Positions 1 through 64,000 of a stretch of 64,000 bases of DNA are shown piece by piece. The notes under the pieces are model-generated. The model worked only from the letters and a program-made list of their open reading frames with translations, was not told the DNA's origin and did not search any database. Each line of letters starts with the position of its first letter. Position 1 is the stretch's first letter. Position numbers and translations under genes: made by a program. This stretch comes from Pseudooceanicola endophyticus (GTDB lineage Bacteria; Pseudomonadota; Alphaproteobacteria; Rhodobacterales; Rhodobacteraceae). The DNA is taken from NCBI RefSeq assembly GCF_018760365.1, contig NZ_JAHIAB010000012.1:62001-126000 (forward strand), in the 5' to 3' direction.

Positions 1-1
1 C

Positions 2-265
2 TTCGAGGCCGGCGTCGACGTGCCCCCGGGCAGCGGCATGAGCGAATGGACCGACTGGTCGCCCTTCACCTACCCGTTCAACATGACCGAGCAGCCGGCG
101 ACCTCGGTCAACTGCGGCTTCTCTGCCGAGGGGATGCCGATCGGGCTGCAATTCGTCGGGCCGCGCTTCCGCGACGACATCGTGCTGCGCCTTTCGGCGG
201 CCTACCAGGCGGCCCATCCCGAAGCCATGCCCACAGCCCCCCTCGCAGCCCCCGGGCTGCGCTGA
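2..265 (+). CDS. Amidase signature family protein, C-terminal end only
   Basis: The reading frame is open from the left window edge and stops at 265, leaving 88 codons. The residues match the conserved C-terminus of amidase signature enzymes (AtzF/GatA-like hydrolases): a PFNMTEQPATSV segment, then GFSAEGMPIGLQFVGPRF and a closing helix. The catalytic Lys-Ser-Ser residues lie upstream, outside the window, so the substrate cannot be judged. An ABC peptide-type binding protein starts 86 bp downstream on the same strand. Such amidase/transporter neighbours often form one catabolic unit, but that is inference. Confidence 0.85.
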   Translation, partial: FEAGVDVPPGSGMSEWTDWSPFTYPFNMTEQPATSVNCGFSAEGMPIGLQFVGPRFRDDIVLRLSAAYQAAHPEAMPTAPLAAPGLR

Positions 266-351
266 ACCTGCCCCGCCCCCTGCCCCGGGGGGCGGCGCCC
301 ATAACCGGCGCCGGAGAACCGGCCCTTTCCCAACCAACAGGACCCCAGGAC

Positions 352-1911
352 ATGAAAACCCTTCTTTCGGCCCTCTGCCTGACGACCGCGCTGGCCCTTC
401 CGGCCCTCGCCCAGGAGACCCCCACCCCGGGCGGCACCCTTGATGTCATCGTCCAGCCCGAACCGCCCGGGCTGGTCATCGGCATTGTCGCCAACGGCCC
501 CGCCGGGCTGGTCGGCGGCTCGATCTACGAAAGCCTGCTGCGCTATGATGCCAACCTCGATCCCGAACCCTCGCTGGCGAAAAGCTGGGAGATTTCCGAG
601 GACGGCCTGACCTACACCTTCCACCTTCAGGACGGGGTGAAATGGCACGACGGCGAACCCTTCACCGCCGATGACGTGCTGTTCACGCTGCAGACCATGC
701 TGCCCAAGACCCTGGTCAAGGCCCGCATGACGATGGATCACGTCGAAAGCGTCACCGCCCCCGATCCGCTGACCGTGGTCTTCAAGCTGAAGGCGCCCTT
801 CGAACCCTTCATCCGAGCCTTCAACTACGGCAGCCTGCCGATGATGCCCAAGCATATCTACGAGGGCGTCGAGGATTACGCCCGCGCCCCCGCCAACGAC
901 ACGCCGATCGGCACCGGACCGTTCAAGTTCGTGGAATGGAAGAAGGGCAGCTACATCAAGCTGGAGAAGTTCCAGGACTACTACCTGAAGGGCAAGCCCT
1001 ACCTCGACGACGTGATCTACCACATCATCCCCGATGCCTCCTCGCGCTCCGTCGCCTTCGAGACCGGCGTGGTCGACGTGCTGCCCGGCGGCTCGGTCGA
1101 GAATTTCGACGTGCCGCGCCTGACCGGCCTCGACAACAGCTGCAACACCACCAAGGGCTGGGAATTCTACTCGCCGCTCAGCTGGCTCTGGGTGAACGAG
1201 GCGAACCCGATCCTGGCAAACGTCAAGATCCGCCAGGCGATGATGTACGCCATGGACCGCGACTTCATGGTCGATGTGCTCTGGAACGGCATGGGCAAAC
1301 CCGCCGACGGGCCGATCACCTCTACCACGCCATTCTACTCGGCCCCGGAAAAGCCCTTCTACCCGCATGACCCGAAGAAGGCGAAGGCGCTGCTGAAGGA
1401 GGCGGGCTATGACGGCACCCCGATCAAGCTGCTGCCCCTGCCCTATGGCGAAACCTGGCAACGCTGGGCCGAGGTGGTGCGCCAGAACCTCGAGGACGTG
1501 GGCTTCAAGGTCGAGATGCAGAGCACCGATGTCGCCGGCTGGAACCAGCGCCTGGCGCAGCGCGACTACGACATTGCCTTCACCTACCTCTACCAGAACG
1601 GCGATCCGGAACTGGGGGTGGCGCGCAACTACCTGTCCACCAACCGCGATGCCGGCAGCCCCTGGAACAACGTCGAAGGCTACGTGAACCCCGAGGTCGA
1701 CAAGCTGTTCAACGCCGCCGCCATCGCCTTCCCGGCGGAAAAGCGGCAGGAGCTTTACAGCCAGGTGCAGGGCATCCTGCGCGAGGATCTTCCGGTGCTC
1801 TGGCTGACCGAGATGAGCTTTCCGACGATCTACAACTGCCATGTGCAGAACCTGGTCAGCACCGCCAGCGGCGTGAACAACGGCCTGCGCGACGCCTGGA
1901 TCAAGCAGTAG
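352..1911 (+). CDS. ABC transporter substrate-binding protein, family 5 (peptide/opine/nickel type)
   Basis: This 519-residue protein has a clear Sec signal peptide (hydrophobic stretch ending ALPALAQ near residue 22). The mature part has family 5 features: YESLLRYDANLDPEPSLAKS, LTYTFHLQDGVKWHDGEPFTADDV and IRQAMMYAMDRD. It should bind a peptide-like or other small ligand in the periplasm for an ABC importer. The ATG at 352 is chosen because the signal peptide begins there; the frame is open further upstream but that part is not protein-like. No permease or ATPase follows, so partners may lie left of the window beyond the amidase. The ligand is unknown. Confidence 0.9.
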   Translation: MKTLLSALCLTTALALPALAQETPTPGGTLDVIVQPEPPGLVIGIVANGPAGLVGGSIYESLLRYDANLDPEPSLAKSWEISEDGLTYTFHLQDGVKWHDGEPFTADDVLFTLQTMLPKTLVKARMTMDHVESVTAPDPLTVVFKLKAPFEPFIRAFNYGSLPMMPKHIYEGVEDYARAPANDTPIGTGPFKFVEWKKGSYIKLEKFQDYYLKGKPYLDDVIYHIIPDASSRSVAFETGVVDVLPGGSVENFDVPRLTGLDNSCNTTKGWEFYSPLSWLWVNEANPILANVKIRQAMMYAMDRDFMVDVLWNGMGKPADGPITSTTPFYSAPEKPFYPHDPKKAKALLKEAGYDGTPIKLLPLPYGETWQRWAEVVRQNLEDVGFKVEMQSTDVAGWNQRLAQRDYDIAFTYLYQNGDPELGVARNYLSTNRDAGSPWNNVEGYVNPEVDKLFNAAAIAFPAEKRQELYSQVQGILREDLPVLWLTEMSFPTIYNCHVQNLVSTASGVNNGLRDAWIKQ

Positions 1912-1920
1912 AACCCGAAG

Positions 1921-1946
1921 CCGCGCCCCGGGATCCCGGGGCGCGG
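1921..1946 (+). terminator. Perfect 26-bp palindrome, probable terminator hairpin after the binding-protein gene
   Basis: Ten bases after the stop of the binding-protein gene comes a perfect inverted repeat, with 11-bp arms CCGCGCCCCGG and CCGGGGCGCGG around GATC. It would form a very stable hairpin. No U-run follows, so it is either a Rho-assisted end or an mRNA-stabilising stem. Confidence 0.6.
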
Positions 1947-1958
1947 CATCCAAGAGGG

Positions 1959-2067
1959 TATTGCATTGCCAGGTGCCCCGGAAAGAAACAGCGCTGCCTT
2001 TTCAGAGCAAAAGCAGGATAATACATTAAGTATTGCATTAATTTAAATACAATTAATTTATTGCATT
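1959..2067. repeat. Three direct copies of TATTGCATT in an AT-rich promoter region
   Basis: TATTGCATT occurs at 1959-1967, 2031-2039 and 2059-2067. The stretch 2010-2100 is very AT-rich compared with everything around it and contains TTAAT/ATTAA runs. It sits upstream of two unknown genes (2153 and 2497), whose first gene has a clear Shine-Dalgarno (GGAGG). The repeats could be regulator sites and the AT-rich block a promoter, or a mark of horizontal transfer. Function is inferred only from position. Confidence 0.5.
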
Positions 2068-2152
2068 GGATATTCCAGCATACACCATAAAGAATCGACA
2101 TTGAAAAGCCGACAGCCGGCGATCATCGCATGATCATCCGCAGGAGGTCCCA

Positions 2153-2500
2153 ATGGCGAATTTCCCTCAATCCGACAAATGGACACTTGAACTGGAATTG
2201 ACGGAGAAAGACCTCCTGACAGTCCTGATCGTCGAAATCACGCTGCCCGGATCGACCGGGATGGAAGTCCGCGTGGGGCACGCGGCAGGCAAGATCCTGG
2301 CTTCGGCGGACGCCACTTCGCTGGTCCAGAAGGCGCTGGCCGCCCTTCCCAACCCCCAGGTTCACGTGGAATCCGGCGCCGCCCTGACCGGTGCCCTGAC
2401 CCTGGTTTTCACCAATGAGACAGGCGTTACGGTCAGGGTGCCGATTACGCCCGTCCCTGCCGACAGCAGCCAATTTAATTTTCCGGTGGACCCGGCATGA
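2153..2500 (+). CDS. Unknown 115-residue beta-rich protein
   Basis: I do not recognise this protein. It starts at ATG 2153 behind a strong Shine-Dalgarno (CAGGAGGTCCCA). It has no signal peptide or membrane segment. The sequence alternates short hydrophobic strands (TLELELTEKDLLTVLIVEITL, VTVRVPITPV) with an Ala-rich helix, which suggests a small soluble beta-sandwich or mixed alpha/beta fold. Its end overlaps the next gene by ATGA, so the two are almost certainly translated together. It is preceded by an AT-rich, repeat-bearing control region. It may be a partner or cargo of the exported protein encoded next, but no function is claimed. Confidence 0.7.
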   Translation: MANFPQSDKWTLELELTEKDLLTVLIVEITLPGSTGMEVRVGHAAGKILASADATSLVQKALAALPNPQVHVESGAALTGALTLVFTNETGVTVRVPITPVPADSSQFNFPVDPA

Positions 2501-3870
2501 CCCGGAACCGGACCCGCGCGCTGCACGCCGCCCTGCCGATCTGCCTGCTGATGCCGCAGCTGACCCTGGCCGAGGACAGCCAGGACGAAGCCACCTGCTA
2601 CAGCGTCGTAGGCGATACGTGCCTGACCGCCGATCAGCTGTCTTCCGCGCTCGATTACGGGGCGCCGACCTCTCCGCTGTTCACGCTGATGAATACCACC
2701 CCCGAAAGCGTCGTCGATCCCCGCGCCAGCGAGAAATGGTCGGTCGTTCTGCCCGCCGCCTCGGCGCTGGCCCGGGACGAGGCCGTCTCCCTCGGGGTTT
2801 CGGTCAACCCCGGCCTGCTGCTGCTGGGCGATGGGATCAGCCGGCGCGAAATCCTGGATGGGCAGGACCGGCCCACGACCGCCGCCTGGCTCAGCAACCT
2901 GTCGCTGCAGGCCGCCTATATCCGGGGCGATGCCGATCCCGTCGAACGCCAGTTCGGGCTGGGACTGTCCTGGACCTACGATGCGAACGCCCCGATCAAC
3001 GCCTACAGGCGCTTCGAGGACTGCATCCGCGACGCCGGGGTTCCGCAGGCTGCGCAGACCAGCTCCTCATGGATCCCCGAGGCGGAAGGCATCCTGTTCA
3101 CGCTTCTTCCGGCAGAGGGGTGGGACGGGGACGGACCCAACAACGACCGCCTGAGCAAGATGTCAGGTGTCGTCAAGAACCAGATCGCCGGCAAGAAGGT
3201 CACCAATCCGGGCGCCGTCGCCAAGGCGCTGATCGAGGCGGCAGGTGGCGAACAGATTGTCAGCCAGTCCGATGCGCTGGCGGGTGTCGCCAAGCTGGTT
3301 CAGATCCCCGGGATCCTGGACGAGTCCTTCGACATCGTGTCGGTGCAGAACACCTGCCTCGACAAGGTGCTGCGCTGGAACCGGAAGATCTTTTCCCTCG
3401 GGCTGGCGCAGTACTGGAGCACGCTGGACGGCGCCCCCGACCGGCAGGGCAGCGGCGCCTGGATCTCTTACGCCTTCCCGCTGGGAGAAGAGGCGCAGGG
3501 CACCGTCTCGGGGTTCTGGACCGATGGGCTGGTGCGCGACAGCCTGCTGCCCGATGCCGCGGACGGAACCATCGACATCGTCGACAGCTGGGGGATCTCG
3601 GGGCGCTACACTCACCGGATCGGCAAGAGTGGTGGCGCCAAGATCACCCGGGGCTATCTGGAGGCTGCCTATGTCTCGGAAAGCTTCGGCACGACCGAGG
3701 ACGATTTCTACCAGCTGGGCCTGGGCGCCGAACTGGCCGTGCAGGAGAATGTCTATATGCAGATCGGCTACGTGGACACCCTTGGCAGCAGCCTGAAGGA
3801 CCGTGGCGCCGAGGTGAACCTTGGCCTGAACATCGCCTTCTCCTCGGCCTCCCTGTTCAAGGGGAACTGA
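2497..3870 (+). CDS. Unknown exported protein with barrel-like C-terminal region
   Basis: This 457-residue protein begins with basic residues and a hydrophobic segment ending LTLAED, a probable signal peptide. The first third is polar with a few cysteines (CYSVVGDTC, CIRDAG). From about residue 290 the chain shows amphipathic strands alternating with polar turns (GAWISYAFPLGEEAQGTVSG, RGYLEAAYVSES, YQLGLGAELAV, MQIGYVDTL, GAEVNLGLNIAF), typical of an outer-membrane beta-barrel. It lacks the usual terminal aromatic residue. It overlaps the upstream small gene by 4 bp. I know no family for it; outer-membrane localisation is inference. Confidence 0.7.
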   Translation: MTRNRTRALHAALPICLLMPQLTLAEDSQDEATCYSVVGDTCLTADQLSSALDYGAPTSPLFTLMNTTPESVVDPRASEKWSVVLPAASALARDEAVSLGVSVNPGLLLLGDGISRREILDGQDRPTTAAWLSNLSLQAAYIRGDADPVERQFGLGLSWTYDANAPINAYRRFEDCIRDAGVPQAAQTSSSWIPEAEGILFTLLPAEGWDGDGPNNDRLSKMSGVVKNQIAGKKVTNPGAVAKALIEAAGGEQIVSQSDALAGVAKLVQIPGILDESFDIVSVQNTCLDKVLRWNRKIFSLGLAQYWSTLDGAPDRQGSGAWISYAFPLGEEAQGTVSGFWTDGLVRDSLLPDAADGTIDIVDSWGISGRYTHRIGKSGGAKITRGYLEAAYVSESFGTTEDDFYQLGLGAELAVQENVYMQIGYVDTLGSSLKDRGAEVNLGLNIAFSSASLFKGN

Positions 3871-4121
3871 GCAGGGGCCCCGGCTTCCGTCGCGGGATCG
3901 AACAGGCACTCTCTCCGTTCCGGAAAGAATGGCCGCACGGAGCCCGGAAAAACAGGGGCCCGCGCCGCCCCCCCCGATGGCCGTGCCGCGCCGCGCGTCC
4001 GGCAGGCCTTGCCATTTCCGCCGCCGCCCTCGCATAGCTCGGGCGCACGTGCCGGTCTCGACACCCGCCCGCGTGTAGCCGGCTCCGATCGCGGGGGAGG
4101 AATCCCGCCGGAGCCGGCCCT

Positions 4122-4748
4122 TCAGGGCCGCGACAGCAGCAGGCGCAACCCGGCATAGCCGAAGACCAGCGCCAGCGTGCCCTCGATCCAGCGGCGCAGC
4201 CGCAGGTAGCCGTGCCCGAGGGCGGGCGCCGAGAAGACCAGCGCATAGCCCAGGTTGACCGCCGCCGACAGGACCGCGCAGCCCGCCAGGATCGCCGCCA
4301 GGGTCATCGGCGGCGCCCCCGGGGTCAGGCCCAGCGTCATGATCGCCATCCAGCCCAGGATCGCCTTGGGATTGGTCAGGTGCATCAGCACGCCGCGCCG
4401 GTACAGCACCGCCCGGGGCAGCGCCGCCTGCCCCCGGGCCGCCGGCCCCGGCCCCAGGGCCGCACGGGCCGACTTCCAGGCCAGGAACAGCAGGTAGAGG
4501 CCGCCGGCGATCTTCAGCACCACGATCACCTGCGCATAGGCGACCAGCACCGCCGACAGGCCGGTCGCCGCCAGCAGGCCCCAGATCACGCTGCCGCTCA
4601 CCACGCCGCAGGCCAGCGCCACCGCCCGCGCCCGCCCCTGACCAAGCGCGACGCCCATGATGGCCAGGGTGCTGGGACCGGGGCTGGCAATCAGCACCAG
4701 GTAGGCGGAATAGACAAACAGCAGGTGGTGCAGGGGATCGCTGGGCAC
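4122..4748 (-). CDS. LysE/RhtB family amino-acid exporter
   Basis: This 208-residue membrane protein has about six hydrophobic segments and the family N-terminus (a long helix then ASPGPSTLAIMG, matching the SPGP motif of LysE/RhtB exporters). Such proteins export amino acids such as lysine, threonine, homoserine lactone or leucine across the inner membrane. The start is GTG at 4748, supported by an excellent AAGGAGG seven bases upstream. It is divergent from the LysR gene at 4966, a common regulator/exporter arrangement, so LysR control is plausible. The 250 bp on its 3' side (3871-4121) shows no gene. Confidence 0.85.
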   Translation of the reverse strand: MPSDPLHHLLFVYSAYLVLIASPGPSTLAIMGVALGQGRARAVALACGVVSGSVIWGLLAATGLSAVLVAYAQVIVVLKIAGGLYLLFLAWKSARAALGPGPAARGQAALPRAVLYRRGVLMHLTNPKAILGWMAIMTLGLTPGAPPMTLAAILAGCAVLSAAVNLGYALVFSAPALGHGYLRLRRWIEGTLALVFGYAGLRLLLSRP

Positions 4749-4965
4749 GGGAGCCTCCTTGGGACAGGCCCCCGATGCTAGCGCATCGCCGCGGCGGCGT
4801 CCCGGGGATCCGGGCCCGGTCGCGCCGCAGGGGCAGGCGCTGCCGGAACAACAGGCAAAAGGGTCGCGGCCCCCGCCAAAACCCGGACCCGGGCGGCGCG
4901 CCGATGGCGGTCCGGTCCCGATCTGCTAGCCTGCGCCCAGCGTCTTCCAGCCGTCCGGAGGTCAG

Positions 4966-5982
4966 ATGAGGGATTTCAGATCCGCCGCCACCCAGCCCAG
5001 CCCCACCGGCAGCGCCTCGCGGATGGCGCCCGCCCATGTCGCCGATACCCCCGCCGAAAGGCTGGCGCGCGATCTGGACTGGAACCTGCTGCGCACCTTC
5101 GTCGTGCTTGCCCAGAGCAGCTCTGTCTCCGATGCGGCGCAGCGGCTGCGGCTCAGTCAGCCAACGGTCTCGATGGCGCTGAAGCGGCTGGAGGACCGGC
5201 TGGGACGGCAACTTATCGACCGCCGCCCGGGCCATTTCGCGCTGACCGATGCCGGGCGCCTGCTGCGCGAGGAAGCGGTTGAGATCGAGGGCGCCGTGCG
5301 CCGGCTGGGCGTGCTGCTGCGCGAAACCCGCGAAGAGGTCCAGGGCCATGTGACCCTGATGCTGGCCAGCCATGTGGTGACGCCGATCCTCGACCAGGCG
5401 CTCAGCCGCTTTCACCGCCAGCACCCCCGCGCCACCCTCTCGCTTGAGGTCGTGCCCTCGCGCGATGCGGTGGCGCTGGTCTCGGCCCGGCGGGCCACGG
5501 CGGCGATCTGCCTGCTGCGCGAACCGGCCCCGAAACTGGTTTGCGAAACCGTCTACCGGGAACATTTCGGCCTGTTCTGCGGCCCGCCGCACCCGCTGTT
5601 CCGCCGCCCCGAGGTCAGCGAGGCCGACCTGGCCGGGCAGCGCCATGTCTCTCACATGACCGACACCCACGCGGTGGAGCTGATGCTGATGGCGATGAAG
5701 CTGGACCCCAACGTGGTTGCCCGTTCTTCCAACACCGAAGAGCTGCGGCGGATGATCATGGCCGGGATCGGCATCGGCCCGCTGCCGGTCCATGTCGCCG
5801 CCGAGGATGTCGCGCGGGGCCGGCTGCGGCGCCTGCCGCCGCTCGATCAGGCCGCACCTGCCGTCGACGTTCAGCTGATCTGGCATCCCCAGGCCCGCCT
5901 CAACCGGGCCGAGGTGGCCTTCCTTGAGATCCTGCGCACCGAGATCGAGGTGCGCCCCTTCGAAGAGCGGATCTACGGCTGA
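4966..5982 (+). CDS. LysR-family transcriptional regulator
   Basis: This 338-residue protein has the winged-helix DNA-binding domain near residues 38-95 (DLDWNLLRTFVVLAQSSS, AAQRLRLSQPTVSMALKRLE) and a LysR co-inducer domain after it. The N-terminus is about 35 residues longer than usual. Shine-Dalgarno GGAGG seven bases before ATG 4966 favours the long form, though an internal Met at codon 20 (position 5023) could also serve. It is divergent from the LysE exporter and its 3' end overlaps the convergent kinase gene by 10 bp. Its effector is unknown; control of the exporter is the simplest inference. Confidence 0.88.
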   Translation: MRDFRSAATQPSPTGSASRMAPAHVADTPAERLARDLDWNLLRTFVVLAQSSSVSDAAQRLRLSQPTVSMALKRLEDRLGRQLIDRRPGHFALTDAGRLLREEAVEIEGAVRRLGVLLRETREEVQGHVTLMLASHVVTPILDQALSRFHRQHPRATLSLEVVPSRDAVALVSARRATAAICLLREPAPKLVCETVYREHFGLFCGPPHPLFRRPEVSEADLAGQRHVSHMTDTHAVELMLMAMKLDPNVVARSSNTEELRRMIMAGIGIGPLPVHVAAEDVARGRLRRLPPLDQAAPAVDVQLIWHPQARLNRAEVAFLEILRTEIEVRPFEERIYG

Positions 5983-7019
5983 AGCGCAGCGGTGAAGCGC
6001 GCCGTGGCCTCGGCCTCGCTCACCCGGTCCAGCCAGGACAGCTCCTGCCAAACCGAGGCGGAGTTGCGGGTCAGACGGGCGCGCTCTTCGGGGAAGAGAT
6101 CCGCGCGCCATTCCGGCAGCAGGATGCGCATGGCCATCCGGGTGCGCATCGCGGTCCACAGCAGCGCGACCTCGGCCTGCTGCGGGCAGAGGTGCCGGCG
6201 ATAGCCTTCCAGCAGGTCGCAGACCGCCCCCAGCGGATCGGCGGGATCGGTCCCCAGCTGGTAGGCCGCCGCAACCGCCAGGTCGAAAAGACGCGGCGCA
6301 TGGACCATGTCGCCAAAGTCGATGATGCCGCTGACCCGCGCGGGCGCCTGCGGATCGACCAGGATGTTCTCGAGGTTGAAATCGTTGTGGATGACCTGGG
6401 CAGGCAGGCTTCCCAGCACCGGCAGGATGCGGGTTCGGAAGGCCGCCAGCAGCGCCGCCAGGCGGGCGCGCCGCCCCGGATCGGCGATCACCGGCAGCAG
6501 GTCCTCCAGGTCGGCGGCATGGCTCATGTCCCAGGTGATGCGATTGCGCGCCGCCGGGTGATCGAAGCCCGCCAGCGCGCTTTGCAGCGCCGCCAGCGTC
6601 TCTCCGACCGCGCGCCTCTGGGCGGCGGAATGCGGCGCCGCCTTCTGCGCCATGCCGGGCAGGAAGCTGACCAGCCGCACCGCGCGCACGCCGCCCTCTT
6701 CGGCGGTCAGCCGCAGATCGGGCGCGCCGTCGCGGGTCGGGTGCAGGCGTTGCACCGGCACGGCGGGATCGGCCTGTGCCACATGCAGCAGGGCCGCGCT
6801 GTGCATCCGCGTGGTGGCCGGGTCCTCTCCGGGATTGAGCACCTTCAGCAGGTAGGCACGCCCGTCGGCCAGGCTCAGGCGGTAATTCGAATCCTTCTCG
6901 CCCCAAAGGAATTCCGCCGTCCCTTCAAGCCCGTAGTGGCGCTGCGCGATGGCCGCACAGGCCGCGGGCGTCAGGCGGGTCGCACGGGTCGCCAGTTCGG
7001 CGCCGACGGCGGCGCTCAT
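5973..7019 (-). CDS. Phosphotransferase, APH/homoserine kinase II/hydroxylysine kinase-like
   Basis: This 348-residue soluble kinase has the APH fold: an N-lobe with YLLKVLN, the catalytic loop HNDFNLENILVD (catalytic Asp and following Asn) and the metal-binding IIDFGDM. These features are shared by aminoglycoside kinases, homoserine kinase ThrB type II and 5-hydroxylysine kinase. The linker TWDMSHAADLEDLLP resembles hydroxylysine-kinase-like proteins of amino-acid catabolism, so a small hydroxylated amine or amino acid is a more likely substrate than an antibiotic. It overlaps the LysR gene tail to tail. No aminotransferase partner lies next to it. Confidence 0.8.
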   Translation of the reverse strand: MSAAVGAELATRATRLTPAACAAIAQRHYGLEGTAEFLWGEKDSNYRLSLADGRAYLLKVLNPGEDPATTRMHSAALLHVAQADPAVPVQRLHPTRDGAPDLRLTAEEGGVRAVRLVSFLPGMAQKAAPHSAAQRRAVGETLAALQSALAGFDHPAARNRITWDMSHAADLEDLLPVIADPGRRARLAALLAAFRTRILPVLGSLPAQVIHNDFNLENILVDPQAPARVSGIIDFGDMVHAPRLFDLAVAAAYQLGTDPADPLGAVCDLLEGYRRHLCPQQAEVALLWTAMRTRMAMRILLPEWRADLFPEERARLTRNSASVWQELSWLDRVSEAEATARFTAALQP

Positions 7020-7205
7020 GCGCGGGGGTCCAGAGGGCGGGGGGCGCGGATCGGGGGCATGGCGGCAGGTCCTGTGTCTTGACGTGCCGCCACGCTCGGC
7101 AGGGTGCGGGGCGAATGCAAGGCCCTGCCCCGGCCAGAGGGCGCTTTTCGCCCGCCCCCCCGGACGGGTTGCGCAACAGACGGGCGGGTCGCACTCAGCC
7201 GCCGA

Positions 7206-7718
7206 TCAGCCCGGCGCGCCCGGCAATGGCCACCGAATGGCCACCGCCTCCGAGGTAGTGCGCGCGTGCAGCTTGCGGCGCAGGTTGCGGCAATGCATGT
7301 CCACCGTCGGCACCGAGATGTTCAGCGCATGGGCGATCCGGTCACGCCGCAGCCCGCGTGCCGCATGGCGCAGCACCTCGCATTCCCGGGGGCTGAGCGC
7401 GGCCCCCGGCGGCGGCTCTTCCAGGAACAGCACCCCCCGCACCCGCCCCGGGCGCAGCGGCAGAAGGTTGACCTGCATCACCGGCGCCGCCGCCGATCCC
7501 AGCATCCCGGGCCGCAGTTCGGGGGCGGCAGCGGCGCGCAGCAGCGCCGCCAGGCGCACCGGATCGCCCAGCCCCGCCCGGGTCAGCCGCGCGCCCGGCC
7601 CCAGCCCCGGCAGGCCCCCCGCGGCCGCGTCGCAGCCCAGGATCCGCCCCTGGCGGTCGCAATCCAGGCAGGCCAGTGTCAGGGTGGGACCGGTATCGGA
7701 CCCCGTGCCGTCGCGCAT
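7206..7718 (-). CDS. Short LuxR-type DNA-binding protein
   Basis: This 170-residue protein has a C-terminal LuxR/GerE helix-turn-helix: LSPRECEVLRHAARGLRRDRIAHALNISVPTVDMHCRNLRRKL. The first ~95 residues resemble a degenerate PAS-like sensory part (CLDCDRQGRILGCDAAAGG) rather than a response-regulator receiver; there is no phosphoacceptor pattern. The start at 7718 is set by GGAGG nine bases upstream, although the frame stays open far beyond it. The gene is divergent from the unknown ORF at 7889 and the YoaK gene and may regulate them. The target is unknown. Confidence 0.8.
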   Translation of the reverse strand: MRDGTGSDTGPTLTLACLDCDRQGRILGCDAAAGGLPGLGPGARLTRAGLGDPVRLAALLRAAAAPELRPGMLGSAAAPVMQVNLLPLRPGRVRGVLFLEEPPPGAALSPRECEVLRHAARGLRRDRIAHALNISVPTVDMHCRNLRRKLHARTTSEAVAIRWPLPGAPG

Positions 7719-7888
7719 CCTTGCATCCTCCGTTTGGGTGTCGCGCCAGCCTAGGCGGCGCCATGCCCCCGATCCGCGCCCCCCGAAAGAGGGGCAGCGC
7801 CGCCATGGTTCCGGGAAATCCCGCTGGCCCCCTTGCCTGCCCGCCGTCGCCGCCCGACACTGGCGCCATCGGGACGAAAGGCAGGACC

Positions 7889-8287
7889 ATGGCGAAACCG
7901 ACATCCCCGTCGCAGCTGATCGAGACGCTGACCTCGGCGCTGCCGCCCGAACAGTCGCGCCCCCTTCCCCCCGAGGCGCAGCTGCTGCGCCCCCCCGAGG
8001 ACGAGACCGCCGCCGATCGCTTCTTTCACCGCAGCCTTTCCGGCTGCCCGTTCCCGACCAATCTCTATGACCGCAGCGGCGCCCCGCAGGTCCGCCCGCT
8101 GGTGCCCGGCGCCGCCCCCGACTTTCCCGACCCGCTGAGGATGCCGGCGCAGTCCCACGCCGGCGTCGCCTTCGTGGTGGCCGGGGAGGCGCTGTTCCTG
8201 CTCTATGACCGGATCGACCGCTGGGAGGATGCCCCCGCCATCCTGTCACGTCTCGCGGTGCTGCCGGCGGAGGGCGCGCCATGCTGA
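7889..8287 (+). CDS. Unknown 132-residue protein coupled to a YoaK-family gene
   Basis: I do not recognise this protein. It begins at ATG 7889 (upstream AAGGCAGG). It is Pro-rich in the first 40 residues, has no signal peptide, and has a hydrophobic strand near the C-terminus (HAGVAFVVAGEALFLLYDRIDRW). Its last 7 bases overlap the start of the YoaK-family gene, so they are likely translated together. It is divergent from the short LuxR regulator. GC-rich frames open on both strands here, so some caution is due, but spacing and overlap support a real gene. Confidence 0.55.
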   Translation: MAKPTSPSQLIETLTSALPPEQSRPLPPEAQLLRPPEDETAADRFFHRSLSGCPFPTNLYDRSGAPQVRPLVPGAAPDFPDPLRMPAQSHAGVAFVVAGEALFLLYDRIDRWEDAPAILSRLAVLPAEGAPC

Positions 8288-8997
8288 TCCATTCCGGCGC
8301 CAGCCGCAGCACCGCCGTCGATCTGCGCCTCGCCGTGCTGCTGGCCTCGGTCGCGGGGGCGGTGAACGCCGCCGGTTTCCGCGCGCTCGGCTTCTTTTCC
8401 GCCAACATGACGGGCAATGTCTCGGCGCTGGCCGACCATCTGGCGCAGGGGCTCTGGGGGCCGGTGGCGCTGGCCGCCGGGCTGGTCGCCGCCTTCATCG
8501 CCGGGGCCTTCGTCTCGGCCCTGCTGATCGAGCGCGGGCGCGCCGCGCGCATCCGGGGCATCTATGCCTATTCCATCGTGCTGGAGGCGCTGATCATCGC
8601 CGCCTTCGCCCTGGCCGACCTGCTCTGGCAAGGCCCCCTGCGCGGAGAGATGATCCTGCTGGGGCTGAGCCTGGCCATGGGGTTGCAGAACGCCGCCAGC
8701 ACGCGGATCTCGGACGGGCGGGTGCGCACGACGCATCTCTCGGGGATCTCGACCGACCTCGGGATCGAGCTGGCGGTGCTGCTGGGGGGGGCCCGCGATC
8801 CCGACACCCGCGCCGTGGTGGCCGCGCGCTTCCGGCTGCATGTGGCGACGCTGCTGGCCTTTGCGGGCGGCGGCGTGCTGGGGGCGCTGCTTTATGGCGG
8901 GATCGGCGCGCTGGTCTACCTGCTGGCCGCCGCCGCCCTGCTTGCCATCGCCCTGCCCGAGCTTGGCCGCAGCCGCACCGCCGATCTGCCCTCCTGA
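8281..8997 (+). CDS. YoaK/DUF1275 family membrane protein
   Basis: This 238-residue protein has six or so membrane segments and family hallmarks: LASVAGAVNAAGFRALGFFSANMTGNVS in the first helices and GLQNAASTRISDGRVRTTHLSG in the middle, matching the MTGN and QN..R motifs of DUF1275 proteins. The biochemical role of this family is not established. The start is ATG 8281 with GGAGGG upstream inside the preceding gene. It is the second gene of a two-gene unit. Confidence 0.85.
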   Translation: MLIHSGASRSTAVDLRLAVLLASVAGAVNAAGFRALGFFSANMTGNVSALADHLAQGLWGPVALAAGLVAAFIAGAFVSALLIERGRAARIRGIYAYSIVLEALIIAAFALADLLWQGPLRGEMILLGLSLAMGLQNAASTRISDGRVRTTHLSGISTDLGIELAVLLGGARDPDTRAVVAARFRLHVATLLAFAGGGVLGALLYGGIGALVYLLAAAALLAIALPELGRSRTADLPS

Positions 8998-9089
8998 CAG
9001 GCAGTTGCACCGGCGCCTGCGCATTTTCGCACCCCTCCCAGCACGCTTTGCCATTGTGGCCGGCGCGGCGCGGGACTAGCGTGCCGGCG

Positions 9090-9226
9090 TTCTCAGGGCG
9101 GGGCGGAATTCCCCACCGGCGGTAAGCAGGCCCTCCTGCAAGCCCGCGAGCGCTCCCCTCAGGGAGGTCAGCAGACCCGGTGCAACTCCGGGGCCGACGG
9201 TCACAGTCCGGATGAAAGAGAGCAGG
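9090..9226 (+). promoter_or_regulatory. FMN riboswitch (RFN element)
   Basis: The segment carries the RFN core in order: TCAGGGCGGGG, then GAATTCCCCACCGGCGGTAA, the AGCCCGCGAGC turn, GGTCAGCAGACCCGGTG, AACTCCGGGGCCGACGGT, and the 3' strand AGTCCGGATGAAAGAGAG. These are the signature conserved blocks of the FMN aptamer, whose P1 stem closes the element. It lies about 80 bp upstream of an EamA/DMT transporter on the same strand. It should lower expression when FMN is plentiful. Confidence 0.96.
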
Positions 9227-9235
9227 TCAGTTCCG

Positions 9236-9272
9236 ACAGGGGCCCTTCCCGGACGGGGCGCGGTCCTGTTTG
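9236..9272 (+). promoter_or_regulatory. Possible expression platform of the FMN riboswitch
   Basis: Downstream of the aptamer an imperfect GC-rich hairpin can form between ACAGG (9236-9240) and CCTGT (9265-9269), with further C/G pairing inside, followed by TTTGCCTT. It could be a weak terminator. The Shine-Dalgarno (AAGGAAAGG near 9291) is not inside it, so termination is likelier than start-site blocking. Folding by eye only. Confidence 0.35.
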
Positions 9273-9306
9273 CCTTGGGTTGTGAGCGCAAGGAAAGGAT
9301 GCCGCC

Positions 9307-10227
9307 ATGACTCTCCCCTCCCCCCGACCGAAATCTCCCGCGCTGACCGGGGCCGCGCTGATGGTGCTGGCCGGGGCGCTGTTCGCCGTGGTCAACGCGC
9401 TGCTGCAATACGGCGCGATGATGCTGCACCTGCCGCCGACCCGGCTGGCCTTCTGGCAATATGCCATCGCGCTGCTCTGCGCGCTGCCCTGGCTGGTGCG
9501 CAACGTGAAGGTCGCACTTGGCACGCGGGCGCTGCCCGCACACCTGCTGCGGGTGGCCTTTGCCGTCGCCGGGGTGCAGTTCTGGACCATCGGCTTGCAG
9601 CAGGTGCCGGTCTGGCAGGCCATCGCGCTGATCCTGCTGTCGCCCTTCTTCGTCACCCTCGGCGCCGGGCTGCTGCTGAAGGAGCAGCTGACGCTGGAAC
9701 GCTGGATCGCCGTTCTGGGCGGGATCCTGGGCGGCGTGATCATCCTGGCGCCCTGGTCCGATGCCTTCCGCCCCGCCGCCCTGCTGCCGGTGATCGCCGC
9801 CGCCTGCTGGGCCGCGACCACGCTGATGACCAAGCGCATGACCAAAACCCAGAGCCCCGAGGCCCTGACCTTCTTCCTGCTGCTGCTGCTGACCCCGGTC
9901 AATGCGGTGATCGCGGCGGGAAGTGGCCTGGCCATCGGATCGGGAGAGGTGACGCTGCTGCTGCTGGCAATCGGCATCCTGACGGCACTGGCGCAATACC
10001 TGCTGGCGCGCGCCTACAGCATCGCCGATGCCGCCTATCTGCAACCTTTCGACCAGCTGAAGCTGCCGCTGAACGTCGGGCTGAACCTGGCCTTCTTCGG
10101 CTTCGTGCCGCCGGGGTCGATGTGGCTGGGCTCGCTGCTGATCCTCGTCGCCTCCTTCTACCTGCTGCGCCAGGAGATGCCCCGGGATCAGGCCCCCGCG
10201 CAGCCGGCTCAGCCCTCGTCCATGTAG
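9307..10227 (+). CDS. ribN: EamA/DMT-family riboflavin importer, RibN type
   Basis: This 306-residue protein has ten hydrophobic segments in two EamA repeats (for example LTGAALMVLAGALFAVVNAL in the first; ILTALAQYLLARAYSIADAAYLQPF in the second). RibN proteins of alphaproteobacteria and vibrios are EamA permeases that take up riboflavin and are typically controlled by an FMN riboswitch. The riboswitch directly upstream is the main reason for assigning riboflavin here rather than another DMT substrate. The start ATG follows AAGGAAAGG. The 3' end overlaps the convergent SDR gene by 19 bp. Confidence 0.85.
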   Translation: MTLPSPRPKSPALTGAALMVLAGALFAVVNALLQYGAMMLHLPPTRLAFWQYAIALLCALPWLVRNVKVALGTRALPAHLLRVAFAVAGVQFWTIGLQQVPVWQAIALILLSPFFVTLGAGLLLKEQLTLERWIAVLGGILGGVIILAPWSDAFRPAALLPVIAAACWAATTLMTKRMTKTQSPEALTFFLLLLLTPVNAVIAAGSGLAIGSGEVTLLLLAIGILTALAQYLLARAYSIADAAYLQPFDQLKLPLNVGLNLAFFGFVPPGSMWLGSLLILVASFYLLRQEMPRDQAPAQPAQPSSM

Positions 10228-11033
10228 GCGGCAAAGGCCCCGGCCCAGTCGGGGTGCCAGCGCGACAGCGGCGGGCGGCCCTCGGTCAGGTCGCCCATCG
10301 CCCAGACCATGCGTTTCGTATCCGTCGCACGGTCGACCTCGTTGTCGGGGCAGATCACGTAGAAGCGGCCCGCGTCCATGGCGCCGGTCAGCTCGGCCAC
10401 CACCTGCTCGGGGCTCCAGGCGCCCTCGGGCTGTTCCGTCACCCCCTTGGCGCGGGTGAAACCGGTATAGGTGAAGCCCGGCACCAGAAGATGCGCCGAG
10501 ATCCTGCTCCCCGTGGCCTGCACCAGCTCATGGGCGGTGCTTTCCGCCAACGCCTTCAGCGCCGCCTTCGAGACGTTGTAGGCGGTGTCGCCCGGCGGCA
10601 GGGTGATGCCCTGCTTGGAGCCGGTGAAGATCACCGCCCCGGGGGTATCGCCCGCGATCATCTGCGGCAGGAACAGCTGCACACAATTGACCGCGCCGCC
10701 CAGGTTGACCTCCAGCGTGCGGCGCCAGACCTCGGGATCGGCAAACAGCGCCCCGCCCCCCTCGACCCCGGCATTCGACATCAGCACAGAGACCGGGCCA
10801 AGCGCGGCAACCTGGTCGCGCGCCGCCGTCATCTGCCCACGGTCCGAGACATCGGCGCCGATGGCCACGGCATCAAGCGCCCGCGCGGCCTCTTCCAGCG
10901 CGGGGCCGGGCAGGTCGATCAGGACGGGGCGCATTCCGGCGCCCGCAAAGGCCCGCGCCGCGGCAAGTCCGATGCCGCTGGCCGCGCCGGTGATCACCGC
11001 AAGCGCGCCGGGCTGAAGGGCTGGATGTGTCAT
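10209..11033 (-). CDS. Short-chain dehydrogenase/reductase (SDR)
   Basis: This 274-residue Rossmann-fold enzyme has the cofactor motif TGAASGIG near residue 16, the NAG-like SNAGVEGGG, the catalytic Ser in IFTGSKQG and the YNVSK active site (Tyr and Lys). It is a classical SDR acting on an alcohol/ketone with NAD(P)H. A segment near the C-terminus (DAGRFYVICPDNEVDRATDTKR) resembles SDRs annotated for small hydroxy compounds, but the substrate is not predictable. Start ATG 11033 has AGGAGAG eight bases upstream. It is divergent from the aldo-keto reductase at 11210, so the two may form a redox pair under one control region. Confidence 0.88.
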   Translation of the reverse strand: MTHPALQPGALAVITGAASGIGLAAARAFAGAGMRPVLIDLPGPALEEAARALDAVAIGADVSDRGQMTAARDQVAALGPVSVLMSNAGVEGGGALFADPEVWRRTLEVNLGGAVNCVQLFLPQMIAGDTPGAVIFTGSKQGITLPPGDTAYNVSKAALKALAESTAHELVQATGSRISAHLLVPGFTYTGFTRAKGVTEQPEGAWSPEQVVAELTGAMDAGRFYVICPDNEVDRATDTKRMVWAMGDLTEGRPPLSRWHPDWAGAFAAYMDEG

Positions 11034-11209
11034 CTTGGCATCTCTCCTGTGCTTGGCCTTGCCCTTCAGCTAGGGCAAAGCGGCGCCCCGTCAGCCCGGG
11101 GCTGACGCAACGGCGGGGCCAGCCCCCCTTGACGAAGGCGCCCCCGCCTCCCGACATGGGGGACAGGACAGACGCCCCTGCAACCCCACGTTTCAGAAAG
11201 CGATTTGCG

Positions 11210-12241
11210 ATGACCTCTCCCTTCGTGGCTGCCGACAGCCGTTACGACACCATGCCCTACCGCCGCACCGGACGCTCGGGGCTGCTGCTGCCGGCGATCT
11301 CGCTCGGGCTGTGGCAGAACTTTGGCGATGACCGCGCGCTGGAGACGCAGCGTGCCATCCTGCGCCGCGCCTTCGACGCCGGGATCACCCATTTCGACCT
11401 GGCCAACAACTACGGCCCCCCCGCCGGCAGCGCCGAGATCAACTTCGGCCGCATCCTGGCCGAGGATTTCCGCCCCTACCGGGACGAGATGATCATCTCG
11501 ACCAAGGCGGGCTACGACATGTGGCCGGGCCCCTACGGGCAATGGGGATCGCGCAAGTACCTGCTGGCCAGCCTCGACCAGTCGCTGCAGCGCATGGGGC
11601 TGGATTACGTCGACATCTTCTATTCCCACCGTTTCGATCCCGACACGCCGCTTGAGGAAACCATGGGCGCGCTGGATACGGCGGTGAAATCCGGCAAGGC
11701 GCTCTATGCCGGGATCTCCTCCTACTCGCCCGCCCGCACCCGCGAGGCGGTGGCGATCCTGAAGCAGATGGGCACGCCGATGCTGATCCATCAGCCCAGC
11801 TATTCGATGTTCAACCGCTGGATCGAGGACGGGCTGAGCGAGACCTGCGAAGAGCTGGGCCTGGGCATCATCGCCTTCTCGCCGCTGGCGCAGGGGCTGC
11901 TGACCACCCGCTACCTGAACGGCATCCCCGAGGGATCGCGCGGCGCCAAGGACGGCTCGCTCCGGCCCTCGTTCCTGAACGAGGACACCTTTGCCCGCAT
12001 CCGCGCCCTGACCGCCATTGCCGAAGGCCGCGGCCAGAGCCTGGCGCAGATGGCGCTGTCCTGGACGCTGCGCAGGCCCGCCGTCACCTCGGCGCTGATC
12101 GGGGCCTCCAGCGTGCGCCAGCTGGAAGAGAACCTGGCGGCAATCACCCGCCTCGATTTCACCGAGGTCGAGCTGGCCGAGATCGACGTGCACGCCCAGG
12201 ATCTGGGTATCAACCTGTGGGAGAAATCCAGTACGGACTAA
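11210..12241 (+). CDS. Aldo-keto reductase, MgrA/YghZ (L-glyceraldehyde 3-phosphate reductase) type
   Basis: This 343-residue TIM-barrel enzyme carries the AKR tetrad: Asp and Tyr in FDLANNYGPPAGSAE, Lys in IISTKAGYDMWPGPYG and His in YSHRFDPDTPLEE. The GPPxGSAE and WPGPYGxxGSRKYL motifs are characteristic of the AKR14/YghZ group (also related to Kv-beta). The C-terminal NADPH-binding motif is present (ALIGASSVRQLEENL). Such enzymes reduce L-glyceraldehyde 3-phosphate and methylglyoxal-like aldehydes. The ATG at 11210 is chosen because the conserved protein starts there; an upstream open extension is not protein-like. Confidence 0.9.
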   Translation: MTSPFVAADSRYDTMPYRRTGRSGLLLPAISLGLWQNFGDDRALETQRAILRRAFDAGITHFDLANNYGPPAGSAEINFGRILAEDFRPYRDEMIISTKAGYDMWPGPYGQWGSRKYLLASLDQSLQRMGLDYVDIFYSHRFDPDTPLEETMGALDTAVKSGKALYAGISSYSPARTREAVAILKQMGTPMLIHQPSYSMFNRWIEDGLSETCEELGLGIIAFSPLAQGLLTTRYLNGIPEGSRGAKDGSLRPSFLNEDTFARIRALTAIAEGRGQSLAQMALSWTLRRPAVTSALIGASSVRQLEENLAAITRLDFTEVELAEIDVHAQDLGINLWEKSSTD

Positions 12242-12245
12242 GGCC

Positions 12246-13190
12246 TCAGCCCGCCTTCGCAAAGCGCGAGGGCGGGGTTCCGGTCAGCTCCCGGAAGGCG
12301 GTGGAGAAGGCGGCCGGGGTGGCATAGCCCGCGATCCGGGCGGCCTCGGCCACGCTTTCGCCCCGGCGCAGCGCGGCGGTGGCCTGCTGCATCCGCGCCC
12401 CTCGCGCCCAGCCCAGCACCGCCTGACCATGGGCGCGCTGGAACAGCCGCTGCATGGACGAGACGCTCATCCGTCCGGCGGCGGCGATGTCCTCCAGCGT
12501 CGGCAGGGGGCCGGGGCGGGTCGCAAGATCCTCCATCCGGCGCAGCCTTTCGCGCTCGGTCGGGCGCAGCCCGTCGGGGGTGCCCAGCAGCACCTCGCTG
12601 GCCTGGGCCAGCAGCGACAGCGCCAGCGCCTCGCGGCGCAGGGTCAGGACCGGGCTGTCGGCCTCGGCACTGCCCTCGGCACGGATCAGCGCCTCGGCAC
12701 GGAAGACATCGCCCGGCGCGGCCAGCCAGCTGTCGCAGCGATGCGCCCGCCCCGCCAGGACGGCGTCGCGTGAAAGGCCGCGCGCCGCCAGCCAGTCCCA
12801 GCCCAGCCGCAACGTCAGAAGCCCGATCCGCTGCCCGGCGGCCATCCGGTGGCGCGCCTCGGCGGGGGCCTCAAGGGCGCTCAGCACCACATGCGCCGGA
12901 CGCCCCGGGGCGCGGGCCAGATCCAGCGGCAGCCCCGCCACCTGCGCGGGAATGCGCCCCTCGGTCACCAGATACAGCGCCAGCCCCTCGGGGCGCATCC
13001 GGGTCTGGGCGCTGCGCGCCGCCGGGGCGCCGCTCAGCACCTCCAGAAGCGCGCCCGAGGGCAGCACCTCCTGGCGGCCGGTCACACCTTCGGGAAGCGG
13101 CAGCGCCCCGCCGATGCTCGCGCCCTGCGCGGCAAGATCCCGCCCATTGACCTGAAGTCCCCGACTGACCATCGCGCCCGCACCTTCCAT
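12246..13190 (-). CDS. AraC-family regulator, siderophore-receptor type
   Basis: This 314-residue protein has a C-terminal AraC double helix-turn-helix (LEDIAAAGRMSVSSMQRLFQRA; VAEAARIAGYATPAAFSTAF; ending LTGTPPSRFAKAG). The N-terminal domain is sensory and poorly conserved. It lies divergently, 116 bp from a TonB-dependent siderophore receptor, the usual position of PchR-like activators that sense an iron-siderophore complex. The start could be ATG 13190 or an internal ATG at 13172, which has better AAGG spacing. It abuts the aldo-keto reductase gene tail to tail. Confidence 0.85.
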   Translation of the reverse strand: MEGAGAMVSRGLQVNGRDLAAQGASIGGALPLPEGVTGRQEVLPSGALLEVLSGAPAARSAQTRMRPEGLALYLVTEGRIPAQVAGLPLDLARAPGRPAHVVLSALEAPAEARHRMAAGQRIGLLTLRLGWDWLAARGLSRDAVLAGRAHRCDSWLAAPGDVFRAEALIRAEGSAEADSPVLTLRREALALSLLAQASEVLLGTPDGLRPTERERLRRMEDLATRPGPLPTLEDIAAAGRMSVSSMQRLFQRAHGQAVLGWARGARMQQATAALRRGESVAEAARIAGYATPAAFSTAFRELTGTPPSRFAKAG

Positions 13191-13272
13191 TCTGACCGTC
13201 TGGCGAAAGTTTTCGACCGTCCCCGGAAAGGAAAGCCGCTGGCTGGCGATGCGCTGGCGTCCTAATAATCGA

Positions 13273-13285
13273 CTGAATTACTCAG
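13273..13285. promoter_or_regulatory. Possible operator between the AraC and TonB-receptor genes
   Basis: CTGAATTACTCAG has inverted ends (CTGA/TCAG) and lies in an unusually AT-rich patch about 20 bp before the receptor start. It could be the site of the AraC regulator or an iron regulator. It does not match a Fur or RirA consensus that I can confirm. Confidence 0.3.
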
Positions 13286-13306
13286 AATTACAAGGACAGT
13301 GACGAC

Positions 13307-15403
13307 ATGCCCGCCTTCACGCGACATTCGCTGGCGTTCCTGCTGGCCACGACCGCGCTTGCCAGCCCGGCCTTCGCCCAGGACGCGATCAACCTCGACG
13401 CCATCGCGATCAAGGGCTCCAGCTACGAGACCGAGGATACCGACAGCTACACCTCGGACGTGGTCTCGGTCGGCGAGAAGGCCGCGATGGAGGCCCGCGA
13501 GGTGCCCCAGTCGACCGCCGTGGTGACCCGCAAGCAGATCGAGGACGGCGATTACACCGCCCTTGAGACCGCGCTGTCGGACACCCCCGGCATCATGATC
13601 CTGAACAACAACGTCGGCCGTTCCTCGATCTATTCGCGCGGTTACGAGTTCGACTACCTCTACTTCGACGGCCTGCCCGCGCCGGTCAGCTCGATCTACG
13701 GCACCCAGCCCGACCTTTCGATCGTCGATCACGTCGAGGTCCTGAAGGGTCCGGCGGGCCTGTTCATCGGCACCGGCGAACCCGCCGGCGCGATCAACAT
13801 GCGCCTCAAGCAGGCCAATGCCACCGAGAAGACCGGCTATGCCAAGGTCTCGGCGGATTCGAACGGCCAGATGCGCGGCGAGTTTGATATCTCCAGCGCG
13901 CTCAACAAGGACGGCACCCTGCGCGGTCGCTTCGTCGCCGCCTACGGCGATGGCGACAGCTGGGTCGACGGCGTGACCAACGGCGTGAAATCACTTTACG
14001 GCACCGTCGCCTGGGACGTGACGCCGGACACCAAGCTGACCTTCTCGGTCAGCCACATGGAACGCGACATCACCCCCTACAACGGCCTGCCGACCTATTC
14101 CGACGGCACGCTGATCGACGCCGACAGCTCTGCCACCACGGTGATGGACTGGAACAACTTCGAGAACAACACCAACGACTACGTGGTCGCCGCCGAACAT
14201 CACTTCGACAATGGCGCGCGGCTGAAGTTCTCCATGCGCCGCTCGGTGCAGGACGCGAACTTCCTCTACGCCTATTCCGGCTCCGCCGCCTCCGAGGACA
14301 ACACGATCTCCCGTCTGGCCTGGCTGGCGCGCGACTTCCACCAGGACAGCCTGGCACTGGATGCGCACCTGGAGACCCCGTTCGAACTGGGCAGCTGGGC
14401 CGGCAACGCCATCGTGGGTGCCGACTGGCAGCATGTCGAAAGCACCATGTACCAGGCGCGCGGCGCGATCTCGGGCACCTTCGACCTGGACGACTGGGAC
14501 GCCAGCGCGGCCTCGGCGCCGGACGTGGACTATTCCACCCGCACCAAGACCGACACGATCTCCAAGGGGCTCTACACCCAGCTGCGCCTCTCGCCGATCG
14601 AACCGCTTACCTTCATCGGCGGCGCGCGCCTCAGCTGGTACGAGGGCGACAGCACCGCGACGACGCTGTCCACCGGCTCTTCCAGCACGTCCTCCTATGA
14701 TGTCTCGGGCCATGTGACCCCGTTCGCCGGCGTCACCTATGACCTGAGCCCCTCGACCACGCTCTACGCCAGCTATTCCTCGATCTTCATTCCGCAGTCC
14801 TACACCGATGCCAGCGGTAAGCTGCTGGACCCGGTCGAAGGCCGCCAGTTCGAAACCGGCGTGAAGGCGTCCCTGGCCTATGGCCTGAACGTCTCGGCCG
14901 CGATCTTCGACCTGCGCGAAGTGAACCGCCCGACCTCGGTGGACGACTACTACGTCGCCTCGGGCAAGGTGGAATCGAAAGGGGTCGAGCTGACGGTGGC
15001 CGGCGAAGTGACCCAGAACCTGCACCTCTCGGCGGGCTACACCTACACCCACACCGAATATCTGAACGGCGACGACGAGGGCGAGACCTTCTCGACCTAC
15101 ACGCCCGAGCACATGTTCAAGATCCAGGCCTCCTACGACGTGACCGAGGGCGCGCTTTCCGGCTGGAGCTTCGGCGGACGCCTGACCACGATGTCCGACT
15201 TCTCCTCCAACGGCATCACCGCCCCGGGCTACGGCGTGGTGGACCTGATGGCGAAGAAGCACTTCGACAACGACCTGACGCTGCAGTTCGGCGTGGATAA
15301 CGTCTTCGACAAGGCCTACTACACCCGCGTCGGCAGCACGACGGTGTTCAACTTCCAGGGCGAGCCGCGCACCTTCAACGTGTCGCTCAGCAAGTCCTTC
15401 TGA
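13307..15403 (+). CDS. TonB-dependent siderophore receptor
   Basis: This 698-residue outer-membrane protein has a signal peptide ending ASPAFAQ (about residue 24). It has a plug domain (VPQSTAVVTRKQIED; ETALSDTPGIMI; the SIYSRGYEFDYLYFDGLP segment; VEVLKGPAGLFIGTGEPAG with the conserved LKGP) and a 22-strand barrel ending NVSLSKSF with a terminal Phe. The RGYEFD..DGLP pattern is typical of FhuE/FpvA-like ferric siderophore receptors (hydroxamate class likely). No TonB/ExbBD, ABC partner or siderophore synthesis gene is nearby, so it probably scavenges foreign siderophores using transporters elsewhere. It is likely controlled by the divergent AraC gene and iron. Confidence 0.93.
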   Translation: MPAFTRHSLAFLLATTALASPAFAQDAINLDAIAIKGSSYETEDTDSYTSDVVSVGEKAAMEAREVPQSTAVVTRKQIEDGDYTALETALSDTPGIMILNNNVGRSSIYSRGYEFDYLYFDGLPAPVSSIYGTQPDLSIVDHVEVLKGPAGLFIGTGEPAGAINMRLKQANATEKTGYAKVSADSNGQMRGEFDISSALNKDGTLRGRFVAAYGDGDSWVDGVTNGVKSLYGTVAWDVTPDTKLTFSVSHMERDITPYNGLPTYSDGTLIDADSSATTVMDWNNFENNTNDYVVAAEHHFDNGARLKFSMRRSVQDANFLYAYSGSAASEDNTISRLAWLARDFHQDSLALDAHLETPFELGSWAGNAIVGADWQHVESTMYQARGAISGTFDLDDWDASAASAPDVDYSTRTKTDTISKGLYTQLRLSPIEPLTFIGGARLSWYEGDSTATTLSTGSSSTSSYDVSGHVTPFAGVTYDLSPSTTLYASYSSIFIPQSYTDASGKLLDPVEGRQFETGVKASLAYGLNVSAAIFDLREVNRPTSVDDYYVASGKVESKGVELTVAGEVTQNLHLSAGYTYTHTEYLNGDDEGETFSTYTPEHMFKIQASYDVTEGALSGWSFGGRLTTMSDFSSNGITAPGYGVVDLMAKKHFDNDLTLQFGVDNVFDKAYYTRVGSTTVFNFQGEPRTFNVSLSKSF

Positions 15404-15412
15404 TCCTTCGGC

Positions 15413-15433
15413 AGCGCGCCGCCACGGCGCGCT
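15413..15433. terminator. Hairpin shared by the convergent TonB-receptor and eutC genes
   Basis: AGCGCGCC-GCCAC-GGCGCGCT forms an 8-bp stem ten bases after the receptor stop and overlaps the eutC stop codon (15432-15434). On the plus strand it is followed by ACCTTTCC. It probably ends transcription from both sides. Confidence 0.6.
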
Positions 15434-16175
15434 ACCTTTCCGCCCCTCCGGGCAGGGCCCTGGCGCTCTGTCCCGGCAGGGGCGGTTCGCGTTTCAGCCC
15501 CACGCCCGAGGTCCCCTCCCGTGCCATCTGCGCCAGCAGCGCGGCGATGCGATGGGCGGCCTCCTGCGGATCAAGGCCCCCGCTGCGGATGTTCGACAGG
15601 CAGTTGCGGCGGCTGTCGGGCAGCCCCGGTTCCGGCGCCCAGGTGACATAGGCGCCCAGGCTGTCGGCAGCCGACAGCCCCGGACGTTCCCCGATCAGCA
15701 CCACCACCGCGCGCGCCCCGGCCCGCGCAGCGATCTGGTCACCAAGCGCCACGCGGGCCTGGCGTGCCAGCACCACCGGCGCGGCAGTCTCGCGCAGCGC
15801 CTGAAGGGCGTGCACCACCTGCGCCGCATGGGCATCGACCGCCATCGCCGACAACCCGTCCGCGACCACGATCACCAGATCCGAGGGCGGCAGGGCCAGC
15901 CGCGTCCCGGCGGCCAGCTGCCGCCCCAGATCCGGGCGGCGCACATGGGTTTCCCGATCCCCCGCCGCGCTGACCACCTCGGCCAGCGGATAACCGGCCA
16001 GCGCCGCGCGCAGGGCCGGCAGATCCATCTCGGACCAGACGGCCTCGCGCGCGCGGGCATGATCCAGCGCGAAATCCAGCACCGCCCGGGTCGGCATCCC
16101 GCCGCCCGCGCGCCCCAGCATCACCCGTGCCTCGGTCATCGCGCGCAGCCGTTCCGACAGGGCGCGGGGGCTCAT
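15432..16175 (-). CDS. eutC: Ethanolamine ammonia-lyase small subunit
   Basis: This 247-residue protein matches EutC: LPPSDLVIVVADGLSAMAVDAHA, the VVVLIGERPGLSAADSLGAYVTW block and RRNCLSNIRSGGL near the C-terminus are family-conserved cobalamin/EutB-contact regions. With EutB it forms the adenosylcobalamin-dependent enzyme that splits ethanolamine into acetaldehyde and ammonia. The start ATG 16175 overlaps the eutB stop by ATGA, so the two subunits are translationally coupled. There are no eut microcompartment shell genes, eutA reactivase or eutR next to it, so this is the simple eutBC form. Confidence 0.95.
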   Translation of the reverse strand: MSPRALSERLRAMTEARVMLGRAGGGMPTRAVLDFALDHARAREAVWSEMDLPALRAALAGYPLAEVVSAAGDRETHVRRPDLGRQLAAGTRLALPPSDLVIVVADGLSAMAVDAHAAQVVHALQALRETAAPVVLARQARVALGDQIAARAGARAVVVLIGERPGLSAADSLGAYVTWAPEPGLPDSRRNCLSNIRSGGLDPQEAAHRIAALLAQMAREGTSGVGLKREPPLPGQSARALPGGAER

Positions 16176-17566
16176 TGCGCAGCCGCCAGCATTGGCACGC
16201 CACGCAGCCGCTCCACCAGCGCCGCCCCGTCGCTGGTGCGCCCGCCGCAATCCATCACCCCCATGCCGACCAGCCAATCCTCGAATTCAGGCGCCGGGGG
16301 ACGGCGCAGCGTCTCGCGCACGAAAACCGCGTCATGGGCCGAAAGGCTTTGATAGTTCAGCATGATGTCATCGGCCCCGGGCACGGTGATGACGAAATTC
16401 ACCCCGGCGGCGACCAGCGTGATCAGCAGGCTGTCCATGTCCTCCTGATCGGCATCGGCGTGGTTGGTATAGCAGACGTCGACCCCCATCGGCAGGCCCA
16501 GCAGCTTGCCGCAGAAATGATCCTCCAGCCCCGCGCGCAGGATCTGCCTGCCGTTGTAAAGGTACTCCGGCCCGATGAACCCCACCACGGAGTTGACCAG
16601 CAGCGGATCGAATTCGCGCGCCACCGCATAGGCGCGGGCCTCCAGCGTCTGCTGGTCCATGCCGTGATGCGCCCCCGCCGACAGCGCCGCCCCCTGCCCG
16701 GTTTCGAAATACATCACGTTGGCGCCGGCAGGTGCGCGGTTCAGCGCCAGCGCGGCCTCGCGCGCCTCGTGCAGCAGCGCCAGGTCCAGCCCGAAGCCGG
16801 TGTTGGCCTGCTGCGTCCCGGCGATCGACTGGAACACCAGATCCACCGGCGCCCCCTGCCCCATCGCCTCCAGCGCCACGCCGACATGGCCCAGGCAGCA
16901 ATGCTGCGTCGGGATGTCGAGGGTCAGCCGCAACTCTTCCAGCAGAGAGACGATGCGGATGTAATCCTCCACCGTGTCGGTCGCCGGGTTGACGCCGATC
17001 ACCGCGTCTCCGGTGCCCAGCAGCAGCCCGTCCACCGCCGAGGCCAGAATGCCCCGGCTGTCATCGGTCGGGTGGTTGGGCTGGTTGCGGGTCGCCATCC
17101 GCCCCGGCAGGCCCAGCGTATTGCGAAACCGCGTCACCACCTTCACCTTCGAGGCCACCGCCACAAGGTCCTGGATCCGCATCAGTTTCGAGACCGCCGC
17201 CACCATCTCCGGGGTCAGGCCCCAGCGAAGCGCGGCCAGCGCGCGTTCATCCGCCGCCGGCGACAGCAGCCAGTCGCGGAACTCTCCGACCGTCAGGGCA
17301 GCGACGGGCGCGAAGGCACCCGGGTCGTGGCGGGCAAAGATCAGCGCCGTCACCTCGTCGCCCTCCACCCCCATCACGTCCTGCTCCAGGAAGGCGCGCA
17401 GCGGCAGGTCGGCCAGCGCGATGCGCGCCGCCAGCCGCTCCACCGGACCTTCCGCCGCCAGCCCCGCCAGCTGGTCGCCTGACCGCTCCGGGCTGGCCTT
17501 CGCCAGAAGCTCCCGCAGGGAGGCGAACACATGGCGCGTCCCCCCGATCACCGTCGCATATGTCAT
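16172..17566 (-). CDS. eutB: Ethanolamine ammonia-lyase large subunit
   Basis: This 464-residue protein has the normal EutB length and blocks: MRIQDLVAVASKVKVVTRFRNTLGLPG, VNPATDTVEDYIRI, PTQHCCLGHVGVALEAM, FQSIAGTQQANTGFGLDLA and CYTNHADADQEDMDSL. It is the catalytic TIM-barrel subunit of the adenosylcobalamin-dependent lyase. Start ATG 17566 follows GAGGAGG. The acetaldehyde formed could be oxidised by the AldB/ExaC-type dehydrogenase encoded at 26426-27943. The 5' region (17567-17660) shows no obvious operator. Confidence 0.96.
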   Translation of the reverse strand: MTYATVIGGTRHVFASLRELLAKASPERSGDQLAGLAAEGPVERLAARIALADLPLRAFLEQDVMGVEGDEVTALIFARHDPGAFAPVAALTVGEFRDWLLSPAADERALAALRWGLTPEMVAAVSKLMRIQDLVAVASKVKVVTRFRNTLGLPGRMATRNQPNHPTDDSRGILASAVDGLLLGTGDAVIGVNPATDTVEDYIRIVSLLEELRLTLDIPTQHCCLGHVGVALEAMGQGAPVDLVFQSIAGTQQANTGFGLDLALLHEAREAALALNRAPAGANVMYFETGQGAALSAGAHHGMDQQTLEARAYAVAREFDPLLVNSVVGFIGPEYLYNGRQILRAGLEDHFCGKLLGLPMGVDVCYTNHADADQEDMDSLLITLVAAGVNFVITVPGADDIMLNYQSLSAHDAVFVRETLRRPPAPEFEDWLVGMGVMDCGGRTSDGAALVERLRGVPMLAAAQ

Positions 17567-17660
17567 GAGGCGCCTCCTCGCCGCTCTTCCCCGTGACAAG
17601 ACTGGCCCCGCCCCGGCCCCCGTGCCAGCACGCGGCACGGCTTTGCCCCCCCGAAACGAC

Positions 17661-17685
17661 GAAAGCGGGCAAACTGCCCGCTTTC
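17661..17685 (-). terminator. Intrinsic terminator after the AI-2E family gene
   Basis: GAAAGCGGGC-AAACT-GCCCGCTTTC is a perfect 10-bp stem with a 5-nt loop. It lies 28 bp past the stop of the AI-2E family gene and before eutB. In the minus direction it is followed by GTCGTTTC, so it fits an intrinsic terminator that separates the two minus-strand units. Confidence 0.8.
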
Positions 17686-17713
17686 TCCTCGGCCTGCCGG
17701 AAGCTTTGGCGGC

Positions 17714-18766
17714 TCAGACCCGGCCCGTGCCCGACAGCAGCACCGCGACCGGCCGCGTCGCCTTGATCTCGGCGAAGACGAGGACCATCGAGGCGGTCAT
17801 CGGCACCGCCAGCACCGCGCCCGCGATGCCCCAGATCGTGCTCCAGACCGCCAGGGCCAGCAGCACCACGAAGGGCGACAGGTTGAAGGCCCGCCCCATC
17901 ATGCGCGGTTCCAGATAGGCGCCGACGAACATCTGCGCGATGGTCAGGCAGACCATCACCAGCACCGACATCCAGATATCGCCGAACTGCGCGAGGCTCA
18001 GCAGAACCGGGAAGACCACCCCCACCAGGGACCCGATGTAGGGGATGTAGTTCAGGAAGGCGATCAGCACGCTCCAGAACAGCGCGAACTCGATCCCCAG
18101 CACCAGCAGCACCACGTAGGAAATCGCCCCGAGGATGCCATTCAGCGTGGTCTTGACCAGAAGGTAGCCGCCGATCCGCTCGTTGATGCGGCCCAGCAGG
18201 TCCAGGGCGCGGTCGCCCTTTTCCTCTCCGCCCATGGCGATGACGACCTTCTTCGCCAGCACCCCGCGTTCGGCCATGAAGAAGGCGGCGTACAGCACGA
18301 CGAGGAACAGCATGGTGCCGAGGCCGCGCAGCGACAGCAGCGCCGGGGTGATGTAGGCGCCGAAGTTGATGCGATCGAAGGTGGCGCTGCGCACGTTCTC
18401 CCAGGTGGGCTGGTCCTCGATCCCGGCCATGCCGGCCAGCTGGGTGATCAGCGTCTCAAGGTTCTGCTCGTATTTCGGCAGCGCCGAGGCGACCTGGCTC
18501 AGGTTGTTGATCACCAGGATGAAGAACAGCACCACCGCCAGCGCGAAAAGCACCAGCACCAGCGCCCGGCGCACCCAGGGCGGCAGCCGGCCAAGCAGCG
18601 GCACCCGCTCCATTGAGGCGGCAGCCGCCGAAAGCACATAGACCGAGATCAGCGCCGCCAGCACCGGCACCAGCACCGGCTGGCCGACCCAGAGCACCCA
18701 GCCGATCATCAGCGCCAGAGCCGTTCCATAAGTGATGTTTCTAATTCGGAATCCGGATCCGCCCAC
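17714..18766 (-). CDS. AI-2E family transporter (PerM/TqsA-like)
   Basis: This 350-residue inner-membrane protein has about eight hydrophobic segments and the family C-terminal core: FLNYIPYIGSLVGVVFPVLLSL followed by an EPRMMGRAFNLSPFVVLLALAVW block with the family E-P-x-x-x-G pattern. Members include TqsA (autoinducer-2 export) and Na+/H+ antiporter-like proteins, so the substrate is open. The start is taken as GTG 18766; a weak GGGA lies upstream. A terminator closes it on the 3' side, so it is monocistronic. The 180 bp upstream (18767-18947) hold no gene and presumably its promoter. Confidence 0.88.
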   Translation of the reverse strand: MGGSGFRIRNITYGTALALMIGWVLWVGQPVLVPVLAALISVYVLSAAAASMERVPLLGRLPPWVRRALVLVLFALAVVLFFILVINNLSQVASALPKYEQNLETLITQLAGMAGIEDQPTWENVRSATFDRINFGAYITPALLSLRGLGTMLFLVVLYAAFFMAERGVLAKKVVIAMGGEEKGDRALDLLGRINERIGGYLLVKTTLNGILGAISYVVLLVLGIEFALFWSVLIAFLNYIPYIGSLVGVVFPVLLSLAQFGDIWMSVLVMVCLTIAQMFVGAYLEPRMMGRAFNLSPFVVLLALAVWSTIWGIAGAVLAVPMTASMVLVFAEIKATRPVAVLLSGTGRV

Positions 18767-18947
18767 GCTGTCCCAAGCCTCTTTTCGGTCGTGAAGTGAT
18801 CGCTACCATGACACCGGGATGTGAAGAATTGGAATAGCTTCCGGGTTTGAGGCGCCGGATTCCGGGTGACGTTCCCGCGATGTGGCGAAGGCGCCCGCCC
18901 CGCGTGCAGATGCGGCTTCCTTCACGCGCCTCGCGGGTGGCCCCGGC

Positions 18948-20471
18948 TCAGCGTCGCCAGCGCCGTTCCAGCAGGCCCACGCCCTCGTAGGCCAGTCCCG
19001 CGATCAGCACCGACAGCAGCGCGCCGCCCCAGATCGCATGGTAATCCATCCTGGCCCGCGCCACGTTCAGCAGGTTGCCAAGGCCGGTGCCGGTGACCAG
19101 CCATTGCGCCACCATCACCCCCAGCAGCGCCATCGGCGCCACCATCCGCAGGGCGGTGAAGGCATGGCCCAGCGACCAGGGCAGTGCCAGGCGCCACAGC
19201 AGTTGCCAGCGCGATCCGCCGTAGACCGCCAGCAGGTCGCGCGCCGCCTGCGGCACCGCCGCCATGCCCCGCGCCAGAACCACGTAGGCCGGGAAGAACA
19301 CCACCAGCATCGCCAGCACCACCGAAGCCGCCGTGCCGCGTCCGAAGACCAGCACCACGAAGGGCACCATGGCGATCAGCGGCGTGTTCTGCACCACCAG
19401 CGCCGCGCCCATCAGCCCCCGCGCCAGCCGCGGCGCCAACACTCCAAGCGCGGCCAGCCCCATGGCCAGCGCCATCCCCGCCAGCAGCCCCAGCCCCGCC
19501 AGCGGCAGCGTCTGCGCCAGCGCCTGCCAGAGCGGGCGCGCCTCGGGGGTCACCAGGTAGGCCAGCACCTCGGCCGGGGGCGGGGCGATCAGGGCGGGCA
19601 GCGCGCTCAGCCGCGTGGCCAGCGCCCAGAGCAGACCCGGCAGCGCCATCGCCACCACGGCCCAGAGCAGGCGCGATCCACCGACCGGCGCGCCCTCGGG
19701 CAGGGCGGCGCCCAGCGGCGCCGCCAGCCGGTCCCGCCCCGGTCCCCGGAACAGCAGGTAGCCCGCCCCCGCGATCGCCGAGGTCGCCAACGCGATCCCC
19801 CAGAGCCGCGCCGGGTTGGCCTGCGCCAGCGTCGAGAGCAGGAAGGCCCCGAAGCCGAAGCGCGCACCCGAGCCGAACTCTCCCAGCACCGCGCCCAGAA
19901 CCGACAGCGGCGCCGCCAGCCGCAGCGCCGCAAGGATCTCCGGCAGAGCGCCGCGCAGGCGGACATGGCGCAGCAGGGCGGCCTCGCCGCCGCCATAGAC
20001 CGCCACCAGCGCCCGCAGCCCCGGATCGACCCGCCGCAGCCCCATCAGCATCACCGACATGGCGGGAAAGTAGCTCATCAGCGCGGCCAGCACCGCCTGG
20101 GGGGCATCGCCGCGCAGGAACAGCACCAGCAGCGGGCCGACGACGATGGCGGGGATGGTGTAGATCGCGATGTTGATCCCGCGCAGCGCGCGCTCCAGCA
20201 GCGGCCAGCGGCAGAAGGCCAGCGCCGCCAGGAAGGCGGTGCCGCAGCCCATCGCAAAGCCCGCCGCCGCCGCGCGCAGCGTCGCCGCGCCGTGCAGCAG
20301 GTACAGCGGGCGCGCCTGCCACAGGTCGCCCAGGATCTGCGGCGGCGTCGACAGGATGTGGCGCCCCCAAAGCGTGCCGCTGCCCAGCCCCTGCCACAGC
20401 GCCAGCCCCGCCAGCACCACCGCCAGCGGCCAGAGCCGGGGCAGCAGACGCGGGATCGGACAAGCGGGCAT
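18948..20471 (-). CDS. ABC transporter permease, two permease domains fused (SsuC/TauC/ThiX type)
   Basis: This 507-residue membrane protein contains two BPD-type permease domains in one chain: residues about 1-240 and 270-507. Each ends with an EAA-type loop (VAVYGGGEAALLRHVRLRGALPEILAALR; LAVYGGSRWQLLWRLALPWSLGHAFTALR). The pore is therefore a monomeric fusion instead of a homodimer. Start ATG 20471 has AGGA upstream. It is divergent from an NMT1-like binding protein at 20617, obviously its partner. No ATPase gene adjoins; the orphan SsuB/TauB-type ATPase at 56169 is a candidate. The ligand is unknown. Confidence 0.88.
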   Translation of the reverse strand: MPACPIPRLLPRLWPLAVVLAGLALWQGLGSGTLWGRHILSTPPQILGDLWQARPLYLLHGAATLRAAAAGFAMGCGTAFLAALAFCRWPLLERALRGINIAIYTIPAIVVGPLLVLFLRGDAPQAVLAALMSYFPAMSVMLMGLRRVDPGLRALVAVYGGGEAALLRHVRLRGALPEILAALRLAAPLSVLGAVLGEFGSGARFGFGAFLLSTLAQANPARLWGIALATSAIAGAGYLLFRGPGRDRLAAPLGAALPEGAPVGGSRLLWAVVAMALPGLLWALATRLSALPALIAPPPAEVLAYLVTPEARPLWQALAQTLPLAGLGLLAGMALAMGLAALGVLAPRLARGLMGAALVVQNTPLIAMVPFVVLVFGRGTAASVVLAMLVVFFPAYVVLARGMAAVPQAARDLLAVYGGSRWQLLWRLALPWSLGHAFTALRMVAPMALLGVMVAQWLVTGTGLGNLLNVARARMDYHAIWGGALLSVLIAGLAYEGVGLLERRWRR

Positions 20472-20616
20472 GGGGGTTCCTGCAAAGCGGAGGGGGCCGG
20501 GATCAGGCCCGCTGCCTAGCCGCCTTCGCACGTCAAGGCAAGTATTGACGCATCCATGGTCAAGTTTCTATATGGCGCCACCCTTGCAGCCCCAGCCTTC
20601 AGTTTCAGGATCCCAG

Positions 20617-21597
20617 ATGACCCAGCTCAGCCGTCGTGCCTTCACCGCCGCCGCCCTTGGCGGCCTTGCCAGCGCCGCGCTGCTGCCGGGCCGCGCCGCC
20701 CAGGCCGCCACCAGCCGCCTTGCGCTGCAGGCGATCTGGGTCAACGACCCGGAGTTCAACGGCTATTACATCGCCATGGAAGACGGCTACTACGCAGCCG
20801 AGGGGCTTGAGATCGACTATATTCCCGGCGGGCCGGACGTGATCCCGCAGGCCGCGCTGCTGACCGGCAAGGCGGATGTGGCGCTGACCTCTCCGCCCGA
20901 AACCGCCGAGGCGATCTTTGGCAAGGGCGCCCCCTTCAAGGTGATCGGCGCGCAGTTCCAGAAAAGCCCCGACGCGGTGATCTTCCTCGAGGACAGCGGC
21001 ATCCGCACCCTGAAGGATCTGGAAGGGCGCACCGTCGCCTGCCCGCCGCTCAACACCGAACTGTTCCGCATCCTGCTCAAGCATGACAAGATCGACGCCG
21101 ACAAGATCAAGATCGTGCCCTATACTTTCGACCCCACCCCGCTGGTGCTGGGCGAGGTCGACGCCATCGTCGATTTCATGACCTCGATGCCCTATGTCAT
21201 CGGTCAGGCGGCCCACAAGAAGGCCGATTACATCCTGTTCTCGGATGCCGGGCTGGTCTACGGGCAGAACCTGGTCTGCGTCACCGAAGAGACGCTGGCA
21301 AAGCGGCGCGCGGATCTGGTGGGCTTCCTGCGCGCCTCCCGCAAGGGCTGGGAGACCGAGTTCCAGGCCCCCGGTCAGGCAGCGCTGCACTGGCAGGACA
21401 GCTGGTTCAAGGGCAACGGCTACACCCCCGACATGACCGCCTTCCACTCCAAGATCCAGGTCGACCTGATCAAGGCCAAGGGCGGCGTCTTCTCGATGAG
21501 CGACAGCTGGATCGCCAAGACGCTGGAAACGCTGAACGCCGTCGGCATCCCCGCCACGCCCGAGATGTTCGACACCTCGCTGCTGCGGGACCTCTGA
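20617..21597 (+). CDS. ABC substrate-binding protein, NMT1/THI5-like
   Basis: This 326-residue protein starts with a twin-arginine-like signal (MTQLSRRAFTAAALGGLASA, RR followed by a hydrophobic stretch and AQAA), so Tat export is possible. The mature domain shows the NMT1/SsuA pattern: NGYYIAMEDGYYAAEGLEIDYIPGG, ALLTGKADVALTSP and LKDLEGRTVACP. Relatives bind pyrimidine precursors of thiamine, riboflavin, sulfonates or nitrate. ATG 20617 has AGGA nine bases upstream. Its stop overlaps the start of an Old Yellow Enzyme gene (TGATG), so transport and reduction of the ligand may be linked. The ligand is not resolved. Confidence 0.88.
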   Translation: MTQLSRRAFTAAALGGLASAALLPGRAAQAATSRLALQAIWVNDPEFNGYYIAMEDGYYAAEGLEIDYIPGGPDVIPQAALLTGKADVALTSPPETAEAIFGKGAPFKVIGAQFQKSPDAVIFLEDSGIRTLKDLEGRTVACPPLNTELFRILLKHDKIDADKIKIVPYTFDPTPLVLGEVDAIVDFMTSMPYVIGQAAHKKADYILFSDAGLVYGQNLVCVTEETLAKRRADLVGFLRASRKGWETEFQAPGQAALHWQDSWFKGNGYTPDMTAFHSKIQVDLIKAKGGVFSMSDSWIAKTLETLNAVGIPATPEMFDTSLLRDL

Positions 21598-22706
21598 TGT
21601 CCCGGGCCCCGGCCGGCCTGTTCACCCCGCTGCGGATCCGCGGCCTCGAGTTCGCGAACCGGCTGGTGCTGTCGCCGATGTGCCAGTATGCGGCCCGCGA
21701 CGGGCTGGCCGGGGACTGGCATGTCGATCACTATGCCCACATGGCCATGTCGGGCCTTGGGGCCGCCGTGGTCGAGGCCACCGCCATCCTGCCCGAGGGC
21801 CGCATCACCCCCGCCTGCCTGGGCCTGTGGGACGAGGCCCATGTGCCGGGGCTGGCCCGGATCGTCGCCGCGCTGCACCGCCACGGCGCCCGCGCCGGGA
21901 TCCAGCTGGGCCATGCCGGGCGCAAGGGCGCCTGCGCCGCGCCCTGGGACGGCGGCGCGCCGCTGCCCGCCGGCCAGGCCGATCGCTGGCAGCCGGTCGC
22001 GCCCTCGGCGCTGCCACATGCCCCGGGCTGGCCGGTGCCCCGCGCGCTTGGCCTGGCCGACCTGGCCGCGCTGCGCGCCGCCTATGTTGCCGCCGCCCGG
22101 CGCGCCATCGCCGCCGGTTTCGACTTCATCGAGCTGCACGGCGCCCATGGCTACCTGCTGCACAGCTTCCTGTCGCCGCTGTCGAACCGGCGCGAGGACG
22201 GCTATGGCGCCTGCCCCGAGGCCCGGATGCGTCTGCCGCTGGAAGTGGCCCGCGGACTGCGCGCCGCCATGCCCGATGCCATGCCGCTGTTCTACCGCGC
22301 CTCCTGCATCGACCGGGTCGCGGGCGGGCTGACGCTGGAGGACACGCTGCGGCTGGCCGAGGGCCTGAAAGAGGCCGGCGTCGACCTGATCGACTGTTCC
22401 GCCGGCGGCATCGCCCCGGGCACCAACGGCGCCGCCCTCGGCGCGGCGCTGACCGGCCAGCACGGCATGGCCGCCCGGCTGCGCGCCGAAACCGGGCTGG
22501 CGACCATGGCGGTGGGCGGCATCCATGCACCGCGCCAGGCGCTCGACCTCATCGCGCAGGGCCAGGCCGATCTGGTGGCCGTGGGCACCGAGATGCTGCG
22601 CGCCTTCGATTTTCCGCGCCGCTGCGCGGAGGCGGCGGGCCTTGACGATCCGGATGCTGTGCAGCCGCTGCGCTACGCCTTCCACAACCGCGCCGCCCGG
22701 GGCTGA
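21597..22706 (+). CDS. NADH:flavin oxidoreductase, Old Yellow Enzyme family (YqjM-like)
   Basis: This 369-residue TIM-barrel FMN enzyme has YqjM/thermophilic-type features: SPMCQY near residue 26 (Cys29 and Tyr31 tune the flavin), the substrate-anion pair in ELHGAHGYLLHSFLSPLSNRR, and the C-terminal phosphate-binding AVGGI and VGTEMLR. Such enzymes reduce activated C=C bonds with NAD(P)H. The start codon shares one base with the stop of the binding-protein gene, implying tight coupling. The unusual pairing of a solute-binding protein with an ene-reductase suggests that the imported compound is its substrate, or that it handles a flavin-dependent first step. Confidence 0.92.
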   Translation: MSRAPAGLFTPLRIRGLEFANRLVLSPMCQYAARDGLAGDWHVDHYAHMAMSGLGAAVVEATAILPEGRITPACLGLWDEAHVPGLARIVAALHRHGARAGIQLGHAGRKGACAAPWDGGAPLPAGQADRWQPVAPSALPHAPGWPVPRALGLADLAALRAAYVAAARRAIAAGFDFIELHGAHGYLLHSFLSPLSNRREDGYGACPEARMRLPLEVARGLRAAMPDAMPLFYRASCIDRVAGGLTLEDTLRLAEGLKEAGVDLIDCSAGGIAPGTNGAALGAALTGQHGMAARLRAETGLATMAVGGIHAPRQALDLIAQGQADLVAVGTEMLRAFDFPRRCAEAAGLDDPDAVQPLRYAFHNRAARG

Positions 22707-22780
22707 TCCCGGGGGGCGGCTCTGGCCTTTCCGGCGCCAAGGCGGAAGGATGCGCCATCCGATCCCCGAAAGGCGCCGTC

Positions 22781-23989
22781 ATGACCGACTTCCCCCTCCC
22801 CGACAGCCCCCGCCTGCGCGCGGCCCTCGACCATCTTGCCACCAACCACGACCACTTCGTGGACGAGATCGTCGCCCTGACCCAGATCCCCGCCCCACCC
22901 TTCCAGGAGGCCGAGCGCGCCGCCGCCATGGCCGCGCGTTTCCGCGCCCTGGGCCTGACCCCCGAGATCGACGCCGAGGGCAATGTCACCGCGCTGCGAC
23001 GCGGCACCGGAGCCCCCGACGGCCCGGTGATCGTCGCCGCCGCCCACCTGGACACCGTGTTTCCCGCCGGCACCGATGTCACCGTCCGGCGCGAGGGGAC
23101 CCGGCTCTTTGCCCCCGGCATCGGCGATGACACCCGGGGCCTGGCGGCCCTGCTGGCCTTCCTCGGCGCGCTTCAGGCGGGCGGGGTCGACACCCGGCAG
23201 GACATCCTCTTCGTCGCCGATGTCGGAGAGGAGGGGCTGGGCGATCTGCGCGGCATCCGCCACCTTTTCACCAAGGGGCCCTGGGCCGGGCGCATCGCCG
23301 CCTTCTTCACCTTCGACGGGATCGAGACCGCGGACCTGACCATCGGCGCCGTCGGTTCGCTGCGCAGCCGGGTCGTGCTGCGCGGACCGGGCGGACACAG
23401 CCTGTCGAACTTCGGGCGGGTCAACCCGGCCTATGCCCTGGGCCGGGTGCTGGACGGGATCAGCCGTCTGTCCGCCCCGCCCAGCCCGCGCAGCACCTGG
23501 TGCGCCAGCACGCTTTCGGGCGGGACCGGCATCAACGCCATCCCCGCCGAGGTCAGCCTGGGCGTCGACCTGCGCTCTGAAAGCGCCGAGATCCTGGCCG
23601 ACCTGGAGGCCCAGCTGCGCACCCTGGTGGACGAAGCCGTCGCGGCCGAGAACGCCCGGGGCGACACCGCCGCCGGCGCCGTCACCGCCGAGATCCTGCC
23701 CCTGGGCCATCGCCCCGCCGGTGCCACCCCCGAAACCGCCGAGATCGTCCTTGCCAGCCTCGCCGCGATCCGCTCGGAAGGGTTCACACCCAGGATGGAC
23801 ACCTCTTCCACCGATGCCAACATCCCGATGTCGCTGGGCATTCCGGCGGTGAAATTCTCTCATGGCGGGTCCGGCGACCGCGCGCACACCCTTGAGGAAT
23901 GGATCGATGTCGAACCCACCCTGTCGCTGCGCGGGCTGCGCGCCGGGCTGAAGGCGCTGGTGGCGGTGGCCGGGCTGGCCGAGGGCTAA
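22781..23989 (+). CDS. M20 family metallopeptidase (PepT/DapE/CPG2 relative)
   Basis: This 402-residue protein has the M20 zinc-ligand motifs: HLDTVFP (His and catalytic Asp), GIGDDTRGLAALLAF (bridging Asp) and DVGEEGLGDLRGI (catalytic Glu-Glu). The dimerisation domain contains GPGGHSLSNFG and ends with HGGSGDRAHTLEEWID (C-terminal metal ligand His). It is probably an aminopeptidase or amidohydrolase on small peptides or N-acyl amino acids. Start ATG 22781 has AAAGG upstream. It follows the Old Yellow Enzyme gene by 74 bp on the same strand and may share its transcript. Confidence 0.9.
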   Translation: MTDFPLPDSPRLRAALDHLATNHDHFVDEIVALTQIPAPPFQEAERAAAMAARFRALGLTPEIDAEGNVTALRRGTGAPDGPVIVAAAHLDTVFPAGTDVTVRREGTRLFAPGIGDDTRGLAALLAFLGALQAGGVDTRQDILFVADVGEEGLGDLRGIRHLFTKGPWAGRIAAFFTFDGIETADLTIGAVGSLRSRVVLRGPGGHSLSNFGRVNPAYALGRVLDGISRLSAPPSPRSTWCASTLSGGTGINAIPAEVSLGVDLRSESAEILADLEAQLRTLVDEAVAAENARGDTAAGAVTAEILPLGHRPAGATPETAEIVLASLAAIRSEGFTPRMDTSSTDANIPMSLGIPAVKFSHGGSGDRAHTLEEWIDVEPTLSLRGLRAGLKALVAVAGLAEG

Positions 23990-24000
23990 GCCCCTCTTCC

Positions 24001-24023
24001 GCCCGGCAGGCCCCTTGCCGGGC
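24001..24023 (+). terminator. Hairpin after the M20 peptidase gene
   Basis: GCCCGGCA-GGCCCCT-TGCCGGGC gives a perfect 8-bp stem 11 bp after the peptidase stop. No U-run follows (GGGCCTCTCC). It probably ends the 20.6-24 kb transcript. Confidence 0.55.
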
Positions 24024-24053
24024 GGGCCTCTCCATGGCAAATAGATTGCAATT

Positions 24054-24064
24054 CAAATCATTTG
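24054..24064. promoter_or_regulatory. Candidate MarR operator
   Basis: CAAATCATTTG is a perfect inverted repeat around a central C, in a locally AT-rich patch 16 bp before the marR start (AGATTGCAATTCAAATCATTTG context). Position and symmetry fit autoregulation by the MarR protein and control of the downstream exporter. Confidence 0.45.
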
Positions 24065-24079
24065 GAATCGCATCTACCC

Positions 24080-24535
24080 ATGCAGGAGACTCCGCGCACG
24101 CGCTTCGGCTACCGCTTCGTGACCATGGCGCGCCAGTGGCGCCGCATGATCGACCATGACCTTGCCCAATCGGGGCTGAGCGACGCCAGCTGGGCGCCGC
24201 TGGTCAACCTCGCACTCGGCGGCGACGATGTCAGCCAGGCCGAACTGGCCGAACGGGTCGGGCTGGATGCCTCCAGCCTGGTGCGGCTGCTGGACCTGCT
24301 GGAAAAGCGCGCCCTGATCGAACGCCGCGTCGATCCCGCCGACCGCCGCGCCCGCCGCATCCTGCTGACCGATCTGGGCCGCTCCGAGGTGGCGCGCATC
24401 CGCGACCGCCTCCAGGGGATCGAGTCCGAGATGCTGGCCGATCTCGACGATGCCACCCTAGCCGCGATGATCGAGGCCTTCGAGCGCATCGAGACCCGCA
24501 TCCACGACGCCGACCCGAAAAGGAAACGGACATGA
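24080..24535 (+). CDS. MarR-family transcriptional regulator
   Basis: This 151-residue winged-helix protein has the MarR core: VSQAELAERVGLDASSLVRLLDLLEKRALIERR followed by the wing DPADRRARRILLTDLG. ATG 24080 is the likelier start; TTG 24062 would add six residues but would overlap the palindromic site. It overlaps the FUSC exporter gene by ATGA. The pair resembles MarR/aromatic-acid exporter units such as AaeR/AaeB-like or EmrR/Emr arrangements. The ligand is probably a phenolic or aromatic acid, by analogy. Confidence 0.9.
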   Translation: MQETPRTRFGYRFVTMARQWRRMIDHDLAQSGLSDASWAPLVNLALGGDDVSQAELAERVGLDASSLVRLLDLLEKRALIERRVDPADRRARRILLTDLGRSEVARIRDRLQGIESEMLADLDDATLAAMIEAFERIETRIHDADPKRKRT

Positions 24536-26319
24536 CCTCGGTCCTCGAACGGCTCGGTTTCGATCCGGGCAAGCTGGCCTTCGCGGGCCGCACGGCAATT
24601 GCCGCCTGCCTGGCGCTGCTGCTGGCCTGGGCGCTTGGACTGCACCACCCGCAATGGGCGGCAATGTCGGTCTGGGCGGCCTCCCAGCCGCTGCGCGGCC
24701 AGCTGCTGGAAAAAAGCCTGTTCCGCATCCTCGGCACGCTGGCGGGGGCGGCCGTCGGCATCCTGCTGGTGCAGGCCTACCGGGTCGAGCCGCTGCTGAT
24801 GGTGGCGGGCCTGGCGCTCTGGGTGGCGCTGTGCACGGCGACGACGAACCTGTTGCGCGGCTTCGTGGCCTATGGCGCGGTGCTGGCGGGCTATTCCGCC
24901 GCCATGGTCTCTCTGATCGACATCGGCCAGCCCGATCACGTGCTTGCCATCGGGGCCGACCGGGTCGCAACCGTGCTGACCGGGGTCGTCGTGGCCACGC
25001 TGGTGGGGCTGCTGCTGGCGGGCCGGATCAATCCCGCCGCCGGGCTGCGCGCCGATATCCGCACCCTCGTCGCCGACATCCTGACGCAGCTTGGCGTCCC
25101 GGGCGGTGCCTCGGGCACCCCGCGCGCCGCACTTCTGGAACGCATCGCCGCCATCGAGGAGGGGCTGGATCCCCATGCCGCGGGCTCCCTGCGGTCGCGC
25201 CAGCAGGTGCGCAGCCTGCGCGCGGTGCTGATCTCGGCGGTGGCGCTGCTGATGCAGACCGGGCGCCCGCCGGCCAGCCCCAACCTTTCGGCCGCCGCAC
25301 GCGCGCTGCGCAACGGGCAGCTCGACACCGCGATCTCCCATCTGGACGCCGTGAACCTGGCCGATCCCGATCAGGCGGCGGCCCTGTCGGACCTGCGCGA
25401 CGCGCTGGCGCGCCTGGAAACCACCGAGGCCGCCCCGACCACCCGCCCCGAACCGCCCGTCGTGCTGCACCGCGACTGGCTGGGCGCACGCGAAGCCGGG
25501 CTGCGCGCCCTGACCGCGCTGCTGCTGGTGGGGGTGTTCTGGCAGGTCAGCGGCTGGAGCTCGGGCAACCTGATGCTGCTGGGCCTTTCGGTGATGATCT
25601 CACTCTTTTCGACCTTCGAAAGCCCGGTGCGGATGATGCGATGGGTCGGCATCGGCCAGACCACCGGGGTTCTGGGGATGCTGGCCTGCCGCTGGCTGCT
25701 CTGGCCCCATGCCGGTGCCGAGGTGCAGCTGATCCTGATGATGATGCCCTTCGTGCTGCTGGGCGCCTTCGTGATGGCGCATCACCGCACGGTGCCGATC
25801 GCCTTCGACTACAACATGGTCTTCCTGCTGACGTTGCAGCCGCATTTCCCGCTGACCGGCAGCTTCGGCCAGTCGGTCATGGCCGGGGTCGGCGTGGTCA
25901 TGGCGCCGATGTTCGCCTGGGTGATGTACCGCTTCATGTTCCACGCCCGCCCCGAACGGCGCGCCGAGACGCTGGTGCGGATGACCCGCCAGGATCTCGC
26001 CGCCTTTGCCGCCGATCCCCGCGCCCTGGACAATGGCCGGGTCTGGCAGGCACGCCTCTATCACCGGGTGCTGCGGCTGATCCGCACCAGCCTGCGCACC
26101 GGCCAGGGCAGCGAGGCGGCGATCCGTCACGGGCTGGACGCGCTGCGGGTCTGGAACGCCGTGCGCCAGCTCCATGCGGTGCTGGCCGATCCCGCCCTGC
26201 CCGCGCGCGAACGCGACACCTTCACCCAGGCCCTCAAGCGCATCGAGCGGATCGAAGCCGATCCCGCCCCCGCGCTGGACAGCGTGACGCAGCTTTCCCC
26301 CCGCCTTCAGGCCCGCTGA
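24532..26319 (+). CDS. FUSC family transporter (AaeB/YccC-like aromatic acid exporter)
   Basis: This 595-residue inner-membrane protein has two FUSC halves: six hydrophobic segments within residues 20-170 (AGRTAIAACLALLLAWALGLHHPQWAAM is typical), a cytoplasmic domain, and a second membrane block at about 320-470 (LRALTALLLVGVFWQVSGWSSG; LMLLGLSVMISLFSTFESP). The family exports hydroxybenzoic and other aromatic acids, usually with an AaeA-like periplasmic adaptor. No adaptor gene is present here. AAGGAA precedes the ATG. It is co-translated with marR and ended by a terminator at 26328. Confidence 0.88.
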   Translation: MTSVLERLGFDPGKLAFAGRTAIAACLALLLAWALGLHHPQWAAMSVWAASQPLRGQLLEKSLFRILGTLAGAAVGILLVQAYRVEPLLMVAGLALWVALCTATTNLLRGFVAYGAVLAGYSAAMVSLIDIGQPDHVLAIGADRVATVLTGVVVATLVGLLLAGRINPAAGLRADIRTLVADILTQLGVPGGASGTPRAALLERIAAIEEGLDPHAAGSLRSRQQVRSLRAVLISAVALLMQTGRPPASPNLSAAARALRNGQLDTAISHLDAVNLADPDQAAALSDLRDALARLETTEAAPTTRPEPPVVLHRDWLGAREAGLRALTALLLVGVFWQVSGWSSGNLMLLGLSVMISLFSTFESPVRMMRWVGIGQTTGVLGMLACRWLLWPHAGAEVQLILMMMPFVLLGAFVMAHHRTVPIAFDYNMVFLLTLQPHFPLTGSFGQSVMAGVGVVMAPMFAWVMYRFMFHARPERRAETLVRMTRQDLAAFAADPRALDNGRVWQARLYHRVLRLIRTSLRTGQGSEAAIRHGLDALRVWNAVRQLHAVLADPALPARERDTFTQALKRIERIEADPAPALDSVTQLSPRLQAR

Positions 26320-26327
26320 GAAACCGG

Positions 26328-26358
26328 AAGCCCCGGCGCCATCGGCTCCGGGGCTTTG
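26328..26358 (+). terminator. Intrinsic terminator after the FUSC exporter
   Basis: AAGCCCCGG (26328-26336) pairs with CCGGGGCTT (26348-26356) around an 11-nt loop, followed by TGGGG. It is nine bp past the exporter stop and faces the convergent aldehyde dehydrogenase gene. Confidence 0.7.
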
Positions 26359-26425
26359 GGGAGATAAGGACTGCCGACCGGGGAGGTCGGCCGGCAGCCG
26401 GGCTCGGGTCCTGAGGAGGGATGGA

Positions 26426-27943
<1,518 letters not shown>

Positions 27944-28040
27944 GGTGTCCTCCTCTGCTCCGGTCCTCCACCGGATCATGGCTCCAACATGACACGCTGT
28001 ATCCTGCACCGCACCGGGGCCCCGGCACGCGACCCCGGCC

Positions 28041-28064
28041 ACCTGTCTCAGGGCTGAGACAGGT
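28041..28064. promoter_or_regulatory. Perfect palindrome upstream of the aldehyde dehydrogenase; likely activator site
   Basis: ACCTGTCTCA-GGGC-TGAGACAGGT has perfect 10-bp arms. It is about 100 bp upstream of the dehydrogenase start and 10 bp after the stop of the GAF-Fis gene. TGTCTC..GAGACA-like sequences are the type of site bound by AcoR-class regulators (from general knowledge, not checked). It could also act as a terminator of the regulator gene; there is no U-run. Confidence 0.55.
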
Positions 28065-28073
28065 CGCGGCCCC

Positions 28074-29024
28074 TCAGTGCAGCCCGAGCCGCTTCATCCG
28101 CCGGTAAAGGGTGGCGCGGCCGACGCCCAGCATCCGCGCGGCCTCGGAAACATTGCCCCCCGCCCGCGCCAGCGCCCGGTTCATCGCCGCGCGCTGCGCA
28201 CGTTCGAAGCCCCGGGGCCCGTCGTCGCGGCCCAGCAGATCGCTGGCCGGGCAGCCCGCCAGCGGTCCGGCGGCGGACAGCCCGAAGGCCCGGCGCGCGC
28301 CCCGGGTGGCACCCTGCACGATATCGTCCTGGTCCACCGCCAGCAGCACCGCAGCCTCGCTGTCGTCCTGGTCGGCGACGATGATGCGGGCCTCGCGGAA
28401 GGCGGCGCGGAAGGTATCCGTCTCGATCTGGCGGGCGGTCTGGGCCACCATGGCGGCGATCAGCCGGTTGAATCCCTCGGTCTGGTCGACCCGCGCCGAG
28501 GACACGTCCAGCGCGCCGATCAGCTCTCCCTCCGGGCCGAAGATCGGCGCGTCCATGCAGCTCATGGCGATGTTGCGGGCATGGAAATGCTCATCCCGGT
28601 GCACGGTGATGCGGCGGTGCTCGGCGATGCAGGTGCCGATGCCGTTGGTCCCCTCCGAGGCCTCGGACCAGTCGGCCCCGGGCCAGAGCCCCCAGCTTTC
28701 GAAGACGCCGCGGTCGCCCTCTGCGCTGCGCAGGTCCAGCACGACGCCCTGGGCATCGGTCAGCAGCACCGCGCAGCCCGAGGTGCCGACCAGCTGGAAC
28801 AGCGCGTCCAGCCGCGGCGTCGCGACATGGCGCATCGCCTCGGCGCGGCCCCGGTGTTCGGCCAGCGCGGCCTCGGTGATCCGGTGCACCCCCTGGCGCT
28901 GCGCCGGGTCCAGCCCGTGGTGGTCCAGGGACCGCCGCCAGGATGCCGCCAGCCGGGAACGCGCCGCGGCGGCGGGATCGGTGGCGGTGCGCAGCACCCG
29001 TTCGGCATGGGTCGAATTCGTCAT
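28074..29024 (-). CDS. AcoR-like regulator: GAF sensor plus Fis helix-turn-helix, without the AAA+ domain
   Basis: This 316-residue protein begins like AcoR/DhaR activators (residues 20-60 [18 protein letters not shown]). It has a GAF domain at about 75-190 ([37 protein letters not shown]) and a Fis-type helix-turn-helix at the end ([35 protein letters not shown]). The sigma-54 AAA+ domain (GAFTGA, Walker motifs) that normally sits between them is absent, replaced by about 80 residues. It therefore should not activate sigma-54 promoters and may repress or activate sigma-70 promoters. The adjacent dehydrogenase gene is the likely target. Start ATG 29024 follows a GGAGGAC-like site. Confidence 0.85.
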
Positions 29025-29125
29025 CGTCAGGTCCTCCCGAAGGGCAGGATAGCCCAGCCCTTCCCCCCGGGGAATGTCCCCGGGCCTTAGACCTTCGCAC
29101 AGGGCGGGGCCCCGCCGGTGCCGGC

Positions 29126-29902
29126 TCAGATCGTGGCGTTCATCCGCGCCAGCGCCTCGCGGGCCTCGGAGCTGCCGGCATTTGCGGCACGGGTATAAAG
29201 GTCGCGCGCCCTGGCCGCGTCCTTCGGGCCGCCCTCGCCATGTTCGTAAAGACGCGCCAGGGCGACCTTGGCGGCGGTGCCGGTGGCACCGCCCTGATCG
29301 GCGGCGCGCCCGTACCATTCGCGCGCCGCGCCGTAATCGCGCCGCAGGCCCAGCCCGGTTTCGTAGGCGCGGCCCAGGTTGTACTGGCTGATCGTGTCGC
29401 CCTTGGCGGCGGCCTTGCCGAACCAGTAGGCGGCGCTGTCGTTGTCGCCCGCCTCGCGCGCGTAAAGCCCCAGGTAGCGCCCGGCGCGCCACTGGCCGTT
29501 GCGCTCGGCCAGGCGCAGCCATTTCAGCGCCCGCCCCTTGTCCGGCGCCACCCCCAGACCCTGACGGTAGATGATCCCCAGCGTCAGCATGGAGGCCGCA
29601 TCGCCCTTGCCGGCAGCCTTCTCGGCCCAGCTGCGGGCGGCATCGGGATCGCGGCGCAGGCCGGTCCCGGCCAGGTACATCTGCGCCAGCCGCCCCTCGG
29701 CCTGCACATTGCCGGCCCCCGCCGCCGGCAGCAGCGCGCGCGCCGCCGCCCGCGCATCCCCCGCCTCCAGCGCCGTGGTCCCGGTCTTGTAAAGCGCACC
29801 GGCCTCCTCGGGGCTGAGCTGGCTGGCCTGGGTGCGCGGCATCGGGGCACAGGCGGCCAGTCCGGCCAGAAGCGGCAGCGAGAGAAGCAGGAGACGCGGC
29901 AT
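29126..29902 (-). CDS. Sel1-repeat lipoprotein
   Basis: This 258-residue protein has a lipoprotein signal peptide with lipobox LAAC (Cys about residue 18). It is followed by about five Sel1/TPR-like repeats of 36 residues (AEGRLAQMYLAGTGLRRDPDAA; SMLTLGIIYRQGLGVAPDKGRA; SQYNLGRAYETGLGLRRDYGAA; LARLYEHGEGGPKDAARA). Such solenoids mediate protein contacts in the periplasm. Start ATG 29902 follows AAAGGA. It is separated from the regulator gene downstream by about 100 bp. The partner is unknown. Confidence 0.9.
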   Translation of the reverse strand: MPRLLLLSLPLLAGLAACAPMPRTQASQLSPEEAGALYKTGTTALEAGDARAAARALLPAAGAGNVQAEGRLAQMYLAGTGLRRDPDAARSWAEKAAGKGDAASMLTLGIIYRQGLGVAPDKGRALKWLRLAERNGQWRAGRYLGLYAREAGDNDSAAYWFGKAAAKGDTISQYNLGRAYETGLGLRRDYGAAREWYGRAADQGGATGTAAKVALARLYEHGEGGPKDAARARDLYTRAANAGSSEAREALARMNATI

Positions 29903-29972
29903 GAAAGGTCCTTTCTGTCTGGAGCTTGGCTCCGGGAAGAAGGGGTGCAATGCCGCGCCCCGCCCCCGGGGT

Positions 29973-30030
29973 CGAGGGGGCAGCCCCTCGCATCCGCTCA
30001 CGATCGGTCGAGGCCGGATGCGAGGGGCTG
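29973..30030 (+). promoter_or_regulatory. Alternative hairpins in the leader of the agmatinase-family gene
   Basis: Two mutually exclusive stems share the same strand. CGAGGGG (29973-) can pair with CCCCTCG (ending 29990). The longer CAGCCCCTCGCATCCG (29981-29996) pairs perfectly with CGGATGCGAGGGGCTG (30015-30030), a 16-bp stem with an 18-nt loop. The element sits about 120 bp upstream of the agmatinase-family start, between it and the divergent Sel1 gene. It could be an attenuator, an mRNA stabiliser or a dispersed repeat. Confidence 0.45.
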
Positions 30031-30138
30031 GCGCGCTGCCGCTTTGCCCGGCACTCCGGGCGCGCGGACATGCGGGCGGACGGATGCGGCTTTACCCCGG
30101 CCCGCGCGTCCCTAGTCTGGGCGCAAAGGAGCCCTGCC

Positions 30139-30156
30139 ATGCCCGTTTCCCAATGA
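30139..30156 (+). CDS. Five-codon leader ORF overlapping the agmatinase-family start
   Basis: AAAGGAG (30125-30131) is optimally spaced (7 nt) from ATG 30139, which opens a reading frame of only ATG plus four codons (MPVSQ) ending in TGA 30154-30156. That stop overlaps the ATG of the agmatinase-family gene (30153) as ATGA. The best ribosome site thus serves the leader, and the main gene would be reached by re-initiation. A sequencing or real frameshift that merges the two is the alternative. Confidence 0.4.
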   Translation: MPVSQ

Positions 30157-31169
30157 GTGTTTCCCCCTTCAACCAGCCGCTGGGCGGCAATGCCATGCCC
30201 CGCACCGGCGGCCCCGCCACCATGATGCGCCTGCCCGCCCAGGACAGCGCCGCGGGCCTTGATGCCTGCTTTCTGGGGATCCCGATGGACATCGGCACCT
30301 CGAACCGGCCCGGCACGCGGCTGGGCCCGCGCCAGATCCGCGACGAGAGCCGGATGATCCGGCCCTACAACATGGCGACCGGTGCCGCCCCCTTCGAGCA
30401 TCTTCAGGTCGCCGATATCGGCGATGTGCCGATCAACCTCTTCGATCTGAAGAAATCGGTGGACATCATCGCCGATCACTACCGCGAGGTGCTTTCGCAC
30501 GGGGTGATCCCGCTGACGCTGGGGGGGGATCACACCCTGACCTGGCCGATCCTGCGGGCGATGGCGGAACGCCACGGGCCGGTGGCGCTGATCCATGTCG
30601 ATGCCCATTCCGACACCAACGCGGAGATGTTCGGCGAAACCGTCGCCCATGGCTGCCCGTTCCGCCGGGCCTGGGAAGAGGGGCTGCTGCAGAACGACAA
30701 GGTGTTCCAGATCGGTCTGCGCGGCACCGGCTATGCGGCGGATGATTTCGACTGGGGGCGGCGGCAGGGCTGGACCTGCATCCAGGCGGAAGAGTGCTGG
30801 CACCGCTCGCTGACACCGCTGATGGGCTGGATCCGCGAACGTATCGGCGATGCGCCGGTCTACCTGAGCTACGACATCGACAGCCTCGACCCCGCCTTCG
30901 CGCCCGGCACCGGCACGGTCGAGGTCGGCGGGCTGACCACCCAGCAGGGGCTGGAGATCATCCGCGGCTGCGCCGGGCTGAACCTGGTGGGGGGCGATCT
31001 GGTCGAGGTCTCTCCGCCCTATGATCCGGCGGGCAACACCGCGGTGATCGCGGCGAATTTCCTGTATGAGATGCTTTGTGCCCTGCCCGGGGTGGAGAGG
31101 GCGCGGGGGGGCGTTGCCCCCCATGGCGCCGCCGGCGCCATTCCCCCCGGCATATTTGGGGAAAGATGA
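30153..31169 (+). CDS. Agmatinase/guanidinobutyrase family (ureohydrolase)
   Basis: This 338-residue enzyme has the binuclear manganese motifs of ureohydrolases: LGGDHTLTWP, ALIHVDAHSDTN and LSYDIDSLDPAFAPGTGT, plus GGLTTQQGLEIIRG and GDLVEVSPPYD. The N-terminus (FLGIPMDIGTSNRPGTRLGP) is typical of agmatinase SpeB and guanidinobutyrase GbuA, which release urea from a guanidino substrate. The exact substrate is open. The last ~25 residues after LCALPGVER read into a GC-rich repeat and ATTTGGGG element and are unlike the family, so a native stop may have been lost. PuuB-like and PuuR-like genes in the window support polyamine/guanidino catabolism. Confidence 0.9.
   Translation: MSVSPFNQPLGGNAMPRTGGPATMMRLPAQDSAAGLDACFLGIPMDIGTSNRPGTRLGPRQIRDESRMIRPYNMATGAAPFEHLQVADIGDVPINLFDLKKSVDIIADHYREVLSHGVIPLTLGGDHTLTWPILRAMAERHGPVALIHVDAHSDTNAEMFGETVAHGCPFRRAWEEGLLQNDKVFQIGLRGTGYAADDFDWGRRQGWTCIQAEECWHRSLTPLMGWIRERIGDAPVYLSYDIDSLDPAFAPGTGTVEVGGLTTQQGLEIIRGCAGLNLVGGDLVEVSPPYDPAGNTAVIAANFLYEMLCALPGVERARGGVAPHGAAGAIPPGIFGER
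31105..31163 (+). repeat. Hairpin-rich element at the 3' end of the agmatinase-family gene
   Basis: Three inverted repeats follow in a row: GGGGGGC-GTT-GCCCCCC (31106-31122), GGCGCC-GCC-GGCGCC, and TTCCCC (31141-31146) with GGGGAA (31158-31163) around CCGGCATATTT. The block resembles the GC-rich 'CCCCCGG.ATATTTGGGG' intergenic element that is frequent in Rhodobacterales. Here it lies inside the coding frame, and the first hairpin is a plausible terminator. Confidence 0.5.
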
Positions 31170-31242
31170 AAGCGAGGGGGCGGGTGCTGGCGTCTTCCCG
31201 CCCGATCGCCCATAGTCGCGGACGGGCAAATCCGGGGGGCAG

Positions 31243-32463
31243 ATGCGGATCCTTCACACCGCCGACTGGCATATCGGGCAGACGCTGAACGGCTGGAGCC
31301 GGGACGCCGAACATGCGCTCTGGCTGGAGCAGCTGGCAGGCGTTCTGGCCGAGGAGGAGATCGACGTGCTGCTGGTGGCGGGCGATGTCTTCGACGGCAT
31401 CAACCCCTCGGGCGAGGCGCAGCGGCTGCTCTATTCCGCGCTGCGGCGCTTCCGCGATGTGCGGCCCCGGCTGGTCACCGTGATGATTGCCGGCAACCAC
31501 GATCCCGCAGGCCGGCTGGAGGCACCGCGCGCCATCCTCGAAAGCCTCGACGTGCATGTGGTGGGCAGCCTGCGGCGCCACGGCACGGCGGTCGATGCTG
31601 CGGCCCATGTGATCGACCTGCCCGATGCCTCGGGGGCGGTGGCCGCCCATGTCTGCGCCGTCCCCTTCCTGCGCGCCGCCGACCTGCCGGGGCTGCGCTT
31701 CGAGGCCGGCGAAGACCGCGGATCGCCGGTGGTCGCGGCAGCCCGCGCGCTGCATATGGAGCTGGCCGAGGCAGCCCGGGCCATCGCCGGGCCGCGCCCG
31801 CTGATCGCGCTTGGCCACCTGCACTGCCAGGGCGGCACCGAGAGCGAGGGCGCCGAACGGCGCATCCTGATCGGCGGCGAACATGCCGTGCCTCCCGACA
31901 TCTTTCCCGCCGCCTTCGACTACGTGGCGCTTGGCCACCTGCACCGGCCGCAGAGCCTTGATGGCGGGCGGGTGCGCTATGCGGGATCGTGCTTTCCGCT
32001 GTCGGCGGCGGAGGCGGGCTATGACCACGGCGTCACCGTGCTGGAGCTGAAAGACGGACGGCTGGAGCCGCGCCACCGCCCCCTGCCCCGTCCCGCCGGA
32101 ATGCTGCGCCTGCCCGCGCGCGGCGCGCTGGCGATCGAGGATCTGGAACGCGCGCTGGAGGCGCTGGCGCTCGATCCCGACCTTGCGCCCGGGCTGCGGC
32201 CCTTCGTGCAGCTGGAGCTGGAGGCCACCGCCCCCGCCCCGGTGCTGATCGCCCGCGCCGAGACCGCGCTGGCCGCCCGCCCGCTGCGCCCCGCCGGGCT
32301 GCGGGTGCGCCGGGCCGAGGCCGCGCCCGAGGCGCCGCCGCCGGTCTCCCTGCAGGACACTTCGCCCGAAGAGCTGTTCCGCAAGGCCTTCGAGAAGACC
32401 AACGGCCAGCCCCCGGGCGCCGCCCATGTCGCGGCCTTCCGCGACGCCGCATCGGAGGTCTGA
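31243..32463 (+). CDS. sbcD: Exonuclease subunit SbcD (Mre11-type)
   Basis: This 406-residue protein has the metallophosphoesterase motifs of Mre11/SbcD: ILHTADWHIGQTLNG at the start (metal ligands Asp and His), VAGDVFDG, IAGNHDPAGR and LGHLHRPQ, with capping and dimerisation regions after them. With SbcC it makes a double-strand exonuclease and hairpin endonuclease that opens palindrome hairpins and blocked ends. The sbcC start lies 3 bp after its stop. Its occurrence beside a replicon full of palindromes is noted, although those palindromes are short. Confidence 0.95.
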   Translation: MRILHTADWHIGQTLNGWSRDAEHALWLEQLAGVLAEEEIDVLLVAGDVFDGINPSGEAQRLLYSALRRFRDVRPRLVTVMIAGNHDPAGRLEAPRAILESLDVHVVGSLRRHGTAVDAAAHVIDLPDASGAVAAHVCAVPFLRAADLPGLRFEAGEDRGSPVVAAARALHMELAEAARAIAGPRPLIALGHLHCQGGTESEGAERRILIGGEHAVPPDIFPAAFDYVALGHLHRPQSLDGGRVRYAGSCFPLSAAEAGYDHGVTVLELKDGRLEPRHRPLPRPAGMLRLPARGALAIEDLERALEALALDPDLAPGLRPFVQLELEATAPAPVLIARAETALAARPLRPAGLRVRRAEAAPEAPPPVSLQDTSPEELFRKAFEKTNGQPPGAAHVAAFRDAASEV

Positions 32464-32466
32464 TCC

Positions 32467-35400
32467 ATGCGCATCCTGGCGATCCGGGGCGGCAACCTGG
32501 CCAGCCTTTCCGCAGTATTCGAGATCGACCTGGCCGCCGAACCGCTGCGGTCGGCCGGGCTCTTCGCCATCACCGGAGAGACCGGCGCCGGCAAATCGAC
32601 GATCCTCGACGCGCTGTGCCTGGCGCTGTACGGGCGCTGCCCGCGGCTGTCGAACGATGGCGTCGACGATGACGTGCCCGATATCGAGGGCCAGACGATC
32701 CGCGCCACCGATGCGCGCTCGATCCTGCGGCGGGGCACCAGTTCGGGCTTTGCCGAGGTCGATTTCGAGGCCACCGACGGCCAGCTTTACCGGGCCGGAT
32801 GGGCGGCGCGGCGGGCGCGCGGGCGCGCCGAGGGGCGGCTTCAGAGCGATGAACGCAGCCTGACGCGGCTGTCCGACGGGCAGGTCCTGGAAAGCCAGAA
32901 GACCGCCGTCACCAAGCGCGTCGAGGCGCTGAGCGGGCTGACCTACGAGGAATTCCGCCGCACCTGCCTGCTGGCGCAGGGCGATTTCGATGCCTTCCTG
33001 CGGGCCCGCACCCAGGAACGGGCCGCCCTGCTGGAAAAGGTCACCGGCACCGGCATCTACCGCGACATCTCGCGCCGGATCTACGAACGTCACGAGGCCG
33101 CGCGCCAGGCCCTGGCCGCGCTGGAGACCCGCCGTGCCGCCACCCCCGCCCTGCCCCCCGAGGCGCGCCAGGCGCTGGAGGCCGAGGCCGCGACCCTGCA
33201 CGAGGAGATCGCGGCGCTCGGGCCGCTGCTGGCGGAAACCGGCGCGGCGCTGGCCCGCCATGCCGCCCGCACCCAGGCCGAGGCCCGCGTTGCCGCCGCC
33301 GAGGCCGCCCTGGCCGAGGCCGGCACCGCCGAGGCCGCCGCCACCCCCGAACGCGACCGGCTGGCCCGGCTGGAGGCCGCCGCCCCGCTGCGCCCCGCCC
33401 ATGACGCCCGCCGCCATGCGGCGGAGGCGGTGCAGGAGCTGGAACAGCGCGCCGCCGCCGCCGGGGCGCAGCTCTCGGATCTGGCGGCGGCACTGGCCGG
33501 GGCCCGCGACCGGCGTGCCGAGGCCAGCCGCCGTCAGGGCGCGGCAGAGGCGCTGTTCAAGACCCTCGGGCCGGTCTGGACCCGGGCCACGCAGCTGGAC
33601 GAACGCCTGCGCGCCGCCGCGCAGGACCTGGCGCAGCTCTCGGAGGGGCGCCAGCAGGCCAGGGCCGCGCTGGCGCAGGCACAGGAGGCCCATGCGGCGC
33701 TGCTGCGCCGGGCCGGGACCGCCGAAGCCGCCCGCGACACCGCCCGCGCGGCCCTCGAAACCCGGCCCGGCAGTGCCCGCCTGGCCGAGCAATGGCCGGC
33801 GATCGCCGAGGCGCTCGAGACCCGCAACGCCGCACGGGCCCAGGGACGCGCCGCCCGCGACCGCGCCGCCACCCTGCGCCAACAGGCCGAGGCCGCCGAG
33901 ACCCGCCGCCAGTCCCTTCAGGCCGAGGAGGAGGCCGACGGCCAGACGCTCTCTGCCGCCGAGGCCGAGCTCGCCCGTGACCGCAGCGCCCGCGACGCCC
34001 TGCTGGCCGGGGATCCGCAGGCCCGCCATGACCGGCTGACCCGCGCCGGGACCCTGCTGGACGCGGCCCGCCGCGCCCTTCGGACCCATCACGAGGCCAC
34101 CGGCACCCGCGACGAAGCCCGCGCCCGCGCCGACACCGCGCGCACCGACGCGACCCGCCACCGCGAGGCCGCCGACCGCGCCGCCCGCGCCGGGGCCGAG
34201 GCCGCGATCCGCATCAACGCGCTGGAGGCGCCGGTGGACCGTGCCGAGGCCGCCGCCTCGGAGCTGGCGGCCCGCCTGCGCCGCCACCTGAGCGCGGGAG
34301 AGCCCTGCCCGGTCTGCGGCGCGCTCAGCCATCCCGTGCAGGCCGACGACGCCCTGACCGGCCTTGCCCGGGAGATGCGCGCGGCCCTGACGGAGGCCCG
34401 CGCCACGCGCGATGCCCAGGCCCGTGCCGAGGCACAGGCCCTCTCCGCAGCCGAGGCCGCACGGCTTTCGGCAGAGGCCGCGACCAGCGCCGCCAACACC
34501 GCCGAAGCCACCCGGGACGAAGCCGCCGCGACGCTGGCCGACACCGATCACCGGGGCCGCCAGCTGGGCCTGCCCCCCCTGCCCTCCCCCGAGGCCCCCG
34601 GCGCGCAGACCGCGCTCGACGCCCTTGGCGCCGACACCACGACGCAGCTGGCCGAGGCGGGCGCGCAGCTGGCCCGGCTGGAGACGCTGCGCGGCGCCAT
34701 CGACGCCACCCGCGACCGCATCGCCGCCCTCGGCCAGACCCGCGCCGCCCGCGCCGCCACCCGAGAGACCCTGAGCACCGGGATCGCCGAGGCCCGCGCC
34801 ACCGCCGCCGGCTGCGATGCCGATGCCACCGGGGCCGACGCCCGCGCGCAGCGCGCCGAGGCGATCCTGCATCCGGTCCTCGCCGGGCTCGGCCTGCCGC
34901 AGGACGCGCTTGGCTCCGGCGATCTCGACCGGCAGCTCGGCGCGCTGCACGACTGGCACCGGGACCAGGCCGCCGCCCTCTCCGGGGCAGAGGCCACCCT
35001 GGCCGACCTCGCCCCCCGGATCGCCGGGGCCGCCCGCGACCTGGCCGCCGCGCAGCAGGCCCTCGACCAGCTGAGCACGCGCCTCTCCGAGGCCGGGACC
35101 CGGGCGGAGGCGCTGCGCCAGGACCGCGACGGCCTGCTGGAGGGACCCGACGGCGCCGACACCGCCGCCCACCGCAGCCGTCACAATGCCGATCGGATCG
35201 CCGCCGGAGAGGCCGCCACCGCCGCCGCCGAGGCACTGGCCGCGACAGAGGCACGCCAGGCCGCGCTGCTTGACCGGCAGGCCCAGGCCAGCGAGGCGCT
35301 CGGCCCCGCCCGCACGCGAGCCGCGCAGGCCGGGGCGCGGCTGGCCGCCGACTGTGCCGCCGCCGGGATCGCCCCGGAGGCGCTCGCCCCCCTGCTGGCC

Positions 35401-36207
35401 GAGGGGCCCCGGGCCATCCCGGAGCTGCGTCAGGCCCTTGCCGCCCTGGCCGAGGCCCGCACCAGCGCCGCCGCTACCCTGGCCGCGCGCCGCGAGGATC
35501 TGGAACAGATCCGCGCCCAGCCTCTGCCCGAAGAGCCGGAAGAGACCCTCCAGGCCCGCCGGGCCGAGGCCGAGGCGCGCCGCGATGCCGCGCACAGCCG
35601 CACCGGCGCGATCCGCGAACAGCTGGAAGCCGACGACCGGCTGCTGGGTGGGCTGCGCGCCCTCGATGCAGAGATCGCCGAGGCCCGCAGCCAGCAGGAG
35701 ACCTGGGCGGCGGTGAATGCCGCCGTGGGCTCCGCCAATGGCGGCAAATTCGCCCAGATCGCCCAGGGCGTCACCCTCAGCCTGCTGGTGGAACGCGCCA
35801 ATCTCCACCTTGCCGAGCTGAAGCCGCGCTACCGGCTGATCCAGGGCGCCGAGGAGCTTTCGCTGCACATCGTCGACCGCGACATGGGCGAGGAGACCCG
35901 CTCGACCCGCTCGCTCTCGGGGGGGGAACGCTTTCTGGTCTCGCTCGCGCTGGCGCTGGCGCTGTCGCGGATGGGCAGCACGGCGCAGCTTGCGGCCACG
36001 CTTTTCATCGACGAGGGCTTCGGCTCGCTCGATGCCGAAAGCCTCGATGTGGCCGTCGATGCGCTGGAGGCGCTGCAGGCCCAGGGTCGAACCATTGGCG
36101 TGATCAGCCATGTCGAGGCCCTGAAGGACCGCATTCCGGTGCAGATCCGCGTCAGCCGCCACGGCGGCGGGGCCAGCACCCTTGCGCTCAGCGCCCCGGG
36201 GCTGTGA
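32467..36207 (+). CDS. sbcC: Exonuclease subunit SbcC (Rad50-type SMC ATPase)
   Basis: This 1,246-residue protein has Walker A GETGAGKS at residues 37-44 and a Q-loop region CLLAQGDFDAFL. Two long Ala/Arg/Glu-rich coiled coils flank a zinc hook CPVC at about residues 614-617. At the end come the signature SLSGGERFLVSLALA and Walker B LFIDEGFGSLDAESLD. It powers the SbcCD nuclease at DNA ends and hairpins. The very regular GC-rich coiled-coil region leaves a false open frame on the opposite strand. It is cotranscribed with sbcD. Confidence 0.96.
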   Translation: MRILAIRGGNLASLSAVFEIDLAAEPLRSAGLFAITGETGAGKSTILDALCLALYGRCPRLSNDGVDDDVPDIEGQTIRATDARSILRRGTSSGFAEVDFEATDGQLYRAGWAARRARGRAEGRLQSDERSLTRLSDGQVLESQKTAVTKRVEALSGLTYEEFRRTCLLAQGDFDAFLRARTQERAALLEKVTGTGIYRDISRRIYERHEAARQALAALETRRAATPALPPEARQALEAEAATLHEEIAALGPLLAETGAALARHAARTQAEARVAAAEAALAEAGTAEAAATPERDRLARLEAAAPLRPAHDARRHAAEAVQELEQRAAAAGAQLSDLAAALAGARDRRAEASRRQGAAEALFKTLGPVWTRATQLDERLRAAAQDLAQLSEGRQQARAALAQAQEAHAALLRRAGTAEAARDTARAALETRPGSARLAEQWPAIAEALETRNAARAQGRAARDRAATLRQQAEAAETRRQSLQAEEEADGQTLSAAEAELARDRSARDALLAGDPQARHDRLTRAGTLLDAARRALRTHHEATGTRDEARARADTARTDATRHREAADRAARAGAEAAIRINALEAPVDRAEAAASELAARLRRHLSAGEPCPVCGALSHPVQADDALTGLAREMRAALTEARATRDAQARAEAQALSAAEAARLSAEAATSAANTAEATRDEAAATLADTDHRGRQLGLPPLPSPEAPGAQTALDALGADTTTQLAEAGAQLARLETLRGAIDATRDRIAALGQTRAARAATRETLSTGIAEARATAAGCDADATGADARAQRAEAILHPVLAGLGLPQDALGSGDLDRQLGALHDWHRDQAAALSGAEATLADLAPRIAGAARDLAAAQQALDQLSTRLSEAGTRAEALRQDRDGLLEGPDGADTAAHRSRHNADRIAAGEAATAAAEALAATEARQAALLDRQAQASEALGPARTRAAQAGARLAADCAAAGIAPEALAPLLAEGPRAIPELRQALAALAEARTSAAATLAARREDLEQIRAQPLPEEPEETLQARRAEAEARRDAAHSRTGAIREQLEADDRLLGGLRALDAEIAEARSQQETWAAVNAAVGSANGGKFAQIAQGVTLSLLVERANLHLAELKPRYRLIQGAEELSLHIVDRDMGEETRSTRSLSGGERFLVSLALALALSRMGSTAQLAATLFIDEGFGSLDAESLDVAVDALEALQAQGRTIGVISHVEALKDRIPVQIRVSRHGGGASTLALSAPGL

Positions 36208-36335
36208 CCACGGCGCCCGGCGTTTCGGCAGCCGGGCCGCCAAATCCCCCCGAAGGCAGGGTTTTTCGCGCTGCCATCTGGCGCCCGGACGCCGCTGATG
36301 TACCGTCGCCGCAACCGATCCGGGAGCTTCCTGAC

Positions 36336-37637
36336 ATGCTGACAGATGTCGTTCAAACCATCCCCGGGCAAGCGCTGCCCGACAGTCTCTATGCCCGCAC
36401 CCTGCCGGCCCCGCCGCCGCCGCGCCAGCCGCTGGGCGGGCCGACCTCGGCAAGGGTGGCCATTGTCGGCGCCGGCTTCACCGGGCTGGCGGCGGCGCTG
36501 CAACTGGCGCGCGCCGGCATCGACGTGGTGGTGCTGGAGGCCAACGAACCGGGCTGGGGCGCCTCGGGGCGCAATGGCGGCCAGATCAACCCGGGCCTGA
36601 AATCCGGCCCCGAAACGGTCAGCCGCGACCTCAATGCCGAGATGATGAAGATCTCCCAGGCCGCCGCCGACACAGTCTTCGACCTTGTGGCAGAGCTGGG
36701 CATCGAGTGCGACATTCGCCGCGGCGGCACGCTGCGCGCCGCCCCCACCGCCGCCCTGGTGGGCGATCTCGAGGCACTGACCGCCGAAGCGGCGCGCTGC
36801 GGCGTGTCCTACCGGATGCTCTCGGCCGCCGAGATGGCGGCGGCCACCGGATCGGGCCGTTATGCCGGCGGCATGATCGACCCCAAGGGCGGGCAGCTGA
36901 ACCCGCTGAAATACGCCCTCGGGCTGGCGGCGGCGGCCCGGGCGGCGGGCGCCCGCATCCATGGCGACACCCCGGTCCTGAAGGCCGAGAAGACGATGAA
37001 TTCCTGGGCGCTGACGACGCCGAAGGGCAAGGTCACCGCCGACCGGGTGCTGTTTGCCACCAACGGCTATTCCGGCCCGCTGATCCCGGGGCTGCGGCGC
37101 TCGCTGCTGCCGGTGTTCAGCTCCATCCTGGCCAGCAAGCCGCTGCCGGAGGAGCTGCGCAAGCGCATCCTCGCAGACGGCCAGTCCCTGTTCGAGATCT
37201 CGGCCGTCACCACCTATTACCGGGTCGATGCAGAGGGCCGGCTGGTCTTCGGTGGCCGGGGCCGGATGGCCGAGGCCGGCGGGCCGCGCGCCTTCCCCAG
37301 CCTGGAACGCCACGCCGAAAAGCTCTGGCCGGGCATCGGCAAGGTCGGCTGGGACTACGGCTGGAACGGGCGCGTGGCGCTGACCGCCGATCACTATCCC
37401 CATCTCCACCAGATCGAACAGACCGGCTATGTCTGCCTGGGCTACAACGGGCGCGGCGTCGCCATGGCCACGGTGATGGGGCTGCAGATGGGCGCCCTGC
37501 TGGCCCAGCCCCGGACCCCGGCGCCGGTGCTGCCCGCCACCCCGATCACCCCGATCGCCTTCCAGCCCTTCTGGCCGTCGGGCGTCGCCCCGACCCTGGC
37601 CTGGAAACGCCTGGGCGAGGCGCTGCGCCGCGCCTGA
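36336..37637 (+). CDS. FAD-dependent oxidoreductase, PuuB/OrdL (DAO family)
   Basis: This 433-residue flavoenzyme has the Rossmann FAD motif VAIVGAGFTGLAAALQLARAGIDVVVLEA and the covalent/DAO-type neighbourhood WGASGRNGGQINPGLK. The C-terminal flavin contact region reads QTGYVCLGYNGRGVAMAT. This pattern fits gamma-glutamylputrescine oxidase PuuB and related amine oxidases that yield an aldehyde and H2O2. ATG 36336 follows GGGAG; the frame is open further upstream to 36204 but that part is not conserved-looking. It may serve polyamine catabolism with the agmatinase-family and PuuR-like genes in the window, by inference. Confidence 0.9.
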   Translation: MLTDVVQTIPGQALPDSLYARTLPAPPPPRQPLGGPTSARVAIVGAGFTGLAAALQLARAGIDVVVLEANEPGWGASGRNGGQINPGLKSGPETVSRDLNAEMMKISQAAADTVFDLVAELGIECDIRRGGTLRAAPTAALVGDLEALTAEAARCGVSYRMLSAAEMAAATGSGRYAGGMIDPKGGQLNPLKYALGLAAAARAAGARIHGDTPVLKAEKTMNSWALTTPKGKVTADRVLFATNGYSGPLIPGLRRSLLPVFSSILASKPLPEELRKRILADGQSLFEISAVTTYYRVDAEGRLVFGGRGRMAEAGGPRAFPSLERHAEKLWPGIGKVGWDYGWNGRVALTADHYPHLHQIEQTGYVCLGYNGRGVAMATVMGLQMGALLAQPRTPAPVLPATPITPIAFQPFWPSGVAPTLAWKRLGEALRRA

Positions 37638-37796
37638 GCGGCCATGCCCCGCAAAAGGGCCTGCCGCGGGCGGATCCGCGACAGGCCGAGACTGCTGGAA
37701 ATGACGGAACTGAAAAGGCGTCGGTCAATCGGTGGGACAATGCACGGCACGCCATCATGCGGCCGCCCCCATGAACACCGCCGCGGCCCCGTCGGA

Positions 37797-37818
37797 CCAT
37801 GTGTAGATTCACACATGG
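37797..37818. promoter_or_regulatory. Inverted repeat upstream of the two-component genes
   Basis: CCATGTGT-AGATTC-ACACATGG has perfect 8-bp arms with a 6-bp spacer. It lies about 60 bp upstream of the response-regulator start, in an AT-richer stretch (GCATTTTTTCCC). It fits a dimeric regulator site, perhaps for autoregulation by the NarL-type regulator. Confidence 0.45.
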
Positions 37819-37874
37819 AGCGCATTTTTTCCCATGCTAGAATTTGCAACAGTCCCCCATCGAAAGCCCCGCCC

Positions 37875-38516
37875 ATGTCGCAGCATTCCGTTCTGATCCT
37901 CGAGGACCGGCAGGAAATCTGCCGCCGCCTGCAATCCGCCATCGCCGCGACCGAGGGGCTGGAACTGGCGGGCGTCGCCGGCACGCTCGACCAGGGGGTG
38001 CCGATGATCTTCGCGCGGCAGCCCCGGGTGGTGCTGGTCGACATCGGCCTGCCCGATGGCTCCGGGATCGAGGCGATCACGGCCCTGCAAAGGGCGCACT
38101 GGCCCGTCGACGCGCTGGTGATCTCGATCTTCGGCGACGAGACCCGGGTGGTCGAGGCGATCCGCGCCGGCGCCAAGGGCTACATCCTGAAGGGCGGCAA
38201 CCTGGCCGAGGTCGGCACCGCCATCACCTCGCTGATCGAGGGCGGCAGCCCGATCAGCCCGGCGATCGCGCGCCATGTCCTCAACATCGCCAAGACCGGC
38301 CTGCCCGGCCCCGGCGCCCCGGCCGAACTGCTGACCGAGCGTGAGACCGAGATCCTGCGCGCCGTCTCGCGCGGCTACAAGCGCCGCGAGATCGCCGAAC
38401 AGCTGGGCATTTCCGCCGGCACCGTCGGCAATCACATCACCAGCATCTATCGCAAGCTCGAGGTCCGCTCCAACATGGAAGCGGTCGCGCAGGCCTCCCA
38501 GGCCGGCATGATCTGA
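37875..38516 (+). CDS. NarL/FixJ-type response regulator
   Basis: This 213-residue protein has a receiver domain with phosphoacceptor Asp56 in VVLVDIGLPDGSG, the conserved Lys in GAKGYILKGG, and a C-terminal LuxR helix-turn-helix (LTERETEILRAVSRGYKRREIAEQLGISAGTVGNHITSIYRKL). It acts with the histidine kinase encoded 33 bp downstream. The ATG at 37875 gives the usual receiver start; an in-frame ATG at 37815 would add 20 non-conserved residues. Confidence 0.92.
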   Translation: MSQHSVLILEDRQEICRRLQSAIAATEGLELAGVAGTLDQGVPMIFARQPRVVLVDIGLPDGSGIEAITALQRAHWPVDALVISIFGDETRVVEAIRAGAKGYILKGGNLAEVGTAITSLIEGGSPISPAIARHVLNIAKTGLPGPGAPAELLTERETEILRAVSRGYKRREIAEQLGISAGTVGNHITSIYRKLEVRSNMEAVAQASQAGMI

Positions 38517-38549
38517 CGACCGGGACCGGACCACCAGAAGGGGCGACAC

Positions 38550-40385
38550 ATGCCGGGCGGATGGACATCCTGGGTCTTCGTGACCCTCTGGGTCGGGCTG
38601 CTGAGCGCGCTCATGCTCTGGCTCACCCCCGGCGCGCTGCATCCGGTGCCCGGCACGCTGATGATCCGCGAGATGGAGCTGTGCCAGAGCGCCGACTGCC
38701 GCGATGCCACCCCGATCCACCTGCCCTACTACACCCCCTACCACTATGACGACGCCCCCGAGATCCACCACCTGCGCACCACCATCCACCTTTCTGCGGT
38801 GCCCGACCGGCTGCAATCGGTCTACCTGCCCAAGCTCTCGGATGATGTCGAGATCCGGCTGAACGGCGCCCTCGTCTCCCAGCCCCTGCCCTACCGGCGG
38901 CTGTGGAACCAGCCGCTGCTGGCCCAGATCTCTCCCGAGCTGATGCATCGGGGCGACAACGACCTCCAGATCACGCTGATCGGCGGCATTCCCGGGCGCC
39001 TCGACCTGCACGAGGTCTATTTCGGCCCCGTCGATGTCCTGCGCCCGCTCTACCGGGTCCGCATCATGATGGGCCCGGGCTTTAGCCTGTTCGGCCTGGG
39101 CATGATGATCCTGCTGACCCTGGGCTTCGGGATGATCTGGATCCGCCGCCCGGGTGATCGCAAGCAGCTCTGGCTGGCGCTGTGCTGCGCCAGCGCCTGC
39201 ATCTTTCTGGCACAGTTCGGCACCAACCTTCCGGTCGGCCCCTACCGGATCTGGAAGGTGCTCCAGATCACCTCGCTCTCGGCCTATGCGCTGTTCATGC
39301 TGAAATTCCTGCGCTGCCTGCTGGAGGTGCCGCGGCTCTGGCTGGAATGGCTGCACGCCTGGCTGCTGGGACTGGGGGTGGTGGTGATGCTGCTGCTGCC
39401 GCTGCGCTGGATCGACATTGCCGCCACGCCGCTGATGTTCCAGATCATCCTGACCTGCCTGGTCTCGGTGGTGCTGCTGCACCGCCATCGCGACCGGCTG
39501 GCGAAGGCCGATTACCGGGTGTTCTTCCTGGCGCTCTCGCTGTCGCTGACCTTCTCGCTCGACGGGCTGTTCCGCTGGCTGCTGCCCTCGCCCCCGGGCA
39601 GCATCCACCTGCTGCACCTGATCCCGCTGCTGACCACCGTGGTCGGGCTCTGGCTGATCGTCTCGCAGCTGATCCGCAGCCTCTCCGCCTACGAGGCGCT
39701 GACCGCCGACCTCCAGGACCGCATCGCCGAGAAATCCCGCAAGCTGGAGGAAAGCTTTGCCCTTCAGGCCCGCGCCGAACGCCAGGGCGCGGTGCAGGCG
39801 GAACGCAACCGCATCATGCTGGACCTGCACGACGGGCTGGGCGGGCAGATCGTCAGCACCATGGCCTATCTGGAAAACAACGACATCCGCGACAGCACCC
39901 TCCGGGACGCGCTCGAGGACATGCTGCGCGACCTCGCCCTGATGCTCGACTGCATCGAGAACGACGAGAGCCTGACCACCCTGCTGGGGATGCAGCGCAC
40001 CCGGCTGGAGGGGCTGCTGGACCGCCACGGGCTGCGCTTCGACTGGCAGATCGGCGAGGAACCCGATTTCGGCGATCACGACCCCTCGCGCAATCTCCAG
40101 ATCGCCCGCATCGTCCAGGAGGCGATCACCAACGTGGTCAAACATGCCGGCGCCTCGGTGATCACCATCTACACCGACCAGCGCCAGATCCGGATCTGCG
40201 ACGATGGCCGGGGCTTCGATCCCGGCGACCTGCCGGCCCCCGAAAGCCCGCATTACGGCATCCAGGGGATGCGCCGGCGCGCCGAACGCATCGGCGCCCG
40301 GCTCAGCATCCGCAGCTCGGAGCAGGGCACCGCCGTCTCGGTCGTGTTCCGCCCTGCCCCGCCCGCCTCCGCAGCGCCCGCCTGA
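38550..40385 (+). CDS. Sensor histidine kinase, NarX/DesK-type with membrane sensor region
   Basis: This 611-residue kinase has an N-terminal membrane anchor, an extracytoplasmic beta-rich domain to about residue 170 (LRTTIHLSAVPDRLQSVYLP) and then seven hydrophobic helices to about 385, like 7TMR-DISM sensors. A short coiled coil follows, then the HisKA_3 dimerisation box with phospho-His427 in MLDLHDGLGGQIVS. The HATPase includes QEAITNVVKHAGAS and DDGRGFDPG. It phosphorylates the regulator encoded just upstream. The carbohydrate-binding-like fold of the outer domain hints at a soluble ligand, not identified. Its target genes are unknown. Confidence 0.88.
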   Translation: MPGGWTSWVFVTLWVGLLSALMLWLTPGALHPVPGTLMIREMELCQSADCRDATPIHLPYYTPYHYDDAPEIHHLRTTIHLSAVPDRLQSVYLPKLSDDVEIRLNGALVSQPLPYRRLWNQPLLAQISPELMHRGDNDLQITLIGGIPGRLDLHEVYFGPVDVLRPLYRVRIMMGPGFSLFGLGMMILLTLGFGMIWIRRPGDRKQLWLALCCASACIFLAQFGTNLPVGPYRIWKVLQITSLSAYALFMLKFLRCLLEVPRLWLEWLHAWLLGLGVVVMLLLPLRWIDIAATPLMFQIILTCLVSVVLLHRHRDRLAKADYRVFFLALSLSLTFSLDGLFRWLLPSPPGSIHLLHLIPLLTTVVGLWLIVSQLIRSLSAYEALTADLQDRIAEKSRKLEESFALQARAERQGAVQAERNRIMLDLHDGLGGQIVSTMAYLENNDIRDSTLRDALEDMLRDLALMLDCIENDESLTTLLGMQRTRLEGLLDRHGLRFDWQIGEEPDFGDHDPSRNLQIARIVQEAITNVVKHAGASVITIYTDQRQIRICDDGRGFDPGDLPAPESPHYGIQGMRRRAERIGARLSIRSSEQGTAVSVVFRPAPPASAAPA

Positions 40386-40524
40386 CGGGCACTGCCCCCG
40401 CGTCCCGCGCCCCCGCACAGCCCGTCGCGCCCTCCCGCACCTTGCAATCAGCGCCCCGTTTCGTCAGGTTCTGCGCACTTGGAACGGACCGCCAGCCCCC
40501 GGCGCCCGCAGCAGAGGACCCGAC

Positions 40525-41049
40525 ATGAAACTGGACGAGCTTCCGGAAACCCCGCCCCAGGCGCTCAGCCGCGTCTCCCTGGACCAGTTCCGCGAGGGGA
40601 TGTCCCGCCTCGCCGGGGCCGTGAACATCGTCACCACCGACGGGCCCGCCGGACGCGCCGGTTTCACCGCCTCCGCCGTCTGCTCGGTCACCGCAGAGCC
40701 CCCCACCCTGCTGGTCTGCGTCAACCGCTCCGGCTCCGTCGCCGAGACCTTCGCCGGCAATGACGCGCTCTGCGTCAACACCGTTGGCCCCGAACACCAG
40801 GAGCTGGCGATGCTCTTCGGCGGCAAGACCCCGATGGAGGAACGCTTTGCCCGCGCCGACTGGCATGCCGCCGCCACCGGGGCGCCCGCGCTCGACGGCG
40901 CCGTGGTCTCCTTCGACTGCGAGGTGACGCAGCGCCTCGACGTCGGCACCCATACCGTCCTCTTCGCCGAGATCGTCGGCGTCGTCACCACCCCCGGCGC
41001 CAGCGCCTCGGCCTACTGGGGCCGCAAGTTCCACGAACTGAAGGGCTGA
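40525..41049 (+). CDS. Flavin reductase (NAD(P)H:FMN reductase, RutF/HpaC-like)
   Basis: This 174-residue flavin reductase-like protein has the family blocks REGMSRLAGAVNIVTTDGPAGRAGFTASAVCSVTAEPPTLLVCV (split here as SRLAGAVNIVTT and GFTASAVCSVTAEPPTLLVC) and YWGRKFHEL at the end. It supplies reduced FMN to a two-component monooxygenase or other flavin user. No monooxygenase gene adjoins, so the partner is elsewhere. The ATG at 40525 is favoured by the domain boundary. A 6-bp inverted repeat CATACG-ATAG-CGTATG at 41093-41108 lies between it and the convergent gene. Confidence 0.9.
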   Translation: MKLDELPETPPQALSRVSLDQFREGMSRLAGAVNIVTTDGPAGRAGFTASAVCSVTAEPPTLLVCVNRSGSVAETFAGNDALCVNTVGPEHQELAMLFGGKTPMEERFARADWHAAATGAPALDGAVVSFDCEVTQRLDVGTHTVLFAEIVGVVTTPGASASAYWGRKFHELKG

Positions 41050-41113
41050 GCCGCCCCCTCCCCCGCCCCGCCGGGACGGGGGACACACTTTCCATACGAT
41101 AGCGTATGCCGCC

Positions 41114-41989
41114 TTACAGCGCCTTCTCGAAGAAGACGTCCGGATAGGGATCCTCATTGAAGCGCGGGATCTCCTGCCAGCCAAGCTTGCGGTACAGCCC
41201 CACCGCCTCCGGCAGGGCCGAATTGGAATCCAGCCGCAGCAGCGTGATCCCCAGCTCCCGGGCGCGGGCCTCGACCTCGGCCATCATCCGCCCCGCCAGA
41301 CCCATGCCGCGCGCTGAAGGCGCGACCCACATCCGCTTGATCTCCGCATAGCCCTTTTCGGTGCCCTTCAGCCCGACGCAGCCGATCGGCATCCCGTCCG
41401 ACAGCGCCAGCAGGAAGCTGCCGCGCGGCGGGCGCATCGCCCCGGCCTCGGGATCTGCCGAAAGCGTCACGTCAAAGCCCTGGCGCAGGCGCCGCGCCAG
41501 CTCGGCGTAATAGGCCTCCAGGCAGGCGATGGCACGCGGGTCGCCCGGATCGACCTCCTCCAGCGTGCTGCGCGGATAAGAAAGCGCGGTGGCGACGATA
41601 TCCATCGCCTCCAGCAGCACCTCGGGGCGGGGATGACGGGCGATGATCTCGGCCGCCTGCACATCCGAGAGCGCCTCGTAGGCGGCATATTCGGCGTCCC
41701 CCGCCGGGGTCAGCGTGGCGATGCGGCGGCGCCCGTCCTCGGGGCTGGGGCCGGTCTGCACCAGCCCCTCCTCTTCCAGCCCCCGCAGCAAGCGGCTCGC
41801 CAGCCCGGAATCCAGCCGCAGGTAGCTGCGGATCTCGGCGATATCGGTGATGCCGCGCCCGATGGCGTTCAGCACCCGCGCCGGGCCAAGGGGCCGCCTC
41901 CGCCCCAGGAAAGACGCATCCAGCACCCCGGCTTCGGTGGTGACGGCACGGTGAAAGCGGCGGGTTCGGGCGATGGAATCGGTCAGCAT
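41114..41989 (-). CDS. MarR-GNAT fusion protein
   Basis: This 291-residue protein joins a MarR winged helix (residues about 10-130; IRSYLRLDSGLASRLLRGLEEEGLVQTG and the wing SPEDGRRRIATLTPAG) to a GNAT acetyltransferase (residues 150-291; IKRMWVAPSARGMGLAGRMMAEVEARARELG with the acetyl-CoA loop, and LYRKLGWQEIPRF). Such fusions regulate genes and acetylate a small molecule or protein. The start ATG 41989 has AGGAGG eight bases upstream. A perfect 20-bp palindrome lies just upstream (42007-42026), surely its own site. It borders the partition locus, but any role in plasmid maintenance is not supported. Confidence 0.9.
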   Translation of the reverse strand: MLTDSIARTRRFHRAVTTEAGVLDASFLGRRRPLGPARVLNAIGRGITDIAEIRSYLRLDSGLASRLLRGLEEEGLVQTGPSPEDGRRRIATLTPAGDAEYAAYEALSDVQAAEIIARHPRPEVLLEAMDIVATALSYPRSTLEEVDPGDPRAIACLEAYYAELARRLRQGFDVTLSADPEAGAMRPPRGSFLLALSDGMPIGCVGLKGTEKGYAEIKRMWVAPSARGMGLAGRMMAEVEARARELGITLLRLDSNSALPEAVGLYRKLGWQEIPRFNEDPYPDVFFEKAL

Positions 41990-42006
41990 CTGGGCCTCCT
42001 TGAAAG

Positions 42007-42026
42007 TACCTGACATATGTCAGGTA
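42007..42026. promoter_or_regulatory. Perfect 20-bp palindrome, probable MarR-GNAT operator
   Basis: TACCTGACATATGTCAGGTA is a perfect palindrome located 18 bp before the MarR-GNAT start. Spacing fits blocking of RNA polymerase by the MarR domain and therefore autoregulation. Confidence 0.65.
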
Positions 42027-42086
42027 AATTTCCGAAGCGCAATTGGCGACGTGGCGGCCCCATTTCCGCCCGGATCTTCCCAGGCA

Positions 42087-42786
42087 TCTTCCCCGCGGGG
42101 AAGACCCGATCCGCCGCCTGCCTCCGGGGCCAGCGCCCTTTCCGTGCCCGGCGCCGCCCTCCCCCCCCCGCGCCGGCCATTCGGCCCCTTCCCCTCTAAT
42201 CTTCCCCGCGGGGAAGCTCCGGCGATCCCCGGCCCCATGCCCGTCCGGCGTGGCCAGGGGCATCCCCTGCCCGCTCCGGACCGGGCCGATGGCGCCCGGG
42301 CGATCTTCCCCATGGGGAAGATCCGGTGCCGGCCCAAGGCCCGGCCCCAACCGCCGGGCCCCACCGCACTCCGGGCCGAAGCGCGGCGCGGCATCGGCGG
42401 CGGGCAACCGCCCCCCGCGCCATCTTCCCCACAGGGAAGATCGCCGCTTTGGCCAGAGCCCTTGCCCCCGCACCGTCAGGGCCCGCCGCGTTTCGTCCCG
42501 GGGTCTCTTCCCCACGGGGAAGACGGAAGCAGTTGCGCGGCACATCCCGGACCTTCCCCGCCGGGAAGGATCCCTGCCGCCGCATCAAACAGGCTGGCGC
42601 AGCGATCCCCGGCCCGCATCCAGACGGCCCCGCAGCCCCCAAGTCCGAGCGCCCCATGTCGCCCCACCGCACCTTCCCCGCCGGGAAGATCCCTCAGGTC
42701 TGACGGGACACCGCGCCCCGCCTCGGCGCAAAGAAAAACCCCAGGCGCCGGGCACCGGGGGTTCGGGGGTCTTCCCTGCGGGGAAG
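42087..42786. repeat. Eight 16-bp palindromes, candidate plasmid centromere (parS-like array)
   Basis: Positions 42027-42787 hold no gene that I can support. Instead there are eight copies of a CTTCCCC..GGGGAAG palindrome, starting at 42088, 42201, 42305, 42424, 42507, 42553, 42673 and 42771 (16 bp each). The central bases vary: CGCG in the first two, CATG in the third (arms extend to 22 bp), ACA in the fourth, AC in the fifth, CGCC in the sixth and seventh, TGCG in the eighth. Spacing is 46-120 bp, mostly near 100. The array lies right after the ParB gene stop (42788), so the copies are strong candidates for the ParB sites of this replicon. Confidence 0.7.
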
Positions 42787-42787
42787 A

Positions 42788-43909
42788 TCAGTCCAGCTGG
42801 TCCAGCATCCGCTTCACCGCCTCTTCCAGCTTGCGCCGGTCGATGGTGGAAAAGTCGCGCTCGAGCCGCAGCTCCAGCCGCCCGTTGGAGGCGGTGCAGC
42901 GCGCGCGCCCCTCGCGGCGCTGGAACTGGAAACTGGTGCGTGCGGTGCCCGGGGTCTTGGCCTTGGGCGCCGGGGTCTTCGGGGCGGGCGCGGCCTCCGA
43001 CAGGCCGGCGTGGCGGCGCAGCACCTCGATCTCGTCCCGGACCGAGCGGTTGTCCATCGGCGCCAGCTCGGCCTTGATGGCGGGCACCACGCCCTCGACC
43101 TCCTCGATCTTCTGGACCAGCGCCAGGCCAAGGGCGCGCGGGATATCGGGGGCGAAACGCAGCGTGTCGCCCAGCCGTGCCATCAGCTTGATGAAGCTGC
43201 GGATGTAGCTGCGCTTCTGGTAGCCGGCGGACTGGAACAGCTCGGCCACCGCCTTGTCCGCATCATCTTCCTGCGTCGAAGGGTCGGCGGCATAGTCGAG
43301 CGCCAGCTGCGCCATCTCGGCAAAGGAGATGTCCTTGCGCACCAGGTTCTCGTCCACCATGCGGCGATAGAGCGTCTCCAGCTCGTCGCCGGGCTGGCTG
43401 ACCGCCGCCGGGATCGTGCCCCAGCGGTCCGTATCGCCGGTCTCTTCCAGCAGCGCGCGATAGGCGGCCAGGCGGCGGAAGCCCTGCACCAGCTCGTAAC
43501 GGCCATCGGCGCGCGCCTCGACCCGGATCGGGTTCGACAGGCCAAGCGCGGCGAGAGACGCCTTCAGCTCTCCCAGCTCGTAGTCGATGCCCTTGGCGCG
43601 GTCGCGCACCAGCTTGGCGGTGTCGATGCTCTCCAGCGGCAGCAGCTCCATGACCAGGCCCAGGCGCTTGAGGCGCATGTGCTCATGGGCCAGGGCATCG
43701 TTCTCGGCGCGGATCTGCGCCTCGATCTCGTGGCGGGCGCGGCTGCTCTCCGCATTCTCGCCGATTGCGGTGGCCATGGGGCCACGCCGGCGCACCGGCG
43801 CCTCGGGCGGGTCTTCCGCGACCTTCCCCGCGGGGACGATCGGTTCCGGTGCGGCACCGGGGGCCTCGTCCGGCATCTCGATGTCGAACATCCGTCTCTT
43901 GCGTGCCAT
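42788..43909 (-). CDS. parB: ParB-like partition protein
   Basis: This 373-residue protein has the ParB N-terminal nuclease-like domain and helix-turn-helix core: LPLESIDTAKLVRDRAKG, LGLSNPIRVEARADGRYELVQGFRRLAAYRAL (the G-F-R-R box II) and VDENLVRKDISFAEMAQLAL. A dimerisation region follows, ending LEEAVKRMLDQLD. It should bind the palindromic array beside the gene and act with ParA for partition. It starts 14 bp after the parA stop. Codons near residue 26-30 (IVPAGKV) run across a degraded palindrome copy (43823-43838). Confidence 0.92.
   Translation of the reverse strand: MARKRRMFDIEMPDEAPGAAPEPIVPAGKVAEDPPEAPVRRRGPMATAIGENAESSRARHEIEAQIRAENDALAHEHMRLKRLGLVMELLPLESIDTAKLVRDRAKGIDYELGELKASLAALGLSNPIRVEARADGRYELVQGFRRLAAYRALLEETGDTDRWGTIPAAVSQPGDELETLYRRMVDENLVRKDISFAEMAQLALDYAADPSTQEDDADKAVAELFQSAGYQKRSYIRSFIKLMARLGDTLRFAPDIPRALGLALVQKIEEVEGVVPAIKAELAPMDNRSVRDEIEVLRRHAGLSEAAPAPKTPAPKAKTPGTARTSFQFQRREGRARCTASNGRLELRLERDFSTIDRRKLEEAVKRMLDQLD
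43823..43838. repeat. Degenerate palindrome copy inside parB
   Basis: CTTCCCCGCGGGGACG differs from the array palindrome by one base in the right arm (C for A). It lies in the N-terminal coding region of parB. Confidence 0.5.
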
Positions 43910-43923
43910 GTCTCAGCCTCCTT

Positions 43924-45219
43924 TCAGACCTTGTCCCAGGCCGCGATGGCGTTGGCCTTGAACTCTTCATAGGCCCGATCAAAGCTCATCCTTGCCCGCC
44001 GCCAGGTCTCCCGCGTCATGGAGCGGTAGTCGATCTCGTAAACCGAGGACAGGAAGCGCCCGGACTGTTCGACGGCCCGGGTCATCTCGATCGGGTGTTC
44101 CGTCACATGATCGCCGAACACCTTTCGGAAGGCTTCCAGCATCGCCCGGTGCAGGTCGTTGCCGGGCTCGTAACGGGTCATCAGGAAGCGGATGTCGGCG
44201 AAGGCCTTGGGCAGGGTGATGTTCCCCGCGGGGAAGGTCCCCGAGAACCCGTGCGAGAGATCCTCCAGCGCCTCGGCCAGCTGACCGATGAAGGAGGTGG
44301 TGCTGTCATATTCCCAGTAGCCGGGGCCGGAGGGGATATAGAGCATGTCGGCGGCGAAGACCGCGTTCATCGACTGGTAGCCGATGGCGGGCGGGCAGTC
44401 GAAGAGGATCAGGTCGTAGTCGTCATCCGCGATGCCATCCAGGTAGCGGCTGACGGCGGCGAAGAAGGTCCACTCCGGGTTCAGGTGGCGGTACTGCGCC
44501 GAGGCGAATTCGACGAAGGCGGCGTTGGCGCAGGAGGGGATGATGTCGATGGTGGACCAGGCGGTGGTCTTGATGAAATCCGCATGGCGCAGCTCGTCCA
44601 GACCCATGTCGCGGATCGAGGCGGGGATCTTGCGTTGGGGCAGGGCGGTGCCCGAGGCGGCGCCGGTCACCGTGGCATTCATCCGGTCGGTTTCGCGGAT
44701 CAGGTCGCGGGCCATGATGCCCCAGACGGTGTAATCCTCGGCCACGTCGGTCAGGCCCATGGAATGGCTGAGCGTCGCCTGGGGGTCGAAGTCCACCACC
44801 AGCACGCGGTAGCCATCAAGGGCGGCGGCATGGGCGAGGTGCAGCGCCACCGTGGACTTGCCCGCACCGCCCTTGAAGTTGGCGACGGCGGCGCGGAAGG
44901 CGCGCTTGCCGGCGGGGCGCTCGGGCATCAGGGACTTGCGGTTGATCTTCATGCGGCGGCGCAGCTCGTTGATCTCTTCCAGAGAGTACCAGCGCTGACG
45001 CCCGTCGGCCTCAACTTCCCCGCCGGGAAGACTGGGATCGGCGGCAAGGCGGCCGCGGAAGGTCGACTGGTTGATGCGGAAGATCAGCTCGGACACTTCC
45101 CAGGACGAGAAGCGCCGCAGCGTCTTGGTGTGTTCCGGGCTGAAGGTCTGCTGCCGGATCCAGCCCTGCATCTTCAGGGATTGCGCCTGAAGCTTTGCCA
45201 GGTCGGTATGGGTATACAT
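43924..45219 (-). CDS. parA: ParA-type partition ATPase (plasmid RepA/ParA family)
   Basis: This 431-residue protein has an N-terminal DNA-binding part (first ~110 residues; VSELIFRINQSTFRGRL and LEEINELRRRMKIN resemble the MerR-like region of large plasmid ParA proteins). A deviant Walker A FKGGAGKSTVALHLAHA lies near residue 114, Walker A' VVDFDPQATLS, and Walker B LILFDCPPAIG. The long N-terminus suggests autoregulation at its own promoter. It is the first gene of parAB. Two array-type palindromes lie inside it (44221 and 45015) and encode FPAGN and LPGGE. Confidence 0.95.
   Translation of the reverse strand: MYTHTDLAKLQAQSLKMQGWIRQQTFSPEHTKTLRRFSSWEVSELIFRINQSTFRGRLAADPSLPGGEVEADGRQRWYSLEEINELRRRMKINRKSLMPERPAGKRAFRAAVANFKGGAGKSTVALHLAHAAALDGYRVLVVDFDPQATLSHSMGLTDVAEDYTVWGIMARDLIRETDRMNATVTGAASGTALPQRKIPASIRDMGLDELRHADFIKTTAWSTIDIIPSCANAAFVEFASAQYRHLNPEWTFFAAVSRYLDGIADDDYDLILFDCPPAIGYQSMNAVFAADMLYIPSGPGYWEYDSTTSFIGQLAEALEDLSHGFSGTFPAGNITLPKAFADIRFLMTRYEPGNDLHRAMLEAFRKVFGDHVTEHPIEMTRAVEQSGRFLSSVYEIDYRSMTRETWRRARMSFDRAYEEFKANAIAAWDKV
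44221..44236. repeat. Palindrome copy inside parA
   Basis: GTTCCCCGCGGGGAAG: the 14-bp core TTCCCCGCGGGGAA (44222-44235) is a perfect copy of the array core. It encodes FPAGN in parA. Confidence 0.65.
45015..45030. repeat. Palindrome copy inside parA (5' part)
   Basis: CTTCCCCGCCGGGAAG, identical to the copies at 42553 and 42673. It lies in the N-terminal coding region of parA (residues LPGGE). Confidence 0.65.
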
Positions 45220-45276
45220 GAAAACCTCAACGTAAATTCTTATCTGTTTCCTAAATACGCTGGATTTGCTTTTTGC

Positions 45277-45293
45277 GTAAAGAGAGAGTTTAC
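45277..45293. promoter_or_regulatory. Inverted repeat upstream of parA
   Basis: GTAAA-GAGAGAG-TTTAC, five-bp arms, lies about 60 bp before the parA start in an AT-rich promoter region (45230-45300). It is a candidate ParA operator. Next to it is a CTTCCCCGCAGGGAAG palindrome at 45305-45320. Confidence 0.4.
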
Positions 45294-45304
45294 TGAACGC
45301 GGAT

Positions 45305-45320
45305 CTTCCCCGCAGGGAAG
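45305..45320. repeat. Palindrome copy in the parA-replicase intergenic region
   Basis: CTTCCCCGCAGGGAAG, the twelfth copy and the only one between parA and the replicase. It could bind ParB and link partition with replication control. Confidence 0.6.
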
Positions 45321-45411
45321 TTTACGGCCTGTGTCCCCGGGGAAACGCCCGCCGAATCGATGCCCTGGCCTGCGCCCTGCCGGATCCGTGCCAAAGCCCC
45401 CGCCCGAGACC

Positions 45412-45500
45412 CGGAATAGGGGACAGTTCGGGACCCAGGCCGCGGAAATAGGGGACATTTCCGGCGGAATAGGGGACACAGGAAACTGTCCCCCAATACC
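45412..45500. repeat. Iteron-like repeats, probable replication origin
   Basis: CGGAATAGGGGACA occurs at 45412-45425 and 45465-45478. A near copy CGGAAATAGGGGACA is at 45443-45457, and an inverted copy TGTCCCCCAATACC is at 45487-45500. An AT-richer stretch follows (TATAATACCCTCC). The repeats lie upstream of the DnaA-like replicase and are typical of initiator-binding iterons. The 45220-45690 gap holds no gene; this is what it holds, with the parA promoter at its left end. Confidence 0.65.
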
Positions 45501-45560
45501 TATAATACCCTCCATTTCATTTCGGTTTCGGATCCTGGACCCGTCCCCTCGGCTGTCTGC

Positions 45561-45589
45561 TTGACAGAATCGAGAAAGCGGACGTTAAT
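45561..45589 (+). promoter_or_regulatory. Probable promoter of the replicase gene
   Basis: TTGACA (45561-45566), 17 bp, then GTTAAT (45584-45589) gives a good -35 and a fair -10. It lies about 100 bp before the replicase start. Upstream iterons overlap the region where the initiator could repress itself. Confidence 0.55.
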
Positions 45590-45690
45590 GGCCACATAAC
45601 GAGAAAGAGCGTTGAGAAGTTCTTTCCGCCCGGGCTAAACAGGCCCCAGAGGACAGGCAGGGGTGCGACCGCGCCCGACAGGAGACGACG

Positions 45691-46368
45691 ATGCAGGTGG
45701 CGAAACCCGCCGGACCGGGCGCGGCGGCGCGCAAATACGACATTCTGTCGGCATTGATGGCCTATGCGCTGGCGGCGGATCGTCTGGTGCAGCGCCGGGT
45801 GCTTCGGATCATGGCCCTGATCACCGCCCGCTACAACTGGAGCCGGGACGAACTTTGCGTCGGCCAGCGCGAGATCGCGCGGCTGTGGTCGGTGGAGGAA
45901 CGCACCGTCAAGCGCGAGATGGCAACGCTGCGCTCCATGGGCTGGCTGGTGCAGAAACGGCGCGGCGCCCGTGGCCACCTGAGCGTCTACGGGCTGGACC
46001 TGGATCGCATCCTGGAGGACACCCGGGGCTGCTGGCCCAATGTCGGCCCCGATTTCGTCGAGCGCATGGACCCCGCGCAGATCGCCCCCGAAGAGACCAA
46101 TGTGGTGCCGCTGCGGGCAGGGCCCGCACCGGTGGCCACGGGCAGCGTCTGGGGGGCCGTGCAGGCGCGACTCCATGCCGAGGACCCGGTGACCTACGGC
46201 GCCTGGTTCCATGCCCTGACGGAGGTCGAGCTGGCGGCGGGGCGGCTGGTGCTGGCCGCGCCCTCGGCCTTCCATGCCAGCTATGTGCGCACCCATCTGG
46301 CGACGCGGCTGCTGGCGGCGGCGCGGCGTGCCGATCCCAGCATCGCCGAGCTGCGCATCGAGGAGTGA
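45691..46368 (+). CDS. DnaA-like plasmid replication initiator
   Basis: This 225-residue protein has a winged-helix part at residues about 25-100 (YNWSRDELCVGQREIARLWSVEERTVKREMATLRSMGWL). The C-terminal ~65 residues (VWGAVQARLHAEDPVTYGAWFHALTEVELAAGRLVLAAPSAFHASYV, written here in pieces: WGAVQARLHAEDPVTY and LVLAAPSAFHASYVRTHL) resemble domain I of DnaA. This layout matches the DnaA-like replicases of Rhodobacterales plasmids. ATG 45691 follows GGAGA. It is divergent from parAB and next to iterons, the gene order expected of such replicons. It lacks the AAA+ and dnaA-box domains of true DnaA. Confidence 0.75.
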   Translation: MQVAKPAGPGAAARKYDILSALMAYALAADRLVQRRVLRIMALITARYNWSRDELCVGQREIARLWSVEERTVKREMATLRSMGWLVQKRRGARGHLSVYGLDLDRILEDTRGCWPNVGPDFVERMDPAQIAPEETNVVPLRAGPAPVATGSVWGAVQARLHAEDPVTYGAWFHALTEVELAAGRLVLAAPSAFHASYVRTHLATRLLAAARRADPSIAELRIEE

Positions 46369-46481
46369 ACCCGGCGGCGGGGCAGGGGGATCGGCAGGCT
46401 TTGGCCGAGATGCGCGCGCCAAAGCGCCCTTTCGTGTAGGATGCCCGCACGAGGAGGACCATCGGACGGGAGGAAAGACCG

Positions 46482-46664
46482 ATGAACATCATGCAGACCA
46501 CGACCATGGCGCGCGCCCTCTACCGGGCACAGGGGCCACGGGCCGAGCTGGCGCTGGCCGAGAAGATCCGGGATTGCCTGGAGCAGGGCCGGCGCGAGGA
46601 GGCCGAGGAATGGGCCGAGCTGCGGCGCCAGACGCAGGAGCTGCGCCGGCCCCGTCAGGGCTGA
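46482..46664 (+). CDS. Unknown 60-residue protein
   Basis: A short but likely real gene: ATG 46482 has GGAGGAAAG eight bases upstream. The 60 residues form one amphipathic, charged helix (LALAEKIRDCLEQGRREEAEEWAELRRQ) with no membrane segment. It ends 12 bp before a bidirectional terminator. No family is known to me; a small DNA- or protein-binding factor linked to the replicase locus is possible. Confidence 0.6.
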   Translation: MNIMQTTTMARALYRAQGPRAELALAEKIRDCLEQGRREEAEEWAELRRQTQELRRPRQG

Positions 46665-46675
46665 GGCGCAGAAGA

Positions 46676-46703
46676 CCGGACGGCCCCGTACGGAGCCGTC
46701 CGG
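46676..46703. terminator. Bidirectional terminator between the small ORF and proV
   Basis: CCGGACGGC (46676-46684) pairs perfectly with GCCGTCCGG (46695-46703) around a 10-nt loop. It lies between the convergent small ORF and the proV stop (46710). Confidence 0.7.
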
Positions 46704-46709
46704 CAGGGG

Positions 46710-47750
46710 TCAGGCGGCGTGGGGCGGCACCAGCGCCCGCATGACATCGGCCATCGTCACATGGCCCAGCAGCGTCCCGTCACGGGTCACCCGGAAGGCG
46801 CGGTCGGCAGCCCCGCCGGCCATGCCGATGACGGTTTCCAGATTGGCCTGCGGGCCGATCTCTCCGTCGCAGCGGGCGGGTTCGCCGGGCCGCAGGATCG
46901 AGCGCACGCGCAGCACGCGGGCGCGGTTGATGTCGGCAACGAACTCTTCGATGTAGGGATCGGAGGGGTTCAGCAGGATGTGCTGCGGCTCGCCCTGCTG
47001 GATCACCGCGCCATCCTTGAGGATCACAAGGTGATCGGCCAGCTTCAGCGCCTCGTCCAGATCGTGGGTGATGAAGACGATGGTCTTGTGCAGCTCGTCC
47101 TGGAGTTCCAGCAGGAGGTCCTGCATGTCGGTGCGGATCAGCGGATCGAGGGCCGAGAAGGCCTCGTCCATGAGCATGATCTCGGCGTTGGAGGCCAGCG
47201 CCCGGGCGATGCCCACGCGCTGCTGCATACCGCCCGAAAGCTGGTGCGGATATTGCGCGTCCTGTCCCGAAAGACCCACGCGGTCCAGCCACTTGCGCGC
47301 CTGTTCATGCTGTTCCGAGACCGGTCGGCCCTGGGTCGCCAGGGCCATGCCCGCATTGTCCAGCACGGTGCGGTGCGGCAGCAGGGCGAACTTCTGGAAC
47401 ACCATCGACATGGCGGTGCGGCGCAGCTCGCGCAGCCGTGCCTCGTTGAAGGACAGGATGTCCTCTCCGTCCAGCAGGACCTCTCCGGCGGTGGGTTCGA
47501 TCAGCCGGTTGAGGTGCCGGATCAGCGTCGACTTGCCGGAGCCCGACAGGCCCATGATCACGGTGATCTTGCCGGCATGCATGTCGATGTTGATGTCGTT
47601 GAGGCCCAGCACATGGCCGTGGGACTCCAGCAGGTCGGCCTTCGAGAGGCCGTCGCGGACCCGGGCGAGGGCGCCCTGGGGATCCTCGCCGAAGACCTTG
47701 TAGAGGTGGCGGATGGAGATTTTGGGGGTGTCGGTCGTGGTCTCGGTCAT
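46710..47750 (-). CDS. proV: Glycine betaine/proline-type ABC transporter ATP-binding protein
   Basis: This 346-residue ATPase has Walker A GLSGSGKST, the ProV-type SMVFQKFALLPHRTVLDNA, signature LSGGMQQRVGIARALAS and Walker B IMLMDEAFSALDP. A C-terminal CBS-like region follows (HVTMADVMRALVP). It energises ProW. Start ATG 47750 lies 10 bp after the proW stop. The operon order proX-proW-proV fits betaine/choline uptake under osmotic stress. The substrate may be betaine, choline or proline betaine, not resolvable here. Confidence 0.94.
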   Translation of the reverse strand: MTETTTDTPKISIRHLYKVFGEDPQGALARVRDGLSKADLLESHGHVLGLNDINIDMHAGKITVIMGLSGSGKSTLIRHLNRLIEPTAGEVLLDGEDILSFNEARLRELRRTAMSMVFQKFALLPHRTVLDNAGMALATQGRPVSEQHEQARKWLDRVGLSGQDAQYPHQLSGGMQQRVGIARALASNAEIMLMDEAFSALDPLIRTDMQDLLLELQDELHKTIVFITHDLDEALKLADHLVILKDGAVIQQGEPQHILLNPSDPYIEEFVADINRARVLRVRSILRPGEPARCDGEIGPQANLETVIGMAGGAADRAFRVTRDGTLLGHVTMADVMRALVPPHAA

Positions 47751-47760
47751 GGCGGGCTCC

Positions 47761-48801
47761 TCAGCGGTTGGCCTGGCTGGCATCGATGCGGGCCAGAGAG
47801 GCCTTGGTGACGCGATCAAGCGCGATGGCGAGGATGACGATGCCGAAGCCTGCGACCAGGCCCACGCCCAGTTCCAGATTGCGGATGCCGCGCAGAACCA
47901 GGATGCCCAGACCCGGGGCCGAGACCATGGAGGCGACGACGACCATGGCGAGGCTCATCATGATGGTCTGGTTGACGCCGGCCATGATGTTGGGCAGCGC
48001 CAGCGGGATCTGCACGCCGAAGAGCTTCTGGCGCTTGGTCATGCCGAAGGCATCGGCGGCCTCGGTCACGTCGGCATCAACCAGCCGGATGCCGAGGTTG
48101 GTGAGGCGCACCACCGGCACGATGGCATAGAGGATCACCGCGATGCCGTAGAGCTTGGGTTCGGTCACCGAGAACAGGAAGATCAGCGGGATCAGGTAGA
48201 CGAAGGGCGGCAGGGTCTGCAGCATGTCGAGGATCGGGGTGACGATGTTCTGCAGCCGGTCGCTGCGGGACATGGCAATCCCGATGGGCACGCCGAAAAG
48301 CACGCAGATGAAGGCGCAGACGAAGATGATCGCCAGGGTCTCCATGGCGGCCTGGTAGTGGTTCACGAAGGCCAGCAGGCCCAGGCAGAGCGCGACGCCG
48401 GCGACGATCTTCCACGACCGGGTGACGAACCAGCTGAGCAGCATCAGCACCGGCACCATGATGAACCAGGGCGTGGCGGTCATCAGCGCCAGCATGTGTT
48501 CCAGCATCCACGACAGCGGCTGGGTCAGCGGATCGACCACCACGCGCAGCGGATCGCGGATCGCCAGAAAGCCGCTTTCCAGCCCCTGGGTCAGGTCGCG
48601 GGCCTGGGGGATGGCGCCGCAGGCATCGTGCAGCGCGTCGAGGGAGGGGAAGGGGGTGTTCCAGCCCGCCGAGGTGTCGGAGGCGCTGTCGCCGCCGGTC
48701 TTGGCCAGCAGGTCGGCCATCGACATCGGCCCTTCGCTCTGACCGCCGTCGCACCAGCTGCGCAGGCCCAGCGTGTCGAAAACGCCGTCATAGGTTGCCA
48801 T
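47761..48801 (-). CDS. proW: Glycine betaine/proline-type ABC transporter permease
   Basis: This 346-residue permease has a soluble N-terminal region (about 100 residues) and then about seven hydrophobic segments, including MTATPWFIMVPVLMLLSW, PILDMLQTLPPFVYLIPLI and the BPD loop AADAFGMTKRQKLFGVQIPLALPNIMAG. It forms the pore with ProV. GGAACC precedes the ATG. It follows proX by about 110 bp that contain a hairpin. Confidence 0.94.
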   Translation of the reverse strand: MATYDGVFDTLGLRSWCDGGQSEGPMSMADLLAKTGGDSASDTSAGWNTPFPSLDALHDACGAIPQARDLTQGLESGFLAIRDPLRVVVDPLTQPLSWMLEHMLALMTATPWFIMVPVLMLLSWFVTRSWKIVAGVALCLGLLAFVNHYQAAMETLAIIFVCAFICVLFGVPIGIAMSRSDRLQNIVTPILDMLQTLPPFVYLIPLIFLFSVTEPKLYGIAVILYAIVPVVRLTNLGIRLVDADVTEAADAFGMTKRQKLFGVQIPLALPNIMAGVNQTIMMSLAMVVVASMVSAPGLGILVLRGIRNLELGVGLVAGFGIVILAIALDRVTKASLARIDASQANR

Positions 48802-48850
48802 GTTGGTTCCGGACCGCCCGGGCGGCCCGCCCTTGTTGTGAAAACGGAAA

Positions 48851-48873
48851 ACGGGGCCGCTGACCGGCCCCGT
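48851..48873 (-). terminator. Hairpin between proX and proW, partial terminator
   Basis: ACGGGGCC-(7 nt)-GGCCCCGT, an 8-bp stem. On the minus strand it is followed by TTTTCCGTTTTC. The first gene proX would be transcribed more than proW and proV, as befits a binding protein needed in excess. Confidence 0.75.
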
Positions 48874-48912
48874 CGGAACGGACGCATCTCCGCGTCCGGC
48901 GCCTGGCGGCGC

Positions 48913-49920
48913 TTACTGCATCAGCTTGGAAAGCTTCGCCTTGGCATCGTCATCCAGCCAGTCCGCCCAGACATCGGGGTTCGAGGTGATGAAGTGCACG
49001 GCGGTTTCCTCGGCCGAGGCGTTGTTCTCGTCCTGCCAGGCCAGCAGGCCGCTCATGGTGGCGGTCTTGAAGGTCATGTGGCGGAAGAAATCGGTCTCGG
49101 CGGGGTGGGATTTCGCGAAGGCCGTGGTGACCGAGGTCAGGATCGGCGCCGCCGGGAACTCCGAGACCTTGGGATCGGGCGTGTCCTTGTTCTGCAGCTT
49201 GTCGAAGGCGGCCTTGTCGTAATCACCCAGCGACACGCGGGTCATGTCGTACTTGCCCATCGGCACGGTCGGGCCCCAGTAGTAGCCGAACCAGGGGGTG
49301 TCGTCGGTGACGGCGGCGCCCATCGAGGAGGACAGCGTTTCGCCGGAGCCGTGGTTGAACACCTTGATGCCGTGGCCTTCCAGGTCGAGGGCGCGGGCGA
49401 GGTTGTCGGAGACCACGCGGCAGCCCCAGCCATCGGGGCAGTTGTTGAAGCGGTTGCCGACCCATTCGGGGTGATCCAGCACGCCCTGGATGGTCTTCAG
49501 TTCGGGGTGTTCCTCGGCCAGCTTGGTGGGGATCCACCAGCCCTCGACGCCGCCCGGGGTCAGCACGGAGGCGACGCGTTCGATCGTGCCACCCTCTTCG
49601 AGCTTCTTGTAGGCATCGCCCGCCGAGTTCAGCCAGAGGTTGGTGACCACGTCGGGGCTGCCGTTCTCGGCGACGGAGGTGATGGCGGGCACGGTGTCGG
49701 ACTGCACCAGGCTCACGTCGCAGCCATAGCCCTGTTCCAGGAAGAACTTGGCGATGTTGGTGGTCACTTCGGCGGCAGCCCAGCCCATCTGCGCGATGGA
49801 GACCGCGCCGCACTGGCCTTCGGTCCGGGGGGCATCGGCCTGGGTTTCATCGGCCTGGGCGGCCAGCGGCAGGGACAGGACAGCGGCCATGGCAACGGGC
49901 GCCAGTGCGAGGGTACGCAT
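48913..49920 (-). CDS. proX: Glycine betaine/choline-type substrate-binding protein
   Basis: This 335-residue protein has a signal peptide ending LPLAAQADE. The mature part has ProX/OpuAC features: MGWAAAEVTTNIAKFFLEQGYGC, SPDVVTNLWLNSAGDA and WFGYYWGPTVPMGKYDM, whose aromatic residues suit a quaternary-ammonium cage. It should bind betaine, choline or a related osmolyte. Start ATG 49920 follows AAGGAG. It is the first gene of the unit and is followed by a partial terminator. Confidence 0.92.
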   Translation of the reverse strand: MRTLALAPVAMAAVLSLPLAAQADETQADAPRTEGQCGAVSIAQMGWAAAEVTTNIAKFFLEQGYGCDVSLVQSDTVPAITSVAENGSPDVVTNLWLNSAGDAYKKLEEGGTIERVASVLTPGGVEGWWIPTKLAEEHPELKTIQGVLDHPEWVGNRFNNCPDGWGCRVVSDNLARALDLEGHGIKVFNHGSGETLSSSMGAAVTDDTPWFGYYWGPTVPMGKYDMTRVSLGDYDKAAFDKLQNKDTPDPKVSEFPAAPILTSVTTAFAKSHPAETDFFRHMTFKTATMSGLLAWQDENNASAEETAVHFITSNPDVWADWLDDDAKAKLSKLMQ

Positions 49921-50117
49921 GGAGAACTCCTTCGGAGATGGAAGTTGTTTTTAGGAAAGCAGAAGGGGCGTCACGCCGGAAACGCGAAACATTTCCTGTC
50001 TCGCGGCGGCCCTCGGTGTCTGAATGCTTTCATCATCGAAGGATTGTGTAGCAAGGCCGCCCCCGGGTTGCAAACCGACAGGGGCCTGACTTCGCGGAAG
50101 CGACCGGGGGCGCGGGG

Positions 50118-51068
50118 TCAGGGGGCGGCGTCCAGGGCGCGGGCCTGGGTGGGGGTGTCGCCGAAGTGGCGGCGGAAGGCGCGGGTCAGCGCGCTGGCAT
50201 CCAGATAGCCGCAGCGGGTCGCGACCTCGGCTACCGAAAGCCCGGTGTGGCGCATCAGGCGGCGGGCCTCGCGCAGGCGGGTGTCGCGGTAGAGCGCGTC
50301 GGGCCCGCAGCCGAAACGGGCGCGGCAGAGCCGCTCCAGCCGGCGCCGCGACAGGCCCAGCCGGGCGGCGATCTGCGCGATGGTCAGGGGCTGCTCGATG
50401 TGCCGGCGCATCAGCAGCGCCGCCGCCTGCGGCAGGTCGCGCGCGGCGGGCGAGGGGGCGGGCATGTCGGGCTGCATCCAGAAGGCCGCGAGCGCAAGCC
50501 GCAGGGCGGGGCCGTGCAGTTCCTCGACCAGGTCCAGCAGCAGTTCGAACGTGGTCAGCGCGCCGCCGCAGCTGCGCAGGTCGCCGTCGTGCACGACGCG
50601 TTCCTGCACCACATCGACGGCGGGAAAGGTTTCCGCCAGCGCCTGCCATTCGTCCCAGTGGATGGTGGCGCGCCGCCCGTCCAGCAGTCCGGCGGCGGCC
50701 AGCAGCCAGCTGCCGGTATCCATGCCGACCAGGGTGGCATAGCGGCGCCGGGCCGCCCGCAGGGCACGGGCGCAGGCCGGTGTCGCCAGGGCGCGGTGAT
50801 CGTAGCAGGGCAGCACGAAGAGCAGATCGCCGCCGGGGTCGTCGGACAGGCGCGCCTCGGTCTGCACCGAAAGCCCGGAAGAGGAGGGGACGGCGCCGCC
50901 CTCCAGCCCGAGGTAGCGCCATTCGAACAGGGTCCGGCCGGTCAGGTCGTTGCAGGCGCGCAGCGGCTCCACCGCGTTTGACAGGCAGTGGTTGGAAAAG
51001 CGCGGAAACAGCAGCACCCCGACGCGGATCGGGCGGTCCTGCACGAAAGGGGGGCGTTTTGGCGTCAT
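50118..51068 (-). CDS. GlxA-family AraC regulator (GbdR-like)
   Basis: This 316-residue protein has an N-terminal DJ-1/PfpI-like domain (IRVGVLLFPRFSNHCLSNAVEPLRACN; WLLAAAGLLDGRRATIHW) and a C-terminal AraC HTH (LTIAQIAARLGLSRRRLERLCRARFG; LSVAEVATRCGYLDASALTRAFRRHFG). Glycine betaine regulator GbdR and carnitine regulator CdhR belong to this class. ATG 51068 has AGGA upstream; an ATG at 51095 is possible. It is upstream of, and codirectional with, proXWV and divergent from the aldolase gene, so it may activate betaine/choline or carnitine genes. Confidence 0.88.
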   Translation of the reverse strand: MTPKRPPFVQDRPIRVGVLLFPRFSNHCLSNAVEPLRACNDLTGRTLFEWRYLGLEGGAVPSSSGLSVQTEARLSDDPGGDLLFVLPCYDHRALATPACARALRAARRRYATLVGMDTGSWLLAAAGLLDGRRATIHWDEWQALAETFPAVDVVQERVVHDGDLRSCGGALTTFELLLDLVEELHGPALRLALAAFWMQPDMPAPSPAARDLPQAAALLMRRHIEQPLTIAQIAARLGLSRRRLERLCRARFGCGPDALYRDTRLREARRLMRHTGLSVAEVATRCGYLDASALTRAFRRHFGDTPTQARALDAAP

Positions 51069-51178
51069 CTGCACGATCCTAGACGCGATCTGCATGTTGT
51101 TCCAGCGCCCGTCGGGCCATGCTGCGCCCAGCCCCCGTGCCGTCCCGGCCCGGGGCCCTGCGCATTTCCGGAGATCCC

Positions 51179-51931
51179 ATGCTGAGCACCGACATCCAGT
51201 CCGACGCCGAGAAACAGGCCCGCGAGGAGCTGGCCGCCTGCTACCGTCTGGCCGCCAAGTACAACTTCACCGACCTGATCTACACCCATATCACCGCCCG
51301 GGTGCCGGGCAGTGACAACCATTTCCTGATCAACCCCTACGGGCTGCAATGGGGCGAGATCACGGCCTCCTCGCTGGTCAAGATCGACGTCGACGGCAAT
51401 ATCGTCGGCGAAAGCGCCCATGGGGTGAACCCGGCAGGCTTCACCATCCATTCCGCGATCCACATGAACCGCGAGGATGCCCATTGGGTGATGCATACCC
51501 ATACCCGCGCCGGCGTCGCGGTGTCGTGCATGGAGGAGGGGCTGCTGCCGCTCAACCAGATCTCTCTGCAGTTCTACGACCGCGTGGCCTACCATGATTT
51601 CGAGGGCATCGCGCTGGATCTGGAAGAGCGTCAGCGCATCGTCGCGGATCTGGGCGACAAGCCGGTGCTGGTGCTGCGCAACCACGGGCTGGTGGCGATG
51701 GGGCGCTCGGCGGCAGAGATGTTCAACAACATGTTCTACCTGGAGCGCGCCTGCGAGATTCAGGTGGCGGCGCTGTCGATGGGCGGGGCGACGCCGCGGC
51801 TGATCGACGACAAGATCGGCCGTCACGTTGTGGCGCAATATGCCCAGGGCGCCGAGGAGGGCGAGCTGGATCTGGAATGGCAGGCGCATCTGCGCTCCAT
51901 CGCCGGGGTCGGCACCGACTACCGCAGCTGA
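51179..51931 (+). CDS. Class II aldolase/adducin-family protein
   Basis: This 250-residue protein has the aldolase II fold: YNFTDLIYTHITARVPGSDNHFLINPYGL, the zinc-site pair HTHTRAG and LRNHGLVAMG, and a C-terminal helix. The family includes L-fuculose phosphate aldolase, but many bacterial members near amine and carnitine regulators lack a proven substrate. ATG 51179 has GGAGA eight bases upstream. It is divergent from the GlxA-type regulator, which may control it. Confidence 0.88.
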   Translation: MLSTDIQSDAEKQAREELAACYRLAAKYNFTDLIYTHITARVPGSDNHFLINPYGLQWGEITASSLVKIDVDGNIVGESAHGVNPAGFTIHSAIHMNREDAHWVMHTHTRAGVAVSCMEEGLLPLNQISLQFYDRVAYHDFEGIALDLEERQRIVADLGDKPVLVLRNHGLVAMGRSAAEMFNNMFYLERACEIQVAALSMGGATPRLIDDKIGRHVVAQYAQGAEEGELDLEWQAHLRSIAGVGTDYRS

Positions 51932-51949
51932 GGCGGCTCCGGGCCCTGA

Positions 51950-52411
51950 TCAGACCGGCAGGGCCCGGTCATCCAGGATCGTCTCCATGGTGAAATAGGA
52001 GGTGATCGTCTCAAGCTCGATCTTCTCGATGATGCGCTGGTAGACCCGGTCGTAGCTGGCCATGTCGCTGGTGGCGATCTTCAGCAGGTAATCGTAATCG
52101 CCGCCGATCCGGTAGAAGCCGATGACCTCGGGGATGGTGGCGATATGGGTGCGGAAGCGCTTCAGCCAGTCGGCGGAATGGCTGCGGGTGCGCACCATGG
52201 AAAACACGATCAGGCTGGCGCCCACCGCCTGCGGGTCCAGCCGCGCCTGGTAGCCGGTGATCACCCCCGAGGCCTCAAGCGCCTTCAGCCGCCGCCAGTA
52301 GGCATTCTGCGACAGACCGACCGCTTCGGCCTGCTCCCGCTGGGAGCGGGCAGAGTCGCGTTGCAGGGCGGTCAGGATGCGGCGGTCAATTTCATCTAGG
52401 TTCTGGGCCAT
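51950..52411 (-). CDS. Lrp/AsnC-family regulator
   Basis: This 153-residue protein has the Lrp winged helix (DEIDRRILTALQRDSARSQREQAEAVGLSQNAYWRRLKALEASGVITGY, split by its parts) and a C-terminal RAM domain (IPEVIGFYRIGGDYDYLLKIATSDM). It is divergent from the class V aminotransferase at 52525, the usual layout for a local Lrp-type activator of an amino-acid degrading gene. AT-rich, imperfect inverted sequences (GCAAAATT..AATTTGC) lie between the two. The effector is probably the aminotransferase substrate. Confidence 0.9.
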   Translation of the reverse strand: MAQNLDEIDRRILTALQRDSARSQREQAEAVGLSQNAYWRRLKALEASGVITGYQARLDPQAVGASLIVFSMVRTRSHSADWLKRFRTHIATIPEVIGFYRIGGDYDYLLKIATSDMASYDRVYQRIIEKIELETITSYFTMETILDDRALPV

Positions 52412-52524
52412 ATGCCGATCAATGACTGCAAAATTCCGGAAATTCAGTGTGAGAACAGACGAAAATTTGCGGTGAAAGTCAATAAACTTCCTCAAAAGAC
52501 TTTCAAGAGACCCCGAGACCTGCC

Positions 52525-53997
52525 ATGGCCGACCCGCTTTCCTTCCCCGCCGTTCCCGAATTCCAGACCGCGCTGCAGCGCTTTGCCCGCAGCCTGGCCG
52601 GGCCGGACCTGCCCGCACGCCTCCAGGCCGGGCTGATCGGCGACGGTATGCCCTTCGAGACGCCCTTCGGTCTGCAGAACATGCTTTATGCCGATTACGT
52701 CGCCTCGGGCCGCGCGCTGCGCCAGGTCGAGACCTTCGTGATGGAAGAGGTGCTGCCGGTCTATGCCAACAGCCATACCGAGGCCTCGCATGTGGGCCGC
52801 GTGATCACCCGGATGCGGGAAGAGGCGCGCGGCATCATCGCGGATCTGGTGGGGGCGGGGCCCGATTGCCACGTGATCTTTGCCGGCAACGGCGCCACCG
52901 GCGGGCTGAACCGCATCGTCGGCCTGCTGAACCTGCGCGAGCGCGTCGCCGCCGGAGAGGACATCCGCGTCTTCATCGGCCCCTACGAGCACCATTCCAA
53001 CATCCTGCCCTGGCGCGAAAGCGGCGCCCGCGTGACCGAGATCCCCGAAGCCCCCGGCGGCGGGGTTGATCTGGCGGCGCTTGAGGCAGAGCTGGTCGCG
53101 GCGCAGGGGGCGGGCCTGCTGATCGGCAGCTTCTCGGCGGCCTCGAACGTGACCGGTCTGCTGACCGATCCCGATCCGGTGACCCGGCTGCTGAAGGCCC
53201 ACGGGGCGCTGGCGGTCTGGGATTATGCCTGCGGCGCGCCCTACCTGCCGATGGACATGAAATCGGGGACCGACTGCGCCAAGGATGCCATCGTCTTCTC
53301 GGCGCACAAGTTCCCCGGGGGGCCGGGCGCCTCGGGCGTGGCGGTGCTGCGCGACAGCATCGTGGCGCGGGCGACGCCGACGCTGCCGGGCGGTGGCACG
53401 GTGTCCTTCGTGTCGCCCTGGACGCAGGTCTATTCCGGTCGGGTCGAAGCGCGCGAGGAAGCCGGTACGCCGAACGTGGTGGCCGATATCCGCGCCGCGC
53501 TGGTGATGATGGTGAAGGATGCGGTTGGCACCGATTATATCGGCCAGCGCGAAGAGGCGCTGCGCCAGCGCGCCCTGGCCGCCTGGTCCGGCCTGCCGCA
53601 GCTTCAGATCCTGGGCCAGAACGCGCAAAGCCATGCGCTGCCGGTGTTCTCGTTCCGGGTCTTCGGGGACAAGGGCCGGGTGCATCACCAGCTGTTCACC
53701 CGGATGCTGTCGGATCACTACGGCGTGCAGGCGCGCGGCGGCTGTGCCTGTGCCGGCCCCTATGCCCACCGCCTGCTGGAGATCGACGAGCCTGCCTCGG
53801 AAGCGCTGATGGCGCGCCTTGCCGCCGGCGAGGAGCTGGAGAAACCCGGCTGGACCCGGCTGAACCTGTCCTACCTGCACGATGACGCGCAGGCGGACCG
53901 GATCATCGCCGCCGTGCGCGACCTGGCCCAGAAGGCCGAGGCGATGGCCGCGCTTTACACCTGCGACACCCGCACCGCGCGCTTCAACGCCGCCTGA
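52525..53997 (+). CDS. Class V aminotransferase (cysteine desulfurase/selenocysteine lyase-like)
   Basis: This 490-residue PLP enzyme has the class V pattern: YADYVASGRALRQVE, HVIFAGNGATGGLNRI, SHTEASHVG, WDYACGAPYLP and the Schiff-base Lys in VFSAHKFPGGPGASG. Relatives include IscS, SufS, Csd and less defined aminotransferases. It is longer than usual at the C-terminus. The divergent Lrp gene suggests an amino-acid catabolic role. Substrate is uncertain. A neighbour in the convergent direction is asparaginase. Confidence 0.85.
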   Translation: MADPLSFPAVPEFQTALQRFARSLAGPDLPARLQAGLIGDGMPFETPFGLQNMLYADYVASGRALRQVETFVMEEVLPVYANSHTEASHVGRVITRMREEARGIIADLVGAGPDCHVIFAGNGATGGLNRIVGLLNLRERVAAGEDIRVFIGPYEHHSNILPWRESGARVTEIPEAPGGGVDLAALEAELVAAQGAGLLIGSFSAASNVTGLLTDPDPVTRLLKAHGALAVWDYACGAPYLPMDMKSGTDCAKDAIVFSAHKFPGGPGASGVAVLRDSIVARATPTLPGGGTVSFVSPWTQVYSGRVEAREEAGTPNVVADIRAALVMMVKDAVGTDYIGQREEALRQRALAAWSGLPQLQILGQNAQSHALPVFSFRVFGDKGRVHHQLFTRMLSDHYGVQARGGCACAGPYAHRLLEIDEPASEALMARLAAGEELEKPGWTRLNLSYLHDDAQADRIIAAVRDLAQKAEAMAALYTCDTRTARFNAA

Positions 53998-54022
53998 GCG
54001 CGCCGGCGCCCCGGTCTGGACC

Positions 54023-54988
54023 TCAGGCCGGGGTGGGGCGGGCGGCAGCCAGGTCGCACATCATCAGAAGACGCGCCTTGCGGGCGGTGATCTCGTCCAT
54101 CGGGGTCACGCCCAGGGCCTTCAGATCGGCCAGGCAGCCGGGATAGTCGTAATCCTCGGCCAGACGGCCCGACAGGGTGCTGCTGGTGATCGCCACCGGC
54201 ACGCCGTCCTGGCGCAGCTGCGCGATCTCGGGCAGCCAGTCGGGCGGAACCTGGCCGCGCCCCATGCCATCCAGCACCAGACCCTGCGCGCCGCTTTCGA
54301 CCGCCGCGCGCAGCAGCTTCGGCGAGGCCTGCATCGCCGCCGGCAGGATGTCGACCCGGGGCAGGGGGGGCTGCAGCGTGGTGAAGCGCGGCTTGTCCCA
54401 GGGGGCGGGGCGGCGCAGGTCGACGAATTCGCCATCCAGCGTGCCAAGCGCGCCATGCCCCGGAGAGCCGAAGCCCCCCAGCCGGTGGCTGGAGACCTTG
54501 CGCACATGGCGGGCCTCGTGGATCTCCTGGTCGAAGACCAGCAGGGCGCCGGCGCCCTGCGCGGCGCGCGAGGCGGCGGTGGTGATGGCGTCGCGGATGT
54601 TGGGGGCGGCATCGCTGCCCGGCGCATAGGGCACCCGCTGCGCCCCGGTCAGCACCAGCCCGGCCTGGGGCAGGTCGCAGATCAGGTCCATCAGGAAGGC
54701 GCTGTCCTCCAGAGTGTCGGTGCCCTGGCTGATCACCACGCCCGCCGCGCCTTCGGCCACCGCCTGGGCGGCCAGGTCGCGCACCAGGAACAGATCGTCG
54801 AAGGTGATCGCGTTGGAGGGCTTCTGGGCCAGCGTCTCGACCTCAAGCGTGACGGGCAGGTCGAGGTCCAGCCGCTCGATCAGTTCCATGCCGGTCATGG
54901 CGCCGGCAACCGCGCGGCCGCTTGCCCCCTGAAGGGAGGCGATGGTGCCGCCAAGGGCGAAGAGAACGATCCGGGGAGCTGCGCTCAT
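54023..54988 (-). CDS. Type II-like L-asparaginase
   Basis: This 321-residue hydrolase has the asparaginase motifs VLFALGGTIASLQGA (active-site Thr in GGTIA), VVISQGTDTLEDSAF (second Thr-Asp pair) and GLVLDGMGRGQVPP. It hydrolyses asparagine to aspartate and ammonia. No signal peptide is seen, so it is probably cytoplasmic or leaky. ATG 54988 is preferred to ATG 55009 (better AAGG spacing). It is convergent with the aminotransferase. Confidence 0.9.
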   Translation of the reverse strand: MSAAPRIVLFALGGTIASLQGASGRAVAGAMTGMELIERLDLDLPVTLEVETLAQKPSNAITFDDLFLVRDLAAQAVAEGAAGVVISQGTDTLEDSAFLMDLICDLPQAGLVLTGAQRVPYAPGSDAAPNIRDAITTAASRAAQGAGALLVFDQEIHEARHVRKVSSHRLGGFGSPGHGALGTLDGEFVDLRRPAPWDKPRFTTLQPPLPRVDILPAAMQASPKLLRAAVESGAQGLVLDGMGRGQVPPDWLPEIAQLRQDGVPVAITSSTLSGRLAEDYDYPGCLADLKALGVTPMDEITARKARLLMMCDLAAARPTPA

Positions 54989-55168
54989 GGCTGGGGCCTT
55001 CTGTAACATCGTAAGGTCGGGTTTGCTTTCTCGCTACCCTCTCGGGACGGGTTTGCCCAGAGCCCGCGGTACCGCGGCGGGTGCACCGTGGCGTGAAGGG
55101 GGCTTTTCAGCGCGGCGCGGGCGTGGCACAGCCTGCGCTCAACCCCTTGCAGCCGACGGACCGGCCCG

Positions 55169-56158
55169 ATGCCTGATCCCCTGATCCAGACCGATGCCGG
55201 CCCGACGCCCGGCTGGCACAGCTTCTCGACCGCCTCTCTGGAGGAGGCGGCGCGGCGGGCGGGCTGGCAGGCGGCGGCCAACACCCTGTTCCCGAGCAGC
55301 GTGCTGGAGGCGGCAGGGGCGGCGGATTTCTTCGGCGCGGTCTCCTGGCTGCGCTGCGGAGAGGTGCTGGTGGCCGATTTCGTCTCGACCGCCGCGGAGG
55401 TGTCGCGCGGCGAGGAGGAGATCGCCGAGGCCGACCTGTGGTACGAGGCCTGCCTGCAGGTCGAGGGCGATTGCCGGCTGGCGCAGGGCGGGCGCTTTAT
55501 CGCGGTCAGGCCCCGCGACATCGTGCTTTACGACAGCCAGCAGCCCTATGTGATGACCTTCGACGGCCCCTATCGGCAGATCGCGCTGAAGCTGCCCCGG
55601 GCGGGGCTGCGCGACCGGGTGCCGGGGATCGACGGGCTGATCCTGCGCCCGATCTCGGGGCAGTCGCTGCCGGGGCGCTTCCTGTTCGACTTCGTGCTGA
55701 CGCTCTGTGACGAGAAGGCCGAGAGCGGGCGCGCGCCGCTGGCGATCCGGCTGGGCAGCCAGATCACCGAGCTGCTGGCGATGGCGCTGTCGGACATGGT
55801 GTCGGACCAGCCGCTTTCGGCGCATCGCCAGGGGCAGCTGGCGCGGGTCAAGGCGCATATCCTTGCGCATCTGGACGATCCCGCGCTGAATCCCGGCGCC
55901 ATCGCCGAGGCGCAGGACATGTCGCTGCGGTCGCTCTACGAGCTGTTCGAGGCCGAGGAGGTGCCGGTCTCGGGCTGGATCCGGACGCAGCGGCTGGAGC
56001 GGATCCGCCGCGATCTGGGCGACAGCCTGCTTGCCTCCTGGCCGATTGCCACCATCGCGCTGCGGCGCGGCTTCAAGGACGTGGCGCATTTCTCGCGCGC
56101 GTTCCGGGCGCAGTACGGGATCAGCCCGCGCGCCTATCGCAAGGCCCGGCAGGGCTAG
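55169..56158 (+). CDS. AraC-family regulator
   Basis: This 329-residue protein has an AraC_binding_2 type sensing domain (residues 1-190, [19 protein letters not shown]) and an AraC HTH at the end ([73 protein letters not shown], cut at the natural turns). The family regulates uptake or degradation of aromatic or amine compounds. The ABC ATPase gene follows by only 10 bp, so they form one transcript. Confidence 0.88.
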
Positions 56159-56168
56159 GAGGGGGCGC

Positions 56169-56939
56169 ATGGACGCGGAGATAGAGGTCAGGGATGTGGC
56201 GCGGCGCTACCAGAAGGGTGGGGTGCAGGCACTGGAGGGCGTGTCGCTGCGCCTGGCGCCCGGCACCTTCACCGCCGTCATCGGGCCTTCGGGCTGCGGC
56301 AAGTCCACCCTGCTGAAGCTGATCGCGGGGCTTGAGGCCCCCGATGCCGGAGAGGTCCGTCTGGCCGGCCAGCCCCCCGAGGCGTTCCGCGCCGGCGGCG
56401 GGCTGGGCATCGCCTTTCAGGACGCGGCGCTGCTGCCCTGGCGCTCGGTCGAGGCGAATGTCGCCTTTCCGCTTCAGGTGCTGGGGCGCAGCCGGCGCGC
56501 CCATGCCGCCCGCATCCGCGAGCTGATCGCGCTGGTCGGGCTGGAAGGCCGCGAGGGGGCCCTGCCGGGGCAGCTTTCGGGGGGGATGCGCCAGCGGGTT
56601 GCGATTGCCCGGGCGCTGGTCAGCGATCCGCAGGTGCTGCTGCTGGACGAACCTTTCGCGGCGCTGGACCAGATCCTGCGCCGCACCATGACCATCGAGC
56701 TGCAAAGGATCTGGGCCGAGCGCCGCATCACCACCCTTCTGGTCACCCATGGCATCGAGGAGGCGGTCTTTCTGGCCGATCAGGTGGTGATCATGCAGGG
56801 CGGCCCGGGGCGCATTGCCGCCATCGTGCCGGTGCCCTTCGCGCGGCCCCGCGGCCCGGAGCTGTTCGCCGATCCGGCCTTCCATGCGCTGTGCGAAAGC
56901 CTGATGGCGCAGCTGGCGCCTATTGCGGATAGCAGATGA
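56169..56939 (+). CDS. ABC transporter ATP-binding protein, SsuB/TauB/ThiZ type
   Basis: This 256-residue ATPase has Walker [10 protein letters not shown], the Q-loop [22 protein letters not shown], signature [17 protein letters not shown], Walker [14 protein letters not shown] and the H-loop [16 protein letters not shown]. It belongs to the nitrate/sulfonate/taurine/pyrimidine group. No permease or binding protein is next to it, only the AraC gene 10 bp upstream and a PuuR-like regulator overlapping at the end (56920-56939). Its best partner within the window is the fused permease and NMT1-like binding protein at 18.9-21.6 kb, which lack an ATPase. Confidence 0.92.
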
Positions 56940-57558
56940 TCGACAGGTAGCGGATCGGGCGGTCCAGGTGACGTTCCGGCCCGTGCGGCGCATCGGAATC
57001 AAACAGCAGGGAATCCCCCGGCTCCAGCAGGTAGAGCGTGTCGCCGTGGCGGTATTCCAGCCGCCCCTCCAGCATGTAGAGCATCTCGATCCCCTCGTGC
57101 TGGAAGACCGGGAAGGTGTCGCTCTCGTCCCTGAGGGTCAGCAGGTAGGGTTCGACGACGACGCCGCTGTCGGTCGATCCGATATGGCCCAGCAGGTTGT
57201 ACTGGTGCCCGGCGCGGGTGCCGGCGCGCTTGATCTCGACCCCTTCTCCGGCCTTGACGTGGACGGCGCGGCGCGGCTGGTCGTAGCCCGAGAAAAGCTG
57301 GGTGATCGGCACCCGCAGGCTGTCGGCCAGCGCCTGAAGCGTGGAGAGCGAGGGCGAAACCAGGCCGTTCTCGATCTTGGAGAGGGCGCCGACCGAAAGG
57401 CCCGCCGCCTGCGCCAGATCCGAGCCGGTCATCCGCTGGCGCTTGCGCAGGTCGCGGATCTGCCGCCCGATCGCCAGTTCGAGGTTCTTCTCCCGCGTCT
57501 CGCGCACCGCGTGGGGGTTCTGGGTCAGGGCCCCGGGGCTGTCCTTGGTGGCGCTCAT
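56920..57558 (-). CDS. XRE-family regulator with cupin domain (PuuR-like)
   Basis: This 212-residue protein has an N-terminal helix-turn-helix ([36 protein letters not shown] and [19 protein letters not shown]) and a C-terminal cupin sensing barrel ([42 protein letters not shown], whose Glu and His residues fit a metal/ligand site; listed without the whole stretch). PuuR of E. coli has this build and senses putrescine. Start ATG 57558 has AAGGAG about 12 bases upstream. Polyamine control is inferred, not shown. Confidence 0.87.
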
Positions 57559-57642
57559 CTGGCGGTCGGTCTCCTTGCTGGCGTGACAGCCTAGGCCGGG
57601 GAGGCGGGCAGGTGCAAGGCCATGGGGGAGGTCTGGGAAGGG

Positions 57643-57662
57643 GGGCCGTCCTGCGACGGCCC
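57643..57662 (-). terminator. Hairpin after the SCO1 gene
   Basis: GGGCCGTC-CTGC-GACGGCCC, an 8-bp stem with a 4-nt loop, lies 20 bp past the SCO1 stop on the minus strand. It has no U-run but is placed to end the copper operon. Confidence 0.55.
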
Positions 57663-57682
57663 GCCCCAAAGCGCGGGCGCCG

Positions 57683-58345
57683 TTACAGCACCTTGTCCTG
57701 CAACGTGTAGCAGATCTGCCCGATCAGGTCCGAGGGCATGCGCGCGCCGCGTCCCTCGGGGTTGCCGGCCAGAAGGTTGCGCAGCTTGTCCTCCGCCTCG
57801 GCGGCGGGGGACTGGTAGGGGATCTCCTCGACAAACAGGCCCTGGGCATCGAAGAGCATCACGTAGGAGGTATGGTCCATCGTGTACTCTCCGTTCCCCA
57901 GATCGACGCGGTTGGCGAAGATGTCGAAGGAGGAGAGGGCCTTGCGCACCTCCTGCGGGGGGCCGGTGACGCCGGTCACCCCGGGGATCCAGGAGGTGTA
58001 GCCGCGCAGCTGGTCGAGGCTGTCGCGGGCGGGATCGACGGTGACGAAATAGACCTTCAGATCCTCCGCCTGTGGCAGATCCTGTTTCCACAGCGCGATG
58101 TCGCCCATGGTGGTGGGGCAGACATCGGGGCAATGGGTGAAGCCGAAGAACACCGCCGAGGGGGCGCCTTTCAGCGTCGCCTCGGTGAAGGGCGTGCCCT
58201 CGGTGGTCTCAAGCTGGTAGTCGCCCTTGCCCAGCAGCGCCGCCTTGTTGGCCTGGATGCGGGGTTCGATGACCAGCAGCGCGATGGCAGCCACCAGACC
58301 CGCGCCGACCAGTCCCAGTGTCAGGCGTTCCGCGGTGCGCGACAC
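57683..58345 (-). CDS. SCO1/SenC family copper protein
   Basis: This 220-residue protein has one N-terminal membrane anchor (LTLGLVGAGLVAAIALLVI) and a thioredoxin-like domain with the copper motif CPDVCP (Cys72 and Cys76) and the distant His in MDHTSYVML. SCO proteins deliver copper to the CuA site of cytochrome c oxidase. It starts with GTG directly after the stop of the YcnI-PCuAC gene (TAAGTG), so it is translated as a unit with it. Confidence 0.93.
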   Translation of the reverse strand: MSRTAERLTLGLVGAGLVAAIALLVIEPRIQANKAALLGKGDYQLETTEGTPFTEATLKGAPSAVFFGFTHCPDVCPTTMGDIALWKQDLPQAEDLKVYFVTVDPARDSLDQLRGYTSWIPGVTGVTGPPQEVRKALSSFDIFANRVDLGNGEYTMDHTSYVMLFDAQGLFVEEIPYQSPAAEAEDKLRNLLAGNPEGRGARMPSDLIGQICYTLQDKVL

Positions 58346-59338
58346 TTAGTTGTGCTCCGCATGGTCGTGGTCATGGCCGGGCATCGCCATCGCGCCGTGA
58401 TCCTGGCCGCCCGCCCGGGCATTGGGCGCGCCGATGGCCAGCGGCAGGGTGACGGTACCGGCGGTTTCGAAGGTCAGGGTGACATCGACCGTCCCGCCCT
58501 GCCTGAGCGGCTGCTTCAGCTGCATGAACATCAGGTGATAGCCGCCCGGTTGCAGGGTGACGGTGGCGCCGGCGGGGATCTCCAGCCCGTTTTCCAGCGG
58601 GCGCATGACCATCACGCCCTCCTTCATCTCCATCGAGTGGATCTCGGTGCGGGCCGCGACGGGGGTTTCGGCCGAGACCAGGCGATCGGACGCGGTGCCG
58701 GTGTTGGTGATGGTCAGGAAGCCGCCGCCCACCGGCGCATTGGGCAGCGTCGCGCGCGAGAAGCCGCCCGAGAGCTGCAGCGCGCCCAGCGTCACCGCCG
58801 CAGGGGCAGCGGCGTGGTCATGGCCCATGGGCGCGGCCTCGCCCGCCACCACCAGCAGCTTGGGCGCGGGGCCCTCGGCGCCCTTCGCGCCCGAGGTGTC
58901 GGTCCAGGCGGCCTGGCCGTTGTCGCACTGCTGCACGGTGGGGAAGTACAGCACCGTGCCCGGCGCCACGTCGGGGCCGATGGTGGCGCGGATCGTGAAC
59001 TCGTCATACCAGGCGTCGGGCAGGTCGCCGCCGGTCCAGCTGATCTGGCGCAGCCCCTCGGACATCTGCTGGCCGTGGTTCATGTAGGGACGCGCATAGG
59101 CGCCGGTCTCGGTCTCAAGCGTCCAGCCGGCCTTCGGCATCGGCTTGGCGGCATAGACCCCCTCGGGGAGGGAGAGGTGCACGGCGCGGGTGGCTTCACC
59201 GTCGCAGCCATGGGGCACGCGCAGGGTGATCTTGGTGGTTTCGCCGGGGGCGGCAGAGGTCTGTTCGAGCGTGACATGGGCCAGCGCGGGGCCGGCCAGG
59301 GCGGCCAGCGTCAGGGTGCAGAAGAGGGTACGGATCAT
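58346..59338 (-). CDS. YcnI (DUF1775)-PCuAC (DUF461) fusion, periplasmic copper chaperone
   Basis: This 330-residue exported protein has a signal peptide ending LAGPALA, after which mature YcnI begins with His (HVTLEQ), the first ligand of its copper site. A DUF1775 domain fills residues 20-165 (LPEGVYAAKPMPKAGW; DEFTIRATIGPDVAP). A PCuAC domain follows at 185-310 with the motif H(S)M-x10-M...H-x-M (EIHSMEMKEGVMVM; GGYHLMFM). The tail is His-rich (HDHDHAEH). Two copper-binding modules in one chain suggest a relay to SCO1 encoded just after it. Confidence 0.92.
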   Translation of the reverse strand: MIRTLFCTLTLAALAGPALAHVTLEQTSAAPGETTKITLRVPHGCDGEATRAVHLSLPEGVYAAKPMPKAGWTLETETGAYARPYMNHGQQMSEGLRQISWTGGDLPDAWYDEFTIRATIGPDVAPGTVLYFPTVQQCDNGQAAWTDTSGAKGAEGPAPKLLVVAGEAAPMGHDHAAAPAAVTLGALQLSGGFSRATLPNAPVGGGFLTITNTGTASDRLVSAETPVAARTEIHSMEMKEGVMVMRPLENGLEIPAGATVTLQPGGYHLMFMQLKQPLRQGGTVDVTLTFETAGTVTLPLAIGAPNARAGGQDHGAMAMPGHDHDHAEHN

Positions 59339-59398
59339 CTTGGATCTCCGATCGGGCCCGCGCGGTGGCGGGCGGGGTCTGACAGTTGGAAAAACGGG

Positions 59399-59749
59399 TC
59401 AGGCCGGGAGCGGAGGGGCGCGGGCGGTCAGCCCGAAGTCGAGCCGCGCGCGCGGCAGCACGAAGGCGGCCAGGCGGGGCAGGTCGAGGGCGCGGGCCAG
59501 GGGGACATGGCGGTCCGGGGCGGCGGGTTCGGGCGGCTCGGGCAGGGCATGGCAGAACGGGCAGTGATAGCCCATGTGCATCTCGGGCATGCCGCAGAGA
59601 TCGCCGGGATCCGCCCCGAGGATCAGCTGCGCCTCGATTCGGGCGCGGCTGTCGGGGGCCGGCGCCATGTGCATGGCCGAGAAGACGCTGACCATCGAAA
59701 GGACCAGCGCCGCCAGGACGGCCAGAAACGGGCGACGAAGGGCAGCCAT
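59399..59749 (-). CDS. DUF2946-like small protein of the copper operon
   Basis: This 116-residue protein has a hydrophobic start (LAVLAALVLSMVSVFSAMHM), likely a signal or anchor. A Cys/His/Met-rich patch follows (CGMPEMHMGYHCPFCHALPE), like the copper-associated DUF2946 family. It is the first gene of the operon with the YcnI-PCuAC fusion and SCO1. ATG 59749 is divergent from bioM. The patch could bind copper, by inference. Confidence 0.75.
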   Translation of the reverse strand: MAALRRPFLAVLAALVLSMVSVFSAMHMAPAPDSRARIEAQLILGADPGDLCGMPEMHMGYHCPFCHALPEPPEPAAPDRHVPLARALDLPRLAAFVLPRARLDFGLTARAPPLPA

Positions 59750-59803
59750 GCGGGGGACGTGCCAGAAATGTGATCGCGGGTGAACGGTGAGCGGGAGGAC
59801 AAA

Positions 59804-60649
59804 TTGTCGCACCCTGTGCCGCGCCTGCGGGCCGAGGCCCTTGCGCCTTGCCCGATTAGCGGGCACAGGAAGCGCTTTGACGGGACCGCAACGGGAGGCC
59901 GGGCCATCTCCACCCAAGCCGATATCGCCGCCGCGCATCTGCGGCTGGAGCAGGTCAGCTGCCGGATCGGTCCGCGCGCCGTGCTGGAGGGGCTGGAGCT
60001 GGACCTGCGGTTCCGTGCCCTGGGCGTGGTGGGGCGCAACGGGTCGGGCAAGTCGACGCTGGCGCGGCTGCTGGCGGGGCTGATGGCGCCCGATGCGGGG
60101 CAGCTGCGGCTGTGCGGCGTCGATGTGGCGGCGGACCGCGCGGCGGCGCTTTCGACCGTCGGCATCCTGTTCCAGAACCCCGATCACCAGATCATCTTTC
60201 CCACCGTGCTGGAGGAGGTCGCCTTCGGGCTGCGCCAGCAGGGCCTGCGCCGGCGCGATGCCGATGACGCGGCCCGCGCGGTGCTGGCGGCCTTCGGCAA
60301 GGCGGCCTGGGAAGAGGCGCCGGTCTCGACCCTGTCGCAGGGCCAGAAAAGCCTGGTCTGCCTGATGTCCATCGTCGCGATGCGGCCCCGGGTGCTGATC
60401 CTGGATGAGCCCTTCGCGGGGCTCGACATTCCGACCAAGGCGCAGCTGATGCGCTATCTTGGGCGGTATCATGGCAGTGTCATCCATGTTTCGCACGCGC
60501 CCGAGGATCTGGCGGATTGCGAGACGGTGCTTTGGCTGGAACAGGGCCGGATCCGCGATGTCGGGGCAAGCGGCACGGTGCTGCCCGCCTATCTGGCAGA
60601 GATGACCCGGCAGGGAGAGGGCGATGATATCTCTGACCTCCCCGGTTAG
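59804..60649 (+). CDS. bioM: Biotin ECF transporter ATPase BioM
   Basis: This ATPase has Walker A GVVGRNGSGKSTLARLLAG, the Q-loop FQNPDHQIIFPTVLEEVAFG, signature LSQGQKSLVCLMSI and Walker B VLILDEPFAGLD, typical of CbiO/BioM ATPases. With BioN and BioY it drives biotin uptake. The start is unsettled. TTG 59804 has GGGAGG seven bases upstream, GTG 59780 has no such site, and ATC 59906 has another GGGAGG at the right distance and lies nearer the domain start. TTG gives 281 residues. The order bioM-bioN-bioY is known from Rhodobacter. Confidence 0.9.
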   Translation: MSHPVPRLRAEALAPCPISGHRKRFDGTATGGRAISTQADIAAAHLRLEQVSCRIGPRAVLEGLELDLRFRALGVVGRNGSGKSTLARLLAGLMAPDAGQLRLCGVDVAADRAAALSTVGILFQNPDHQIIFPTVLEEVAFGLRQQGLRRRDADDAARAVLAAFGKAAWEEAPVSTLSQGQKSLVCLMSIVAMRPRVLILDEPFAGLDIPTKAQLMRYLGRYHGSVIHVSHAPEDLADCETVLWLEQGRIRDVGASGTVLPAYLAEMTRQGEGDDISDLPG

Positions 60650-61247
60650 GACGCGGGCCCATGGCTGGCCGGCGGGGCTGAAGCTGGGCCTGCTGGTGGC
60701 GGCGACGGTGCTGCTGGCCGCGCAGGATGCGCTGGCCTTCCATCTTTGCGCGCTGGCGGGCACGCTGGGGCTGTACCTGCTGCCGGGGGGGCGGTTCTTC
60801 CGTGCCGGGCTGCGGGCGCTGCGCGGCCTCTGGCCGGTGGCGCTGATCGTGCTGGCCTGGGACGGGTTGACCGGCGATCCGCTGGGCGGCGTGGTGGTGG
60901 TGCTGCGGATGGTCAGCGCGGTGGCGCTGGCCAATCTGGTGACCATGACGACGCGGCTCAGCGACATGATGGAGGTGGTCCACTGGCTGGGCCGCCCGCT
61001 GGCGCGGCTGGGGCTGAACCTGCGCGCGCTCGAGATCTGCCTGGCGCTGGTGATCCGCTCGATCCCGGCGCTGTCGGAAAAGGCGGGGCTGCTGCGGCGC
61101 AGCTGGCAGGCGCGCGCGCATCGCGCGCCGCGCTGGCGGCTGATCCCGCCGCTGACCCTGCTGGCACTGGACGATGCCGATCACGTGGCCGAGGCGCTGA
61201 AGGCGCGTGGCGGCGTGGCCGGTCCCAAGACCACGAAACTGCCCTGA
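60624..61247 (+). CDS. bioN: Biotin ECF transporter transmembrane protein BioN
   Basis: This 207-residue membrane protein has about five hydrophobic segments and the EcfT Ala-Arg motifs (RALEICLALVIRSIPALSEK; LLRRSWQARAHRA), which couple the T protein to the ATPases. It overlaps bioM by 26 bp. It belongs to the CbiQ/BioN family. Confidence 0.92.
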   Translation: MISLTSPVRTRAHGWPAGLKLGLLVAATVLLAAQDALAFHLCALAGTLGLYLLPGGRFFRAGLRALRGLWPVALIVLAWDGLTGDPLGGVVVVLRMVSAVALANLVTMTTRLSDMMEVVHWLGRPLARLGLNLRALEICLALVIRSIPALSEKAGLLRRSWQARAHRAPRWRLIPPLTLLALDDADHVAEALKARGGVAGPKTTKLP

Positions 61248-61270
61248 TCCGAGGAGAGGACGAAGAGGCC

Positions 61271-61816
61271 ATGGAAAAGACCGTTTCCCACGTCGCGCTG
61301 TTTGCCGCCGTCATTGCCGTGCTGGGGCTGATGCCCAAGCTGACGCTGGCCTTCGGCATTCCGGTGACCGCGCAGAGCATGGGCATCATGCTGGCGGGCG
61401 CCATCCTTGGGGCCCGGCGCGGCGCGCTGGCCGTGCTGGTGTTCCTGCTGCTGGTGGCGCTTGGCCTGCCGCTTCTGGCGGGCGGGCGTGGCGGCCTTGG
61501 GGTCTTCGTCGGCCCCACCGCCGGGTTCCTGGCGGGCTGGGTGGCGGCGGCCTTCGTCACCGGCCTGATCGTCGAGCGCTGGCGCTCGGCCCCGCTGGGG
61601 CTGGTGGCGGGCGTCGCCTCGGTCATCGGGGGGATCGTGGTGCTTTATGCCTTCGGGGTCGTCGGCATGGCGCTGGTGCTGCACCGCGGCCTGCTGGAAT
61701 CGGCCGGGCTGGTGCTGATCTTCGTGCCCGGCGACATCGTGAAGGCGGCGATCACCGCCGCGCTGACGGTCTCTCTGGCGCGGGCGCGTCCGCAAAGCCT
61801 GCTGTCGCGGGCGTAA
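61271..61816 (+). CDS. bioY: Biotin-binding S component BioY
   Basis: This 181-residue membrane protein is BioY: six hydrophobic helices, with PVTAQSMGIMLAGAILG and LARGGRGGLGVFVGPTAGF (here GGRGGLGVFVGPTAGFLAG), the conserved glycine-rich segment of the family, and FVPGDIVKAAITAAL at the end. It captures biotin from the periplasm. GAGGAG lies about 15 bases before the ATG. A strong terminator follows. Confidence 0.95.
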   Translation: MEKTVSHVALFAAVIAVLGLMPKLTLAFGIPVTAQSMGIMLAGAILGARRGALAVLVFLLLVALGLPLLAGGRGGLGVFVGPTAGFLAGWVAAAFVTGLIVERWRSAPLGLVAGVASVIGGIVVLYAFGVVGMALVLHRGLLESAGLVLIFVPGDIVKAAITAALTVSLARARPQSLLSRA

Positions 61817-61838
61817 GGTCCGGAGCCGGATCGAAGCA

Positions 61839-61870
61839 AGGGCGCGGTGTCACACCGCGCCCTTTTCGTT
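61839..61870. terminator. Intrinsic terminator after bioMNY (probably bidirectional)
   Basis: GGGCGCGGTG-TCA-CACCGCGCCC, a perfect 10-bp stem (61839-61861), followed by TTTTCGTTT. It lies 22 bp after bioY and 12 bp past the stop of the convergent oxygenase gene, so it may serve both. Confidence 0.9.
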
Positions 61871-61872
61871 TG

Positions 61873-62922
61873 TCAGTCCTCGGCCTTGTTCTGGGCGGCA
61901 TAGCCCGCGAAGGTCGCCTCGAAGCGGCTGTTGATATAGGCGCCCGAGGTGATCGGTTCGAACTGCGCGGGGTGATCGGCATCGACGCAGCTTTCCAGCG
62001 GCGTGATCTCGGCGTCGTAGTTCGGGCCGAAGAAGAACGGGATCGAGTAGCGCTCCTTGCCGGAACGGTTGATCGCGCGGTGCACGGTCGAGGCGAAGAG
62101 GCCATTGGTCCAGCGCGCCATCTGGTCGCCGATGTTGACCACGAAATGCCCCGGCAGCGGCGGCGCCGAGATCCATTCGCCATTGGCGTTCAGCGCCTGA
62201 AGCGCGTGGATGTCGTCCTGCGCCAGGATGGTGAAGCATTCGTAGTCGGAATGCGCGCCGATGCCGATCTGACGGTCGTCGATTTCGCCGAACTGGGGCG
62301 GGTAGTGCAGCAGGCGCAGGGTCGCGAGCGGCTTGCTGACCAGCGTGTCGAAGTGATCCTCGGGCAGGTCCAGCGCCAGCGCGAAGGCATGCAGCAGGTT
62401 CCGGCTGAGGGTGATCATCGCGTCGTAATAGGCCTCCACGTCGCCACGGAAGGCGGGCGCGCCCTCGGGCCAGAGGTTCGGACCGTAGAGATTCTTGCCG
62501 GCCAGCACGTCGGGATCGGTCTCGGGGACCTCAAGCGCGATGTCGAAGCTTTCGTGCAGGTCGCCCCGGGCGGTGGGGTCGGTGTTCTCTTCCAGCAGCG
62601 CCGCGTAGCCACGGTTGTTGCGCGACTTCGAGACGTGGATCGCCTGCTTGTCGGCATCGGGGCGCGCGAAGAAGTCCTGCGCGGCGCCGAAGGCCCCGTC
62701 GATGACCGCCTGCGGCACGGCGTGGTTGCGGATGTAGAAGAAGCCAACCTCGGTGCAGGCGCGGCGCAGTTCGGCCGCGAGGCGCTGGCGGGCCTCCTCG
62801 TCGGTGCCGAAGATCGGCGCCAGGTCGATCACCGGCAGGCTGTCGAAGGGCACGCGGTTGGGTTCCAGCCCGGCGCTCTTGAAGGTGCGGGTGCCGTTGC
62901 CGGTTTGCAGCATCGTGGTCAT
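61873..62922 (-). CDS. Isopenicillin-N-synthase-like 2OG-Fe(II) oxygenase
   Basis: This 349-residue protein has the DIOX_N and 2OG-FeII_Oxy domains. The iron ligands are in GAHSDYECFTIL (His and Asp) and STVHRAINRSG (His), and the 2-oxoglutarate anchor Arg is in RYSIPFFFGP. The family is broad (synthases, hydroxylases, ethylene-forming-like enzymes) so the substrate is unknown. It overlaps the LysR gene by ATGA and is cotranscribed with it; LysR is upstream and may control it. Confidence 0.9.
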   Translation of the reverse strand: MTTMLQTGNGTRTFKSAGLEPNRVPFDSLPVIDLAPIFGTDEEARQRLAAELRRACTEVGFFYIRNHAVPQAVIDGAFGAAQDFFARPDADKQAIHVSKSRNNRGYAALLEENTDPTARGDLHESFDIALEVPETDPDVLAGKNLYGPNLWPEGAPAFRGDVEAYYDAMITLSRNLLHAFALALDLPEDHFDTLVSKPLATLRLLHYPPQFGEIDDRQIGIGAHSDYECFTILAQDDIHALQALNANGEWISAPPLPGHFVVNIGDQMARWTNGLFASTVHRAINRSGKERYSIPFFFGPNYDAEITPLESCVDADHPAQFEPITSGAYINSRFEATFAGYAAQNKAED

Positions 62923-63890
62923 GGTTCTTTTTTCTCTCCTGTTGGGGCGTCGGGCCCGAAGCTGAGGGCATCGACGAAATAGCGCGGCCCGGCATAGGCA
63001 AAGCCGGGCTGGAAGTAGTCCTTGCAGAATTCGAGGAAGGCACGGGTGCGCGGCGCCACGTAGCGCGGATCGGGCACCCGGACGGTGATCGGATGGGACT
63101 GGGTCTGCCAGTCGGGCAACACCGGCACCAGATGGCCATGCGCCACCTCGAGCTCCGTGAAGAAGGCGGGCAGCAGGGCGATGCCGGCCCCGGCGACGGC
63201 GAAGTATTTCAGCGACCAGTAGTCATTGGCCACCACGTCCGCCGAAGGCTGGACGCGCTGGCGGCGCCGGCCCTGGGTCAGTTCCCAGGGCAGGATCTCT
63301 CCGGCGGCGCGGTAGAAGATGCCACGATGGGCGGCCAGGTCGTCGATGCTTTCGGGGGTGCCGGCCTCAGCCAGGTAGGCGGGGCTGGCGACCAGGCGGT
63401 GATGCACGCGCGACAGTACCTCGGCGCCCTGGGCGGTCTCGGCATCGCCGGACGAGAGGATGGCGTCGAAGCTGCGCTGCTGTGCCGCGTCGGGCTGGTC
63501 ATTGGGCCCGAACAGCACCAGATCGACCCGCACGCGCGGGTTCAGCGCCCGGAAGGCCTGCAGCATCTGGGCATTCAGCGCGGTGCCGAATTCCCCCGAG
63601 GCGCCGATGCGCAGCAGCCCGGCGGCCTCTTCCTGCACGGCGGCGACGGCGGCCTGGGCATCATCGCAAAGCGCCAGGATCTGGCGCGCCCGCGCCATCA
63701 GCAGGCGCCCTGATTCCGTCATCTCGAGCGATTTGCCGCGCCGTTCGAACAGCACGGCGCCGATCCGCTCCTCCAGTTGCCTAAGTTTCAGGCTGATCGA
63801 GGACTTGGGGATTCCATGCAGCCGCGCCGCCGCGGACAGGGACCGGGCGTCTGCCACCTTAATGAAGAAGTCAAGTGCCTGTAAATCCAT
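62919..63890 (-). CDS. LysR-family regulator (PtxR/YafC-like)
   Basis: This 323-residue protein has the LysR winged helix at residues 1-60 (LQALDFFIKVADARSLSAAARLHGIPKSSISLKLRQLEERIG, given here only by its parts: SLSAAARLHGIPKSSISLKL) and a LysR substrate domain. It overlaps the oxygenase gene by 4 bp and likely controls the unit. It is divergent from whatever starts beyond 64,000. The upstream region holds inverted repeats. Confidence 0.9.
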   Translation of the reverse strand: MDLQALDFFIKVADARSLSAAARLHGIPKSSISLKLRQLEERIGAVLFERRGKSLEMTESGRLLMARARQILALCDDAQAAVAAVQEEAAGLLRIGASGEFGTALNAQMLQAFRALNPRVRVDLVLFGPNDQPDAAQQRSFDAILSSGDAETAQGAEVLSRVHHRLVASPAYLAEAGTPESIDDLAAHRGIFYRAAGEILPWELTQGRRRQRVQPSADVVANDYWSLKYFAVAGAGIALLPAFFTELEVAHGHLVPVLPDWQTQSHPITVRVPDPRYVAPRTRAFLEFCKDYFQPGFAYAGPRYFVDALSFGPDAPTGEKKEP

Positions 63891-63935
63891 GGAAACCTGT
63901 TCAGTTATGTGAACGGAAACCCGAAAATATTCGAG

Positions 63936-63961
63936 TCATCGTCCACTTGATTGAACGATGA
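63936..63961. promoter_or_regulatory. Inverted repeat in the LysR upstream region
   Basis: TCATCGT-(12 nt)-ACGATGA has perfect 7-bp arms. Another, GTTCA-(6 nt)-TGAAC, lies at 63899-63914. Both fit LysR-type sites in the divergent control region at the right edge of the window. Confidence 0.45.
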
Positions 63962-64000
63962 AATGCCGTCTATTGCAAGGGACACGACAGGGAACGAGGC

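Follow-up and report, generated by a model that had tools for sequence, protein, structure and literature searches.

Palindromes around parAB as the very probable centromere of a Rhodobacterales plasmid or chromid with a DnaA-like replicase

Introduction

A single alphaproteobacterial cell often maintains many low-copy plasmids, and how these avoid interfering with one another is a standing question. A paper by Petersen (2011, Mol Biol Evol) on the DnaA-like plasmids of Rhodobacterales is said to have proposed, in its abstract, conserved palindromes as centromeric anchors. In the window analysed here, a 64,000-nucleotide stretch of the Pseudooceanicola endophyticus genome, one short palindrome recurs twelve times around a parA-parB operon, beside a DnaA-like replicase. 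Which protein do these sites serve? A sequence-only reading had taken them for candidate sites of ParB nucleation, and comparison with related loci leaves this as the best reading: the same palindrome recurs at constant positions of the parAB operon in relatives, and its sequence follows ParB over the replicase.

Results

Twelve CTTCCC(N4)GGGAAG palindromes occupy 42088-45320, ten with perfect 6-bp arms and two with one mismatch (at 43823 and 44221), so the dozen copies in 3.2 kb first reported are indeed there. They had been described as CTTCCCC..GGGGAAG; the palindromes are real, but the arms they share are 6 bp long and the fuller form is exact in only 4 of 12 (42088, 42201, 42305 and 42507), while the 4-bp centre, which does vary as had been remarked, is better regarded as an unconstrained spacer. 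Motif scanning placed array copies 8 to 2 after parB at 42088-42103, 42201-42216, 42305-42320, 42424-42439, 42507-42522, 42553-42568 and 42673-42688. The eighth member of this group (42771-42786, place S4) had been counted within gene-free DNA and, by a small correction, lies one base from the parB stop codon (42788-42790). The other four are in 5' parB (43823-43838, S3, one arm mismatch), in parA at nt 984 (44221-44236, S2, one arm mismatch), in 5' parA at nt 190 (45015-45030, S1), and about 100 bp before parA, between it and the replicase (45305-45320, S0). The repeats have little in common beyond the palindrome itself and no tandem unit spans the array, so we rejected tandem duplication of a longer unit as its origin.

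Matches to the palindrome at up to two mismatches numbered 17 in the window, compared with a mean of 4.75 (sd 2.11, maximum 11) in 100 dinucleotide shuffles, and the CTTCCC arm accounted for 10 of the 53 exact 6-4-6 palindromes there, every other arm occurring at most twice. The genome-wide search that the sequence-only reading had proposed also favoured enrichment at parAB: the 5.2-Mb genome holds 11 exact copies, all on the 190-kb contig that includes the window (C4), 10 of them in the array and one 59 kb away at C4:45048. The base composition of the window predicts about 0.6 exact copies genome-wide, 0.02 for C4 and 0.0004 per 3.24 kb. This enrichment is local, since with up to one mismatch allowed the whole genome has more matches to the reversed, non-complemented pattern (58) than to the palindrome (30).

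The genes that the array surrounds are those of a partition system. Profile searches, alignment and a structure model identify parB (42788-43909, minus strand, 373 aa) as encoding a ParB/RepB-like centromere-binding protein, and its open reading frame and profile searches identify parA (43924-45219, minus strand, 431 aa) as encoding a RepA/SopA-like partition ATPase, with matches to AAA_31 (E 1.2e-26, above the cut-off) and TIGR03453 (E 1.9e-61, under the curated cut-off). Only 14 bp separate parB from parA, giving the adjacent Walker-ATPase and centromere-binding-protein genes of a ParABS system. ParB matched ParB_N at E 2e-4, below the Pfam cut-off, and its profile matches were Noc/Spo0J/ParB chains; the model (mean pLDDT 83) predicts a ParB-type fold with a recognition helix at residues 230-246, and its Foldseek matches 7ol9, 7bnr, 8qa9 and 6t1f are structures of Noc-NBS, ParB with nucleotide, KorB and Caulobacter ParB, 8qa9 and 8qa8 being those of RK2 KorB. 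G143, R145, R146, E187, N188 and R191, residues of the CTP-pocket motifs, are invariant across 50 aligned ParBs, and the predicted fold, pocket motifs and helix-turn-helix are together those of a ParABS centromere-binding protein. The divergent replicase gene (45691-46368, plus strand; DnaA_N E 1.2e-6) encodes a protein 56.4% identical to the replicase of S. indolifex NZ_CP084953, a DnaA-like-I plasmid (PMC9025767). This layout, with a DnaA_N replicase akin to those of named DnaA-like I plasmids and divergent from parAB, is that of a DnaA-like type I plasmid rather than a repABC plasmid, in which repC would share an operon with repA-repB; the palindrome arm is likewise CTTCCC and not that of the repABC parS, GTTNNNNGCNNNNAAC.

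Related loci were collected by a ParA match: 182 in all, 173 past length and label filters, and 151 after near-identical ParBs were dropped. The palindrome class of each was its top de novo family, a known arm being accepted where it ranked second or third (L145, L149, L155 and L170) and the class being set by hand for L031, L126 and L191. Palindromes in these relatives occur at constant gene positions, namely in parA, in 5' parB and directly after parB; among 77 CTTCCC-class loci, S2 is filled in 73, S3 in 68, S4 in 66, S1 in 50 and S0 in 30. At least two exact copies of one palindrome were present in the 2.8-kb par region of 56 of the 59 loci (of 151) with enough upstream DNA, whereas each of the 59 upstream controls of equal length had one exact copy at most; when one mismatch was tolerated, two to three copies were reached in 8 of 59 controls, as against two or more in 58 of 59 par regions. 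Shuffles, the other palindromes of the window and these controls all reject chance as the source of the array. Copy numbers near parAB, tallied for 145 of the 151 loci, were most often four (46 loci), three (36) or five (25), and highest, at 12, in the window and in L133. The earlier emphasis on number calls for revision: multiple sites are normal for this plasmid family, and the eight copies after parB are best read as a putative lineage expansion of the usual three to five in all. Five loci of the distant group carry only one site each (L147, L149, L153, L154 and L155), and L128 and several TTTCCC loci have mixed bases at arm position 1.

In the CTTCCC class, fourfold third positions within the S2 site of parA show a conservation of 0.93-1.00, the average over the gene being 0.66, and the most frequent peptide there changes along with the palindrome (FPAGK, LPTGK or VPAGT). 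Judged from these alignments, it is the DNA rather than the peptide that is conserved at this site. The S3 palindrome encodes VPAGK in the parB of the window and FPAGK in most aligned relatives.

Distances among the 121 loci with ParB, ParA and Rep all present, the distant group being omitted, associated palindrome class most closely with ParB (AUC 0.965, partial r 0.52), then ParA (AUC 0.907, partial r 0.16), then Rep (AUC 0.781, partial r -0.06). Class changes on trees of 140 loci (12 for ParB, 13 for ParA and 14 for Rep) hardly separate the three, and we therefore used distances and single alignment columns, by which palindrome sequence is seen to change with ParB, not with the replicase. 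Clustered palindromes at the par locus, coevolving with ParB, are a further ParABS feature shown here.

In 167 of 168 loci, arm bases 1-2 of parS go with the identity of ParB residue 230, at which the predicted recognition helix begins (Y-CT, K-GT, R-TG and P/A-[N]T). For this count the mixed loci L200, L207, L215 and L217 were put into single classes by hand and L126 was counted as CTTACC; leaving those four out gives 163 of 164. The residue and the bases show eight coincident switches on the ParB tree, the 168-locus tree having 9 changes of arm, 8 of residue and 9 of the two combined. In the first 121 loci, a pairwise sign test for this residue found only 2-3 independent pairs, too few for significance. 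Residue 231 pairs, more loosely, with arm bases 3-4, and the residue-to-base rule held on 25 further loci, in one of these only by half. These pairings suggest that two neighbouring ParB residues decide which palindrome is recognised. In the proposed code, residue 230 would read CT as Y, GT as K, TG and sometimes GT as R, and no clear base 1 followed by T as P or A, and residue 231 would read TC as Q, TA as T or V and AA as M, with S permissive. Half-and-half sites, which we read as intermediates, occur in L126, L031 and L035, and the window's own genome carries both a YQ/CTTCCC and a KM/GTAACC system. The open-access literature that we searched did not yield this code.

Discussion

We consider it very probable, from these comparisons, that the palindromes are the parS (centromere) of a ParABS system, carried next to a DnaA-like replicase by a Rhodobacterales plasmid or chromid. 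It is very unlikely that they are instead iterons or control sites of that replicase, marking a replication origin. The palindromes do flank the replicase module, with one copy between it and parA. Against the parS reading stand six of the 182 loci, which have no palindrome class (L050, L052, L053, L072, L120 and L136). Donghicola-type loci without a detected replicase also lack nearby copies, CTTCCC-like sites occurring in L052, L053 and L072 only 4-7 kb after the parA start; because detected Rep and nearby sites are both missing, these unclassed loci, taken alone, are compatible with a role of Rep. Among the rest, only a two-mismatch match was present in the DNA examined for L050, no parB was found in L136, and L120 is apparently the same locus as L052. 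We rejected replicase iterons on the near-zero partial correlation, as with ParA and ParB allowed for there is no tie between class and Rep; moreover, plasmid pDSHI02 of D. shibae keeps three copies (two exact, one with a mismatch) beside a mere Rep fragment, and most window copies are found inside parAB or following it, away from the replicase. Separate GGGGACA direct repeats at 45415-45478 look more like iterons than the palindromes do, yet they are not general, at least two exact copies of TAGGGGACA or its complement within 600 bp before parA occurring in 8 of 151 loci. Three of those eight are of the TGTCCC class, in which the palindrome itself can give such a match.

Sites acting only as operators, whether for parAB autoregulation, for the next gene beyond the array (an open reading frame at 41114-42016, minus strand) or for another repressor, seem highly improbable, even with one copy about 100 bp before parA and the outermost (42088) about 70 bp before the start of that neighbour. 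As the array lies between parB and this start, it may have some role in control of the gene, and KorB of RK2, a structural match, is a repressor as well as a partition protein. A pure operator would not need copies at fixed places inside parA and parB, however, and the genes after parB in relatives are other than those in the window. A consensus scan of 41900-45750 found no sigma-70-type promoter, which is weak evidence in such DNA, and local clustering of exact copies makes a whole-genome regulator unlikely. We give almost no credence to RNA hairpins, transcription terminators or chance in GC-rich DNA: the arms are G+C-rich in a window of 70% GC and the copy after parB sits where a terminator could be, but the excess over shuffles and over all other window palindromes is strong, and class changes with ParB residue 230. 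Hairpins and terminators were rejected since copies lie within genes and none of the 12 is followed by a T-run on either strand; terminator-like stems after parB at 42740-42756 are separate from the palindromes.

Several known systems come close to this one. The DnaA-like plasmids of Rhodobacterales share the same module of parAB and DnaA-like replicase, whereas an expanded array, in-gene sites and a residue code are not known to be among the features described for them. RK2 KorB is likewise a ParB-family protein with about 12 palindromic operator copies on one plasmid, but those are scattered around the plasmid and serve gene regulation, and the 12 of the window sit together in 3.2 kb at parAB. 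The type of centromere is already known, palindromic sites having been described for related repABC replicons. In these accounts, parS of Rhodobacterales repABC plasmids consists of 14-16 bp palindromes beside the partition genes, which a ParB-type protein reads and by which compatibility groups can be told apart, with several copies common and a single reciprocal base exchange separating RepABC-1 from -2; the consensus, GTTNNNNGCNNNNAAC, usually lies between repB and repC, with two to four copies after repC (PMC9040568, PMC5613091, PMC9426580). Compared with those plasmids, the short palindromes by partition genes and their multiple copies are alike, and the copy number of up to 12, the fixed places of some sites within parA and parB, and the divergent DnaA-like replicase are different. 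The study of the ParB/Noc specificity switch (Jalal 2020, PMC7383237) reports that a few DNA-contacting residues set centromere base preference and that permissive changes exist, and it assigns half-site bases 1 and 6 to residues 173 and 201. Our proposal, too, invokes a few ParB residues, but unlike in that account (PMC7383237) they are the first two of the predicted recognition helix, pairing with bases 1-2 and 3-4, and 230/231 is our own numbering, not that of Caulobacter.

Under the parS reading, a ParB dimer would contact each half-site through its helix-turn-helix, and ParB would load at the palindromes and then spread, probably with CTP, after which ParA would separate the ParB-DNA complexes when the cell divides. 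The usual set of the family is three to five sites at constant positions, and we infer that the local eight-copy expansion after parB would make the partition complex larger or more robust. Through the site before parA, ParB may in addition adjust expression of its own operon.

If both the residue code and the parS reading are true, the ParB encoded at 42788-43909 would prefer CTTCCCCGCGGGGAAG to GTAACCCGTGGGTTAC and TGTCCCCGCGGGGACA. Fixed sites, natural expansions, half-and-half sites and a simple residue-to-base rule may together make ParB specificity largely predictable from sequence. We think it likely that centromere identity across this plasmid superfamily is set by residue 230 (bases 1-2) and residue 231 (bases 3-4), and that changes in them re-key plasmids stepwise via half-and-half sites, which would help several plasmids to share one cell.

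Palindrome array and par locus

The palindrome CTTCCC(N4)GGGAAG occurs twelve times at 42088-45320 of the window, with perfect arms in ten copies and one mismatch in two, confirming the twelve copies that the sequence-only reading had placed around parAB. Our scan also bore out their distribution: eight occupy the gap separating parB (ParB-family protein, 42788-43909, minus strand) from the next gene (41114-42016, minus strand), a stretch holding overlapping mechanical ORFs only, and the remaining four in 5' parB (one), in parA (two; ParA ATPase, 43924-45219, minus strand) and between parA and a replicase with a DnaA_N domain (one; 45691-46368, plus strand). This layout is the DnaA-like plasmid module of Rhodobacterales, for which palindromic anchors were reportedly proposed by Petersen in 2011. 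The replicase shares 56.4% identity with its counterpart on S. indolifex plasmid NZ_CP084953, which PMC9025767 lists as DnaA-like-I. The parAB operon probably ends at 42740-42756, where terminator-like stems lie on the minus strand just past parB and the array's first palindrome. Three AATAGGGGACA-like direct repeats at 45415-45478, between parA and the replicase, are not general in relatives and are possible replication iterons.

With up to two mismatches allowed, the window holds 17 matches versus a mean of 4.75 in dinucleotide shuffles. A genome-wide search for local enrichment, proposed as a check on the earlier reading, found 11 exact copies in the whole 5.2-Mb genome, every one on the 190-kb contig C4 that includes the window, against expectations of ~0.6 genome-wide and 0.02 on C4. 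Ten belong to the array, whose repeats have little in common outside the palindrome. The other, at C4:45048-45063 (L001), lies 59 kb off, directly past the apparent end of a gene, and may be a real extra site, possibly a distal parS, because the chance expectation on C4 is only 0.02. A second par system of this genome, L133 on contig C29, carries twelve GTAACC(N4)GGTTAC copies after its parB (C29:3777-4248, spacing 37-70 bp). A thirteenth copy, on contig C21 right at its edge (C21:29-44), suggests an assembly break inside the L133 array, and a whole-genome search for further exact copies beyond C29 and C21 found none.

Conserved sites in relatives and array size

We sampled relatives by tblastn of ParB against plasmid records (603 matched), a ParA profile search of family genomes (180 of 394 matched at E <=1e-60, repABC-type ParA included) and a genome-contig scan in which the best 80 named loci of 557 were retained; of the 182 loci with a ParA match that were scanned, 151 passed filtering and the exclusion of near-identical ParBs. 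Where upstream DNA sufficed, 56 of 59 loci carried two or more exact copies of their best palindrome family in the par region, while same-size upstream controls had more than one in 0 of 59. Across the window's CTTCCC class (77 loci), palindromes recurred at fixed places: ~100 bp before parA (30), at parA nt 187-190 (50) and 978-987 (73), in 5' parB (68) and directly after parB (66). The commonest peptide encoded by the parA-internal site is FPAGK with CTTCCC arms, LPTGK with CTTACC arms and VPAGT with TGTCCC arms; in the CTTCCC class, conservation at the fourfold third positions of this site is 0.93-1.00, versus a gene mean of 0.66, and in parB the short FPAGK stretch sits inside an otherwise variable N-terminal part. 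These patterns point to selection on the DNA, not the peptide. In four loci, L050, L052, L053 and L072 (three from Donghicola), no DnaA-like replicase was detected near parAB and the usual palindrome places were empty; L052, L053 and L072 had CTTCCC-like sites 4-7 kb past the parA start.

The commonest site number per locus was 4 or 3 (145 of 151 loci tallied), and the highest were in the window (12, 8 of them after parB), L133 (12, all after parB), L015 (11, 8 after parB) and L163 (11, 7 after parB). These four arrays have three different palindromes among them, and array growth therefore seems to have occurred more than once. In the literature, parS sites of repABC replicons are shown together with a multi-copy locus (PMC9040568), palindromes are diagnostic of repABC compatibility groups (PMC5613091, PMC9426580) and RepABC-9 palindromes are named (PMC3910554). 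Judged from sequence, the window's array is very probably a parS cluster of known kind, expanded in this lineage.

Palindrome class and ParB

We distinguished nine arm types: CTTCCC, CTTACC, CTTATC, TTTACC (one locus), TTTCCC, GTTCCC, TGTCCC, and GTAACC and GTTACC, which occur in a distant group. Among 121 loci with all three proteins, distant group excluded, sameness of class was predicted best by ParB distance (AUC 0.965; ParA 0.907, Rep 0.781), and partial correlations with class were 0.52, 0.16 and -0.06, respectively. Trees of 140 loci required 12, 13 and 14 class changes, with little separation of the three proteins. On the distance comparison, palindrome class tracks ParB. The window's group yielded 96 strong ParA matches, each in a different genome, where random placement would give ~10 genomes with two; 13 genomes held one member of each of the two groups. 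Since only four candidates were scored per genome, this pattern is suggestive only. Within this sampling no genome combined members of the window's group that differ in parS, so parS alone does not account for compatibility.

A candidate two-residue code

Profile and fold matches of ParB were to Noc, Spo0J, ParB and KorB, with modest TM-scores over the query (~0.2-0.4; model pTM 0.58), and CTP-pocket motif residues were invariant among aligned ParBs. Among 373 ParB positions scored over 144 loci, residue 230 ranked top for arm bases 1-2 (0.93 of label entropy, next 0.64); in the predicted model it opens the second helix (230-246) of the helix-turn-helix. Across 168 loci (four with mixed sites, their class assigned by hand) the pairs were Y-CT 97, R-TG 32, K-GT 27 and P/A-TT 11, with a single exception, R-GT. 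On a tree made without ParB columns 226-245, the number of changes was 9 for bases 1-2, 8 for residue 230 and 9 for the combined pair, therefore giving 8 coincident switches; shuffled labels gave ~65 changes. Other columns (80-372 tested) sharing 7 switches had 43-96 changes of their own, and the K192 column shared 6 with 15 changes. Residue 231 ranked top for bases 4-5 (0.77, next 0.73; second by a stricter measure) and paired more loosely: Q-TC 115, T/V-TA 20, M-AA 19 and S-TA 8, with six TC loci lacking Q231 (S 4, T 1, N 1).

We examined 28 further regions not used for the rule, of which L218 and L219 lacked parB and L220 was set aside as matching, in length and sites, D. shibae pDSHI02, already seen before the test (it has S231 with C at base 4, contrary to the looser residue-231 rule). 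A palindrome family emerged de novo in 23 of the remaining 25. Residue 230 predicted it correctly in 22, among them L207 (A230, mixed first base); for L215 the prediction was half right (CG and TG). In L200 and L217, sites that came up only in a targeted search agreed with residue 230, first bases being mixed. Several R230 loci had mixed T/C at base 1 and constant G at base 2; for R230 the rule as written permitted TG or GT. The telling cases are L202, L207, L210 and L217, whose nearest ParB is of a different class, yet residue 230 predicted correctly. Among the 25 loci, base 4 was C in all 17 with Q231 and A in 7 of the 8 with another residue. The distant group had no part in making the rule; there K230 accompanied GT in 22 of 22 (five by a single site only), all 19 loci with M231 had GTAACC and all 3 with T or V231 had GTTACC. 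Twelve named plasmids, chosen from 60 listed of the 603 records, gave K230 with base-1 G in 7 of 7 (L221 by one site) and R230 with GT in two, the base register being assumed because some palindromes have odd-length centres; in three of the twelve no repeat was found. On plasmids with another replication initiator (L223, L224, L227, L228, L231), parAB is arranged divergently in the same way, and palindromes with GTTTCG arms lie close to it; the centres of some have an odd length.

Loci with mixed sites resemble natural stages of a specificity switch. All seven sites near parAB of L126 (T231) join a CTTCCC- or CTTCTC-type half to a CTTACC-type half and are possibly natural asymmetric parS; L031 and L035 (S231) mix CTTCCC and CTTTTC halves. 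In L036, L037 and L104, residue 231 is S or T and the sites are plain CTTCCC. ParB/Noc specificity residues are given in PMC7383237, and a search of mainly open-access titles and abstracts yielded no residue code for these plasmids. We suggest that ParB residues 230 and, more loosely, 231 would form a two-residue code for the parS arm bases, and it is this residue-to-base rule that specialists would wish to test.
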